From NCBI RefSeq assembly GCF_902168435.1, contig NZ_LR656188.1, forward strand, positions 1 to 43,279: a DNA stretch of 43,279 nt, given 5' to 3'. This stretch comes from Bacillus marasmi (lineage in GTDB: Bacteria > Bacillota > Bacilli > Bacillales > Cytobacillaceae). Under the pieces are notes generated by a model that saw nothing but the letters and a program-made list of their open reading frames with translations, searched no databases and was not told the DNA's origin. Below are positions 1 to 43,279 of this stretch, in pieces; positions within the stretch are counted from its first letter, which is position 1, and each line of letters opens with the position of its first letter. The position numbers were made by a program, and so were the translations under genes.

Positions 1-22
1 ACTGGTAACGGCACATAAAAAC
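1..22. other. Left attachment-site end (attP half-arm)
   Basis: Positions 8-22 read ACGGCACATAAAAAC and recur as a perfect inverted copy at 43258-43272. The window begins with AC and ends with AC. Joining the ends gives 15-bp arm, 5 bp, AC, 5 bp, 15-bp arm, an exactly symmetric 42-bp site. Attachment sites of large serine integrases are imperfect dyads around a 2-bp crossover core. I infer that this is the phage half of attL and that base 1 lies at the crossover. The arm overlaps the last bases of the integrase gene, as is usual for such phages. Confidence 0.75.
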
Positions 23-1437
23 TAATAGAATTCGACATCAGTAATCACGACTAACCCTTTACCTTTCTTATTTCTATAATTTTTTGGCTTAGTTGGAGTG
101 ACTACAAAATGAATACGTCGGATAAATCGAGCGATAAAACTTTTCTTTTCATCTCTAGTCAAATAGCTAAAAGTTTGATTAAAAGTAAATACGATTTCTT
201 TTAAGGCTTCAACGTCAATTGGATCGTTATCTTTTAAACCATTTAATTGGCTTTTGACGGATTCGTAAGGTTCTAGCGTTTCATCCATCAGGCTATCGAA
301 TTCTTTATCCATCATCTTCCCAGCAGCCCATGCGCGTTGGTAGTTAGCGCGTATTCTCTCTATTTGCTCGAGTTGTTTCTCTAAAACGGCTTTTTTATCA
401 TCAACTGGATTAGGTTGAGGAATATTTTTAAACTCAACATGCTTCATATACTCGAGCAAAGCATCCGTAAAGCGCTGCTCACCAACACTTATCATTTTAC
501 GGCCTTCTCGCCAGCATTCTTGGCATTTATATATGGATCCTTGATACTCTGATCCGTCTTTTCGTTTTCTTAGGTATCGATTTACTGATAAGATATGACC
601 ACAAGTTGGGCAGTTAAGCACGCCTTGGAACAGGTATTCGTTCTCCACGTCTCGGTTATGGTGTGCAGCTCGGTCATCAAGAACCAACTGCAGCTTTTCA
701 AATTCTTTTTTAGTGATGATACCTGTGTGAGTTCCTTCATAAATCTTATCGTTCCATTTTGTAGCACCGTAAAGCGCAGGATTGCGTAGCACTCGTAACA
801 CGCTGTTCGCTCTCCAATTCCTTTCGCCATTGGTTACATTTAAAAACTCGGCTAAACGGTTTGCAGTCATTCCTGATTTAACCTTGTCTACCATATCAAG
901 AACAATTTCAGCTTTCTCATTAGCGACTAGCTTTTCCTTCTCATCCAAATCAAAACCATACGGAATTGCGCCGACACGTTCTCCTCCAGAAACTTTTTCT
1001 TCGAGAGCCATTTTGACGCGCTCTGAAAGGTTCTCAGCCTCCCATTGAGCGAGTAAAGCAACTAACCCGATGAACATTTTACCCATCGCGCTGGATGTGT
1101 CATATGGTTCAGTCGCTGATCTAAAAGTGCAGCTGTTGTTTTTGAAATCATCTAATAGAGTGTATAAGTCCTTTACTCTCCTGGTCAATCGGTCAAGGCG
1201 GTATACTAGCACGGTTGAGATTAGTTTTTTCTTAACGTCTCCCAGCATTTTTTGCAACTCTGGACGGTTCAAATCCTTTGCAGACACACCCTCATCGATG
1301 TAAAATTTATAATCTGTCCAGCCTAACGCTGTGCAATAGGCAATAAGACGTTCTTTTTGAGCTGGAATAGAATAACCTTCCTTTGCCTGCTCTTGCGTAC
1401 TAACACGGATATAAATTCCGATAGTCATGTTACTCAT
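22..1437 (-). CDS. int: Large serine recombinase (phage integrase)
   Basis: Catalyses integration at an att site and, with a directionality factor, excision. The 471-residue protein has an N-terminal resolvase domain with the nucleophile Ser13 in IRVSTQEQ and the arginine cluster YRLDRLTR (79-86). A recombinase domain follows at about 155-260. The zinc ribbon uses Cys276, Cys279, Cys305 and Cys308, and a Lys/Glu-rich coiled coil spans about 345-400. Size and order match the A118/TP901-1/phiC31 class. The first ATG lies only 1 nt from the AGAGAGG ribosome site; the second ATG (Met4, 1426-1428) has better spacing and may be the true start. The stop is about 20 nt from the inferred att core. Family call is firm; the exact start is not. 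Confidence 0.96.
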   Translation of the reverse strand: MSNMTIGIYIRVSTQEQAKEGYSIPAQKERLIAYCTALGWTDYKFYIDEGVSAKDLNRPELQKMLGDVKKKLISTVLVYRLDRLTRRVKDLYTLLDDFKNNSCTFRSATEPYDTSSAMGKMFIGLVALLAQWEAENLSERVKMALEEKVSGGERVGAIPYGFDLDEKEKLVANEKAEIVLDMVDKVKSGMTANRLAEFLNVTNGERNWRANSVLRVLRNPALYGATKWNDKIYEGTHTGIITKKEFEKLQLVLDDRAAHHNRDVENEYLFQGVLNCPTCGHILSVNRYLRKRKDGSEYQGSIYKCQECWREGRKMISVGEQRFTDALLEYMKHVEFKNIPQPNPVDDKKAVLEKQLEQIERIRANYQRAWAAGKMMDKEFDSLMDETLEPYESVKSQLNGLKDNDPIDVEALKEIVFTFNQTFSYLTRDEKKSFIARFIRRIHFVVTPTKPKNYRNKKGKGLVVITDVEFY

Positions 1438-1445
1438 CCTCTCTA

Positions 1446-1474
1446 TAAAAACAGAGTGAGCCGTCGCCCACTCC
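1446..1474 (-). terminator. Terminator between repressor and integrase genes
   Basis: On the minus strand, GAGTGGGC pairs with GCTCACTC (one G-T wobble) around the loop GACG, followed by TGTTTTTAT. The T-run ends just before the integrase ribosome site. Repressor transcripts should therefore mostly stop before int, so int either has its own promoter or depends on readthrough. Confidence 0.7.
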
Positions 1475-1491
1475 GATGATTAAACACCTAG

Positions 1492-2103
1492 CTAGAAATT
1501 TAATACAACTTTTTTCAACTTTCCGATTATCTTAATCCGTTTATTTTGACCCGGTATGTAAGAAATCGGGGGATATTTAGAATTCTCAGATTGGAGAATA
1601 ACGGAATCATCCTGTTTAAATACTCTTTTCAATACAGCCGTATCATCTACCGCAACGGCTGCAATCTCTCCATTTTCTACTTCGTCTTGTTTTCTTATCA
1701 GAAGCAGATCGCCTTCGTGTATTCTCGCACCAATCATACTGTCACCTTTAGCAGTCATGTAAAAATACTCTCCGCCATTTAACCAATCTTTTGGTGTGGC
1801 TTCGAATGATTCTGGCGCATCATATACGAGCACACCGTTACCGCAACTGATGTTTCCATACACAGGTAGTAACTCCATGTCAGATGATTCTCCAATATCA
1901 TCCACATCTAATAGGTATGTAACAGGAACATCCCACATTTCGGCCATAACCACTATTTTATCCATTAAGGGTTTGTTAGCATTTCTCTCCCAGGCAGAAA
2001 CGGCTGTAGGTCTAACATCAAGTTTCTTTGCTAGATCCTCTTGCGTTAACTTATGTTTTTTACGCAAGTCCTTTATTTTATCCCCGATTTTCATTTTTCT
2101 CAC
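1492..2103 (-). CDS. CI/LexA-type phage repressor (HTH + S24 autoprotease)
   Basis: Maintains lysogeny by binding the operators in the divergent intergenic region, and is inactivated by RecA-stimulated self-cleavage. Residues 5-60 form an XRE helix-turn-helix (LTQEDLAKKLDVRPTAVSAW). The C-terminal half is an S24 peptidase-like domain with a Cys87-Gly88 cleavage site in NISCGNG, nucleophile Ser122 in AKGDSMIG and general base Lys159 in AVLKRV. The protein has 203 residues, normal for the family. The start is supported by GAGGTGAG upstream. It is divergent from the Cro-like gene. All catalytic residues are present, so SOS induction of the prophage is expected. Confidence 0.95.
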   Translation of the reverse strand: MRKMKIGDKIKDLRKKHKLTQEDLAKKLDVRPTAVSAWERNANKPLMDKIVVMAEMWDVPVTYLLDVDDIGESSDMELLPVYGNISCGNGVLVYDAPESFEATPKDWLNGGEYFYMTAKGDSMIGARIHEGDLLLIRKQDEVENGEIAAVAVDDTAVLKRVFKQDDSVILQSENSKYPPISYIPGQNKRIKIIGKLKKVVLNF

Positions 2104-2121
2104 CTCGTTTCTTTATAACTC

Positions 2122-2150
2122 ATTATAATTATATACTGTAAATTTGTACA
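2122..2150 (-). promoter_or_regulatory. Repressor promoter
   Basis: On the minus strand, -35 TGTACA (2145-2150), a 17-nt spacer and a perfect -10 TATAAT (2122-2127) precede the repressor gene. The -35 overlaps the first operator (2147-2161), so the repressor can control its own synthesis. The -35 matches consensus at 4 of 6 positions. Confidence 0.6.
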
Positions 2151-2232
2151 GGTTTTCTGTATTAAAAAATAATAAATTTTAATTAATTACAGAAAATCTG
2201 TATTTTTCTATTGAAACTACAGAAACTCTGTA
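2147..2232. promoter_or_regulatory. Three operators of the lysogeny switch
   Basis: Three 15-bp dyads fit TACAGR-N3-TCTGTA: TACAGGTTTTCTGTA at 2147-2161, TACAGAAAATCTGTA at 2188-2202 and TACAGAAACTCTGTA at 2218-2232. Centres are 41 and 30 bp apart. The first covers the repressor -35 and the third fills the spacer of the Cro-side promoter. They are the likely binding sites of the CI-like and Cro-like proteins. An outward-facing half site CTGTA lies at 2136-2140. Confidence 0.85.
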
Positions 2233-2239
2233 GTAAAGT
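2211..2239 (+). promoter_or_regulatory. Early lytic promoter
   Basis: TTGAAA at 2211-2216, a 17-nt spacer and TAAAGT at 2234-2239 precede the Cro-like gene. The operator at 2218-2232 fits inside the spacer, so bound repressor would block RNA polymerase. It probably drives the whole early region. Confidence 0.65.
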
Positions 2240-2262
2240 AGTTAACAGAAGGAGGTGAGCTT

Positions 2263-2478
2263 GTGAAATACACCATTGAGCAAGCTAGAATTTTAGGGGG
2301 CTTCACACAAGTTGAAATGGCAAAAAGACTTGGTATGTCAGAGAAAACATACATCCAATATGAAAAATACCGAAAAATATTTCGCATGGATACAGCTTTG
2401 AAATTTGTAACACTAACTAAGGTTAATGCGGGCGACATCATTTTTTTTAAAGGCCAACTACAGAGAATCTGTAGTTGA
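2263..2478 (+). CDS. Cro-like HTH regulator
   Basis: A 71-residue XRE-type DNA-binding protein: the helix-turn-helix is TQVEMAKRLGMSEKTYIQYE at about 15-34. It has only the DNA-binding part and no protease domain, and is divergent from the CI-like repressor, the standard arrangement for a Cro counterpart. GTG start at 2263 with GGAGGTG 5 nt upstream. The last codons overlap a fourth operator copy (2459-2473). Inferred role is to repress the lysogenic promoter during lytic growth. Confidence 0.8.
   Translation: MKYTIEQARILGGFTQVEMAKRLGMSEKTYIQYEKYRKIFRMDTALKFVTLTKVNAGDIIFFKGQLQRICS
2459..2473. promoter_or_regulatory. Fourth, intragenic operator copy
   Basis: TACAGAGAATCTGTA matches the three intergenic operators; the dyad extends to 17 bp with flanking C and G (2458-2474). 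It lies in the 3' end of the Cro-like gene and directly upstream of the next start codon, about 240 bp beyond the others. It could serve DNA looping, roadblock repression or translation control. Confidence 0.8.
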
Positions 2479-2663
2479 TGGTGCGGGATATGGAAAACAT
2501 TTCAATAGAAAAGGTGGAAATATCGCTCCCGGATATCAGTAAGGATACCTGGGGGGAGATGGAGCAATTCTTTCTAAAGACTTCCATCCCTCGAATCCTT
2601 GCTGAAATGAATAAGAAAGAGGGTAGTAAAAATGGATGGCAAATACTTAGCAACAAATCTTGA
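2478..2663 (+). CDS. Small early protein of unknown function
   Basis: A 61-residue product, not recognised. The ATG overlaps the stop of the Cro-like gene (TGATG), suggesting coupled translation; an upstream in-frame TTG at 2475 and ATG at 2493 are alternatives. The middle (KDTWGEMEQFFLKTSIPRI) looks helical. It overlaps the next gene by 32 nt. No strong ribosome site is visible, and an operator dyad lies directly upstream. By position, one of the candidates for the integrase directionality factor, but nothing in the sequence proves this. Confidence 0.6.
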   Translation: MVRDMENISIEKVEISLPDISKDTWGEMEQFFLKTSIPRILAEMNKKEGSKNGWQILSNKS

Positions 2664-2988
2664 ACCACTAAAGTCTATTGGGGATCGAAAGTTATTCGAG
2701 GAGATTATCGAGTTCATGACGTCCCGTGAAAATAGGGCGCCTAAATTAATTGCGTATTCAATTCAAGGAATAGATGAAAATATCGTTACTGTTGATTGTC
2801 TCTTCGAACGCCACCATAAAGAAATTAACCTTAAAACCTTGTATTTCAGAACTTTTGAATATTTCCGTGTTACTGAAGATATTTATGATGTTTCAAAAAG
2901 ATCAATCGAATACGGTATTGGATTTTCTGAATACCATTTAGATTCCTTTGTGGACCTTAGAAACTTTTATTTGGAAAGCAAAAACTAA
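2632..2988 (+). CDS. Early phage protein of unknown function
   Basis: 118 residues, soluble, mixed alpha/beta composition, acidic; not recognised. ATG with AGAGGG about 8 nt upstream, inside the end of the preceding gene. Followed at once by a small stem-loop with a T-rich tail. Codon use and spacing fit the early operon. Confidence 0.75.
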   Translation: MDGKYLATNLEPLKSIGDRKLFEEIIEFMTSRENRAPKLIAYSIQGIDENIVTVDCLFERHHKEINLKTLYFRTFEYFRVTEDIYDVSKRSIEYGIGFSEYHLDSFVDLRNFYLESKN

Positions 2989-3010
2989 GCCTAAACGGCT
3001 TTCTCTTTTT
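2987..3010 (+). terminator. Weak terminator-like hairpin
   Basis: AAGCC-TAAAC-GGCTT followed by TCTCTTTTT. The stem is only 5 bp, so it is probably leaky and may only reduce early transcription. Confidence 0.4.
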
Positions 3011-3066
3011 GGCACCTTGGCGAAACTTGATGAAAGATTTAATGAATATTTCTAGGAGGTGGACCT

Positions 3067-3249
3067 GTGGGAGAAGGCATTTCAATCAGTGAAATGAAAG
3101 CAAAGTATCCCGTCTATAAAAATATACCTGATGATCAATTCAAGGTTATTGATGGGAAATTGATGCTTTCAAGAAAAGGACTGATTCAACTAGCTTTTCA
3201 GTTAAAAAACAAAGTGCTTTACCAATTAGCAAACGGGGGCTGGGAATAA
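3067..3249 (+). CDS. Small early protein of unknown function
   Basis: 60 residues, basic at the C-terminus, not recognised. GTG start with a strong AGGAGGTGG ribosome site at 3054-3062. Contains ISEMKAKYPVYKNIPDD and SRKGLIQLAFQLKN, which look like helices and could form a small DNA- or protein-binding fold. Stop overlaps the start of a tiny membrane peptide. It is another possible directionality factor or antirepressor by size and place only. Confidence 0.65.
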   Translation: MGEGISISEMKAKYPVYKNIPDDQFKVIDGKLMLSRKGLIQLAFQLKNKVLYQLANGGWE

Positions 3250-3335
3250 TGGGTTACCTTTTTATGCTTTGCATCTTGTTTGTTCTATCAGTACCTGCTC
3301 TAGTAATCTCAAAAATTACTGGGTTCATGGATTAA
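3249..3335 (+). CDS. Tiny membrane peptide
   Basis: 28 residues, translationally coupled (TAATG) to the preceding gene. Residues 3-22 (YLFMLCILFVLSVPALVISK) form one hydrophobic span. No known family. Too short to be sure it is made, but the overlapping start and the clean membrane segment argue for a real product. Confidence 0.45.
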   Translation: MGYLFMLCILFVLSVPALVISKITGFMD

Positions 3336-3368
3336 TTGAAACCAATTGCGACATAAGGAAGTGGAGAA

Positions 3369-3617
3369 ATGGATAAAGAACTAAGCTGGTCAAATGGTCA
3401 AGAGTGGGGAAAGATTTATTGTCCTATGCTTGACGAAGAAGTAATGACATATTGGAAGATTGGAACTCCTTGTTACGACACATATACCAACCCTTTCGTT
3501 AATGAAGATGGTGAAATTTACTGTTATCGATATGACCACGACGAAGGATATTGGCACGAAGATGATACCTATTGGTTAGGGACATATAACGGAATTGATA
3601 CTTGTAAGTTCGGTTGA
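3369..3617 (+). CDS. Small acidic protein of unknown function
   Basis: 82 residues, very acidic and rich in Tyr/Trp (YRYDHDEGYWHEDDTYW), with four Cys residues. No family recognised. ATG follows GTGGAG at a good distance. Acidic, aromatic small early phage proteins can act as DNA mimics or host takeover factors, but here that is only a possibility. Confidence 0.65.
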   Translation: MDKELSWSNGQEWGKIYCPMLDEEVMTYWKIGTPCYDTYTNPFVNEDGEIYCYRYDHDEGYWHEDDTYWLGTYNGIDTCKFG

Positions 3618-3647
3618 AACAAAATGCGAAGTAGAGGTGGTTAAAAG

Positions 3648-3851
3648 ATGGGTGAATTTATTTCAGATAAATTGATTGAAATGGGATTACAACAAAAAAT
3701 AAAGCACCTAGAGAACAAAGTAGAACGTTACGAATCAGCATTAAAAACCATTATTGAATTAACTAGTTGTGATGATACATGGGATTTCGCAAACAGAACT
3801 TTAGAAGGAAAACAAAGGCTTGAACTACCTTACAGATTTAATAGAGTTTAG
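3648..3851 (+). CDS. Small coiled-coil protein of unknown function
   Basis: 67 residues. Residues 16-42 (KIKHLENKVERYESALKTII) show a heptad pattern; the rest is polar. ATG after AGAGGTGG. Not recognised. Confidence 0.6.
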   Translation: MGEFISDKLIEMGLQQKIKHLENKVERYESALKTIIELTSCDDTWDFANRTLEGKQRLELPYRFNRV

Positions 3852-3895
3852 TTCACATTCCGATAACAATTAGTGCTTGAAGGGAGGTGAGAAAA

Positions 3896-4213
3896 GTGAG
3901 TGAGATCAAACTTAAATCCCCTGAGGATATGCGTAAATTAAGCGACGTAGGTATTGAATTTTATAAGCAATCCGTTTTATCAGGAGACACATTAAAAAAT
4001 ATCGTGAAACAAATCGAGAAGGCAGCGTTAGAAGGTTACTCCGGGTGGCAGCAAACAATAACAGCAGCTAGTGATTTAAGAGAACTGAAGGTTATTCGAG
4101 ATTATTTTGTATCAAAAGGCTTCTATTGCGATTTTGAAACTGAAACGCATAAGTCACTTGTGGGTTGGTACAAAGTGGAAAAATTCGTTGTAGATTGGAA
4201 AGAGAAAAAATAA
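3896..4213 (+). CDS. Early phage protein of unknown function
   Basis: GTG at 3896 is chosen because GGAGGTG at 3883-3889 lies 6 nt upstream; an in-frame GTG at 3887 is part of that ribosome site. The product has 105 residues, charged and helical, with a C-terminal aromatic stretch (HKSLVGWYKVEKFVVDW). It matches no family I know. It ends just before the replication module and is followed by a 74-nt gap with no gene. Confidence 0.7.
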   Translation: MSEIKLKSPEDMRKLSDVGIEFYKQSVLSGDTLKNIVKQIEKAALEGYSGWQQTITAASDLRELKVIRDYFVSKGFYCDFETETHKSLVGWYKVEKFVVDWKEKK

Positions 4214-4287
4214 GACCCGTGCTACCAACACGAGCCGTGAAACAAACTTATCACTGTTATTTTACCAATTTAGGAGGCTACTTATCA

Positions 4288-4728
4288 ATGAATATCACAG
4301 TAAATATAAACGCGCCTGAGCTAGCTGGCGCCATCCAAGCACTTGCAGAGGCATTAAAAGGCGGGCAAGCATCAAGCTTTATTGCTGAGAAGGTTGCTCA
4401 AGAACCAGTTGTGGCACATCAGCCTGTAGTTCAGACACCAATTGCACCACCTGTTCAAGCAGTACCAGTTCAACAAGCTCCTGTTGCGCCACCTGTTCAA
4501 GCCGTGCCAGTTCAGCAACAGGCAACGCCCCAAGCTGTACCAACATCAGCACCTACTTACAGCATGGAGCAAATCGCGGTAGCTGCCACACAGTTAGTGG
4601 ATGCTGGCAAACGCGAAGATCTTGTTCAATTACTTCAAGCATTTGGCGCAGCTGCTCTAATGCAATTGCCAAAAGAGCAATACGGAGCATTCGCTACCAA
4701 GCTTCGTGAGATGGGGGCGAAAATATAG
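4288..4728 (+). CDS. Pro/Gln-rich phage protein heading the replication operon
   Basis: 146 residues; ATG 4288 follows TAGGAGG. Three parts are visible: an N-terminal segment beginning MNITVNINAPELAGAIQALA, a Pro/Gln/Val linker at about 45-95 containing two copies of APPVQAVPVQQ, and a helical C-terminal segment (YSMEQIAVAATQLVDAGKRE onward). The C-terminal part resembles a short helical interaction domain. Found directly upstream of DUF2800 and coupled to it (TAG overlaps GTG). Likely an accessory replication or recombination protein; function unknown. Confidence 0.75.
   Translation: MNITVNINAPELAGAIQALAEALKGGQASSFIAEKVAQEPVVAHQPVVQTPIAPPVQAVPVQQAPVAPPVQAVPVQQQATPQAVPTSAPTYSMEQIAVAATQLVDAGKREDLVQLLQAFGAAALMQLPKEQYGAFATKLREMGAKI
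4444..4518 (+). repeat. In-gene 42-nt repeat coding for PPVQAVPVQQ
   Basis: Two copies of about 33 nt, 4444-4476 and 4486-4518, differ at a few third positions. They code for the repeated linker of the Pro/Gln-rich protein. The drift at silent sites suggests that the peptide, not the DNA, is kept. Confidence 0.7.
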
Positions 4729-5900
4729 TGACCAAAGAAATCGCACACGCTGAGCGTGCCCATGCACTATTATCAGCAAGTGCTTCACATAGATGGTTAA
4801 CTTGTACCCCTTCGGTACGGTTAGAGGAACAGTTTCCGGATACAACAAGCACTTTCGCAGAAGAAGGCACACTGGCCCATGAAATTGCAGAATTGAAACT
4901 TAGAAAACACTTCACCGAGCCTATGAGTCAGCGCACATTTAACACTCGCTTAAACAAAATGAAAAAGCATGAGTTATACCAGGATGAAATGCTCAAGCAC
5001 ACAGACACCTATCTAGAATATCTGCAAGGGCTCACATTAAGTCTTTCATCTGCTCCCTATGTAGCAGTGGAAAAACGATTGAATTACAGCACGTATGCAC
5101 CGGAAGGCTTTGGTACGGTGGATTGCATTATCATTGGTGGAAACACTTTATACATTAATGATTTTAAGTACGGGAAGGGTGTTCCGGTAAGTGCGGAGGA
5201 CAATCCACAGATGAAGCTTTATGCACTTGGAGCTTACCTGGAATATAGCCTGCTGTATCTAATCGATACTATTCATCTTGCTATTATCCAACCAAGATTG
5301 GACAGCATCTCAGAATACACTTTGTCCATATCTGACCTGTTGGCTTGGGGCGAGGAGATTAAACCAATCGCCATGCGAGCATATAACGGTGATGGTGACT
5401 TCGTTCCTGGTGAACATTGCAAGTTTTGCAAAGCGAAAGCACAATGTCGAGCACGTGCTGACCAATATACTGCTTTGGCTGATTTCACAAGCTTGAAACC
5501 GCCTTTGCTATCAGATGAAGAAGTCGGGCAAATGCTCGAGAAAGGGGCTTACATCGAAGCATGGCTTAGTGCTTTGAAGGACTATGCCCTTGCGGAGTGC
5601 TTGAAAGGTAATGAGATTCCTGGCTGGAAGGCTGTTGAAGGTCGTGGATCTCGCTCATATAAGAATATCGATGAAGCCTTTAAACATCTTCAGGAAAACA
5701 ATATCGCTGAAACGATGCTTTATGAACGGGTGCCATTAACCGTTGCGAAGCTTGAGAAACAACTTGGTAAAGCAGAGTTTAGAAGTTTGCTAGAAGAGCC
5801 AGGGCTTGTTGTTAAGACATCCGGTAAGCCTACACTTGCACCTATTGGTGATAAACGTCAGGCGATTAGCAAGCCTGATGCAGCGAGTGATTTCGCGTGA
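4728..5900 (+). CDS. DUF2800 family Cas4/RecB-like nuclease
   Basis: A 390-residue PD-(D/E)XK nuclease-like protein found in phage replication modules. It starts with the family signature HALLSASASHRWLTCTPS. Nuclease motifs follow: Asp132 in FGTVDCII, Asp145-x-Lys147 in INDFKYGKG and Gln161 in QMKLYALG. Cys26 plus Cys231, Cys234 and Cys240 (HCKFCKAKAQC) are placed like the one-plus-three cysteines that hold the Fe-S cluster in Cas4 and AddB. GTG start overlaps the preceding stop; GGGGGCG lies upstream. Known of the family: it travels with DUF2815 and PolA. Inferred role: DNA end processing in replication or recombination. Confidence 0.88.
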   Translation: MTKEIAHAERAHALLSASASHRWLTCTPSVRLEEQFPDTTSTFAEEGTLAHEIAELKLRKHFTEPMSQRTFNTRLNKMKKHELYQDEMLKHTDTYLEYLQGLTLSLSSAPYVAVEKRLNYSTYAPEGFGTVDCIIIGGNTLYINDFKYGKGVPVSAEDNPQMKLYALGAYLEYSLLYLIDTIHLAIIQPRLDSISEYTLSISDLLAWGEEIKPIAMRAYNGDGDFVPGEHCKFCKAKAQCRARADQYTALADFTSLKPPLLSDEEVGQMLEKGAYIEAWLSALKDYALAECLKGNEIPGWKAVEGRGSRSYKNIDEAFKHLQENNIAETMLYERVPLTVAKLEKQLGKAEFRSLLEEPGLVVKTSGKPTLAPIGDKRQAISKPDAASDFA

Positions 5901-6058
5901 AAAACATTGCCTTAGATATCCTTAGAGATGAGGCAAAAGAAATCAGGGAAGCAATGATAAAGGAAACAAATTATGAAACTCGTAGAGAGCTGAGCAGAAG
6001 ACTATTTATTTTATCAAGTAAAATTCAACAAATGATTAATAAAGGAGAAGTGAAATAA
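5897..6058 (+). CDS. Small helical protein between DUF2800 and DUF2815
   Basis: 53 residues (MKNIALDILRDEAKEIREAM onward), strongly charged and helical. GTG at 5897 overlaps the DUF2800 stop and its TAA overlaps the ATG of DUF2815, so all three genes are coupled with no gap. No family recognised. The tight packing supports a real gene that may modulate its neighbours. Confidence 0.65.
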   Translation: MKNIALDILRDEAKEIREAMIKETNYETRRELSRRLFILSSKIQQMINKGEVK

Positions 6059-6807
6059 TGTCAAATCAACAAAATCCAACTCGTATCGTAACAGGTGAAG
6101 TTCGTTTCAGCTATGTAAATCTATTAAAACCTCGCGAAAACCAATATGGCGGAGAGCCAAAATACAGCGTAACTATTCTCGTTCCTAAATCTGATGTAGC
6201 TACTAAACAACGCATTGATGCAGCTATCGAAGCAGCTAAACAAAATGGTAAATCAAAATGCTGGAACGGGGTTATCCCTCCAATGGTTGCTATTCCAGTT
6301 TATGACGGTGACGGTGTGAAGCCTTCTGATGGAATGCCATTCGGTGAAGAATGCAAGGGGCATTGGGTATTCTCTGCATCTTCTAAAGTAGATCAACCGC
6401 CTAAGATTGTAGATGCTAACTTAAACCCAATCATGGATCCTACTGAAGTTTATTCCGGTATGTATGGCCGTATTGCCGTGAACTTTGCTCCATATGCTCA
6501 AGCAGGGAAAAAAGGGGTAGGTTGCTATTTATCAACTAACGTTCAAAAAACTCGCGATGGTGAGCCATTAGGTTCTGCTGCACCAGCTGCAAATGAAGAT
6601 TTCGGAGGAGCACCTGCACCACAACCAACTTATCAACAACCGCAATACCAACAGCCTAATGTTCAAATGCCTTACGGCATGCAACCAGCACCGACTCAAC
6701 CGATGCAACCGATGCAACAGCCGACACAACCACAGATTCAACCTCAGCAACCACAACAGTTTGACCCTATCACTGGGCAGCCAATTGGTGGCGTGTACGG
6801 GATATGA
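6058..6807 (+). CDS. DUF2815 single-stranded DNA-binding protein
   Basis: 249 residues. The N-terminal 180 residues carry the family pattern (TRIVTGEVRFSYVNLLKP, PKYSVTILVPKSD, GRIAVNFAPYA). DUF2815 proteins are regarded as phage ssDNA-binding proteins of the OB-fold/gp2.5 type. The last 60 residues are a Pro/Gln/Met-rich tail ending GGVYGI, comparable in place to the flexible tails of SSBs that bind partners. AAAGGAGAAG ribosome site; stop overlaps the polymerase start. Likely coats DNA for the adjacent polymerase and primase-helicase. Confidence 0.85.
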   Translation: MSNQQNPTRIVTGEVRFSYVNLLKPRENQYGGEPKYSVTILVPKSDVATKQRIDAAIEAAKQNGKSKCWNGVIPPMVAIPVYDGDGVKPSDGMPFGEECKGHWVFSASSKVDQPPKIVDANLNPIMDPTEVYSGMYGRIAVNFAPYAQAGKKGVGCYLSTNVQKTRDGEPLGSAAPAANEDFGGAPAPQPTYQQPQYQQPNVQMPYGMQPAPTQPMQPMQQPTQPQIQPQQPQQFDPITGQPIGGVYGI

Positions 6808-8786
6808 TTCACACTTTGAATATTGACTTGGAGACGTATTCTTCAATCGATATTAAGAAATCAGGGCTCTATAAGTATGTTCAGAGCCCTGATTTTGAAG
6901 TATTACTGTTTGCGTACTCAGTCAACGGACAACCTACTCAAATTATAGATTTAGCCAACGGTGAAAAGATTCCACAAGAAATAATTCAAGCCCTTATAAG
7001 CCCAAATGTCATAAAGAAAGCTTATAATGCAGCTTTTGAAATATTTAGCTTAGCTGAGCATTTTAAATGGAATCCTCTCGCATGGCTTTCCCAATGGCGT
7101 TGCACCATGTTCCACGGTTTGTATTGCGGGTATACGGCAGGGTTAGGACCGACTGCAGTTGCATTGGGTTTACCTCAAGAAAAACAAAAAATGTCAGCCG
7201 GAAAAGCACTTATTAAACTTTTCTGTACACCTACGAAACCTTCTAAAAAGAATGGTGACCGCACCAGGACATTGCCACATCATGAGCCGGAAAAATGGGA
7301 ACTTTTTAAAGAATATTGTACTCAAGACGTCGAAGCCGAAAAAGAGATTGCGAGAAAGCTTTCAAACTTCCCTATACCAGAACAAGAACAAAGATTATGG
7401 GAGCTTGATCAACGAATTAATGCAACAGGAATTGCCGTAGACATGCAAATGATTGAAGGTGCTTTACATGTAAGTGACCTAACGACAGCAGTCTTAACGG
7501 TTGAAGCAGGCGGTATTACTGGACTAGCCAATCCGAACAGTGCTCAGCAGTTATCGAAATGGTTGGCAGAGCAAGGGATTGAAGTCGAAAACTTACAAAA
7601 AGAAACGGTTTCTAATCTCATCGAGACCACATCAGGCAAAGTAAAAAGAGTGCTTGAGATTCGCCAAGAACTATCGAAAACAAGCGTGAAGAAGTATCAA
7701 GCCATGGTCGATGCTGTTTGCACCGATGGTCGTGTTAGAGGGTTATTACAATTTTACGGTGCTAACCGTACTGGACGTTGGGCAGGTCGTTTAGTTCAAG
7801 TTCAGAATCTTCCTAGAAATTATCTTGAGACATTAGATCATGCTCGCCAGTTGGTGGTTCACCGTAAAGATGAAGCATTGAAAATTGTTTACGGAAATAT
7901 CCCAGACACACTTTCACAGCTTATCAGAACGGCTTTTGTTCCGAGTAAAGGAAACGTGCTTCTAATATCAGACTTCTCAGCTATTGAAGCCAGGGTGATT
8001 GCGTGGCTTGCAGGTGAACAATGGCGGTTAGATGTGTTCAACACACATGGAAAAATATACGAAGCTTCAGCCAGTCAAATGTTCGGTGTGCCTTTGGAAT
8101 TAATCAAAAAGGGTAATCCAGAATATGAATTGCGTCAAAAAGGCAAGGTTGCGGAATTAGCTCTAGGGTATCAAGGTGCAGCTGGTGCCTTACTCACAAT
8201 GGGAGCTCTCAACATGGGATTAACCGAAGAAGAACTTCCAGACATCGTGAGGCGGTGGAGATCCTCAAACAAACGAATTCAAGATCTATGGTTCAGTTTA
8301 GAAAATGCAGCGTTGTCTGTGATGAGAACGGGACAGCCTGCAGGTGTGAGAGGGTTAATTCTTGCTCGTGAAAGTGATATTCAAAACGGTTTAGATTTTT
8401 TAACGGTAACCCTCCCAAGTGGACGAAAGCTATTTTATGTTAAGCCGTTCTTAGCTGAAAATGATTTTGGAAAAGAAGCTATTCACTATTACGGCTTGAA
8501 CCAAACAACAAAGAAGTGGGAAAAGCAATCTACCTACGGCGGTAAGCTAACGGAGAACATAGTCCAAGCGATTGCTCGTGACTGCTTAGCAGAAATCTTA
8601 TTCCGACTTGAAGCTAACAGATACCAAACATTAATGCACATTCATGATGAGGTTGTTTTGGATGTTCCGAGACAGCTGGCAGACCTGGACAGAGTGACAG
8701 AAATCATGGGCGAGCCTATCAGTTGGGCACCAGGGCTCCCATTAAAAGCAGCAGGGTTTATTGCGGATTATTACCAGAAGGATTAG
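6804..8786 (+). CDS. polA: Family A DNA polymerase with 3'-5' exonuclease
   Basis: Replicates phage DNA. The 660-residue protein has an N-terminal DEDD exonuclease (Asp8 and Glu10 in NIDLETYS, KKAYNAAFE at 71-79, Asp175 in CTQDVEAEKE). The Pol A domain shows motif A with Asp390 (ISDFSAIEARVIAWLAGE), the O-helix region RQKGKVAELALGYQG (444-458) and motif C His614-Asp615-Glu616 in HIHDEVVLDV. No 5' nuclease domain, as in other phage enzymes. ATG overlaps the DUF2815 stop by 4 nt. Key residues are all present. Confidence 0.95.
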   Translation: MIHTLNIDLETYSSIDIKKSGLYKYVQSPDFEVLLFAYSVNGQPTQIIDLANGEKIPQEIIQALISPNVIKKAYNAAFEIFSLAEHFKWNPLAWLSQWRCTMFHGLYCGYTAGLGPTAVALGLPQEKQKMSAGKALIKLFCTPTKPSKKNGDRTRTLPHHEPEKWELFKEYCTQDVEAEKEIARKLSNFPIPEQEQRLWELDQRINATGIAVDMQMIEGALHVSDLTTAVLTVEAGGITGLANPNSAQQLSKWLAEQGIEVENLQKETVSNLIETTSGKVKRVLEIRQELSKTSVKKYQAMVDAVCTDGRVRGLLQFYGANRTGRWAGRLVQVQNLPRNYLETLDHARQLVVHRKDEALKIVYGNIPDTLSQLIRTAFVPSKGNVLLISDFSAIEARVIAWLAGEQWRLDVFNTHGKIYEASASQMFGVPLELIKKGNPEYELRQKGKVAELALGYQGAAGALLTMGALNMGLTEEELPDIVRRWRSSNKRIQDLWFSLENAALSVMRTGQPAGVRGLILARESDIQNGLDFLTVTLPSGRKLFYVKPFLAENDFGKEAIHYYGLNQTTKKWEKQSTYGGKLTENIVQAIARDCLAEILFRLEANRYQTLMHIHDEVVLDVPRQLADLDRVTEIMGEPISWAPGLPLKAAGFIADYYQKD

Positions 8787-8797
8787 AGGTGAAAAAC

Positions 8798-9397
8798 TTG
8801 TTAGATTACAAAACTTTTATGAAACATGCTGAGAAAGTTTGTAAAAGTGCTCACGTGGTGACGAACGCGGAACGATACAAAATGCTCACAGGGATTAAAC
8901 ACCTTGAAAACGGGGATGCCGTTGTCACGGATGCTCATCGACTATATTTAGCGAGGAACATTCATAATCGAACAGATGGAGCAGTGTTAACCCCAACGGG
9001 TAAAAAGCTAGAAGGTGATTATCCTGATATTTCTAGGATTATTCCAGACTACCGCCTGGCAAAGCAAGTTGTTGAAATAAATCTCAAGGATATACTCCAC
9101 GCAGCCGCATCTATTTATGACGTCGGCTCAATTGTAGAAGAAAAACCGAGACTAGATTTTACAGAGTGCACGGTGCGATATGATTCGCCGTTAGTGAAAT
9201 ACCAATACGAGTTCGATGTTCAATTTGAAGTCTCCCTATACCTAGATGCTTTGTACCTATTACAAGCCTTGTTGCTGTTTAAGACTACTGGGTGCCAAAC
9301 CGTCACGATACACTTTCACGGTTCATTTCGCCCGGTTGTATTCGAGAACGAGGATAAAAGTTTACTAGCATTAATTTTACCAGTCCGAAAGAGTTAG
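8798..9397 (+). CDS. Compact beta sliding clamp-like protein
   Basis: 199 residues from TTG 8798, chosen because AGAGGTG lies 6 nt upstream; GTG 8789 and an upstream in-frame start at 8723 inside the polymerase are less likely. It shares landmarks with DnaN: VVTDAHRL (42-49, compare ATDGHRL), EGDYPDISRIIP (72-83, compare GRFPDYRRVLP), a domain-3-like SLYLDALYLLQAL (146-158) and a C-terminal ENEDKSLLALILPVR (compare the clamp end VVMPMRL). DnaN is about 370 residues, so one domain and part of another are missing. It lies directly after PolA. I infer a mini-clamp or clamp mimic; a different processivity or host-clamp-binding role is possible. Confidence 0.65.
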   Translation: MLDYKTFMKHAEKVCKSAHVVTNAERYKMLTGIKHLENGDAVVTDAHRLYLARNIHNRTDGAVLTPTGKKLEGDYPDISRIIPDYRLAKQVVEINLKDILHAAASIYDVGSIVEEKPRLDFTECTVRYDSPLVKYQYEFDVQFEVSLYLDALYLLQALLLFKTTGCQTVTIHFHGSFRPVVFENEDKSLLALILPVRKS

Positions 9398-9409
9398 GAG
9401 GAATGTTTG

Positions 9410-9826
9410 ATGCTAACTATCGTCAGCGGTGATATTAACTCCATTAAAGCAGAAATGAAACAAGCAAAACAAAAGAAAGTTGATGAAGCCAAAGCGCTTC
9501 GGAAATTACACAAGGGTTCCCACACTTTTCCTAAAGAAGTGCAAACCAAGATGGCAGAATTAGAACGATTGCAGAGTCTGTATTCTTCCTCTAAAGTGCT
9601 TCCCGTGCGAGTTGGAGAATTAATCATAAACTTCAAAACATACGAAATGTTTACCAAGAAAATTTCAGGATTTCACCAGATGCTTACGGTGGATCCAGAC
9701 TCCATAAAAGTATATTACAACAAGAATAACGCCAAAGGAGTTCTCACATTACAGGATATGAGCTCTTACTTTAAAGAGTTTGATCATATTCCAGAGGCGG
9801 TTATAGGTAATGGCGCGGAAACGTAA
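9410..9826 (+). CDS. Early phage protein of unknown function
   Basis: 138 residues from ATG 9410, with AGGAGG overlapping the preceding stop region. The first 60 residues are Lys/Glu/Ala-rich and probably coiled coil (KAEMKQAKQKKVDEAKALRK). The rest has hydrophobic strands (VLPVRVGELIINFKTYEMF) and looks globular. No family known to me. Its end is overlapped by a small basic gene. Confidence 0.7.
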   Translation: MLTIVSGDINSIKAEMKQAKQKKVDEAKALRKLHKGSHTFPKEVQTKMAELERLQSLYSSSKVLPVRVGELIINFKTYEMFTKKISGFHQMLTVDPDSIKVYYNKNNAKGVLTLQDMSSYFKEFDHIPEAVIGNGAET

Positions 9827-9929
9827 ACGCTCGCCTAAATGGACGTTGTTGTATCGGATTGAGGACGGTCATAAGGTTCATTTGTTCGAGCCTTTGAAAA
9901 AGACCGCAAGGAGAGAGGTGAGAACATGA
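9810..9929 (+). CDS. Small basic peptide
   Basis: 39 residues beginning MARKRKRSPKWTLLYRIEDG, with about 12 Arg/Lys. It overlaps the preceding gene by 17 nt in another frame and its TGA overlaps the ATG of the next gene. Ribosome site is weak. It fills what would otherwise be a 100-nt gap in a tightly packed operon. Could bind nucleic acid; function unknown. Confidence 0.5.
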   Translation: MARKRKRSPKWTLLYRIEDGHKVHLFEPLKKTARREVRT

Positions 9930-10111
9930 CATTTACAATTCCTTTTTGGAGCTTGCTACTATTGCTAATTATTGTTGGGCTACTCGGGTTTGTTTTTATA
10001 TCTGATAAAGCTGGCGATTACGATTTTTTTACACCTTTGTTAGCTTTAGGGTTTGCGTTAATTTTCATTGTTTTAGCAATAGGGTTAGCGTTAGGCAAAT
10101 GGGTTTTTTAA
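9926..10111 (+). CDS. Small two-helix membrane protein
   Basis: 61 residues with two membrane spans (about 8-26 and 37-59) joined by the short polar loop SDKAGDYDFF. Strong GAGAGAGGTG ribosome site. It lies in the early region, far from the lysis genes, so a holin role is unlikely. Early phage membrane peptides sometimes affect superinfection or the host membrane; unproven here. Confidence 0.65.
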   Translation: MTFTIPFWSLLLLLIIVGLLGFVFISDKAGDYDFFTPLLALGFALIFIVLAIGLALGKWVF

Positions 10112-10143
10112 TCAACATTATATGAAAACAGGGAGGTAAATTT

Positions 10144-10335
10144 ATGAGAGAAAGCAAGTTAATTATTAACGGTCAGCAAGTAGTTTATGATTTATCTCCT
10201 CTGATTGATTTAGCTCTTGCCACTGGTGATAAAGCGTGGTTTAGGGAGCTTTACTATAGAAACCGCCTTGTGTGGAAATATGACAAAACAAGAAAGGGGT
10301 TAATCAATGGAAACTATAAAGGAATTATTCGATAA
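10144..10335 (+). CDS. IDEAL-domain-like small protein
   Basis: 63 residues. The stretch LIDLALATGDKAWFRELYYR (20-39) resembles the IDEAL domain of short Bacillales proteins, a pattern of Ile-Asp-x-Ala-Leu followed by Asp and a Phe-x-Glu-Leu segment. GGGAGGTAAA ribosome site; its end overlaps the DUF3310 gene by 29 nt. The domain is thought to mediate protein contacts. The call is by eye and moderate. Confidence 0.5.
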   Translation: MRESKLIINGQQVVYDLSPLIDLALATGDKAWFRELYYRNRLVWKYDKTRKGLINGNYKGIIR

Positions 10336-10552
10336 GATTGAAAAACCTCTTCATTACCATAAAGGTGATATTGACGTGATTGAATTTATCGAACGGTACT
10401 TTCCAGATAGAAAGTTTACGGTTGCTGAAGGTTTTGCGATTGGGAATGCTCTTAAATATATTTGCCGGTACAAGGAAAAAAACGGCTTGGAAGATTTACA
10501 GAAAGCAGAAGGCTATCTTAAAAGATTGCAAGGTTACGAGGCTGATAGCTGA
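10307..10552 (+). CDS. DUF3310 / SaV-like protein
   Basis: 81 residues with the family signatures HYHKGDIDVIEFIERYF, FAIGNALKYICRYKEKNG and EDLQKAEGYLKRL. As I recall, T7 gp1.7, a nucleotide kinase, belongs to the same family, so a role in nucleotide metabolism is plausible. AAAGGGG upstream of the ATG. Stop TGA overlaps the next ATG (TGATG). Confidence 0.85.
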   Translation: METIKELFDKIEKPLHYHKGDIDVIEFIERYFPDRKFTVAEGFAIGNALKYICRYKEKNGLEDLQKAEGYLKRLQGYEADS

Positions 10553-11577
10553 TGGAAAAGGCCGAGCGATTAAATCTGCTATGTAAGTTGGATGAGCTTT
10601 TCAAAGTCTGTGAATCATGCGAGAAAAATAAAAAAGGTTCCAATTCACATATTCACGTATGCAAAGGATGTTCAACAGATGAAGAGATGCGTGACATCGG
10701 CCAAAAACTTGAAAGTGGAAAAGAAGATCCATACAAAAATATTCTCATTAAAGGTCAGGACATGACCATTTCAGAAGTAAAAAGGCTCATCTCTGAAGGT
10801 GTAAAGAGAACACCTATCCGCAGAGCACTGGGAATGGATGAAAGAGCATTTTATGAGTTTTTGCGGAATAACCGAATTGAAATAAAAGAAAGAGTTAAGG
10901 AGGAAGAGGTTGTGGCAGTTGCTCCCGTTAAAGAAGATTGGCTTCCAGTTGAAAAATATATTTCACTGAATAAGAATTTGAAAGATAAACAAATCGCTGA
11001 AAGATTGGGCGTCCCTTATAAAAAACTAATCAACTGGAAACAAAAACATAAAGACGAGCTCAAAGGTCGCATCATTGATCGTCGAGGTCGTCAAACTGTT
11101 ACCGCCGAGGAGGAAAAGCCCATGAGTTTCGTAGAAGCCGGGAAACAAGCTTGGGATGAGTTAAAGGACTCTGCTTCAAAGATAGTTCCCGACACTTTGC
11201 TTGCGACTCCTTCACCTGAAATCAAAGAGCCAGAAACCAATTGGAAGGCTCAGTTCGAAATGTTATCGGCTGAATACGAGGAAGTTGTCGCAAAAGCTGG
11301 CGAGGCTGAGAAAGTGTACAAGGAACAGATTTTTGGACTTGAAGAAAAGCTGAAAGAGCTTGAAGGCATTCATGCAGCTTGTGCTGATGTAGAGGATGAG
11401 TTGCACCAGTTAAGAATGGAAAATATTAATCTCAACGATCAAGTCTATGCTTACCGCGCGAAGTGTGAATTCTTAAAAGATGATTTAGAAACAACACATT
11501 CTTTTACTGACGATGAAATCGCTAGGCTGAATGCTGAAAATGAGGCATTGAGAAAGTTGGTGAAGTTATGGAGCTAG
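10552..11577 (+). CDS. Phage zinc-finger, HTH and coiled-coil protein
   Basis: 341 residues in three parts. Residues 10-50 hold a zinc finger (Cys20, Cys23, Cys37, Cys40: FKVCESCEK...VCKGC) known from many Firmicute phage proteins. Two helix-turn-helix-like segments follow: about 63-105 (EVKRLISEGVKRTPIRRALG) and about 125-165 (KDKQIAERLGVPYKKLINWK). The last third (about 235-335) is a long charged coiled coil. The whole looks like a DNA-binding oligomer, either an early regulator or a replication organiser. Coupled to genes on both sides. Confidence 0.7.
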   Translation: MEKAERLNLLCKLDELFKVCESCEKNKKGSNSHIHVCKGCSTDEEMRDIGQKLESGKEDPYKNILIKGQDMTISEVKRLISEGVKRTPIRRALGMDERAFYEFLRNNRIEIKERVKEEEVVAVAPVKEDWLPVEKYISLNKNLKDKQIAERLGVPYKKLINWKQKHKDELKGRIIDRRGRQTVTAEEEKPMSFVEAGKQAWDELKDSASKIVPDTLLATPSPEIKEPETNWKAQFEMLSAEYEEVVAKAGEAEKVYKEQIFGLEEKLKELEGIHAACADVEDELHQLRMENINLNDQVYAYRAKCEFLKDDLETTHSFTDDEIARLNAENEALRKLVKLWS

Positions 11578-11855
11578 AAGAATCAGTTTTGGTTGATGTG
11601 GCTGCAGAACGTTTACGCCAGAATGCGATGTGGGGGAAACAGCGTCATCCTCTAGGTGTTTGGTTAGCAATCCTTGGTGAAGAGTTCGGGGAAGTAGCCC
11701 AAGCCATGCAAGGACATATGGGACTTGCGAGTTTTAAAGAATCTGATGCAGATGATTTATATGGAGAACTGATCCAGCTTGCGGCAGTGGCGGTTGCTAT
11801 CGCAGAACAAGTAAAAGAGGGTGGAAACTGTGAACTGCCCAGTGTGCGAAAATGA
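11568..11855 (+). CDS. MazG-like nucleotide pyrophosphohydrolase
   Basis: 95 residues. The helix LGEEFGEVAQAM carries the metal-binding ExxxE-type cluster (Glu38, Glu39, Glu42), and the second helix DDLYGELIQLAAVAVAI completes the all-alpha NTP pyrophosphatase pattern. The N-terminal ERLRQNAMWGKQRHPLGVW is typical of the phage subgroup. Such enzymes hydrolyse (d)NTPs and may adjust nucleotide or alarmone pools. ATG overlaps the preceding stop; its end overlaps the zinc-ribbon gene. Confidence 0.85.
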   Translation: MELEESVLVDVAAERLRQNAMWGKQRHPLGVWLAILGEEFGEVAQAMQGHMGLASFKESDADDLYGELIQLAAVAVAIAEQVKEGGNCELPSVRK

Positions 11856-12009
11856 AACTCATGTTTATAACAGTAGGCGTAAAAATGGAGGCGTTTGGAG
11901 ACGTCGGGAGTGTCCAAACTGCCTCACTCGGTTTAGTACCTTTGAAACTATCTTATGTAACACTCTTGATGAGTATGTCCAAAAAAGAATACAAAATAAA
12001 AAATCTTAG
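11830..12009 (+). CDS. NrdR-like zinc ribbon protein
   Basis: 59 residues from GTG 11830 (an in-frame GTG at 11821 is the alternative; AGAGGGTGG lies upstream). Cys3, Cys6, Cys28 and Cys31 sit in CPVC...RRRECPNCLTRFSTFE, close to the N-terminal zinc ribbon of the ribonucleotide reductase repressor NrdR. The ATP-cone of NrdR (about 90 residues) is absent, so it is a free-standing ribbon. It may bind NrdR boxes or act as a small DNA-binding protein. Overlaps the MazG-like gene by 26 nt. Confidence 0.7.
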   Translation: MNCPVCENETHVYNSRRKNGGVWRRRECPNCLTRFSTFETILCNTLDEYVQKRIQNKKS

Positions 12010-12021
12010 GGGCTGTCGCTC

Positions 12022-12246
12022 GTGGATGATATCGATTATAAAGCACTCAATGACAAAATTGGCGAACTGACATTAGCAAACATCGAATTAACCAAAACCA
12101 ACAACGGGCAAGCAAAAAAGATACGCACGCTTAGTAACATCATTAAGCGATACAAAAAAGATGATGAAAAGAAAAAACCGAAGAAGCCCAAAAAACCTAA
12201 TAAGGGTTATAAAAACGGAAAACGCGGCAGTAAATTCAATGGCTAG
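12022..12246 (+). CDS. Small coiled-coil protein with basic tail
   Basis: 74 residues; GTG start after TAGGGG. Residues 5-45 have heptads (LNDKIGELTLANIELTKTNN); the tail is Lys/Pro-rich (KKKPKKPKKPNKGYKNGKRG) and probably binds nucleic acid. It precedes the primase-helicase gene. No family known. Confidence 0.6.
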   Translation: MDDIDYKALNDKIGELTLANIELTKTNNGQAKKIRTLSNIIKRYKKDDEKKKPKKPKKPNKGYKNGKRGSKFNG

Positions 12247-12265
12247 TAGAAAGAGGTAATGTGCC

Positions 12266-14689
12266 ATGCAATTCGATAGACAAATAATCATCTCTGCTGC
12301 GGGCAGTCGCAAAGCCACGCAGTGGCCTGCTCAAACGCTTTACTGGTCAGAGCTGGTGGAGCGCCTACGCACAGCAGTGCGTGGCACAGAAACACTGGCA
12401 GAATACCTTAAACTTCCAAAGTCGAGGCAGGATGAATTGAAAGATGTTGGGGGCTTTGTTGCCGGTACTCTTACGGGAGATCGGCGCAAGGCTTCCAATG
12501 TAATAGGCCGGGATGTGTTAACCCTTGACCTTGATAATATACCGGCAGGAGGCACAAGGGATGTACTCACCAAGTTGGAGGGGCTCGGGTGTGCTTATGC
12601 TACCTATAGCACCAGAAAACATGAGGAGAATAAACCCCGGTTACGTGTACTTGTTCCTTTAAACAGAACAGCATCAGCTGACGAGTATGAGCCTTTAGCA
12701 AGAAAGTTAGCTTCATTAATCGGGATGAGTCTTGCGGACCCGACTACGTTCGAAGCATCTCGGTTGATGTATTGGCCGTCATGTAGTGCAGACAGTCAAT
12801 ATGTTTTCATGTATGGTGATAAGCCGTTTTTAGATACAGACGGTTTACTCGCGATGTATGGAGATTGGCGCAACATTCAAGAGTGGCCAGAAGTACCAGG
12901 TGCTAATCAAGCGCATGTAAGGCTTGCAGCTAAGCAAGGTAACCCATTAGAAAAGAAAGGGGTAGTCGGTGCTTTCTGCCGACAATATGACATCTATCAG
13001 GCAATCGAAACCTTTTTACCTGGCATTTATACACCTACGGATGTCGATGACCGTCTCACTTACTTGGGCGGTTCTACCGTGGGCGGTGCCATCGTGTATG
13101 AGCACGGTTTGTTCTTATATTCTCACCATGCGACAGACCCGTGTAGTGGTCGATTGGTAAACGCGTTTGACCTGGTCCGGATGCACAAGTACGGGGATTT
13201 AGATGACGAGGCAAAGCCTGATACGCCTGTTAATAAGTTGCCATCTTTCACACAGATGGCAGCCTTCGCGTTAAATGATGCAGGCGTTGGTGCACTTATT
13301 AACCAAGAACGGTATGAACGCGTGGTAGCTGATTTTGGTGAGCCTGTTACCGACGTACCTGCAACAGATGATGATTTTAACTGGATAAGAAAGCTTGAAT
13401 TGAATCCTAATACGGGTAAGCCTGTTAAAAGTAGCAGAAACATCATGATTGCCTTAGAAAATGACTCAAATATAAAAGGTAAAATTAAACTTGATGAATT
13501 CTCAAACATTATTGTTGGTCAAGGTCCTTTGCCATGGCACCCACGTGAGAAGGATGAGGGGTTATTCCAATGGTCCTCTATTGACGACGATGGATTAATG
13601 GTCTATTTAGAACGAGTTTTAGAGTTTTGGAGTGAAAGCAAAGTAAATGCTGCACTTGCACAGGTTGCTTCAAAAAACAGATTCGATCCTGTTATGGATT
13701 ACCTTAACGGCTTATCTTGGGACGGTACAAAGAGATTAGATACTCTTTTTATCGACTATTTAGGTGCTAATGATACCCCTTATGTGAGGGCAGTAACTAG
13801 GAAGTCATTCACAGCTGCAGTGACCAGGGTAATGGAACCGGGTTGCAAGTATGACACGATGGTTGTTCTTGTAGGTAATCAAGGTCAAGGGAAATCAACT
13901 ATTTTTGATACTATGGCAAAAAGTTGGTTTTCCGACGATTTAAAAACTTTTGACGGGAAAGAGGCAGCTGAGTTGTTGCCCGGTAACTGGATTTTAGAGA
14001 TTGCAGAAATGCACGCTTATAATCGGTCAGACAGAGAAGTAATTAAAAGCTTTTTAAGTAGAAAAGTAGATAACTATAGACCAGCTTATGCAAGAAAAGC
14101 AGAAAAATTCCCTAGAAGATGTGTCTTTTTTGGAACCACAAACGAGCATGATTTTTTAAATGATGCAACGGGGGATAGGCGGTTTTGGCCGGTTGACACT
14201 GCGAAACAAGAACCAATTAAAAATGTTTTCGATGATTTACCTATTGAGGTTGACCAGATATGGGCTGAAGCCGTTATGAATTGGAGATTAGGGGAGTCCT
14301 TGATATTAAAGGATGATTTGTTAGAGGAAGCTAAAAAAGCCCAAGAAGAGCATAAAGCTGTGGATGTGTGGGAAAGTGAAATTCTCGAATTCGTTGATCG
14401 CCTTGTACCTCCAAATTGGAACGACCTGTCTAAAGATAGTAGACGGCTATTCTGGAACGGTGAATTTGGAAAAATTGCGCCTAGTCCGGATTGGGTAAAA
14501 AGAGACAGAATCTGTGCACAGGAAATTTGGGTTGAACTGTTTTACGGGGATTTAAAGTATATAAAACGCGCAGATGTACTTCGAATAAATGCAATCCTAG
14601 AGAAGATTCCCGGATGGAAAAAACAACACAAACCCTTGCGATACGGACCATATGGATTAGTAAAAGGAGGCTGCGTTAAGGTTTTTTAG
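12266..14689 (+). CDS. Primase-helicase (AEP-like N-terminus + VapE/SF3-type ATPase)
   Basis: 807 residues. The N-terminal half resembles an archaeo-eukaryotic primase: VLTLDLDNI with Asp88 and Asp90, TYSTRKHEENKPRLRVLVPL and a following FEASRLMYWPS. The C-terminal half is the virulence-associated E ATPase: Walker A GNQGQGKST (537-545), acidic WILEIAEMHAY (575-585), sensor-like FFGTTNEHDF and the arginine motif ATGDRRFWPVD (635-644). Such proteins open origins and prime replication in phages with PolA/DUF2815 modules. Start after AGAGGTAATG. The gene is followed by a cluster of AAGGTAAC repeats, a probable origin. Confidence 0.92.
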   Translation: MQFDRQIIISAAGSRKATQWPAQTLYWSELVERLRTAVRGTETLAEYLKLPKSRQDELKDVGGFVAGTLTGDRRKASNVIGRDVLTLDLDNIPAGGTRDVLTKLEGLGCAYATYSTRKHEENKPRLRVLVPLNRTASADEYEPLARKLASLIGMSLADPTTFEASRLMYWPSCSADSQYVFMYGDKPFLDTDGLLAMYGDWRNIQEWPEVPGANQAHVRLAAKQGNPLEKKGVVGAFCRQYDIYQAIETFLPGIYTPTDVDDRLTYLGGSTVGGAIVYEHGLFLYSHHATDPCSGRLVNAFDLVRMHKYGDLDDEAKPDTPVNKLPSFTQMAAFALNDAGVGALINQERYERVVADFGEPVTDVPATDDDFNWIRKLELNPNTGKPVKSSRNIMIALENDSNIKGKIKLDEFSNIIVGQGPLPWHPREKDEGLFQWSSIDDDGLMVYLERVLEFWSESKVNAALAQVASKNRFDPVMDYLNGLSWDGTKRLDTLFIDYLGANDTPYVRAVTRKSFTAAVTRVMEPGCKYDTMVVLVGNQGQGKSTIFDTMAKSWFSDDLKTFDGKEAAELLPGNWILEIAEMHAYNRSDREVIKSFLSRKVDNYRPAYARKAEKFPRRCVFFGTTNEHDFLNDATGDRRFWPVDTAKQEPIKNVFDDLPIEVDQIWAEAVMNWRLGESLILKDDLLEEAKKAQEEHKAVDVWESEILEFVDRLVPPNWNDLSKDSRRLFWNGEFGKIAPSPDWVKRDRICAQEIWVELFYGDLKYIKRADVLRINAILEKIPGWKKQHKPLRYGPYGLVKGGCVKVF

Positions 14690-14691
14690 GT

Positions 14692-14968
14692 GTTACCTTC
14701 TAGTGTTACCTTCTATAAAATCAAGATTTTAGAAAGTAACAAAGGTAACACACAAAGTAACAAAGGTAACACAAAGGTAACGGAGAAGGTAACACTTACA
14801 AATGTAGATTTATCAAGGCTTTAACTCCATTTATTTATTAATGTTACCTTTGTTACCTTAATTCTATATATAAATAAAAATTAGGTAGATTAAAGAGAAT
14901 ATTATAAGCCTATTATGCCTAATACGCCTAATTCACACATCTATACGCGTGCGTACGTAGAAAGTAAC
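14692..14968. repeat. Candidate replication origin with AAGGTAAC iterons
   Basis: The 304-nt gap holds eight exact copies of AAGGTAAC: forward at 14742, 14763, 14774 and 14786; inverted at 14692, 14705, 14843 and 14852. Three AAAGTAAC variants lie at 14733, 14754 and 14961. A large near-perfect dyad spans 14705-14740 (GTTACCTTCTATAAAATC against GATTTTAGAAAGTAAC). An AT-rich stretch follows at about 14800-14900. Repeats plus AT-rich DNA beside a primase-helicase gene fit a phage origin; binding by that protein is inferred. Confidence 0.7.
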
Positions 14969-14993
14969 ACTTTAAATGATTGGAGCGATTGAG

Positions 14994-15245
14994 GTGTCAA
15001 AAATCGAAAACACGAAAAAGAATCTACCGTATGGAAAGGTCATTTTAAAAAACGGTTGTCAGATTCTTTTTAATCGACATTACCGGTTTATACCTTCGGA
15101 CCGCCATTTCGAATTTACTTATTCCGAGTTAGTAATGCGCGGTGCGAAAACAGTGTGGTTTTACACCGATGGAAATCCACCTTGGGTTGACAAAGAAATA
15201 GCAAACAAATGTCAAAATATACTGAGGGTGTTTAGTACGGAATGA
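14994..15245 (+). CDS. Small phage protein of unknown function
   Basis: 83 residues from GTG 14994, with GGAG 8 nt upstream; an in-frame ATG at 14976 is the alternative. Beta-rich and aromatic (YGKVILKNGCQILFNRHYRF, TVWFYTDGNPPW). No family known. Its stop overlaps the VRR-NUC start by 4 nt, so it is probably part of the same operon. Confidence 0.65.
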   Translation: MSKIENTKKNLPYGKVILKNGCQILFNRHYRFIPSDRHFEFTYSELVMRGAKTVWFYTDGNPPWVDKEIANKCQNILRVFSTE

Positions 15246-15526
15246 GAGAAAGAGATATTGAAACCTATCTAAGAGACAAAGTAAGAAAAGCAGGAGGGAA
15301 AGCGTACAAATTCGAGTCGCCTGGCAATGATGGTGTTCCAGACAGACTTGTAATTTTTCCCGTCAATAGAATTTATTTTGTAGAACTAAAAGCACCAGGC
15401 AAAAAGCCGAGGCCATTGCAAATTAAACAAATGAACGACATTTCCTCCTTCGGGTGCAGTGTCCGAGTGATTGACAGTAAAGAAGGCGTTGATGATTTTA
15501 TCAAAGAAGTAGGCGAAGCTAAATGA
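15242..15526 (+). CDS. VRR-NUC domain nuclease
   Basis: 94 residues making up a single VRR-NUC domain of the PD-(D/E)XK fold: Asp34 in GVPDRLV, Glu48-x-Lys50 in YFVELKAPGKKPR and Gln60. Free-standing phage members cut branched DNA such as Holliday junctions or flaps. It overlaps genes on both sides by 4 nt and is followed by an SNF2 helicase, its usual partner. Inferred role is resolution of replication or recombination intermediates. Confidence 0.92.
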   Translation: MRERDIETYLRDKVRKAGGKAYKFESPGNDGVPDRLVIFPVNRIYFVELKAPGKKPRPLQIKQMNDISSFGCSVRVIDSKEGVDDFIKEVGEAK

Positions 15527-16908
15527 AATTTGTTCCGCACAGCTATCAACGGTACTGTATTAACCGAGTGTTGAATACACCAGCGCTTGGATTGCTGTTA
15601 GATATGGGGCTAGGAAAAACGGTCATCACCTTAACAGCCGTTAACGATTTGAAATATAACCGATTTACCATAAACAAAGTTTTAGTGATTGCCCCCAAGA
15701 AGGTTGCCGAAAGCACATGGGTAAGAGAAGCAAGCAAATGGGAGCACCTGAAACTTTTAAGATTTTCTACCGTGCTTGGATCCGCAGCCAAACGAATAAA
15801 AGCCTTGAACACACCAGCAGATATTTACGTGATTAACCGTGAAAACATTCCGTGGTTGGTTGAGCATTACCGAAATGCCTGGCCGTTCGATATGGTGATT
15901 GTAGACGAGTTTAGTAGTTTCAAAAATCACCAGGCTAAAAGATTCAAAGCGTTGTCCTGGGTACGACCTCACATTAAGAGAATCGTGGGATTAACAGGGA
16001 CACCAGCCCCAAACGGGCTTTTGGATTTATGGGCGCAGGTGTTTTTACTGGACCAGGGGGAGCGACTCGGAAAGAGAATCACGGGTTTCCGTGAACGATA
16101 CTTTGAGCCGGATCAGCGAAATCGAGAACGAGTTTTCACCTATGCACCGAAGGCGGGAGCCGATGAAGCCATCCAACGATTGATTGGTGATATATGCGTC
16201 AGTATGAAAGCAGAGGACTACTTGGAGCTTCCGGACATCACGTACAACAACATTCCAGTCATCTTAGATAATAAAGCCCAAAAAGCATATAACAAGTTGG
16301 AAACAGAAATGTTACTGCAGGTGGATGAGTCCACCATCGATGCTGGCTCAGCTGCCGTGCTAACGAATAAATTACTGCAGCTGTGTAACGGGGCTGTATA
16401 TGACGAGGACAGAAACATAGTCAACATCCATGAATGTAAACTGGAAGCCTTTATGGAATTGGTTGAGGGATTAAACAGGAAACCGGCTTTGGTGTTTTAT
16501 AACTTTCAGCATGACAAAGCAAGAATCAAGAAAGCTTTAGAGAAAACACACCTTCGAGTACGAGAGTTGAAAACTCCGCAGGATGAACTAGATTGGAACA
16601 ACCGTGAAATCGATATTCTGCTTGCCCATCCCGCATCAGCTGCATACGGTTTGAACTTACAAGACGGAGGAAACCACGTGATCTGGTTCGGGTTGAATTG
16701 GAGCTTGGAATTATACCAGCAAGCTAACAAGCGTCTCCATCGGCAAGGACAGACAGAGAAAGTGATTATCCATCACTTAACAGTTGAAGGTGGAGTAGAT
16801 GAGGATGTAGCAGCTGCGTTGGAAAACAAGACCAGCACCCAAGATTCTTTAATGGCAGCATTGAAAGCAAGAATTGAAAAAGTCCATAAGGATGGTGAGC
16901 ATTTGTGA
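15523..16908 (+). CDS. SNF2-family DEAD-like helicase
   Basis: 461 residues with the two RecA-like domains of SNF2 ATPases. Motif I is LLLDMGLGKTVIT, motif II is MVIVDEFSSFK, motif III is VGLTGTPAPNG and the late motifs are HPASAAYGLNLQDGGNHVIW and QQANKRLHRQGQTEKV. It is close to the minimal SNF2 core with no extra domain, as in other phage members. Probably translocates on DNA to help replication, recombination or packaging initiation. ATG overlaps the VRR-NUC stop; stop overlaps the next GTG. Confidence 0.94.
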   Translation: MKFVPHSYQRYCINRVLNTPALGLLLDMGLGKTVITLTAVNDLKYNRFTINKVLVIAPKKVAESTWVREASKWEHLKLLRFSTVLGSAAKRIKALNTPADIYVINRENIPWLVEHYRNAWPFDMVIVDEFSSFKNHQAKRFKALSWVRPHIKRIVGLTGTPAPNGLLDLWAQVFLLDQGERLGKRITGFRERYFEPDQRNRERVFTYAPKAGADEAIQRLIGDICVSMKAEDYLELPDITYNNIPVILDNKAQKAYNKLETEMLLQVDESTIDAGSAAVLTNKLLQLCNGAVYDEDRNIVNIHECKLEAFMELVEGLNRKPALVFYNFQHDKARIKKALEKTHLRVRELKTPQDELDWNNREIDILLAHPASAAYGLNLQDGGNHVIWFGLNWSLELYQQANKRLHRQGQTEKVIIHHLTVEGGVDEDVAAALENKTSTQDSLMAALKARIEKVHKDGEHL

Positions 16909-17432
16909 GTGGAAAAATCAGCCTGTCAAAACAGCAAATCGAATTAATCGTTTCTTTAGCAAGCCACGAAGCGATTAAGCAATATAAAGCCCAGCAGCGA
17001 GAGCACAAGAAAAGAGAAAAGGATTGGCGGTTAAGGAATACGAAACTTCTTTTGGAAAACTACCGGAAGTTAAAAGATCATTGTGCAGGAGTGGAAGAAC
17101 AGGTCGAAGAATACGAGGATACGATATTGGACTTAGAAGAACTGACACTGGAATCATTGATGAAATATCAGTTAAAAACTTTGAAGATGATGAATCACTT
17201 CGAAAAGATGTTAGGGCATTTCAGAGAAAGTTGCTTAAATGGATCCGACGAAGAGTTTAGGAGATATAAAATTATTAACTGCAGATATCTTAACGAAAAA
17301 CGGCTTACAGTGCCTGAACTTTGCGAGCTGTACAAAGTGGAGCAGGGAACGATATACCGAGACACGAAGATTGCTATCAATGATTTGTCAGTGTTGTTGT
17401 TTGGTATTTCGTCGCTTGAGTTTACCCGTTAA
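16905..17432 (+). CDS. ArpU/RinA-like late transcription regulator
   Basis: 175 residues; GTG overlaps the helicase stop. The first 110 residues are a charged, mostly coiled-coil region. The C-terminus carries a sigma-region-4-like helix-turn-helix (RLTVPELCELYKVEQGTIYR, then DTKIAINDLSVLLFG). Position as last early gene, just before the terminase genes, is that of ArpU/RinA activators of late genes. Placement and HTH support the role; the exact family is not certain. Confidence 0.7.
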   Translation: MSGKISLSKQQIELIVSLASHEAIKQYKAQQREHKKREKDWRLRNTKLLLENYRKLKDHCAGVEEQVEEYEDTILDLEELTLESLMKYQLKTLKMMNHFEKMLGHFRESCLNGSDEEFRRYKIINCRYLNEKRLTVPELCELYKVEQGTIYRDTKIAINDLSVLLFGISSLEFTR

Positions 17433-17439
17433 AAAAATA

Positions 17440-17485
17440 TTGAAAAAATGTTGAAAGGTTTTCTGTTATCATATTAGTGTAGAAT
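17440..17485 (+). promoter_or_regulatory. Candidate late promoter region
   Basis: Two TTGAAA words (17440-17445 and 17451-17456) lie 11 bp apart, and TAGAAT at 17480-17485 could be a -10. There is no good -35 at 17 nt, as expected if the ArpU/RinA-like protein activates from the TTGAAA repeats. It precedes a terminator and the late operon. Tentative. Confidence 0.35.
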
Positions 17486-17499
17486 AAACGTCTTTCAAT

Positions 17500-17530
17500 G
17501 CGCCTGTTAATTTAGCAGGTGCATTTTTTA
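17500..17530 (+). terminator. Terminator before the late operon
   Basis: GCGCCTG (17500-17506), loop TTAATTTAG, CAGGTGC (17516-17522), then ATTTTTTATTT. Seven-bp stem with one G-T wobble. It probably ends early transcription, but it also lies downstream of the candidate late promoter, so readthrough or antitermination may matter. Confidence 0.75.
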
Positions 17531-17551
17531 TTTGCCAGGAGGCGAAAGGGT

Positions 17552-17698
17552 ATGAAGAAGTGTATCGGTTGCATTTGGTTAGTCCGGATCAACGAGAAAG
17601 TTTCTTTGTGTCCTTTTGCCTCTTGTTTCGTGAAGAAGAGACCAGGAGGTGATAATTTTGGCAAAGTTAACGGAAAAACAGAAAAGATTCGTCGATGA
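17552..17698 (+). CDS. Small Cys-rich protein before terminase
   Basis: 48 residues, MKKCIGCIWLVRINEKVSLC onward. Cys4, Cys7, Cys20 and Cys25 could hold one zinc. Strong AGGAGGCGAAAGGG ribosome site. Its last 41 nt overlap the terminase small subunit gene in another frame. No family name known to me; position suggests a late-gene or packaging accessory. Confidence 0.6.
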   Translation: MKKCIGCIWLVRINEKVSLCPFASCFVKKRPGGDNFGKVNGKTEKIRR

Positions 17699-18218
17699 GT
17701 ATTTAATTGACCTTAATGCGACAAGGGCTTACAAGGCAGCTTATCCCCGTGTGAAGAATGATGAGACAGCAAGTGTAAACGGTAGCAGGATGCTAAGAAA
17801 TGCTAAGGTTGAGAAATATATCAATGAGCGCATGAAAGCACGTGAAAAGCGTACTGAGATTACCCAGGATAAAGTTTTAAAAGAGCTTGCAAAGATTGCT
17901 TTTGTTAACGGTGCTGATTTTGCCAAGGTTATCACCAAGAAAACTGATTCTGGTGGCGAGTATAAACAGGTTGAAATCGCTGATACAGATTCACTATCCG
18001 AAAATGTGAAGGCTGCCATTTCAGGAATCAAAGAAACAAAGTTCGGTATATCCGTTGAGTCTTACGATAAGGTGAAAGCTTTGGAGCTTATCGGACGTCA
18101 CTTAGGCATGTTCAAGGATACGCTTGAGCTTTCTGGAAACATGAATGTGAATAATCCTTATGAAGGCTTAACAACAGAGGAGCTTCGGGAGTTGGCCCGA
18201 AGTGGTAAACATGAATAA
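17658..18218 (+). CDS. terS: Terminase small subunit
   Basis: Recognises phage DNA for packaging and recruits the large subunit. TTG 17658 is preferred because AGGAGGTG lies 8 nt upstream; GTG 17649 is inside that site. The 186-residue protein has the Terminase_2 pattern: LTEKQKRFVDEYLIDLNATR, then AYKAAYPRVKNDETASVNGS and an N-terminal helix-turn-helix ending KVEKYINERM, followed by a helical oligomerisation region. SPP1 G1P-like. Its end overlaps the large subunit gene. Confidence 0.92.
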   Translation: MAKLTEKQKRFVDEYLIDLNATRAYKAAYPRVKNDETASVNGSRMLRNAKVEKYINERMKAREKRTEITQDKVLKELAKIAFVNGADFAKVITKKTDSGGEYKQVEIADTDSLSENVKAAISGIKETKFGISVESYDKVKALELIGRHLGMFKDTLELSGNMNVNNPYEGLTTEELRELARSGKHE

Positions 18219-19608
18219 GGTCCAGTTGGGTGCACAGATTGCATTGGCAAAACGTGATTTTTTTGAGTATTGCCATTTAAAATCGCCCGACTTTTACAAG
18301 TATGATCGTAAATATTTGATTGAGGTTGCTGACGATCTGCAAGCCTTCTCTGAATCTGATGACGATGTATTAATTTTCAACATGCCGCCTCGTCACGGTA
18401 AATCTAGAACTGCAGGTAATTTTGTCGAGTGGCTTTTGGGTAATAATCCTAAACTTAAAATTATGACTGGTTCGTATAACGAAACCTTGTCTACCACGTT
18501 TTCTAAAAGTGTGAGAAACACTATTCAAGAATTAAAGGCAGACCCAAACAGAGCCGTCTATTCAGATGTGTTCCCAGGCATTCGCATTAAGCAAGGCGAC
18601 GGCGCTATGAATCTATGGGCGTTGGATGGTAGCTACAGCAACTATCTAGCAACGTCTCCCACAGGTACTGCGACAGGATTTGGTGCTGATTATATTCTCA
18701 TCGATGACTTGATTAAAAACTCACTAGAGGCTAATAACGCAAATGTGCTGCAAGGGCACTGGGAATGGTTTACGAATACGATGCTTTCTCGTTTAGAGAC
18801 TGGCGGTAAAATCATTCTAATCATGACAAGGTGGCACAGTCAGGACTTAGCAGGTAAGGCTCTAGAAGAATTGCCCAAGCTTGGATATAAAGTGAAGCAC
18901 GTAAACATGAAGGCCTTGCAAGACGATGGCACGATGCTCTGTGAGGATGTATTAAGTCGTAAAGAGTATGACCGTAAAACAAAGACTATGGGTGCTGATA
19001 TCGCATCAGCCAACTACCAACAGGAGCCCATTGACATACAAGGAAAGCTGTATTCCCATTTCAAAACGTATCAAGCGAATAATAAACCTGTGTTTAAGCG
19101 AATCGCTTCTTACACTGATACCGCAGACGAAGGTTCTGATTACCTGGCGTCTTTTATTTATGGCGAGACTTTCGACGATGATGCTTACATTCTGGATGTC
19201 GTTTACACCAAAGAAGGTATGGAAGTAACTGAGCCCTTACTTGCTAAAAAGCTTTATGATATTGAGGTTAACATTGCTCATATTGAATCTAATAACGGCG
19301 GTCGGGGCTATGCCAGAAGCGTTGAACGTATTCTGAAGGAAAAATTTAAATCGAATAAAACAAAGTTTAATTGGTTCTTCCAGGGTAAAAACAAAAAAGC
19401 TCGTATTCTATCCAATGCTACATGGGTAATGGATCATGTTTATTTTCCAGAGGGATGGCGTAATAAATGGCCGGAATTATATAAAGTATTAACCACATAT
19501 CAAAAAGAGGGTAAGAATGCACACGACGATGCTCCGGATGCTCTCACCGGAATCGCTGAAAAAATGGGAGCATCAGTTCAAATTAAAACGTTCAAAGGAG
19601 GGATATAG
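18211..19608 (+). CDS. terL: Terminase large subunit
   Basis: Packaging motor ATPase and nuclease. ATG 18211 gives 465 residues; an in-frame GTG at 18202 is less likely. Walker A is MPPRHGKS (58-65), Walker B is YILIDDL (161-167) and the coupling motif is MTRWHSQDL (205-213). The C-terminal RNase H-like nuclease begins at about 285 with the acidic SYTDTADEGSDY and continues with HIESNNGGRGYARSVE. Full length for the family. Follows TerS and abuts the portal gene. Confidence 0.95.
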   Translation: MNKVQLGAQIALAKRDFFEYCHLKSPDFYKYDRKYLIEVADDLQAFSESDDDVLIFNMPPRHGKSRTAGNFVEWLLGNNPKLKIMTGSYNETLSTTFSKSVRNTIQELKADPNRAVYSDVFPGIRIKQGDGAMNLWALDGSYSNYLATSPTGTATGFGADYILIDDLIKNSLEANNANVLQGHWEWFTNTMLSRLETGGKIILIMTRWHSQDLAGKALEELPKLGYKVKHVNMKALQDDGTMLCEDVLSRKEYDRKTKTMGADIASANYQQEPIDIQGKLYSHFKTYQANNKPVFKRIASYTDTADEGSDYLASFIYGETFDDDAYILDVVYTKEGMEVTEPLLAKKLYDIEVNIAHIESNNGGRGYARSVERILKEKFKSNKTKFNWFFQGKNKKARILSNATWVMDHVYFPEGWRNKWPELYKVLTTYQKEGKNAHDDAPDALTGIAEKMGASVQIKTFKGGI

Positions 19609-20934
19609 ATGGCTGTTTTCATACACCCAGCAGAAGAAGAGATTACATCAGATGTCGTGCAACATTTTATCGAGCTGCACCAGGCAGAGATACCACGTTA
19701 TGAACGGCTTAAAAAATTGTATGAAAGTGACGCGCCTATTTTAAGCCAGGAAGATAAGCCAGAGTATAAACCGGATAACCGCCTAGTGGTTAACTATGCA
19801 AAATACATCGTGGACACGTTCAACGGTTATTTTATCGGGATTCCTGTTAAGGTTTCACATGACGAGCCTGGTGTAAATGAGCGAGTAGACGAATTTCAGA
19901 CAAGAAATGATATGGATGATAACGTAGCAGAGTTATCAAAAATTTGCTCCATTTATGGCCACGGCTTCGAGATCCTTTACCAGAATGAGGAGTCGGAAAC
20001 GTGCTGCACCTATAATAATCCACTGGATATGTTCATTGTTTACGATGATACGATTGCACAGAAGCCTTTATTTGCGGTCCGTTATCTGATAAACGATGAC
20101 GACGAGTTAAAAGGTCAATTGTTTACAGCAAGCGAAGAAGTTGCATTGTCTGGAAAGGTTGACGATGTTGCTTTCGGTGAAACAGCATCGAATTTTTACG
20201 ACGGCGTGCCGGTTATTGAATACATCGAGAACGAGGAGCGCAAGTCAATCTTTGAATCAGTGGAGACATTGATCAATGCTTATGATAAAGCAATTTCAGA
20301 AAAGGCGAACGACGTTGACTATTTCGCCGACGCTTATCTGAAAATACTTGGCGTTGAGTTGGATGAAACTTCGCTTCAGAATATCCGTGACAACCGCATT
20401 ATCAATTTATTCGGTTCGGATAACATCAAAGACATCATTGCTGAGTTTATGGAAAAGCCAAACGGTGACGATTCACAAGAGCATTTACTGGACCGTCTCG
20501 AGAGACTGATCTATCAGATTAGCATGGTGGCCAATATCAACGATGAATCCTTTGGCAGTGCTTCTGGTGTTGCACTTGAATTTAAATTGCAACCGATGAA
20601 GAACATGGCAGCCATGAAGGATAGAAAGTTTGTATCAGGGATGAATCGTCGATTTAAAATGGTGTTCAACTTGCCTACAAATATAGAGCAGTCTAAAAAA
20701 GATGAGTGGCGTAATCTTAATTACAAGTTTACGAGAAACATCCCACGGAATACCAAGGATGAAGCCGACACAGCGAGCAAACTGCAGGGTGTTGTTTCGA
20801 AGGAAACTCAACTCGGTATTCTGTCTATCGTTGATAATCCTAAGCAAGAAATTGAACGTATGGCTGCTGAAAACCAGAGCAATCCATATCCGGAAGATAA
20901 TAACGGGGACTTTGAAACTGGCGGTGAGGAATAA
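19609..20934 (+). CDS. Portal protein (SPP1 gp6-like)
   Basis: Forms the dodecameric ring through which DNA enters and leaves the head. 441 residues, with the family segment NRLVVNYAKYIVDTFNGYFI near residue 60, the acidic body and the C-terminal region QISMVANINDESFGSASGVA. GGAGGG ribosome site; starts directly after the TerL stop. Length and order match SPP1-like phages. The tail of the protein is Asn/Asp-rich and disordered. Confidence 0.93.
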   Translation: MAVFIHPAEEEITSDVVQHFIELHQAEIPRYERLKKLYESDAPILSQEDKPEYKPDNRLVVNYAKYIVDTFNGYFIGIPVKVSHDEPGVNERVDEFQTRNDMDDNVAELSKICSIYGHGFEILYQNEESETCCTYNNPLDMFIVYDDTIAQKPLFAVRYLINDDDELKGQLFTASEEVALSGKVDDVAFGETASNFYDGVPVIEYIENEERKSIFESVETLINAYDKAISEKANDVDYFADAYLKILGVELDETSLQNIRDNRIINLFGSDNIKDIIAEFMEKPNGDDSQEHLLDRLERLIYQISMVANINDESFGSASGVALEFKLQPMKNMAAMKDRKFVSGMNRRFKMVFNLPTNIEQSKKDEWRNLNYKFTRNIPRNTKDEADTASKLQGVVSKETQLGILSIVDNPKQEIERMAAENQSNPYPEDNNGDFETGGEE

Positions 20935-21077
20935 TGAAATTTATAATCCCTGCGCTCATTTTAATAAATTTTATTATTATCGTCTCTGAGGGCCTGTTAG
21001 TTGATTTTATATTTTACCTCACCATAATTACTGTTTCTTATTACGCTGGGCGGTATCGAGGAAAACGTCATGGTTAA
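20934..21077 (+). CDS. Small two-span membrane protein
   Basis: 47 residues (MKFIIPALILINFIIIVSEG onward) with two hydrophobic spans and a basic end (RYRGKRHG). ATG overlaps the portal stop and its TAA overlaps the ATG of the head morphogenesis gene, so it is translationally coupled to both. No family known. A membrane protein at this place in a head operon is unusual. Confidence 0.55.
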   Translation: MKFIIPALILINFIIIVSEGLLVDFIFYLTIITVSYYAGRYRGKRHG

Positions 21078-21966
21078 CAAATCTTACTGGGAAAAACGAA
21101 TGGAGCAACTGTTCATCTCCCAGGACAAACAAAATGCCAAACTTGATAAAAAGCTCCGCAAGGAATACTTGAGAGTTGAGGAAAGCGTAAAGAAAGAGAT
21201 TGCTAGCTATTACACACGATATGGCACTGATAAAGTAATCGAATATCGTCAATTAGTCCTGGCATTATCTCCGGCTGAGCGCGATCTACTGTATCAAGAC
21301 ATGGACACATTCGCGAGGAAGTATCCTCAGCATGCTCACCTTATGCCTGTTCGTGAATCGATTTACCAGTTGAATAGGCTAGAGGGTTTGCAGCTTAATA
21401 TCAGGATGCAGATGATGGAGCTTGGAGCATTTGAACAGGAAGGCTTTGAAAAGTTATTACGTGAAGCATACGAAAAAGGATACCTGTCAACGATGAAGGG
21501 ATTGGACAATGCCCCATCCTTTTTTAGTGTGAATAATATTACGCTTCAACAGACCATCAATCAGAAGTGGATTAACGGTGCGAACTTTTCAGACCGTATC
21601 TGGGCGAATAAGGAACGACTCATTAACATGCTCACCAATGAAATCAGAGACGCCATTATCCGTGGCGATGATTATCAGGCAATGGCTCGAATCATCAAAA
21701 ACAGAATGGGCGTTGGTGCAAATGATTCTCTGAGGTTAATTGTTACAGAGAGTGCTTTCGTGACCAATCAAGCTAATAAGCAAGCCTTTATGGATGCGGG
21801 TATTAAGCGTTATGAGATTAGCTCCGTTATGGACCGTCGCACCAGTCCAACTTGTAGAGGACTGAACGGTGAGAAGTTTGAGTTTAACAATGCTAAGGTG
21901 GGCGTTAATTATCCACCTTTTCACGCCTGGTGCAGGACTACAACTGTACCGATTGAAAACGATTAA
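21070..21966 (+). CDS. Minor head / head morphogenesis protein (Mu F-like)
   Basis: 298 residues. The C-terminal part has the Mu F/SPP1 gp7 pattern: VTESAFVTNQANKQAF, SSVMDRRTSPTCRGLNGEKF and YPPFHAWCRTTTVP. The N-terminal half is helical. Known members sit inside the capsid at the portal and are needed for infectious heads. No toxin or ADP-ribosyl domain is fused. Directly downstream of portal. Confidence 0.92.
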   Translation: MVNKSYWEKRMEQLFISQDKQNAKLDKKLRKEYLRVEESVKKEIASYYTRYGTDKVIEYRQLVLALSPAERDLLYQDMDTFARKYPQHAHLMPVRESIYQLNRLEGLQLNIRMQMMELGAFEQEGFEKLLREAYEKGYLSTMKGLDNAPSFFSVNNITLQQTINQKWINGANFSDRIWANKERLINMLTNEIRDAIIRGDDYQAMARIIKNRMGVGANDSLRLIVTESAFVTNQANKQAFMDAGIKRYEISSVMDRRTSPTCRGLNGEKFEFNNAKVGVNYPPFHAWCRTTTVPIEND

Positions 21967-22010
21967 AAAGGGTGAGGCAAATGAATTTAACTATAGGCGG
22001 AGGAGTAAAG

Positions 22011-22250
22011 ATGCAAACAATAGGTGACTTTAGTTGGGCATTACGCAGATTATTAGATGGTGCAACGATTGCTCGTCGTGGATGGAATGGCAAAGGTATG
22101 TACATTCAATTACACAAAGGAACAGATTTTGAACATGCCATTATAGAGCCATTTTTAGTTATCAAGAATGTGAATAATTCGTTTAACACGTGGGTTCCTA
22201 GCATAAGTGATCTATTAGCAATTGATTGGGAAGAGGTTGAAAACGGTTAG
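22011..22250 (+). CDS. Tad2-like (DUF2829) anti-Thoeris candidate
   Basis: 79 residues from ATG 22011, with CGGAGGAG 6 nt upstream; ATG 21981 is an alternative that adds 10 residues. It shows the DUF2829 signatures FSWALRRLLDGATIARRGWN, GKGMYIQL, PFLVIKNVN and TWVPSISDLLAIDWEEV. Tad2 proteins of this family bind and sequester the cyclic ADP-ribose isomer signal of Thoeris defence. The gene stands in the head operon between the Mu F-like and scaffold genes with two small unknown genes, an accessory pocket. Family call is good; anti-defence activity is inferred. Confidence 0.82.
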   Translation: MQTIGDFSWALRRLLDGATIARRGWNGKGMYIQLHKGTDFEHAIIEPFLVIKNVNNSFNTWVPSISDLLAIDWEEVENG

Positions 22251-22260
22251 GCGGTGAAAT

Positions 22261-22479
22261 ATGGGAAGCGTAAAAAATCTTGTTAACAACGATGTCGCTT
22301 GGCTAGTTGAGGAAATAACTAAACTGTACCAACAAGGCGCTGTTAAAGGGTTAGTGGTTCAGATTATGCAAACTAATGGCGAGTTTATCACTGGGTCATG
22401 CGGCGATATTTCTTTCTTGGAAAAGCTCGGCATGATTGAGTCAGCTAAACAAGATATTTATTTAAGTGCAAATGAATAG
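22261..22479 (+). CDS. Small protein of unknown function in the Tad2 pocket
   Basis: 72 residues, acidic, with N-terminal helix (NDVAWLVEEITKLYQQGAVK) and a short beta-like region (GLVVQIMQTNGEFITGSC). ATG after GGCGG. No family known. Sits between the Tad2-like gene and another small gene; could be a further accessory factor. Confidence 0.6.
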   Translation: MGSVKNLVNNDVAWLVEEITKLYQQGAVKGLVVQIMQTNGEFITGSCGDISFLEKLGMIESAKQDIYLSANE

Positions 22480-22489
22480 AGGTGCCGGA

Positions 22490-22663
22490 ATGAAGCTATT
22501 TCGATGGTTATGGGTGAGACTTGGACAAGCAAGACATGACTATAAGTTAATCGCTCACTCAGACTTACACGTGTGCAGCAAATGCGGAAACACTCTGAGA
22601 ATTCCAATAGGTAGCGAGTTTATGTATAGATTAAGAGAGTTTAAAGGTTGTAAGAAGTATTAA
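22490..22663 (+). CDS. Small CxxC protein of unknown function
   Basis: 57 residues from ATG 22490, with AGAGGTG upstream; an in-frame ATG at 22466 lacks such a site. Basic N-terminus with Trp residues (MKLFRWLWVRLGQARHDY), a zinc-type VCSKCGNTL and a C-terminal GCKKY, giving three cysteines. Followed by a hairpin. No known family. Confidence 0.55.
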   Translation: MKLFRWLWVRLGQARHDYKLIAHSDLHVCSKCGNTLRIPIGSEFMYRLREFKGCKKY

Positions 22664-22691
22664 GTCCTAGCAATTGCCGGGGCTATTTTTT
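22663..22691 (+). terminator. Weak terminator-like hairpin after the accessory pocket
   Basis: AGTCC (22663-22667) can pair with GGGCT (22680-22684), one wobble, followed by ATTTTTT. A five-bp stem, so only a partial stop is likely; head genes continue downstream with no clear new promoter. Confidence 0.4.
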
Positions 22692-22775
22692 ATGTCCATA
22701 ACCGTGCTGGTGACGTTAAACTGCATGCGTTAATAATAAAGCCCACCAAGGCTATAAAGAGTGAGGAGAATAGAC

Positions 22776-23480
22776 ATGAAATTAAATCCATTTTTACCGT
22801 TAACAAAACCTGTGATTACTTGGGCACCACCAGTAAGAAAACCGTTATTGCCGTTAAACTTGCAATTCTTTGCTGATGATAACGATTCTGATAATCAAGA
22901 TAACCAAGACGACGATCAAGATAATCAGGATAACGGAAGTGATCAGGGTAGCAGTAACAAAGATAAAGGTCAAAAAGCGAAAACCTACACGCAGGATGAG
23001 CTAGAAGAAATCATAAAGCAACGACTGGCCCGTGAAAAGAAAGCAGCTGAAAAGGCGATTAAAGAGGCTGAAAAGCTTGCCAAAATGAACGAGGACCAAA
23101 AGAAGCAATACGAATTGGAAAAGCTTCAAGGTGAGCTCGAGGAGTACAAGAAAAAAGAAGCTTTCTACGGCTTATCCAAAGAAGCTACTAAAATGCTTTC
23201 TGAAAAAGGCATTACTGCCAATGATGATGTGCTTGCATTCGTGGTGAAAGAAACAGCCGAGGACACACAGGATGCGGTAAAAGCGTTTGTGGATTTAATC
23301 AATGCAAAGGTCGAAGAAGGCGTTAAAAAAGCTTTGTCCGGTAAATCACCTAAAGTGAATCCGAATCCAGGACTGAAGAATCCATTTAGTAAAGAACATT
23401 TTAATTTAACGGAGCAGGGACGCTTGAAAAGAGAAGATCCCGAACGATACAAAACATTAAAAGCCTTAGCAGGCAAATAG
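22776..23480 (+). CDS. Capsid scaffolding protein (DUF4355 type)
   Basis: 234 residues from ATG 22776 (GAGGAG upstream; GTG 22761 is inside the leader). Carries LNLQFFAD near residue 28, common in scaffolds of this class, then a long Asp/Asn/Gln-rich acidic stretch, a Lys/Glu coiled coil (TYTQDELEEIIKQRLAREKK) and a basic C-terminus. Placed right before the major capsid gene. Expected to guide capsid assembly and then leave. Confidence 0.88.
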   Translation: MKLNPFLPLTKPVITWAPPVRKPLLPLNLQFFADDNDSDNQDNQDDDQDNQDNGSDQGSSNKDKGQKAKTYTQDELEEIIKQRLAREKKAAEKAIKEAEKLAKMNEDQKKQYELEKLQGELEEYKKKEAFYGLSKEATKMLSEKGITANDDVLAFVVKETAEDTQDAVKAFVDLINAKVEEGVKKALSGKSPKVNPNPGLKNPFSKEHFNLTEQGRLKREDPERYKTLKALAGK

Positions 23481-23492
23481 GAGGAATAAAAG

Positions 23493-24479
23493 ATGGCAGA
23501 AGTAAAATTAGCAGATGTTATCCAACCAGAAGTATTTACGGAGTATGTAACAAACCGCACCGTTGAAAAATCAGCATTGTATCAATCAGGTATTATCGTG
23601 AACGATCCACAGTTTAACATTTTAGCGAGTGGACCGTCTAAATTAATGGACATGCCTTACTGGAATGATTTAGCTGATACAGAAGCAACATCTGTGGCAG
23701 AAGCAACAGACTTAACTGCTGAAGGTATCACAACCGGCAAAGATGTAGCGCGTAAAATCATGCGTGCTCAAATGTGGGGGGCTAACAACCTAGCTGGTGC
23801 TTTATCCGGCACTGACCCAATGGGTAAAATTGCAGAATTAGTATCTGATTATTGGGTACGTCAAGACCAACGTATCTTATTAAACATTTTAAAAGGTATT
23901 TTTGCGGCCGAGTCAATGGCTACTAACGTATTTGATATTTCAGAGAAGGCTGCCGGCGCTAATGTGTTATCACCAGAAGCGTTTTTAGATTCGACTCAAT
24001 TACTTGGAGATAGCAAAGAGCTATTAACTGCGGTAATGATGAATTCTTACACTGAAACATTTTTACGCAAGTTAAACTTGATTGAATACGTACCAGTCGC
24101 TGATCAAGGCAAACCAATTCCGTATTTCATGGACAAACGTGTAATCGTTGACGATATGGTACCGTTCAGCACAACAACTGGTATCGGCGACATGTTCCTG
24201 TTTGGTCAAGGTGCTATCGGTCAAGGTAACGGCTCAGACCCTAACATTGTTCCAACAGAAGTTGATCGTGACGCTCAGAACTCTGCTGGTATCGATTACC
24301 TAATCAACCGTCGTATCCAATTATTCCACCCACGTGGTATTAAATGGACTGAGACGGAAGTAGCTGGTGATTTCCCAACTAATGCTGAATTAGCTACTGG
24401 AACTAACTGGACAAAGGTATACGACACTAAAAAAATCCGCGTTGTGAAATTTACTTTTGGCACAACTGCAAACGCCTAA
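23493..24479 (+). CDS. Major capsid protein
   Basis: 328 residues, HK97-fold coat protein of the family common in Bacillus/Listeria/Clostridium siphophages. Recognisable parts are VIQPEVFTEYVTNRTVEKSA, SVAEATDLTAEGITTGKDVA, GTDPMGKIAELVSDYWVRQD and the C-terminal RRIQLFHPRGIKWTE. Strong TAGGAGGAA ribosome site and highly regular codon use suit high expression. Confidence 0.93.
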   Translation: MAEVKLADVIQPEVFTEYVTNRTVEKSALYQSGIIVNDPQFNILASGPSKLMDMPYWNDLADTEATSVAEATDLTAEGITTGKDVARKIMRAQMWGANNLAGALSGTDPMGKIAELVSDYWVRQDQRILLNILKGIFAAESMATNVFDISEKAAGANVLSPEAFLDSTQLLGDSKELLTAVMMNSYTETFLRKLNLIEYVPVADQGKPIPYFMDKRVIVDDMVPFSTTTGIGDMFLFGQGAIGQGNGSDPNIVPTEVDRDAQNSAGIDYLINRRIQLFHPRGIKWTETEVAGDFPTNAELATGTNWTKVYDTKKIRVVKFTFGTTANA

Positions 24480-24493
24480 GGAGCTGAATCCAG

Positions 24494-24757
24494 ATGGCAT
24501 ATAAAGTAATTACTAATTTCTTCGATATCGAGGATAATAAGCGCTTGTACGAGGTAGGGCAAACCTACCCTCGTGCTGGCTTTGAAGTTTCTCAAGAGCG
24601 CATCGAATACTTGCTGAATAAACAAAACCAATTTAAGGGTCCGTTTATAAAACAAGTAGAAGATGAAGTTGTAGAAGAGGAACAACCTAAACGCAAAAAA
24701 GCAAGAGGGAAAAAGGGCGCTGAAAAAGCAGAGGTTAGTTTGAAAGACGGTGAATAA
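24494..24757 (+). CDS. Small head protein with basic tail
   Basis: 87 residues. N-terminal AYKVITNFFDIEDNKRLYEV is a conserved pattern in short proteins following the capsid gene; the C-terminus is Lys/Arg/Glu-rich (EEEQPKRKKARGKKGAEKAE). AAGGAG upstream. Probably a minor head component; precise role unknown. Confidence 0.72.
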   Translation: MAYKVITNFFDIEDNKRLYEVGQTYPRAGFEVSQERIEYLLNKQNQFKGPFIKQVEDEVVEEEQPKRKKARGKKGAEKAEVSLKDGE

Positions 24758-24759
24758 CC

Positions 24760-25086
24760 ATGGATATTGCATCTAGGGTTCTTATTCGAAAGCCTGACAT
24801 AACTGAGGGATTGCTGAATGAGTTAGAAAAGACTGCAACGGACCGTATTAAGTTACGACTGGGCTTAACTGCTTTTCCAGAGGAGCTAGACTCCATTGCA
24901 GTGGAAGTGATTTGCGCTATGCACAATCGCTCCTACCACGAAGGTATTAAGCAAGAGAACGTTGACACATTCAGCGTTTCGTTTGTGGATGATATTTTAA
25001 AAGAATACGAGGCTGATTTTGAAAACTTTCTCAGATTGAAAGAAAAAGCAGCTAATGCTAATAGAGGGGTGTTGAGGTTTCTATGA
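24760..25086 (+). CDS. Head-tail connector (gp6/SPP1 gp15-like)
   Basis: 108 residues, all-helical, with the pattern AVEVICAMHNRSYHEGIKQE and a C-terminal helix. Place and size match adaptor proteins that bind the portal ring and extend the DNA channel. Stop overlaps the next ATG by 4 nt. Confidence 0.82.
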   Translation: MDIASRVLIRKPDITEGLLNELEKTATDRIKLRLGLTAFPEELDSIAVEVICAMHNRSYHEGIKQENVDTFSVSFVDDILKEYEADFENFLRLKEKAANANRGVLRFL

Positions 25087-25403
25087 GATTTCAACCCCTT
25101 TTTCTTTTTGCCCATCAACAGACAGGCACTGATGCACTGAATAATCCGATTATGGAGCTCGTGCAGATCAGTGAGTCAGAAGGTCGCTTTTCCAATTGGA
25201 CAGCTGAACAAATTGCCTTAGACAATCGCGAGGTTACGGCACATAACCGTAAAATCATCACGCGAGAAACAAAGGAAAACCTTCTGAAAGCTGTCACCAT
25301 CCAGTTTGATGGAAAGTATCACACCATTACTCAAATCAGAGGCGAGGACACAGACCGTTGGCGCATTTTAGTCGTTAACAGGTATGGAAGTGATGAGCTG
25401 TGA
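25083..25403 (+). CDS. Head closure protein (SPP1 gp16-like stopper)
   Basis: 106 residues, beta-rich, with SEGRFSNWTAEQIALDNREV and ENLLKAVTIQFDGKYHTITQ, typical of the small stopper that seals the filled head. Overlaps the genes before and after it by 4 nt. Confidence 0.8.
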   Translation: MRFQPLFLFAHQQTGTDALNNPIMELVQISESEGRFSNWTAEQIALDNREVTAHNRKIITRETKENLLKAVTIQFDGKYHTITQIRGEDTDRWRILVVNRYGSDEL

Positions 25404-25747
25404 GATTTGAATGGGTAGGCACTACTCAATTGGCTAAAAAGCTGATTGAGAAAAGCGAGGCTGATTTTGAAGAAGTGGCTGAGAAAAACATCCGTGACAT
25501 TTACACACGTTCTCAGCAATCTGGGGGCACACCTGTTGGAGATTACAAGGGCGGCGGACAGTTACGTAAGTCTGCACAATACCGTGGTGATGAGATGGGA
25601 TACAACGTCCATTACGCTCCACACGTTGAGTATGGGCATCGATTAGTCAATGGTGGCTACGTGCCAGGACAATATTATTTAAAGCGAAATGTCGACACAC
25701 AGCGACCTATTTATAAAGAGGATCTACGCAATAAATTAAGGGAGTGA
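25400..25747 (+). CDS. Tail completion / minor capsid protein (HK97 gp10-like)
   Basis: 115 residues. The signature NVHYAPHVEYGHRLVNGG and the flanking GGQLRKSAQYRG and GQYYLKRNVD are typical of HK97 gp10-like neck proteins. GTG overlaps the preceding stop. Acts in joining head and tail. Confidence 0.88.
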   Translation: MRFEWVGTTQLAKKLIEKSEADFEEVAEKNIRDIYTRSQQSGGTPVGDYKGGGQLRKSAQYRGDEMGYNVHYAPHVEYGHRLVNGGYVPGQYYLKRNVDTQRPIYKEDLRNKLRE

Positions 25748-25751
25748 TACC

Positions 25752-26159
25752 GTGCTTCAGAAACTATCATTTACAACGGTATTAGCAGCCGTTATTCAAA
25801 AAGTTGAGGAGAATACTGGATTACGTTGTTATGATAGCGTGCCGGTTAACGCTCCTATGCCTTATTACCATGCTGAAATGCTTGGCTCTATCCCTGAGAA
25901 AAGTAAAACGATGATGAAAGACCGATATCAGTCAGTGATTCATGTTCACGCTACTGGTCCAGAATCTGTGCAGTTATTCGAGGCAGTCCACAAGCTTGAA
26001 GAAGCTTTAACAGAGGATATCGAGTTGCCTGGTGATTATGAAGTAACCCTTCAAATTCCGAACGGTGTTTCTCAGATTATCAATGAAGTCGATGGAACAA
26101 AGCACGGCGTCATCGGTTTTGATTTTGTTGTTTTCTCAGGATATAAAATGAAAATTTAG
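25752..26159 (+). CDS. Tail terminator protein (SPP1 gp17-like)
   Basis: 135 residues; GTG after GGGAG. Mixed alpha/beta with CYDSVPVNAPMPYYHAEMLG and a central helix ESVQLFEAVHKLEEAL, the fold pattern of tail terminators. Position just before the major tail protein agrees. It stops tail tube growth and makes the joint to the head. Confidence 0.78.
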   Translation: MLQKLSFTTVLAAVIQKVEENTGLRCYDSVPVNAPMPYYHAEMLGSIPEKSKTMMKDRYQSVIHVHATGPESVQLFEAVHKLEEALTEDIELPGDYEVTLQIPNGVSQIINEVDGTKHGVIGFDFVVFSGYKMKI

Positions 26160-26170
26160 GAGGAATTCAA

Positions 26171-26647
26171 ATGAGTTCAGCTTTATACACACAATTAACT
26201 GGACAGCTTAGCAAAGCGATTGCCGGTAAAGATATTATCTTATCCATTTGGGATGTTACAGGAGCTGCACTTTTAGCTATCGCTGGTCAACAAGGTCTTA
26301 CTATCAACCGTGATAAAGACACCATCGAGGTTACAGCTAAAGATAGTGCAGATGGATGGAAACAAAAGATTGCTGGCGGTAAGGAATGGTCCATCGATAA
26401 CGACGGCGTCTATGTCCGCAGCGATGATTCTCATAAGCAGTTGAAAGCAGCCTTCGATTCTGATGAGCCTGTTCTCTTAAAGGTAACTAATCAGAAAGCA
26501 CAAACAGAAATGTTTGCCGGTCTTGCTTTATTAAAAAGCTACCCTGTTGAAGCTCCTTATGATGATGCAGTCACTTACACTGCATCGTTTGACGGTACTG
26601 GTCCGCTGGTTGACCTTGAGGATGTTGCCATCCCTGTTACACCTTAA
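26171..26647 (+). CDS. Major tail tube protein (TP901-1 type)
   Basis: 158 residues. Contains LTINRDKDTIEVTAKDSADG, WKQKIAGGKEWSID and the C-terminal TYTASFDGTGPL of the TP901-1 major tail family. TAGGAGGAATT ribosome site. Builds the hexameric tube around the tape measure. Confidence 0.92.
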   Translation: MSSALYTQLTGQLSKAIAGKDIILSIWDVTGAALLAIAGQQGLTINRDKDTIEVTAKDSADGWKQKIAGGKEWSIDNDGVYVRSDDSHKQLKAAFDSDEPVLLKVTNQKAQTEMFAGLALLKSYPVEAPYDDAVTYTASFDGTGPLVDLEDVAIPVTP

Positions 26648-26671
26648 TAGTTTAGGAGAGTGAAATAACAT

Positions 26672-26974
26672 ATGTTTACTGTTGATGGAACGACTTACAC
26701 GTTGAAATACAATACCCAAAAAGTGAAAACGATTGAAATGGTTACGAAAACAAGCGTAGTCGGCGAGGTTACCCGCAACAATGGCATCATGCCATATGCT
26801 ACTCTAGAAGCTTTGTTTTCTTTCGCACTAATTGAAGAGAATACAAACTCAGTCGTGAAGCAGAGAGAGGCAGCAGAGATGTTTCAAAAAGTGGTTGAGG
26901 AAAACGGCTTAATCACTGTCAATATGGCGATTGTTGAGAAATTACAGGAAGATTTGGGTTTTATGTTCCGGTAG
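26672..26974 (+). CDS. Tail assembly chaperone, short form (gpG-like)
   Basis: 100 residues, soluble, helical, in the chaperone slot between tail tube and tape measure genes. AGGAGAG upstream. It contains GGGTTTT four codons before its stop; most ribosomes end here, and a minority slip -1 to make the long form. The short form is expected to coat the tape measure during assembly. Confidence 0.85.
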   Translation: MFTVDGTTYTLKYNTQKVKTIEMVTKTSVVGEVTRNNGIMPYATLEALFSFALIEENTNSVVKQREAAEMFQKVVEENGLITVNMAIVEKLQEDLGFMFR

Positions 26975-27414
26975 AGCTCATTGAGAGCAGTCTACCGAGA
27001 GAATATGATCCAACTCCGAACGATATAAAAATGGCAGAATTGGCTAGGGATTTTTCTTATGAAAAGGACCTAGCTTTTTTTGTTGTCCATTTTCATATGT
27101 CACCGAGTGAATTTAACCTTTTAACCGAAAAGGAAAAGATGTTCATCCGGAAAGAGCATGAAAATAAATTTATCCATGACACGACCTGGATGCGGAATGC
27201 CATGTTAAACGCTGAAGCGAACGCTAACCGTAAAAAAGGTCGCAAGTTTATGGAGTTATTCCCTAAAAAGCAATCGAAAGCAGACAAGGAATACAACGAA
27301 AACGCCGTCAAAACCATTCTCGAAATGGAAGAGAAAAACGGTAAGGGTTGGGTAGACATGGTCTACAAGGCAAACGGAATGAAAAAGCCTATCCCGAAAG
27401 AAAGGGGTAAATAG
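26672..27414 (+). CDS. Tail assembly chaperone, frameshifted long form (gpGT-like)
   Basis: After slipping -1 at 26956-26962, translation continues in the frame that is open from 26938 to 27414. The fusion has 97 residues of the short form followed by 150 residues starting YVPVELIESSLPREYDPTPN, about 247 in all. The T-like part (ARDFSYEKDLAFFVVHFHMS, later KADKEYNENAVKTILEMEEK) has an internal ATG at 27031 but no good ribosome site there, so frameshifting is the likely route. Lambda gpGT is the classic parallel. Confidence 0.85.
26956..26997 (+). promoter_or_regulatory. Programmed -1 frameshift signal
   Basis: The heptamer G GGT TTT (26956-26962) is an X XXY YYZ slippery site in the zero frame. 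Six nt later a hairpin begins: CGGTAGA (26969-26975) pairs with TCTACCG (26991-26997), and GCTC (26976-26979) pairs with GAGC (26985-26988), leaving a 5-nt loop and a 2-nt bulge. The zero-frame stop TAG lies inside the stem. Spacing and structure are textbook for stimulated slippage. Confidence 0.9.
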
Positions 27415-30400
27415 ATGGCTGATTATACTTTAAGTGCAAAAATCACAGGAGACGCTAGTGGTTTTAATAGGGCGTTTCAGAGTGCTAACGATACATTGAA
27501 TCAATTATCAGAACGAACCAAGGCAGCTGGTGACAGGATTAGTTCGTTTGGTCAGAAAATGGCGATTGCAGGTGCAAGTATTACTGCAGGTGTTACGATG
27601 CCATTTGTTAATGCGATTAAAACAACCGCAGACTTCGATAGTGCAATCCGTAAAGCTGGTGCTATTGCTGGTGCAAGTGCAAGCCAGCTACAAGAAATGA
27701 CAGACGCTGCTCTCGAATTAGGTGCCTCTACATCTTTATCAAGCAGTGAGGTAGCCGTAGCCATGACTGAAATGGCGGCAAAAGGTTTTGATGCTAATCA
27801 AGTAATTGCTGCAATGCCTGGTATCATTTCTGCGGCTGAAGCATCTGGCGAGGATCTAGCTTTAACAGCTGATACGATTGCCAGTGCGCTGAATGGTTTT
27901 AGATTAGAAGCAGACCAATCCAACGAGGTTGCTGATATCTTAGCTATGACAGCCAATAAAACGGCTGCCGGGATTAGTGATTTATCCTACGCGTTTAAAT
28001 ACGCGGCACCAGCTGCAAGCAGTTTAGGCATTAGCATCGAGGAGTTATCAGCTGCTACCGGTATTATGGTCAACGCTGGTCTTGATGGATCTAACGCGGG
28101 TACCACATTGCGAATGGCTTTTAATCGATTAGCTGCACCTACTAAAGAAGCATCTGAAGCTATGTCAGCATTAGGTTTTAGCGCAGTCGATGCAAACGGA
28201 AACTTTAAGCCGTTGCACCAAATCGTGGGAGAGTTAGAAACTGCGATGGCTGGAATGACAGAAACCCAAAAACTAGCAACATTATCCACCATCTTCGGTA
28301 CAGAAGCCGCATCCGGTATGCTCATCCTACTCAATGAAGGTCAGGAAGGTTTACAAGGTTTAACGAAAGAACTTGAAAACTCTGCGGGCGCTAGTGCCTC
28401 TGCAGCTGAACAAATGAAAGCAGGTATAGGTGGGGCGCTCGAAAACCTTAGCGGTGCTATTGAGTCAGCAACAATCAGCGTTATGAGTCAGTTAACCCCG
28501 TTAATTACAAAAATAGCAAAGTTTGTTACTGACCTAGTAGAAAAGTTCAACGGTTTGGATGACGGCACAAAGAAAATCATCGCTTTTGCTTTAGGAATTG
28601 CCGCGTTATCAGGTCCTGTACTAACAGTATTAGGAATCATGGCATTAGCAATAGGCGGTCTTGTTTCGTCTCTTGGCTTTTTAATAAGTCCAATCGGCTT
28701 AGTAATTGGTGCAATTGCTGCTTTTGGAGTCGCTTTTGGTGTGGCGATGGTAAAAAGCGAAACCTTTCGAAATAATGTGATGATGGTGTTTGATTTTATT
28801 CGTGACAAAATCACAGGTGTAATACAAACCATTACTCCTATACTGCAAGGATTGTGGACAACTATCCAACCTATTTTGGCAAATGTTGCAGCTTCTCTCA
28901 GTGAAGCATTCAGCAATATGGGCCCGACCATCATAAGCACATTGAGCACGATTGGCTCACAAATAGGAGCTGTGTTTCAAACAATTTGGGGGATTATCCA
29001 AGCAGTTATCCCAATATTCACAACTCTATTCTCAAGTATTATTTCAGGATTCCAGGATGCAGGTGGAGTAGGTAGTGGCTTTGGAATACAACTAGGATCT
29101 ATTCTTCTTGGCCTGAATCCAGTGGTAAAAATGGTCATCATGCTATTTCAAAACTTCGGACCTCAGATTATTGGAGCTTTCCAACAGATTGCCCAAATGA
29201 TTATTCCGGTAGTAACCACCATCGGCACAGCGATTGGTCAACTAGCATCTGCAGTTATTCCGATGATCATGTCTGCACTACAAACCTTGATTCCTGTGGT
29301 GATGCAAGTAGGCATGACGTTTATGTCTATCATTCAAACCGTATTACCGGTTGTGATTTCGCTATTTAATCAATTAGTTCCTGTTATCATGCAAGTTGTT
29401 ACAATCGTGGCTGGCATAATCGCTCAAGTTGTGCCGTTAGTAGGTGTGCTTATCAGTGCATTACTGCCTGTTATCCAAAGCGTGATTGCAGCGTTTATGA
29501 ACATTGTTCAGACTGTTGCACCTGCATTTATTGCAATCATAGGAGTGATTATGTCCGTTATCCAGGCATTGTTGCCAATCATCATGGCAATCGTGACGGT
29601 GGTCGTTGAGGTAGTCGCTAATATCATTTCAGTTGTGAGTCCGATAGTCGCATTTATAGCCGGAATCATTAACGCAATCATGGCAGTTATTGTGCCGATT
29701 ATTGTTTTTGTAGCTGGGGTAATTGCTAGTATCATCGATGTAATCAGACCGATTATCGAGGTTGTAACAGGTATTTTCACCACAGTGTTCAGCGTTGTAA
29801 GTGGAGTTTTTAGGAACATCATGACCTTTATCGGTTCTGCGATTAATAGCATCGGTACTGTTATCAGCGGATTAAGTTCGGTAGTATCTGGTGTTTTTAA
29901 TAGTATCCGAAGCATTATATCAGGCATCATGGACGGCGTATCAAACAAAATTACGGGCGTGTTTAATGCCATTAAAGGCGCTTGGAATGGTTTAACCTCG
30001 TTTGTCAGTGGCGTTTTTAGTGGTATTTCTGGTGCCGTCAGTAAGCTAGTCGGACAAGTAAAAGGCTTCGTTAACGGTGTTATTAGTGGAATTAACAGTG
30101 CAATCTCCATCATTAACAAAATACCGGGTGTCCACATAGGTAAAATACCACAACTTGCTCGAGGAACAGATAACTGGCAAGGCGGTTTCGCCATCATGAA
30201 CGAAGGTGGTAGAGGTGAGCTAGTCAACTTGCCAAACGGTGCCCAAGTTATCCCACATGATGTCAGCATGAAATATGCAAGGGAATCAGCCAAGCAGACC
30301 AGTGACACGATCATCATCCAAGACCGACTAGACAGGTCAGAAGGATACGATCAACCAACGATTAACGTTTATAACGAGTGGGACGGTGAGCAAGTACGCA

Positions 30401-30462
30401 CTTATGTTGAACGCGGCAATGCTAGACGGTCTAGAATTACAGACGGATTTTACGGGAAGTAG
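27415..30462 (+). CDS. Tail tape measure protein
   Basis: 1015 residues; sets tail length and is ejected ahead of the DNA. The N-terminal 350 residues are the TP901 core pattern (TTADFDSAIRKAGAIAGASA, LSDLSYAFKYAAPAASSLGI type helices). From about 385 to 850 it is a series of hydrophobic helices with Pro every 20-30 residues, ending in ALARGTDNWQG-like KIPQLARGTDNWQGGFAIMN. No lysozyme or peptidase domain is visible. By the usual 0.15 nm per residue, the tail would be about 150 nm. Starts at the stop of the chaperone gene. Confidence 0.95.
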   Translation: MADYTLSAKITGDASGFNRAFQSANDTLNQLSERTKAAGDRISSFGQKMAIAGASITAGVTMPFVNAIKTTADFDSAIRKAGAIAGASASQLQEMTDAALELGASTSLSSSEVAVAMTEMAAKGFDANQVIAAMPGIISAAEASGEDLALTADTIASALNGFRLEADQSNEVADILAMTANKTAAGISDLSYAFKYAAPAASSLGISIEELSAATGIMVNAGLDGSNAGTTLRMAFNRLAAPTKEASEAMSALGFSAVDANGNFKPLHQIVGELETAMAGMTETQKLATLSTIFGTEAASGMLILLNEGQEGLQGLTKELENSAGASASAAEQMKAGIGGALENLSGAIESATISVMSQLTPLITKIAKFVTDLVEKFNGLDDGTKKIIAFALGIAALSGPVLTVLGIMALAIGGLVSSLGFLISPIGLVIGAIAAFGVAFGVAMVKSETFRNNVMMVFDFIRDKITGVIQTITPILQGLWTTIQPILANVAASLSEAFSNMGPTIISTLSTIGSQIGAVFQTIWGIIQAVIPIFTTLFSSIISGFQDAGGVGSGFGIQLGSILLGLNPVVKMVIMLFQNFGPQIIGAFQQIAQMIIPVVTTIGTAIGQLASAVIPMIMSALQTLIPVVMQVGMTFMSIIQTVLPVVISLFNQLVPVIMQVVTIVAGIIAQVVPLVGVLISALLPVIQSVIAAFMNIVQTVAPAFIAIIGVIMSVIQALLPIIMAIVTVVVEVVANIISVVSPIVAFIAGIINAIMAVIVPIIVFVAGVIASIIDVIRPIIEVVTGIFTTVFSVVSGVFRNIMTFIGSAINSIGTVISGLSSVVSGVFNSIRSIISGIMDGVSNKITGVFNAIKGAWNGLTSFVSGVFSGISGAVSKLVGQVKGFVNGVISGINSAISIINKIPGVHIGKIPQLARGTDNWQGGFAIMNEGGRGELVNLPNGAQVIPHDVSMKYARESAKQTSDTIIIQDRLDRSEGYDQPTINVYNEWDGEQVRTYVERGNARRSRITDGFYGK

Positions 30463-30472
30463 GTGAGCCTAA

Positions 30473-31300
30473 TTGGACGTATTAATTGAAAAGTTAAACG
30501 GTGAAAAGAAATTGTATTCCGAGATTGGGCTCATCGCCCGTGATTTTCTCGTTTCAACCGCAGATGTCAGAGAGTATAAATCAGAGATTCAAGGCAGACC
30601 TGGTGACATTGACAAAGGCGCTGATTATGGACCGAAAACAATCGTTACTCCGTTTGTTTTTGAGTCTCCTGATGTTATGGAGTACGCAGATACACGCGAC
30701 GAGGTTTTAAAGTGGTTAGGTGGAGTAGAACCTTTCTGGATTTACGAAGGGCGATATAACGGCCTAGTAACATCTGACGGCCATGAGACTTTTTATGAAG
30801 CTGAAATCAGATACAAGAAAAGGTATCTTGTCCGCAGAAATAGCAATTTAGCACCTGACCAAAACGGCAAATACGGAATCGACTCTATCACCTTTAAAAC
30901 GGTCGGCTTACCGTTTGCTGAAACGCCGGACACAACCTTGAACATGGATATAGAATACGATTACTCGTTTAACAATCCTACCACCATCCAAGTTTACAAC
31001 GGTGGGACTGAAGCCGTAGATCCAGAGGAGGGCATGGGGCTAGTAATCGAATACCTTGGAGCAAGCACCAACCTTAAACTTGAGAATCTAACCAACGGCT
31101 CGGTGTGGAGCTATACAGGCACGACATTAGCTGGTCACGGTATCAAGATTGATGGTGTCCACTCAACGAAGAATGACCTGTCAATTGTAAGAGACACAAA
31201 CCTCGAACTGATTAGATTGGAGCCTGGCTGGAACGAAATAAAAGTTACTGGGGCAACATCAGGAACACTGAAGTTTGATTTCCCGTTTTATTATAGATAA
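30473..31300 (+). CDS. Distal tail protein (Dit)
   Basis: 275 residues; TTG start after AGGTGAG. N-terminal LYSEIGLIARDFLVSTADVR and EIQGRPGDIDKGADYGPKTI belong to the siphovirus Dit family, whose hexamer is the hub of the baseplate. The C-terminal half is a galectin-like beta domain (LGASTNLKLENLTNGSVWSY). Lies between tape measure and Tal, as expected. Confidence 0.9.
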   Translation: MDVLIEKLNGEKKLYSEIGLIARDFLVSTADVREYKSEIQGRPGDIDKGADYGPKTIVTPFVFESPDVMEYADTRDEVLKWLGGVEPFWIYEGRYNGLVTSDGHETFYEAEIRYKKRYLVRRNSNLAPDQNGKYGIDSITFKTVGLPFAETPDTTLNMDIEYDYSFNNPTTIQVYNGGTEAVDPEEGMGLVIEYLGASTNLKLENLTNGSVWSYTGTTLAGHGIKIDGVHSTKNDLSIVRDTNLELIRLEPGWNEIKVTGATSGTLKFDFPFYYR

Positions 31301-31365
31301 GGAGGCGCAGAATGTTAGCAATTAAGGATTTGAATGGCGAAGTTTACCCGTTAACAGGCGCCTCC
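31301..31365 (+). promoter_or_regulatory. Possible ribosome-site hairpin of the Tal gene
   Basis: GGAGGCGC (31301-31308), which contains the Shine-Dalgarno of the next gene, is perfectly complementary to GCGCCTCC (31358-31365) within its codons 16-18. Pairing would hide the ribosome site. An 8-bp match may be chance; the loop is 49 nt. Confidence 0.3.
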
Positions 31366-33900
31366 GATATTATCAGAAAGCGCCGGGTTAATGGCGAAAA
31401 GGAATTCTATTTAAAATTACACAAGACAAGAAGCAACGCACCTTTTTTCGACAATATCGATAAACTGTGGCGCGTTATTGATTTTGCTGGTGAAGAATAC
31501 CCTATCATGCTTTTACGTGATGTGTCAGAAGGGAACAGCTACACAAGGGAGTTTAGCTGCCTACACAGTTTTTTCGATGATATGCGAAATCACGTTATAT
31601 ACGAAACGTTTAGCAGTTCAAAAACTTTCGATGATATGATGGCTTTCATCTTCACTGGTTCAGGCTATTCATATAACATTATCGGCACATTTTACGCCCG
31701 AGAATTTGAAAATTTCGGGGATGACTACGGATTAGAACTTTTTAAAACTGCCATTGAGAGATACGGTGCTGAGTTTAGTGTTACTGGAAACAACATCAAT
31801 TTACGGACGCAGATAGGCAACATTACAGACTTCCAGTACCGCCATAAATTTAACCTGGAATCACTTGAGCGTGAAGTTGATGCGCTTGACTTTAGCACCT
31901 ACGGAGAATTTTTTGGCAAGGATGATCTACACATAACCTACACCTCGCCACTTGCTGAAGTTTATGGAGTCAGACCAATTAAAGCGATACGTGATGACCG
32001 TGTTACGGATACAGAAACTGCTACTAATCGATTAAAAGAAGCAGTGGACAACAGTTGGAAAATCACTTTAACCGTTAAATTATCAGACCTGCGAGCAGCT
32101 GGGTACAATCGTAACCATCCGAATGAAGGTGACACGATTATCCTAGTTGATGACAGATTAAATGGTTTTAAAGTTGACGCAAGGATTGTTGAGATCGTTG
32201 AGAAGCTTAGTCGAAAAGGAAAAGTGCTTGATTGCGATGTGACGCTATCCAACTTTAGCAATATATTCGAGCAGCAAAGACGCATCCACAACGCAACCAA
32301 GACGATTGCTGACGCGATAGACGGTAAGCGACCTTTACCATTTGAAGCTCTTGCCATCGCTGTCCAGCAAGCCACGAAGGATTTACAGAATGCTCAAACA
32401 GAAATCACCTTCCCTGAGAATGGTGGTTTTTTGCTGATTGATAAAATAGACCCTAACATTTTAGTGGTCATTAATTCTGCCGGAATTGGATGCTCTGAAG
32501 ATGGCGGTCAAACCTTCAATTATGCGATGACAGGTAAGGGGATTGTTGCCGACCTCATCACTGTTGGGTATATGCTATTTGACAGAATTAGAGGCGGTAC
32601 CTTAATCCTTGGAGGACCTGAAAACGGTAACGGAAAAATGCAAGTGCTGGACGCTATGGGAGAGATTATCGCAGACCTTGACGCTGAGCGAGGAGGTTTT
32701 GATAAACTCTATGTCGGTGATTTATACTCGCCTACTGTTGAGAGAGTTAATAAAACAGATGTTAATCTTTACGTTGACCCACTTAACGGTGACGACAATG
32801 ATGACGGTTTTACTTGGGGAACAGCTAAAAGGACAGTACAGGGTGCGCTGGATAGTCTAGATAAGATTAACTATGCTGTATGTACAATCCGTGTCCATGT
32901 TGATAACGGCCGAAACATTTTTGAAAATATCAATATTTTCGGCTTCCACGGCTCAGGTGATATCATTATCGACTTCCAGACCAAGCTCAACAAAGTAATC
33001 GGCACCGTATTAGCGAAAGGATGTACAAACGGCATCGAAATGCGAAACGGTACGGTCAACACAGATTCGGAAACATTCGCGGCAATAAAAGCCGATAGAT
33101 GTAAATATGTGAATTTAATAGGCATGGAAGTGTTTGGCAACAACAAAAGTTACGCTGCTTATGTCGTTTCAGGCGGCACGGCTGCGAGACTCCATAACTG
33201 TAAAGGGTGGAATGTGGCCGACGTTGTTCGCAGTGAGTCAAACTCACATGTTTATATAGATAACTGCGATGGATTAGCTTCTAGTTCAGGTCTTGCAGCT
33301 GTTGATACCGGAATCATTAGAGGGTACGGAGCAGCACCGGCAGGAGCAACACAAAATATTTATGAGGCTCGCGGCGGCGATGTATTGAGTAATTTTACGT
33401 TTCCGTCTGCCCCAGTTCCACCTACACCACCTCCACCACCTGAAGCAACTAGACAAATTGGTACTAATAGCGGTAACAACTGGTCTGAGTCTGGTTACTG
33501 GTCAAATGATGGTGTTAAGCAAGGTAATTACGGCTACGGAAATCGTAGAGGATGTTGGTTCTTCGGCACATCTATCCTAGACACAATCGGCACAGGAAAA
33601 ACGATTAAATCCATGCGAGTACATGTCACAAGAACCAATAACGGAGGATCTTCGTCACCGCAAAGATTATCATTGCGTGCGCACGGACATACAGGACAAC
33701 CAGGAGGAGCACCTAGTCTTAGCGGCGAGATTGGTAGCATTAGTCTAGGATGGGGACATTCAGGTTGGATTAATGTTAGCTCTAGTGTTTACGCTGCTTT
33801 TGCAAACGGCTCTTATCGCGGTTTCGGACTATATTCTGATAACGGTTCAAACTACGCTATCTGTACAACATCCTGCACTGTAGAAATAACGTATCAATAA
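31312..33900 (+). CDS. Tail-associated endopeptidase/spike protein (Tal)
   Basis: 862 residues. The N-terminal 350 form the prophage tail endopeptidase/hub domain (GASDIIRKRRVNGEKEFYLK, YGAEFSVTGNNINLRTQIGN). The middle, about 485-690, looks like a right-handed beta-helix (NLYVDPLNGDDNDDGFTWGT, then repeats of I/V-x-N/D). A Pro-rich linker (VPPTPPPPPEA, near 701-713) leads to a C-terminal beta-rich domain of about 150 residues (GTNSGNNWSESGYWSN; SLRAHGHTGQPGG), probably for surface binding. AAGGAGG ribosome site. Likely digests or binds cell-surface polymers and anchors the tip. Confidence 0.88.
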   Translation: MLAIKDLNGEVYPLTGASDIIRKRRVNGEKEFYLKLHKTRSNAPFFDNIDKLWRVIDFAGEEYPIMLLRDVSEGNSYTREFSCLHSFFDDMRNHVIYETFSSSKTFDDMMAFIFTGSGYSYNIIGTFYAREFENFGDDYGLELFKTAIERYGAEFSVTGNNINLRTQIGNITDFQYRHKFNLESLEREVDALDFSTYGEFFGKDDLHITYTSPLAEVYGVRPIKAIRDDRVTDTETATNRLKEAVDNSWKITLTVKLSDLRAAGYNRNHPNEGDTIILVDDRLNGFKVDARIVEIVEKLSRKGKVLDCDVTLSNFSNIFEQQRRIHNATKTIADAIDGKRPLPFEALAIAVQQATKDLQNAQTEITFPENGGFLLIDKIDPNILVVINSAGIGCSEDGGQTFNYAMTGKGIVADLITVGYMLFDRIRGGTLILGGPENGNGKMQVLDAMGEIIADLDAERGGFDKLYVGDLYSPTVERVNKTDVNLYVDPLNGDDNDDGFTWGTAKRTVQGALDSLDKINYAVCTIRVHVDNGRNIFENINIFGFHGSGDIIIDFQTKLNKVIGTVLAKGCTNGIEMRNGTVNTDSETFAAIKADRCKYVNLIGMEVFGNNKSYAAYVVSGGTAARLHNCKGWNVADVVRSESNSHVYIDNCDGLASSSGLAAVDTGIIRGYGAAPAGATQNIYEARGGDVLSNFTFPSAPVPPTPPPPPEATRQIGTNSGNNWSESGYWSNDGVKQGNYGYGNRRGCWFFGTSILDTIGTGKTIKSMRVHVTRTNNGGSSSPQRLSLRAHGHTGQPGGAPSLSGEIGSISLGWGHSGWINVSSSVYAAFANGSYRGFGLYSDNGSNYAICTTSCTVEITYQ

Positions 33901-33912
33901 GTGGGTGAAAAT

Positions 33913-34206
33913 GTGAAAATTGTACTGTATAAAGATGAGAATATTTTAAACGTAATAGATGGTGTAAACGATGTATCTATTGATGATAAAGATATTGTGT
34001 GGAGTGATGGAGCATTAAGAGGCGTTAAGGCCGAGTACATTATTGTCAATGACGACACGGTAGTAGGGGGATCGATTACCAATGAGTTATTATCACTTGA
34101 CCTTAGCGATAATTATCAGACACCACCAAAAATCGATGAGGTGGCCGAAATGAAGAAACAGCAAACTGATCTTATCTTTGAGTTGATGCTCAAGGGGGTT
34201 TTATGA
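33913..34206 (+). CDS. XkdW-like small baseplate protein
   Basis: 97 residues from GTG 33913 (GGGTG 7 nt upstream; GTG 33901 is the other option). Ends with the pattern EMKKQQTDLIFELMLKGV, frequent in the short proteins preceding XkdX in PBSX-like tail operons. Acidic, beta-rich N-terminal part. Function unknown, structural accessory inferred. Confidence 0.7.
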   Translation: MKIVLYKDENILNVIDGVNDVSIDDKDIVWSDGALRGVKAEYIIVNDDTVVGGSITNELLSLDLSDNYQTPPKIDEVAEMKKQQTDLIFELMLKGVL

Positions 34207-34207
34207 A

Positions 34208-34342
34208 ATGGATTGGCATAAACAAGCTGAAAACGATTGGTCCATTTACCAGGACGCATCGCGCATTAAAAAATATGTGCAATTCGGTAAAATCACCGAA
34301 GAACAATACCAAGTAATAACCGGAGAGTCTTATACATCATAG
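34208..34342 (+). CDS. XkdX family protein
   Basis: 44 residues: MDWHKQAENDWSIYQDASRI followed by KKYVQFGKITEEQYQVITGE. The second half is the XkdX signature. ATG 34208 is 2 nt after the previous stop; an ATG at 34203 is in another frame and gives no family match. Too short to appear in common ORF lists. Stop lies within a terminator. Confidence 0.85.
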   Translation: MDWHKQAENDWSIYQDASRIKKYVQFGKITEEQYQVITGESYTS

Positions 34343-34352
34343 GACTCTTTTT
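34324..34352 (+). terminator. Terminator after XkdX
   Basis: AGAGTC (34324-34329) pairs with GACTCT (34343-34348), extended by TTAT/ATAG, followed by TTTTTATTTT. It overlaps the XkdX stop and ends the main late operon; the receptor-binding gene follows at once and may depend on readthrough. Confidence 0.8.
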
Positions 34353-34370
34353 ATTTTGAGGAGGTGCGAA

Positions 34371-36872
34371 ATGCTGAAAAATTTCAATGTTGCTGTAGAC
34401 ACAGTAAAAGAGCTCAGAAATAAACAATTCATCGTTAACACGAACGATTTGAACACGATTAAACTGTCTATCACCATCCTAAGCGACGGGGAACCGTACG
34501 ATCTAACTGGAACTGCGGTAAGATTAGCGGTCAAGAAGCCGGACAAGCTATCTGTTTTCCAGGACTGTACAATCACGGATGCAACAGCAGGTAAGTGCGA
34601 GGTCGTATTGGCTACGCAAGCTTATATCGTGCCTGGTGTTCATTTCGCGGAGGTGATGGTGTATCTTGACGGCTCAAGTAAGGTCGCGGTATCTGGACGG
34701 TTTGCTTATACAGCTAGTCGAGGCTTGCTGGATGACGAATCTGTCGAGAGCACAAACGAGTTGCAATCCATTACTCAAGCACTTGCAGACATCGAAACTG
34801 TAGTACAGGATTTACGTGATAATGGTACGGGTATTGATGCACAAGCTCGGTCAGATATCCAAACTCTTACGACGGATATGGCTCAAAAAGCGGAGCAAAT
34901 ATATGTTGATGGTGGACTTGCTAATAAAAGAGATAAAGTCACTTTGATTGATGATGCGGATATTACACAAAATCTCAGAAATATGATAACAGGGACAACT
35001 CCTGTTAATAACGCAACACCGGCAACAGGAAGTGTAACAGAAGTAACACTTGATGCCATTCAAAAATACAGAATGTTGCAAGGAAATAAATATCCATTCT
35101 CAGCATATAGCACAGTTGACAGGGATACGGATGTAAAATACGCTAAATTGCTTACTGCTATTGTTGATGCAAAAATATACGGCAAAGTTGACATGGATAA
35201 GTCCTATTTCCTTAAAACTTTCGCTCGCAACCACGCTTCCATGAATTATAGAATAGATATCCACGACAGCGATGACAAAAAAGTATGTGGTGGAGACAGT
35301 GCATTTGAAGTAACAGAAAATGCAAATGGATTTACAACCGTTATTATTCCTCCATACAACAATAGTGGGATTACTTGTGAAATTATAATCGATTACACAA
35401 AGGTTGACGATGGTGCAGTATATTACGGTGTTGTGGACTGTACCCCTGAAAGATACACCTTCGATAAACAATGCTTATTGAATGATTATTTAGTAAAAAG
35501 AGATAGCAATATTTTGAGTTTGAACGAGCAGACGTTTAAAGCGTTCGAAAGGTTCTCTGCTGGTGATATTAACGCTAACGAATATGAATTGGCTAAAATC
35601 TATTCCGCAATTCAATTTTTAGAAATTATTGGATCAGACCAAACAAAGCCACACAAATTAAGGGCGATATCACGCAATTACGGTAATATTGGCGATTCTG
35701 TTAATCGGTGGGGTTGGAGATTTATTATTGCGAGAAAAGATGGCTCTTCATGGGTGGATATTTTAGACACTGGAAAAGAATTTGAAATAGTTGAGCAAAA
35801 TGGAGTTACCGAGGTTTCTTATAATAACGGTACAGTAAAAGCAACAATGAGGGTTAATTATAGTCTGTTGCCTGATAATTACGCTAAAACATTAGACGTT
35901 GCAGATCCGTTGTTTAGCATTAAAAAGGAATGTATTGTTTCAAGTTCAACGGTTGAATCATTAACTATCCCTAAGAAAAACCTAGTGGTATTTAATTTCA
36001 CTAATAAAGTGTTGGATATATATTCAAAGTACGGTTCAAACTCTGACATCAAATTCACTTTTGAAAAGTTTTCTGTCAATCAACTGTTTGCTTTTCATTT
36101 AATTAATAAAAATGTAAACACAGAATCAGAGCCACAAGAGTTTACAGGTGGTACAGTTATTAATGCTGATTTAACAGATTGGATTGGACCTTATTATGTT
36201 CAAGCTGTTAACAATGGGGATGGAGGAACTAAAGCGAGAACAGGCGGATGTCATGGTAGTAATGGTGACGCTGAAACAGGATTCGCTACAGGGATAACAG
36301 ATAAAATTGAAGTTATTTGTGACGGTAAACGATTAGTGACTGATGAAACAGTTAAATGTGACAAAGTTGATGTATATGTTAAGAACAGAATAATGGCATA
36401 TAACACAAAATCAGTAAGCAGATATGTGTTGGAGGAAAAAGTCCATTATCACATAGAAGGTTCTAAAGTCGATGTTAAGGTTGAAATTAGACCACTTGAA
36501 GATATAATCATTGAAGATTACTACGGTCAACAAGCAGTTAACCGATACTACGATGGAATTTATTATATACAAGGTCAACATGACGATATTGTTGCTACTT
36601 TAAATACAGCATCAGACAGTGGTCAAAAACAAGATTATTTTGTTAGTCAAGCAGTTTTGTCAAAAAGTGGAACGAACGAAACCATGTTAATGTCAATGGA
36701 CAACACAAGAGGATTAGGCACAAGAGAACTACTACCATTAACAAGTCCTTGTATTAGGTGTACTGATGTTGAAAAGACATACATGTGGTTAATTTATAAT
36801 AACAGCACTCCATTTGATACAAACGAAATAAAGTATTGGATAGGTAGTTATGAATTTAGAAACGTTGATTAA
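34371..36872 (+). CDS. BppU-type baseplate / receptor-binding protein
   Basis: 833 residues from ATG 34371 (GAGGAGGTG upstream). The N-terminal 120 residues match the BppU N-terminal domain that attaches to the baseplate (LRNKQFIVNTNDLNTIKLSI; PGVHFAEVMVYLDG). A helical linker (ELQSITQALADIETVVQDLR) follows. From about 220 onward no family is recognised; this part is beta-rich and probably forms the host-binding body. Base composition changes here: the 3' two thirds are clearly more AT-rich than the tail genes before, suggesting exchange of the receptor-binding part. Confidence 0.78.
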   Translation: MLKNFNVAVDTVKELRNKQFIVNTNDLNTIKLSITILSDGEPYDLTGTAVRLAVKKPDKLSVFQDCTITDATAGKCEVVLATQAYIVPGVHFAEVMVYLDGSSKVAVSGRFAYTASRGLLDDESVESTNELQSITQALADIETVVQDLRDNGTGIDAQARSDIQTLTTDMAQKAEQIYVDGGLANKRDKVTLIDDADITQNLRNMITGTTPVNNATPATGSVTEVTLDAIQKYRMLQGNKYPFSAYSTVDRDTDVKYAKLLTAIVDAKIYGKVDMDKSYFLKTFARNHASMNYRIDIHDSDDKKVCGGDSAFEVTENANGFTTVIIPPYNNSGITCEIIIDYTKVDDGAVYYGVVDCTPERYTFDKQCLLNDYLVKRDSNILSLNEQTFKAFERFSAGDINANEYELAKIYSAIQFLEIIGSDQTKPHKLRAISRNYGNIGDSVNRWGWRFIIARKDGSSWVDILDTGKEFEIVEQNGVTEVSYNNGTVKATMRVNYSLLPDNYAKTLDVADPLFSIKKECIVSSSTVESLTIPKKNLVVFNFTNKVLDIYSKYGSNSDIKFTFEKFSVNQLFAFHLINKNVNTESEPQEFTGGTVINADLTDWIGPYYVQAVNNGDGGTKARTGGCHGSNGDAETGFATGITDKIEVICDGKRLVTDETVKCDKVDVYVKNRIMAYNTKSVSRYVLEEKVHYHIEGSKVDVKVEIRPLEDIIIEDYYGQQAVNRYYDGIYYIQGQHDDIVATLNTASDSGQKQDYFVSQAVLSKSGTNETMLMSMDNTRGLGTRELLPLTSPCIRCTDVEKTYMWLIYNNSTPFDTNEIKYWIGSYEFRNVD

Positions 36873-36968
36873 TGCACAATCGGAAGATATTGCGACGTAA
36901 GCAAAGTTTGTGAATGGCAAGAAACAGATTGCCTGTAAGCACTGCAACAGATCTATTTAAATGCAATT
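36873..36968. other. Non-coding gap with a possible gene remnant
   Basis: No convincing gene. One frame at 36901-36960 reads AKFVNGKKQIACKHCNRSI then stops; it has a zinc-type CxxC and may be the tail of a lost small protein. Followed by a bidirectional terminator. Confidence 0.3.
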
Positions 36969-37005
36969 AAAAGAGCAGCCGGATCACTCCGATTGCTCTT
37001 TTTTT
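36969..37005. terminator. Bidirectional terminator
   Basis: AGAGCA (36972-36977) pairs with TGCTCT (36994-36999), and inner CGGA pairs with TCCG across one mismatch; flanked by AAAA and TTTTTT. It serves the BppU gene from the left and the RHH gene from the right, whose stop lies inside the loop. Confidence 0.8.
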
Positions 37006-37145
37006 AGTCCTATTTCAACAAGCTTGCGAATTGCATCACTTCTATTTTGTAATTTTTTATCATGCCAATACTGCTCGATTTGGTCGACCATCTCATTTGG
37101 GAAGGTCACTAATATTTGTTTATTTTTATCTTTGTCTACTGCCAT
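36984..37145 (-). CDS. Ribbon-helix-helix (CopG/Arc-type) repressor
   Basis: 53 residues: a basic start MAVDKDKNKQ, the beta strand ILVTFPNEMV that binds DNA, and two helices DQIEQYWHDKK and RSDAIRKLVEIGLKK. ATG at 37143-37145 with GGAGGTG upstream; longer forms from further upstream are not supported. Divergent from the tyrosine recombinase gene. Two palindromes with core GTTATATAAC in the shared region are the likely operators, so it should repress both itself and the recombinase. Confidence 0.85.
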   Translation of the reverse strand: MAVDKDKNKQILVTFPNEMVDQIEQYWHDKKLQNRSDAIRKLVEIGLKKEQSE

Positions 37146-37165
37146 TATGTAGCACCTCCATAACC

Positions 37166-37195
37166 AGTATAAGTTATATAACTTGTTGTTGACAA
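37166..37195 (-). promoter_or_regulatory. Promoter of the RHH gene
   Basis: On the minus strand, TTGTCA (37190-37195), 18 nt, TATACT (37166-37171). The palindrome 37171-37184 lies in the spacer, giving autorepression. Confidence 0.55.
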
Positions 37196-37238
37196 CGGGA
37201 ATGTTTGTTTGTATTCTAGTTATAAGGGTTATATAACC
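37171..37238. promoter_or_regulatory. Paired palindromic operators
   Basis: AAGTTATATAACTT (37171-37184) and GGTTATATAACC (37227-37238) share GTTATATAAC; centres are 55 bp apart. They flank the -35 and -10 of the recombinase promoter. Most likely RHH binding sites; because they lie next to a Xer-like gene they could also be recombination sites. Confidence 0.75.
37189..37217 (+). promoter_or_regulatory. Promoter of the tyrosine recombinase gene
   Basis: Perfect -35 TTGACA (37189-37194), 17 nt, TATTCT (37212-37217). A strong promoter placed between two palindromes, so tightly controlled by the RHH protein. Confidence 0.75.
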
Positions 37239-37266
37239 AATACAAACTAAGGGAGATGGAGATATA

Positions 37267-38259
37267 TTGGCAAACGACACAGCCAGACTTGCTAACGATT
37301 TAAAAGTAACCGTGAGCACTTTGGTACCTGACGTCGAGATGATGAAACTGGAAGTAAGACTTGAGGAAGTGTTGAGCAACTACGAAATTACAAGAAGGTC
37401 TGAGAAGGACATCGAGAATGATTTTGCGGATAAGATTGATATTTATCTAGCAGCTCGGAAAATTGAGGGGTTATCAGAGATCACGTTGTCTGGGTATCGA
37501 AATGATTTAGCGTTGTTCTCCGCATATGTAAATAAGGCGGTTGTCCAGGTTACAACATCAGATATACGGAAGTATCTAGCCAGTAATAGCAAGTGGATGA
37601 TGAGCACTGTGGAATCTAAACTGTCTAAGTTAAAAACATTTTTCGGGTGGATGGTAAAAGAGGAAATGTTGTTGCGCGATCCATCTGCAAAGATTAACCC
37701 GCCTAAAAAGCCGAAAAGATTACCAAAAGGCCTAACGATTGAAGAACTTGAGATTGTTCGAGATTCGTGCAAAAGCCTACGCGAAAGGGCGATTATGGAG
37801 GTGATGTATAGCACAGGATGCCGTTTGTCAGAGATTAGAAACATGAAAGTATCTGATATTAATAGCCAAGAAATGTCCATGCACGTAATCGGAAAAGGTG
37901 ATAAAGAAAGAATCGTTTACCTGTCCATCAAGTCCATGCACCAGCTGAGAAAGTATTTAAAAAGCAGAAATGATGATTGTGAATATCTATTCGCAACGGA
38001 GCGCAGACCAATTAGACAGATGTCGGGGCGTGCCATCGAAAGAATTGTTGAAAAAATACAATCACGTGCAAAGCTTTCAAAGAAACTTACACCTCACGTA
38101 TTCAGACATACAACGGCCACGCTCATGATGGAAAATGGAGCAGACCTTGCAGACGTGCAACATATTTTAGGTCATGAGCAGCCGTCTACAACGATGATAT
38201 ATGCACATGTTTCTGAAGAACGGAAGAAACAGGCACATAAGAAATTTCATGTTCAATAA
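37267..38259 (+). CDS. Tyrosine recombinase (XerC/D-like)
   Basis: 330 residues; TTG start after GGGAGATGGAG. All catalytic residues are present: Arg186 (STGCRLSEIRN), Lys210 (GKGDKERIVY), His277 and Arg280 (TPHVFRHTTATL), His303 (LGHEQ) and Tyr312 (TTMIYAHV). A SAM-like N-terminal domain spans about 50-140, preceded by about 45 extra charged residues. It is separate from the serine integrase and lies between receptor-binding and lysis genes with its own RHH repressor and promoter. Possible roles: multimer resolution, DNA inversion or mobilisation; I cannot tell which. Confidence 0.93.
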   Translation: MANDTARLANDLKVTVSTLVPDVEMMKLEVRLEEVLSNYEITRRSEKDIENDFADKIDIYLAARKIEGLSEITLSGYRNDLALFSAYVNKAVVQVTTSDIRKYLASNSKWMMSTVESKLSKLKTFFGWMVKEEMLLRDPSAKINPPKKPKRLPKGLTIEELEIVRDSCKSLRERAIMEVMYSTGCRLSEIRNMKVSDINSQEMSMHVIGKGDKERIVYLSIKSMHQLRKYLKSRNDDCEYLFATERRPIRQMSGRAIERIVEKIQSRAKLSKKLTPHVFRHTTATLMMENGADLADVQHILGHEQPSTTMIYAHVSEERKKQAHKKFHVQ

Positions 38260-38280
38260 GAGTCCTTCGGGGCTCTTTTT
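38258..38280 (+). terminator. Terminator after the tyrosine recombinase
   Basis: AAGAGTCC-TTCG-GGGGCTCTT type hairpin: an 8-bp stem with a C(TTCG)G tetraloop and a following T-run. It separates the recombinase unit from holin. Confidence 0.85.
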
Positions 38281-38307
38281 ATTTTTATTAAAAGGAGATG
38301 GTATGTT

Positions 38308-38715
38308 TTGAAACATAACACAGACACACTTTACTCATCAATCGTAGGAGGAGGGACTGTCGTTACGTCGTACCTACTCGGGGGGTTTGACCAATTGATA
38401 CTGGCTTACTTTGTTTTAATGGCATCTGATTATTTAACTGGCATCCTCTCTGGTTTTTATACAAAAAGTATCAGTTCGAAAACTGCAGCAAAGGGATTGC
38501 TTAAAAAAGGCGCTATGATAGTGCTTGTTATCGTAGCTAACCAGCTGGACATTGTGACTGGCAGCGGAGACGTAGCACGTAACGGCATGATTATGTTTCT
38601 AATCGGTCTTGAGGGTATCAGCATTTTTGAGAATTTAGGGAAAATGGGTGTTAAAGTTCCAACTTTCTTATCACAAGCATTTTCACAACTTAAAGATAAA
38701 GGGGATGGCAAGTAA
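38308..38715 (+). CDS. Holin (Phage_holin_4 type)
   Basis: 135 residues; TTG start after AGGAGATGG. Three hydrophobic spans (about 13-40, 66-80 and 90-105) with the family motif ASDYLTGILSGFYTKSISSK followed by TAAKGLLKKGAMIVLVIVAN. Forms pores that release the endolysin at a set time. Directly upstream of the lysin gene, overlapping its start (TAATG). Confidence 0.9.
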   Translation: MKHNTDTLYSSIVGGGTVVTSYLLGGFDQLILAYFVLMASDYLTGILSGFYTKSISSKTAAKGLLKKGAMIVLVIVANQLDIVTGSGDVARNGMIMFLIGLEGISIFENLGKMGVKVPTFLSQAFSQLKDKGDGK

Positions 38716-39767
38716 TGGGTAAAATCATCGACATTTCACACCACCAAGTACCAAGTAATATTAACTATGACGAGTTAGCTAAGCACGTTGACCTTGCTAT
38801 TATACGCACTCAATATGGCTCAAAAACTATCGACAAGCACTATAAAACACACCATGCCGAATTTAGAAAACGTGGCGTACCAACCCAAGCATATGCGTGG
38901 GTAAGAGGCGTAAGCATTGCTGATATGGAAGTTGAGGCTACAGATTTTTATAATCGCACCAAAGAGTTTAGTCCAGAAGTGTATTGGCTTGATGTGGAAG
39001 AGAAATCAATGTCTGATATGCGAGCTGGTGTATCAGCGTACATTAAAAAACTCCGTGAATTAGGAGCTAAAAAAGTTGGAGTGTATATCGCACACCATCT
39101 ATTCACAAGCTTTCATTTGGATTTATCGGAAGCTGATGCAGTTTGGATTCCTCACTACGGCAAAAATAACGGGGATTTGAACAGTAAGCCTGCTTATCCG
39201 TGTGACTTGCACCAATATACAAGTGTTGGTCGTATCCCAGGCTATGATGGTAATCTTGATATCAATATTTTGACTGGCAGCAAACCGTTAGATTGGTTCA
39301 CGGGCGAACAAGTAGCAGCTGCACCTCAACCGACTACAGCTCATCCGAATAATGATGCTTATATGCACATCGTTGTAAAAGGCGATACATTGAGCGCTAT
39401 TGCTACAAAATACGGCCTTACTGTCGGATACATTGCAAATCTAAACGGGATTGAAAATCCTAATAAGATTTATCCTGGCCAACGTTTGATGTTGAAAGGA
39501 AATATTCCTGTTCAAACACAACCAGCAGCAAAAAGAACAATCCATCTTCCAGCTACGGCGTCAACGTGGACAGTTTACAAGCTTAATAGACCAGCAGTTA
39601 AGGCTAATCCTTCCAACATTGCCGGAACGCTTAAACCATCGAAATTCGGTGGTTTATCATATGAAATCTTAAAAGATCTTGGCGGTTGGGTTTTTGAAAT
39701 CCAAACTGCTAATTTTGGACGTGTTAAAATCTACGGACATCCTAGCACTGGTGCGATTGTAAAGTAA
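38715..39767 (+). CDS. Endolysin: GH25 muramidase + LysM + SH3-like domain
   Basis: 350 residues. GH25 lysozyme domain 1-195 with Asp6 (IIDISHHQ) and the catalytic pair Asp93/Glu95 in YWLDVEEKS. LysM domain at about 217-262 (YMHIVVKGDTLSAIATKYGL, ending YPGQRLMLKG). A C-terminal SH3-like wall-binding domain covers about 280-350 (STWTVYKLNRPAVKANPSNI). No signal peptide, so it needs the holin. Domain layout is typical for lysins of Bacillales phages. Confidence 0.94.
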   Translation: MGKIIDISHHQVPSNINYDELAKHVDLAIIRTQYGSKTIDKHYKTHHAEFRKRGVPTQAYAWVRGVSIADMEVEATDFYNRTKEFSPEVYWLDVEEKSMSDMRAGVSAYIKKLRELGAKKVGVYIAHHLFTSFHLDLSEADAVWIPHYGKNNGDLNSKPAYPCDLHQYTSVGRIPGYDGNLDINILTGSKPLDWFTGEQVAAAPQPTTAHPNNDAYMHIVVKGDTLSAIATKYGLTVGYIANLNGIENPNKIYPGQRLMLKGNIPVQTQPAAKRTIHLPATASTWTVYKLNRPAVKANPSNIAGTLKPSKFGGLSYEILKDLGGWVFEIQTANFGRVKIYGHPSTGAIVK

Positions 39768-39774
39768 AAAAGTG

Positions 39775-39803
39775 AAGCCCTTCCATAATCGGAGGGGCTT
39801 TTA
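39775..39803. terminator. Bidirectional terminator between lysin and lipoprotein genes
   Basis: AAGCCCTTCC pairs with GGAGGGGCTT (one wobble) around ATAATC; T-run on the plus strand, and TTTTTT after the stem on the minus strand. It ends the lysis unit and the convergent lipoprotein gene. Confidence 0.85.
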
Positions 39804-39809
39804 ATCTTT

Positions 39810-40340
39810 TTACCAGTTACCTGTAGCAACACCAAACTCTTTAACTTCTGGAACCATTGAATCGATTGTAGATGCAGCTAAAACTAGCTTTATCATTGGT
39901 TCGGTATCATTCGGAGTAAAATCCTCTTTATTAACAGTTATTTGTGCAATTTTAATATCACCTTGTTTAACAGCAATCGTTACGGTTTTTGCGCCGTCCA
40001 AATCAGCTTGTTGTATAAAATTATATGTCTGATTGAATACGTGTTGAGTGGCTAATCCAGGTGTTACTTTTTCACTCATATGTACAAAAACGGTGATATG
40101 TTGAGTAATATCTCTCGCGTCTGTTACTTCAACTTTTTTAGCATAGGCAAAAACAGAAGTGTTAATCTTCGCTTCTTCCTTTTTCGGGGCATCTTTTTTC
40201 TTTGATTCTTCTTTTTTCTCCGAGGACTTTTTCTCTTTAACCTGTTCAGTTTTTTCTTTTGGATCTTCCTTTACAACTTCATCTGATCCACAGGCTGCTA
40301 AAAATAAAGCAGCAAAACACAACAAAAATAATTTCTTCAT
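39810..40340 (-). CDS. Prophage-encoded lipoprotein
   Basis: 176 residues with a lipoprotein signal peptide: MKK, hydrophobic LFLLCFAALFL, lipobox L14-A15-A16-C17. After Cys17 comes a Lys/Glu-rich flexible spacer to about residue 57, then a globular beta-rich domain (ITQHITVFVHMSEKVTPGLA, AKTVTIAVKQGDIKIAQITV). ATG follows AGGAGGAATT. Lies on the opposite strand to the lytic genes, so it is probably made in the lysogen. Such lipoproteins can block superinfection or alter the surface; the target is unknown. Confidence 0.85.
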   Translation of the reverse strand: MKKLFLLCFAALFLAACGSDEVVKEDPKEKTEQVKEKKSSEKKEESKKKDAPKKEEAKINTSVFAYAKKVEVTDARDITQHITVFVHMSEKVTPGLATQHVFNQTYNFIQQADLDGAKTVTIAVKQGDIKIAQITVNKEDFTPNDTEPMIKLVLAASTIDSMVPEVKEFGVATGNW

Positions 40341-40401
40341 TACAATTCCTCCTTTTCAAATTATTAATTCTATATTGTATGAAACAATCCTCTTTAATAA
40401 T

Positions 40402-40427
40402 AAAAAGAGCCCCTTATGCGGGAGCTC
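40402..40427 (-). terminator. Terminator after the HTH gene
   Basis: On the minus strand GAGCTCCC-GCATAA-GGGGCTC with a bulged T, then TTTTTATT. It overlaps the stop codon of the HTH gene and separates it from the lipoprotein gene. Confidence 0.75.
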
Positions 40428-40656
40428 ACATCCAAAAATCATCGTAATCTACGCTATGACCTACTTTCTTTAGTGCTTTCAGAATCTTATTTGCTGTGGA
40501 TCCATTTGGTTTGGCATCTGATTCACTGCATAATCGACTAACAGTACCTTTACTCACTTTAGCGTTATCCTCTACCCACTTTTGGGAAATTCCCCTTCTA
40601 TCTAACCATTTTCCAAACTTACTTCTATCCTTACCTAGTCCAAAAAAGCTAAACAT
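40426..40656 (-). CDS. Small HTH (XRE-like) regulator
   Basis: 76 residues. Helix-turn-helix GISQKWVEDNAKVSKGTVSR at about 23-42, with KFGKWLDRRG before it. GAGGTGTG ribosome site. Single-gene unit on the minus strand, divergent from the FtsK-like operon; it most likely controls that operon and itself through sites in the 275-bp repeat-rich gap. Distinct from the CI-like repressor at the left end. Confidence 0.82.
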   Translation of the reverse strand: MFSFFGLGKDRSKFGKWLDRRGISQKWVEDNAKVSKGTVSRLCSESDAKPNGSTANKILKALKKVGHSVDYDDFWM

Positions 40657-40749
40657 TTTTCACACCTCGTCATATGTATTTAGCCTAGTTTTGTCCTAAA
40701 GTTCAATTTTTTATACCTTTTCGGATAATTAATTTGGAATATCGTACAA

Positions 40750-40797
40750 ACAGTATCAAATACACTTTACTATACAGTATCAAATACGCTTCACTAT
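40750..40797. repeat. 24-bp tandem direct repeat
   Basis: Two abutting copies, 40750-40773 and 40774-40797, both beginning ACAGTATCAAATAC and ending ACTAT, with two transitions between them. Iteron-like; likely protein-binding. Confidence 0.9.
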
Positions 40798-40824
40798 TCG
40801 CTTTCAAAGTCGCTACATGCACAC

Positions 40825-40844
40825 TATCACGTATTATCACGTAT
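40825..40844. repeat. 10-bp tandem direct repeat
   Basis: TATCACGTAT occurs twice in direct succession (40825-40834, 40835-40844), exact. One helical turn apart, as for cooperative protein binding. Confidence 0.9.
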
Positions 40845-40931
40845 CTACTGCCTCAATGGATTGATCGACATTTTTATAATTCGTTTTCAAGTAAACTATT
40901 TATCAATAGATAAATGAAAGAAGGTGGTGGG

Positions 40932-42242
40932 ATGCTCTTTGAAATTGCGTCAGCAACAATGTTTGGTGGTTTAGCTGGATTAGCATTTTTAAAAAAGTCT
41001 GCTCTCGTCAACGATGCCGAAAAAATCCAAAAAATTTGTTATAACTGCAAGCTAACGGTAAAAGAGAACGGCGATATTAAAACTATCCAGCTGCACCGAA
41101 AGGAGAAGCATGATTGGGGAACAGAGTACGTTTACAGGATTCCACTGGGACTATCTTTCTCAGATTTTGAAGGCAAGCTGGACCACATTCGTGATGGCTT
41201 GAACAATAAGAAAACCTATATCGATTTTAAACGGTTTTTACAATTAAACTTTGAAACTAATTTGCTGACACAGATAAGAGACATCTTCCAAACGCGAAGT
41301 AGCGTACATCAAAAAGACGTCGAGCTTGAGTTCGATGGTATGCTGCGAGTAAAAGTACTTTGTAATGACCTTCCAACTAATCTTCTATTTGATGAGACAA
41401 TGCTTGATGAATGTTCCAACTGGGAGATACCTCTCGGGCAAACTCGTTATGGTTTCATCACGCATGATCTTGAGCAAGGACATATCACGTTAGCAGGAGC
41501 CACACGTAAAGGTAAAACTGTTCTTCTAAAACTAATCATTTCGACTGTTATCCATCAGAATCCAGAGCACGTCAAATTATCGCTGATTGACCTTAAAGGT
41601 GGTTTAGCCTTCACACGTTTTAAAAACGCGAAACAAGTTGAGTCTGTGGCCACAGACTTGGAGAGTGCGCTTGAAGTGTTAACTAAAGTTAAAAACGAAA
41701 TGAAAGAAACAGAAAGGGAGTTTGATCAGAATGGATGCGAGGACATTAAAGAAGCTGGCATTCGCACTCGACATATCATTGTGGTTGATGAAGCAGCACA
41801 AATCTCGCCCAACATCGTCACGGGGAAAGATAAAAAGGAAAAAGCGAAGCAGTGCGAAGAAGCGCTCTCGGAAATAGCGCGAATCGGTGCAGGCTTAGGT
41901 TACAGGTTGATCTATTGCTCCCAGTACCCAAAAGCCGAGGTGATGAATGCTCAAATCAAACAAAACTGCGATACGGTCATCACTTATAAATTGCGTGACG
42001 CTGTAGCCTCTAGGGTAGTGCTTGATGAGTCGGGAGCAGAATCCTTGCCAATACCAGGTCGTGCTATTTATAAGACGCCTGATGGCACACAGATTGTGCA
42101 AACACCTTTTATCGATAACGATCAAATTGATAAGTTGATCAAACCTCATATTGTGATTCGACCACGAAAGGAGCAGAGGGAAAGTGACATTGGAGAAAGA
42201 AAGACGAGAAGAAGCGATACTTTTGAGCTTACGGAAATGTGA
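40932..42242 (+). CDS. FtsK/SpoIIIE-like DNA translocase ATPase
   Basis: 436 residues from ATG 40932 (AAGGTGGTGGG upstream; ATG 40914 has none). One short hydrophobic N-terminal segment (IASATMFGGLAGLAFL) could anchor it in the membrane. The RecA-like motor has Walker A GATRKGKT (189-196) and Walker B HIIVVDEA (Asp286, Glu287), with a preceding LSLIDLKGGLAF. Size and layout resemble the ICE coupling protein ConQ/YdcQ more than chromosomal FtsK, which has four spans and a gamma domain. Overlaps the Replic_Relax gene by 59 nt. Similar genes occur, as I recall, in B. anthracis W-beta/gamma-type phages. Confidence 0.88.
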   Translation: MLFEIASATMFGGLAGLAFLKKSALVNDAEKIQKICYNCKLTVKENGDIKTIQLHRKEKHDWGTEYVYRIPLGLSFSDFEGKLDHIRDGLNNKKTYIDFKRFLQLNFETNLLTQIRDIFQTRSSVHQKDVELEFDGMLRVKVLCNDLPTNLLFDETMLDECSNWEIPLGQTRYGFITHDLEQGHITLAGATRKGKTVLLKLIISTVIHQNPEHVKLSLIDLKGGLAFTRFKNAKQVESVATDLESALEVLTKVKNEMKETEREFDQNGCEDIKEAGIRTRHIIVVDEAAQISPNIVTGKDKKEKAKQCEEALSEIARIGAGLGYRLIYCSQYPKAEVMNAQIKQNCDTVITYKLRDAVASRVVLDESGAESLPIPGRAIYKTPDGTQIVQTPFIDNDQIDKLIKPHIVIRPRKEQRESDIGERKTRRSDTFELTEM

Positions 42243-42765
42243 TTTTTTATCAAGGGAACAATTGCAAAAAATGCACGAACTTGGTCAGACTCGAAATGCT
42301 CAACGTGTGCTCGGTAACATGAGTGAATACCTGTCATATTTCACCGAGGAAAGGAAAAAAGTGTATTATTTGAACGCAGCTGGCCGTGAACGTGTGCAAG
42401 CTGAGAAGGTGAGAAAAAAGACGGTTCAGGTGAATCACTTTCTTATGAGAAACGATCTATTCATCGCAAAGGGAAAACCATCTACCTGGAAGAATGAAGT
42501 AAAAATATCCATCCCTAATTCCTCTTTATCGCTTGTAGCTGATGCGGTCTACACTTCTAACAAACTCCACCATTTTGTTGAGGTCGATTATAAACAAGCC
42601 ATGTCCCAGAACACAGAAAAAATTAAGAGATATAAAGAGTTATATACGTTTAATCCTCAGTTTGTGCTTGTGTGGGTAACGACAACACCGTACCGTAAGA
42701 AACGCTTAGAGGCACTGTGCGAAGGTCTTAAATGCCAGGTGTATTTGTGGGATGACATTAAATAG
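42184..42765 (+). CDS. Replication-relaxation family protein
   Basis: 193 residues; GTG start. N-terminal winged-helix region (REEAILLSLRKCDFLSREQL, RNAQRVLGNMSEYL) and a C-terminal part reminiscent of a PD-(D/E)XK fold (LVADAVYT; HHFVEVDYKQ; TEKIKRYKELY). Replic_Relax proteins are found on plasmids and ICEs beside FtsK-like ATPases, and are thought to bind or nick an origin. Coupled to the ATPase gene. Relaxase activity is not shown by the sequence: no HUH motif or tyrosine signature is seen. Confidence 0.82.
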   Translation: MTLEKERREEAILLSLRKCDFLSREQLQKMHELGQTRNAQRVLGNMSEYLSYFTEERKKVYYLNAAGRERVQAEKVRKKTVQVNHFLMRNDLFIAKGKPSTWKNEVKISIPNSSLSLVADAVYTSNKLHHFVEVDYKQAMSQNTEKIKRYKELYTFNPQFVLVWVTTTPYRKKRLEALCEGLKCQVYLWDDIK

Positions 42766-42776
42766 GAGGGCACAAC

Positions 42777-43238
42777 ATGAGAACGCAAGCTATGTCTATT
42801 AAAGATTTTATGTCTGGCGGATATAGGGAGAGGGATAGAGCAAAGAAGGAACGATTCCATGACAAACTTGACAAAATTGGAAAGCTAGGGGCAGGGTTAG
42901 CCCTTCCTTTGGCTTTCGGTTCTCCAATAGGTGCGGTTTTGGGTGCGTCAAGAGCGTTTGCTGCATCTCCAGAAGCAATTCCCGCAACGGCAACGGCTGC
43001 CATCGGCGAAAAGTCGCTTGAAATAATCGCTCATGCACTAGATCCAGTTGTCGAGCTGCTCGTTGCCATTAGTTTTCCGATTGCATCGATTATCATTGTT
43101 GGAGCTTGTTTCTTCTTCATGTTTGGCATGAATGACCGTGGGTGGAGTGTGATGATGAATTGCGGATTAGGATATGTTCTCATCCAGCTATCGCCTTTAA
43201 TCTTAAACATCCTCAAGCAAGTCGGAAATGCTATATAA
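42777..43238 (+). CDS. VirB2/TrbC-like membrane protein
   Basis: 153 residues. A basic head of about 36 residues precedes a hydrophobic stretch (37-60) ending in A-F-A (60-62), a possible signal peptidase site. Two membrane helices follow (about 91-118 and 124-149) joined by the short loop NDRGWS. A long leader plus two helices and a tiny loop is the layout of VirB2/TrbC pilin-like proteins. Alternatively a simple membrane partner for the FtsK-like ATPase. TAGGAGG ribosome site. Last gene before the attachment end. Confidence 0.65.
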   Translation: MRTQAMSIKDFMSGGYRERDRAKKERFHDKLDKIGKLGAGLALPLAFGSPIGAVLGASRAFAASPEAIPATATAAIGEKSLEIIAHALDPVVELLVAISFPIASIIIVGACFFFMFGMNDRGWSVMMNCGLGYVLIQLSPLILNILKQVGNAI

Positions 43239-43257
43239 TTCCTCGTTTTGTTTAGTT

Positions 43258-43279
43258 GTTTTTATGTGCCGTCCTCTAC
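43258..43279. other. Right attachment-site end (attP half-arm)
   Basis: GTTTTTATGTGCCGT at 43258-43272 is the exact reverse complement of 8-22. It is followed by CCTCT and the terminal AC. With the left end it forms a dyad centred on AC, as described there. Inferred to be the phage half of attR. Confidence 0.75.

Follow-up and report, generated by a model that had tools for sequence, protein, structure and literature searches.

A candidate oriT-relaxase-coupling-protein module in a Bacillus marasmi prophage and related phages

Many phages of the Bacillus group have genes annotated as FtsK-like or as "replication-relaxation," to which no job has been assigned. In conjugation systems, the MobC relaxase domain is given as PF13814 in the available text of PMC5357655, where the translocase gene of TcpA-type ICEs and integrative mobilizable elements (IMEs) also lies directly 5' of the relaxase-like gene, as it does at the locus described here. 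According to the available portion of PMC12857230, the direct repeats to which the MOBC relaxase TraX binds lie at a distance of 70-120 bp from nic. Among phages, the Andromedaviruses Novomoskovsk and Bolokhovo share the three genes and their arrangement, an operon that the accessible part of PMC9658697 takes as a sign of a lost plasmid-prophage stage and to which our reading adds a cis element. Novomoskovsk was judged virulent by its authors (PMC9658697, same part).

The prophage and its terminal operon

The window analyzed here is the whole 43,279-nt contig NZ_LR656188.1 of Bacillus marasmi, which corresponds to a prophage in a Bacillus-like host genome. At each end, 127 bases overlap two other contigs (the end of C25 and the start of C16) that carry the two halves of one split gene, presumably comGA, and the prophage ends at an attachment core that lies within this comGA-like gene. 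The element is a tailed phage, as its capsid, portal, terminase, tail and lysis genes show, and it also encodes its own DNA polymerase, primase-helicase and helicase. The first-pass annotation had described a block between the lysis genes and the attachment end, comprising an HTH regulator, repeats, an FtsK-like ATPase, a Replic_Relax (RR) protein and a small membrane protein. All of these parts are present (Table 1), bounded by holin and endolysin genes at 38308-39767 on one side and by the contig overlap on the other. In the circular form, the serine integrase gene adjoins the FtsK-RR-small-protein operon.

Table 1. Features of the module and of the prophage ends in the window
Feature	Position	Strand	Evidence or description
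Large serine integrase	22..1437	-	Resolvase + Recombinase; PHROG 95
Xre-type HTH protein	40426..40656	-	HTH_3 23.9 bits (cut-off 23); divergent from operon
Repeat array	40750..40845	+	Repeat search, periodicity and site columns
Putative binding-site copy ATTCG beside hairpin	40879..40883	+	Position -18 to -14
Hairpin	40898..40915	+	Perfect 7-bp stem, 4-nt loop, one extra T-G pair
TcpA-like/FtsK-SpoIIIE DNA translocase	40914..42242	+	PF01580 61.3 bits (cut-off 24); PHROG 1358 E 1e-104
GGTGGTG motif	40923..40929	+	
Replic_Relax (MOBC-relaxase family) protein, 193 aa, candidate nickase	42184..42765	+	PF13814 49 bits (cut-off 25.3); PHROG 2190 E 3e-60
VirB2/TrbC-like small membrane protein	42777..43238	+	PHROG 5422 E 1e-41
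Right prophage end, core dinucleotide AC	43278..43279	.	Same dinucleotide at window 1-2

The conserved start of the translocase is probably at 40932. Among solved structures it matches 6o1z best (E 8e-21, residues 82-423), an entry titled "DNA translocase coupling protein" and presumably the TcpA encoded by the conjugative plasmid pCW3; next come 4nh0 ("Cell division FtsK/SpoIIIE," E 4e-16) and FtsK 2ius (E 5e-12), placing the motor closer to TcpA than to FtsK. The available text of PMC12857230 prints the TcpA structure code as 6OZ1. The protein thus resembles the TcpA coupling proteins (pCW3 TcpA and the Tn916/ICEBs1/ICESt3-type TcpA) in its best solved match, but it belongs to a phage module in which no T4SS genes were found, and its partner is of the MOBC rather than the MOBT type. 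With an integrase, a relaxase-like gene, a TcpA-like gene and an oriT-like site but no mating pore of its own, the locus is also like an IME, except that the carrier here is itself a tailed phage, with the head, tail and lysis genes named above.

The RR protein is modeled as a winged helix followed by a PD-(D/E)XK nuclease domain (pLDDT 97.4). Comparison of the whole fold retrieved winged helices only, so the C-terminal domain was modeled separately, and this model matches PD-(D/E)XK nucleases; an RR profile against the PDB reached a best E of 0.027, which is unconvincing. Five residues (E105, D120, E133, D135 and K146) are invariant in 66 RR sequences and are the putative catalytic residues. 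The protein thus has the marks of a MOBC relaxase in its Pfam score, the fold of its model and a conserved acidic/lysine site. No HUH or Rep_trans domain was found in it, Pfam returning only Replic_Relax and one sub-threshold GlgS match. Like pAD1 TraX and CloDF13 MobC, it combines PF13814 with a predicted PD-(D/E)XK fold, and its direct-repeat array may likewise lie away from the presumed nic, a likeness drawn at the level of family and fold. It differs from them in belonging to phages, in its length of 193 aa and in the hairpin and GGTGG at its site, and its role as a nickase is that of a candidate.

The label "VirB2-like" fares less well than the rest of the first-pass annotation. A small membrane protein is present, with a hydrophobic C-terminal half and a long N-terminal leader (by eye) and weak pilin profile matches, but both Pfam scores fall short of their cut-offs (T4SS_pilin, 21.5 versus 26.6 bits; TrbC, 21.0 versus 27.9 bits), and, unlike for VirB2/TrbC pilins, no VirB4 was found to accompany it. 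All ten window open reading frames (ORFs) of at least 400 aa are otherwise assigned, eight of them (tail, replication and head) by a scan with PHROGs only, and the host genome contains no AAA_10 match over the cut-off and one below it. With a pilin label below threshold and no VirB4 detected, self-transmission is not supported. The Xre-type HTH protein is a probable local repressor of the operon; among 118 non-identical triad loci, 51 have a divergent relative no more than 700 bp upstream of FtsK.

The operon is not peculiar to the window, as a search for the same gene set confirmed. The FtsK-RR-small-protein order is kept in all 80 RR-seeded viral contigs, a constancy beyond chance, and in 65 of 75 pilin-seeded viral loci, and in one locus (L072) FtsK and RR form one frame. 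Some of the phages with the operon were judged virulent, and this speaks against an exclusively lysogenic function. Novomoskovsk carries the same operon together with the site, and the module is also found on pGspE55-2, a 43-kb circular record with a serine recombinase and a LexA-type repressor.

A conserved cis element and its apparent match to the RR protein

The predicted repeat region is borne out by two 24-bp direct repeats (40750-40797, 92%) and two 10-bp repeats (40825-40844). The sites ATACG, ATTCG and AGTCG, at 40784, 40796 and 40808, follow a 12-bp phase that overlaps the 24-bp repeats; an inverted site, CGTAT, lies at 40830, and the GGTGGTG motif may double as a ribosome-binding site in the window. 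The same architecture is conserved upstream of the translocase in other loci: it comprises repeats phased at 12 bp, one copy in inverted orientation, another next to a short hairpin and, after that, GGTGG. This element is a new finding here and, judged by sequence, appears origin-like, resembling the oriT architecture of MOBC systems.

Perfect stems of at least 6 bp occur in 52 of 79 upstream regions (expected, 6.6; maximum in 100 shuffles, 12). Independent genome loci have a stem of at least 6 bp in 16 of 24 cases and lack one in 8, with mononucleotide shuffles giving a mean of 4.9 and a maximum of 12. Stem sequence varies between loci. RNAalifold applied to a MAFFT alignment of the elements returned no pairs, because stem and loop lengths differ among loci, and the evidence for the hairpin therefore rests on the shuffle test. 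The periodicity is pronounced (lag-12 autocorrelation z = 10.3; 67 regions), and 13 of the loci listed, including that of the window, have 81-86 bp between the end of their best periodic stretch and the hairpin. Across loci, only degenerate phased repeats are detectable: in exact 10-mer repeats, the 126 upstream regions as a whole are not richer than 3866 control windows (mean of 4.3 versus 3.4 bases covered), and the window itself ranks top of all regions. Motif EM for the repeats drifted to A-rich sequence and was dropped, and anchored columns were used instead. GGTGGCG or GGTGGTG is present in 43 of 67 loci, GGTGG being one of seven pentamers required by the element-locating script and its presence thus partly by construction. 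The ten FtsK-RR loci that lack the small protein (L196-L204 and L206) include six with no stem of at least 6 bp; the other four have a stem and no GGTGG in the stretch inspected.

Site and protein appear to be matched. Copies of the site covary within each locus, none of 2000 permutations being as high (51 loci). In a tree-based test, three site bases change together with recognition-helix residues 40, 41 and 43 of the RR protein; four bases were tested in all, and only -15 did not favor the helix, with P values that carry no correction for about 180 residues. For the link between residue and base, simple pair tests were not decisive. In pairs with at least 60% identity, the same residue 40 goes with the same or a different base in 65 and 47 cases, respectively, and a different residue in 9 and 10. 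The base is predicted better by the nearest neighbor (40/57) than by residue 40 alone (36/57), and the residue-40 correlation is partly phylogeny. Because of the site covariation, it is well supported from sequence comparison that the RR protein would bind the repeat array, the inverted copy and the copy on the hairpin side.

The element also occurs in other settings. In L119 it is inverted relative to FtsK, and L213, a 13.3-kb circular satellite-like element that encodes its own DnaD-like gene, has the site in an orientation opposite to the flanking genes and none of the module genes. Covariance model R1, built from one stem class, gave 22 matches with E <0.01 over 78 sources, some of them its own training rows, and scored the window element poorly (17.5 bits, E 0.42). 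A family-wide search of 193 genomes, again with a model from one stem class, missed the window element and gave 22 matches: 16 by FtsK, 2 at the ends of contigs on which the start of FtsK can be seen and 4 that look like chance. A further search for stand-alone sites yielded 44 stretches, with a stem at the anchor in 3 (L213 again, L272 and L294) and not in 41, and another over 193 genomes matched only L296, where the FtsK start is visible. Relatives of a satellite protein were sought, and L213 itself alone was returned. The stand-alone site is known from one element, L213.

Proposed function and competing explanations

On balance, we consider it probable, by a modest measure, that the block is a conjugation-derived module for DNA processing and transfer initiation with its own origin, made up of an oriT, a relaxase and a coupling protein and carried by phages. 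This agrees with the conjugation-like reading of the first-pass annotation, given the coupling-protein match, the listing of PF13814 as a MobC relaxase domain (PMC5357655, available text) and the origin-like site beside the operon. Under the proposed mechanism, the RR protein would engage its site copies, as covariation suggests, and then nick at or near the hairpin, as its PD-(D/E)XK domain and the nicking activity of MOBC relaxases lead us to infer. The TcpA-like ATPase would take up the processed phage DNA and drive it to the membrane, with the small VirB2-like protein as its possible partner there, and the HTH protein would probably shut the operon in the prophage. The module could act on any DNA bearing the site, and the single satellite-like case suggests that a site-only element may exploit it. 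Transfer of DNA by the module is likewise a step that we infer. Counting against this reading, phages judged virulent have the operon, and in them there would be no sense in moving a prophage by conjugation. The sub-threshold pilin label, the failure to find a VirB4 over cut-off in the host genome or among the window ORFs of at least 400 aa, the poor R1 score of the window element and the single stand-alone site also weigh against it.

In a first alternative, the element would be a replication origin: RR, as the initiator, would bind the repeats and nick the DNA or melt it at the hairpin, while the ATPase handles or segregates the products. The occurrence of the operon in phages judged virulent is in keeping with this. 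Repeats and a hairpin also describe rolling-circle origins, PHROG 2190 is named a replication initiation protein, and L213 with its site alone could be replicated in trans. We nevertheless regard this explanation as unlikely, if deserving attention: the phage has replication proteins of its own, as L213 has its DnaD-like gene, RR lacks an HUH or Rep_trans domain, and it is not obvious why an initiator should need a fixed operon with a pump of the FtsK type and a membrane protein. A purely regulatory element, serving as operator and leader with RR or HTH on the repeats and the hairpin working in mRNA, is suggested by its position directly 5' of FtsK in most loci, the frequent divergent HTH gene, and a GGTGG that could serve in ribosome binding in the 30/67 loci that have it 7-14 nt from the start. 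However, GGTGG is 24-147 nt away in 32/67 loci, several of which have a separate GGAGG (by eye), the element is inverted in L119 and stands alone, opposite to both neighbors, in L213, and it matched no Rfam family over the gathering score; we think this account improbable.

The first-pass annotation had also offered partition of a plasmid-like prophage and defense of the lysogen, and both fit poorly with an operon and site in Novomoskovsk, which was judged virulent (PMC9658697, accessible part). An ATPase, a nuclease and a membrane protein at a prophage end occupy a usual place for defense cargo, and site-specific sensing of incoming relatives is conceivable, whereby nuclease and pump would attack or block other site-bearing DNA in superinfection exclusion or in anti-plasmid or anti-phage defense. 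Yet the phage's own genome carries the target, phages judged virulent keep the operon, and L213 retains a site that would be costly, making such a role doubtful at best. Least credible is a relic of the plasmid-prophage partition or maintenance system proposed in PMC9658697 (accessible part). Novomoskovsk has a "ParG-like" gene after the triad and pGspE55-2 is circular, but a scan of 20 window ORFs, out of 134 mechanical ORFs of at least 60 aa, found no ParA/ParM/TubZ motor, the window phage integrates, and the site and the protein have changed in step instead of decaying.

Returning to the oriT-relaxase-coupling-protein reading, the conjugation-start-up-like parts and conserved DNA site suggest that many such phages move or process DNA in a testable way. 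More tentatively, and with less confidence, many Firmicutes phages, temperate and virulent, may use a conjugation-derived apparatus (an origin, a MOBC-type nickase, a TcpA-type double-stranded DNA pump and a membrane partner) to export, import or deliver phage DNA independently of the capsid, with a satellite exploiting the origin alone. A conserved, protein-matched cis site makes the question directly testable, with one small protein, about 150 bp of DNA and a nicking assay. Should the site prove to be an origin of transfer, a single mechanism would link phages with mobilizable elements and satellites, and phage DNA would have a second way to move.

The three-gene operon and its distribution

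The component proteins belong to known families: an FtsK-type, TcpA-like ATPase, a Replic_Relax protein (PF13814, MOBC-relaxase family; hereafter RR), and a small VirB2-like membrane protein. The operon itself has already been noted in print (PMC9658697). A literature search, in which sources were available in part and most subscription journals lay outside the scope, returned no description of the site presented below, nor of an oriT in a phage or a relaxase encoded by one. The first-pass annotation had treated the three genes as a set to be sought elsewhere, and that set does recur. FtsK, RR, and the small protein follow one another in that order on one strand in 80/80 RR-seeded loci, the best 80 among the 183 viral-contig matches confirmed as RR relatives. 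The triad is also present in 65 of 75 small-protein-seeded loci, many of which come from the same contigs as the RR-seeded set; eight hold the small protein alone, one holds FtsK and the small protein, and in one none was detected. Among 50,697 phage records, tblastn matched RR in 57 and the small protein in 47; it matched the ATPase in 152, with more than 80% of the query covered in 57 of these. In 72,556 plasmid records, RR was matched in 11, the small protein in 1, and the ATPase in 306, of which 13 exceed the same coverage. Within the host's family, 51 of 193 genomes contain a match to the RR profile.

Variants of the arrangement were also found. TP-84 and 055SW001 encode the small protein followed by a different protein of 718-754 aa (PHROG 5156) that replaces FtsK-RR. 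Palmer (Pagevirus) and the two Priestia/Bacillus plasmids inspected have FtsK and RR with no small-protein match. One locus carries FtsK and RR parts in a single open frame, either a natural fusion or a sequencing error. Three phages have a small PHROG 8966 protein after the operon, annotated as ParG-like in one record, and lack a match to the divergent HTH protein. Andromedavirus phages carry the triad; PMC9658697 considers two of these phages to be probably virulent, reading the operon genes as a trace of a lost plasmid-prophage stage.

Features of the window and of compared loci
Feature	Sequence	Position	Strand	Remark
Serine integrase	window	22-1437		adjoins operon in circular form
Tyrosine-type recombinase	window	37267-38259		330 aa
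Lipoprotein-like ORF	window	39810-40340	-	between endolysin and HTH
Xre-type HTH protein	window	40426-40656	-	divergent
FtsK-type ATPase	window	40914-42242	+	TcpA-like
RR	window	42184-42765	+	PF13814
Small membrane protein	window	42777-43238	+	VirB2-like
AC core	window	1-2; 43278-43279		common to both ends
Small protein, then PHROG 5156	TP-84 (L005)	7863-10402
Small protein, then PHROG 5156	055SW001 (L012)	5830-8385
FtsK and RR parts	L072	4735-6576		single open frame
PHROG 8966 protein	L007	8312-8515
PHROG 8966 protein	L006	8537-8764
PHROG 8966 protein	L016	6486-6695

A repeat and hairpin element upstream of FtsK

FtsK is preceded by repeats phased at 12 bp, an inverted copy, a copy beside a hairpin, and then GGTGG. 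We searched the 100 nt before FtsK in 79 upstream regions, mutually under 80% similar, for a perfect stem of at least 6 bp with a loop of 3-5. Such a stem is present in 52 of them, compared with 6.6 expected and a maximum of 12 in 100 dinucleotide shuffles, and 9% of random 100-nt stretches from the same loci hold one. Stems were located in 67 loci and represent 42 stem/loop types, indicating that the pairing itself is what is kept. In 43 of the 67, GGTGGCG or GGTGGTG lies 3-13 nt past the hairpin, its distance to the start codon ranging from 7 to 147 nt, a count affected by the use of the GGTGG motif in the search that located the elements. Sixteen of 24 genome loci outside the defining set also have a stem (shuffles: mean 4.9, maximum 12). 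The window's own element has the component parts and scores poorly (17.5 bits, E 0.42) against R1, a covariance model built from one stem class. In another genome (G137), two element copies with visible FtsK starts lie at the ends of contigs C155 and C209, but no RR match is among those listed for that genome; a repeat that was collapsed and is absent from the assembly as stored is the probable reason.

The geometry of the element is fixed among divergent phages. Across the 67 upstream regions, autocorrelation is highest at lag 12 (z 10.3), with z 3.4 at lag 24 and z 7.2 at lag 1; random stretches give a smaller, codon-derived rise at multiples of 3. Anchored on the hairpin, C recurs at -121, -109, -97, and -85, with more conserved blocks near -66, -56, -41, -25, and -17 to -14. 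An AAC/GAC anchor is present in 51 of the 67 loci, and in these the pentamer spanning -18 to -14 resembles the repeats of its own locus more than those of other loci (3.69 versus 2.12; 0/2000 permutations), and its complement likewise prefers its own inverted site near -66 (3.84 versus 3.24; 0/2000). A control zone showed no own-locus preference (212/1000 permutations).

An origin-like site and its probable recognition by RR

On sequence grounds, the element appears origin-like rather than an operon leader. At locus L119 the match (43.5 bits) is on the minus strand, so that the element faces away from FtsK. A pattern scan found three stretches in genome contigs and six in viral contigs, and eight of the nine precede FtsK, including two loci that contain the FtsK start only. 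The ninth, L213 (IMGVR_UViG_3300017648_000168), lacks any match to FtsK, RR, or the small protein. Its 13,468-bp contig has a 123-bp terminal overlap and is thus a 13,345-bp circle, encoding a small terminase, a DnaD-like protein, an integrase-family recombinase, an HTH protein resembling that of the window, and a large structural protein that matches Pfam Prophage_tail and has a minor head protein family as its best PHROG. A scan of 13 ORFs revealed no major capsid, portal, or large terminase. The element (46.9 bits against R1; TTCG-type repeats by eye) sits between the terminase and structural genes, opposite in orientation to both. This single case looks like a phage satellite carrying the site alone; it is possibly a deletion derivative instead.

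RR is likely to bind the element. Co-change was followed on a tree built without RR residues 20-62 (57 loci; P uncorrected). The best partner of base -14 is residue 40 (P 1.7e-4), with 7 joint changes of 16 and 12; that of base -18 is residue 41 (P 1.7e-3), with 4 of 4; and that of base -13 is residue 43 (P 2.4e-3). Base -15 showed no such co-change. Simple pair tests gave no decisive result on the link between residues and bases. All three residues lie inside predicted helix 36-45, which by position would be the recognition helix. Beyond the operon, site, covariation, and predicted folds, all computed here, we propose that RR would nick DNA at the hairpin, the TcpA-like motor would drive the DNA, the small protein would act as membrane partner, and the HTH protein would silence the operon in the lysogen. 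No VirB4 match over the cut-off was found in the host genome, so a resident mating pore is not seen, and the DNA route may need a helper element or a pore formed by the small protein. Alternatively, the route may be one used for DNA entry, for replication, or for segregation within the infected cell.

Prophage ends and probable excision

Besides the serine integrase, PHROGs assigns ten ORFs of the window to phage functions (exonuclease, DNA polymerase, primase-helicase, helicase, large terminase, portal, major capsid, tape measure, and two tail genes), and a holin, an endolysin, and an S24-type repressor are also encoded. The second recombinase lies directly ahead of the holin. The lipoprotein-like ORF is a possible lysogenic-conversion gene.

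The window is the whole of contig C20 of a 4.64-Mb genome. Contig C25 ends in the same 127 bases as the window, and contig C16 starts with the window's first 127, overlaps taken for a sign of k=127 assembly. The flanking contigs hold two halves of one gene split within its P-loop codons, with an ATPase start on one side and, on the other, the remainder and after it a membrane protein and ORFs of pseudopilin type; from this ORF content we take the gene to be comGA of the competence operon. Both window ends share the AC core, and the contig break falls on its phage side; we infer that joined attP was present in the sequenced DNA and that the prophage excises. As expected for a serine-integrase attP, GTGCCG near the right phage end and CGGCAC near the left form inverted-repeat arms. 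Excision of the prophage from the comGA-like gene might affect competence.
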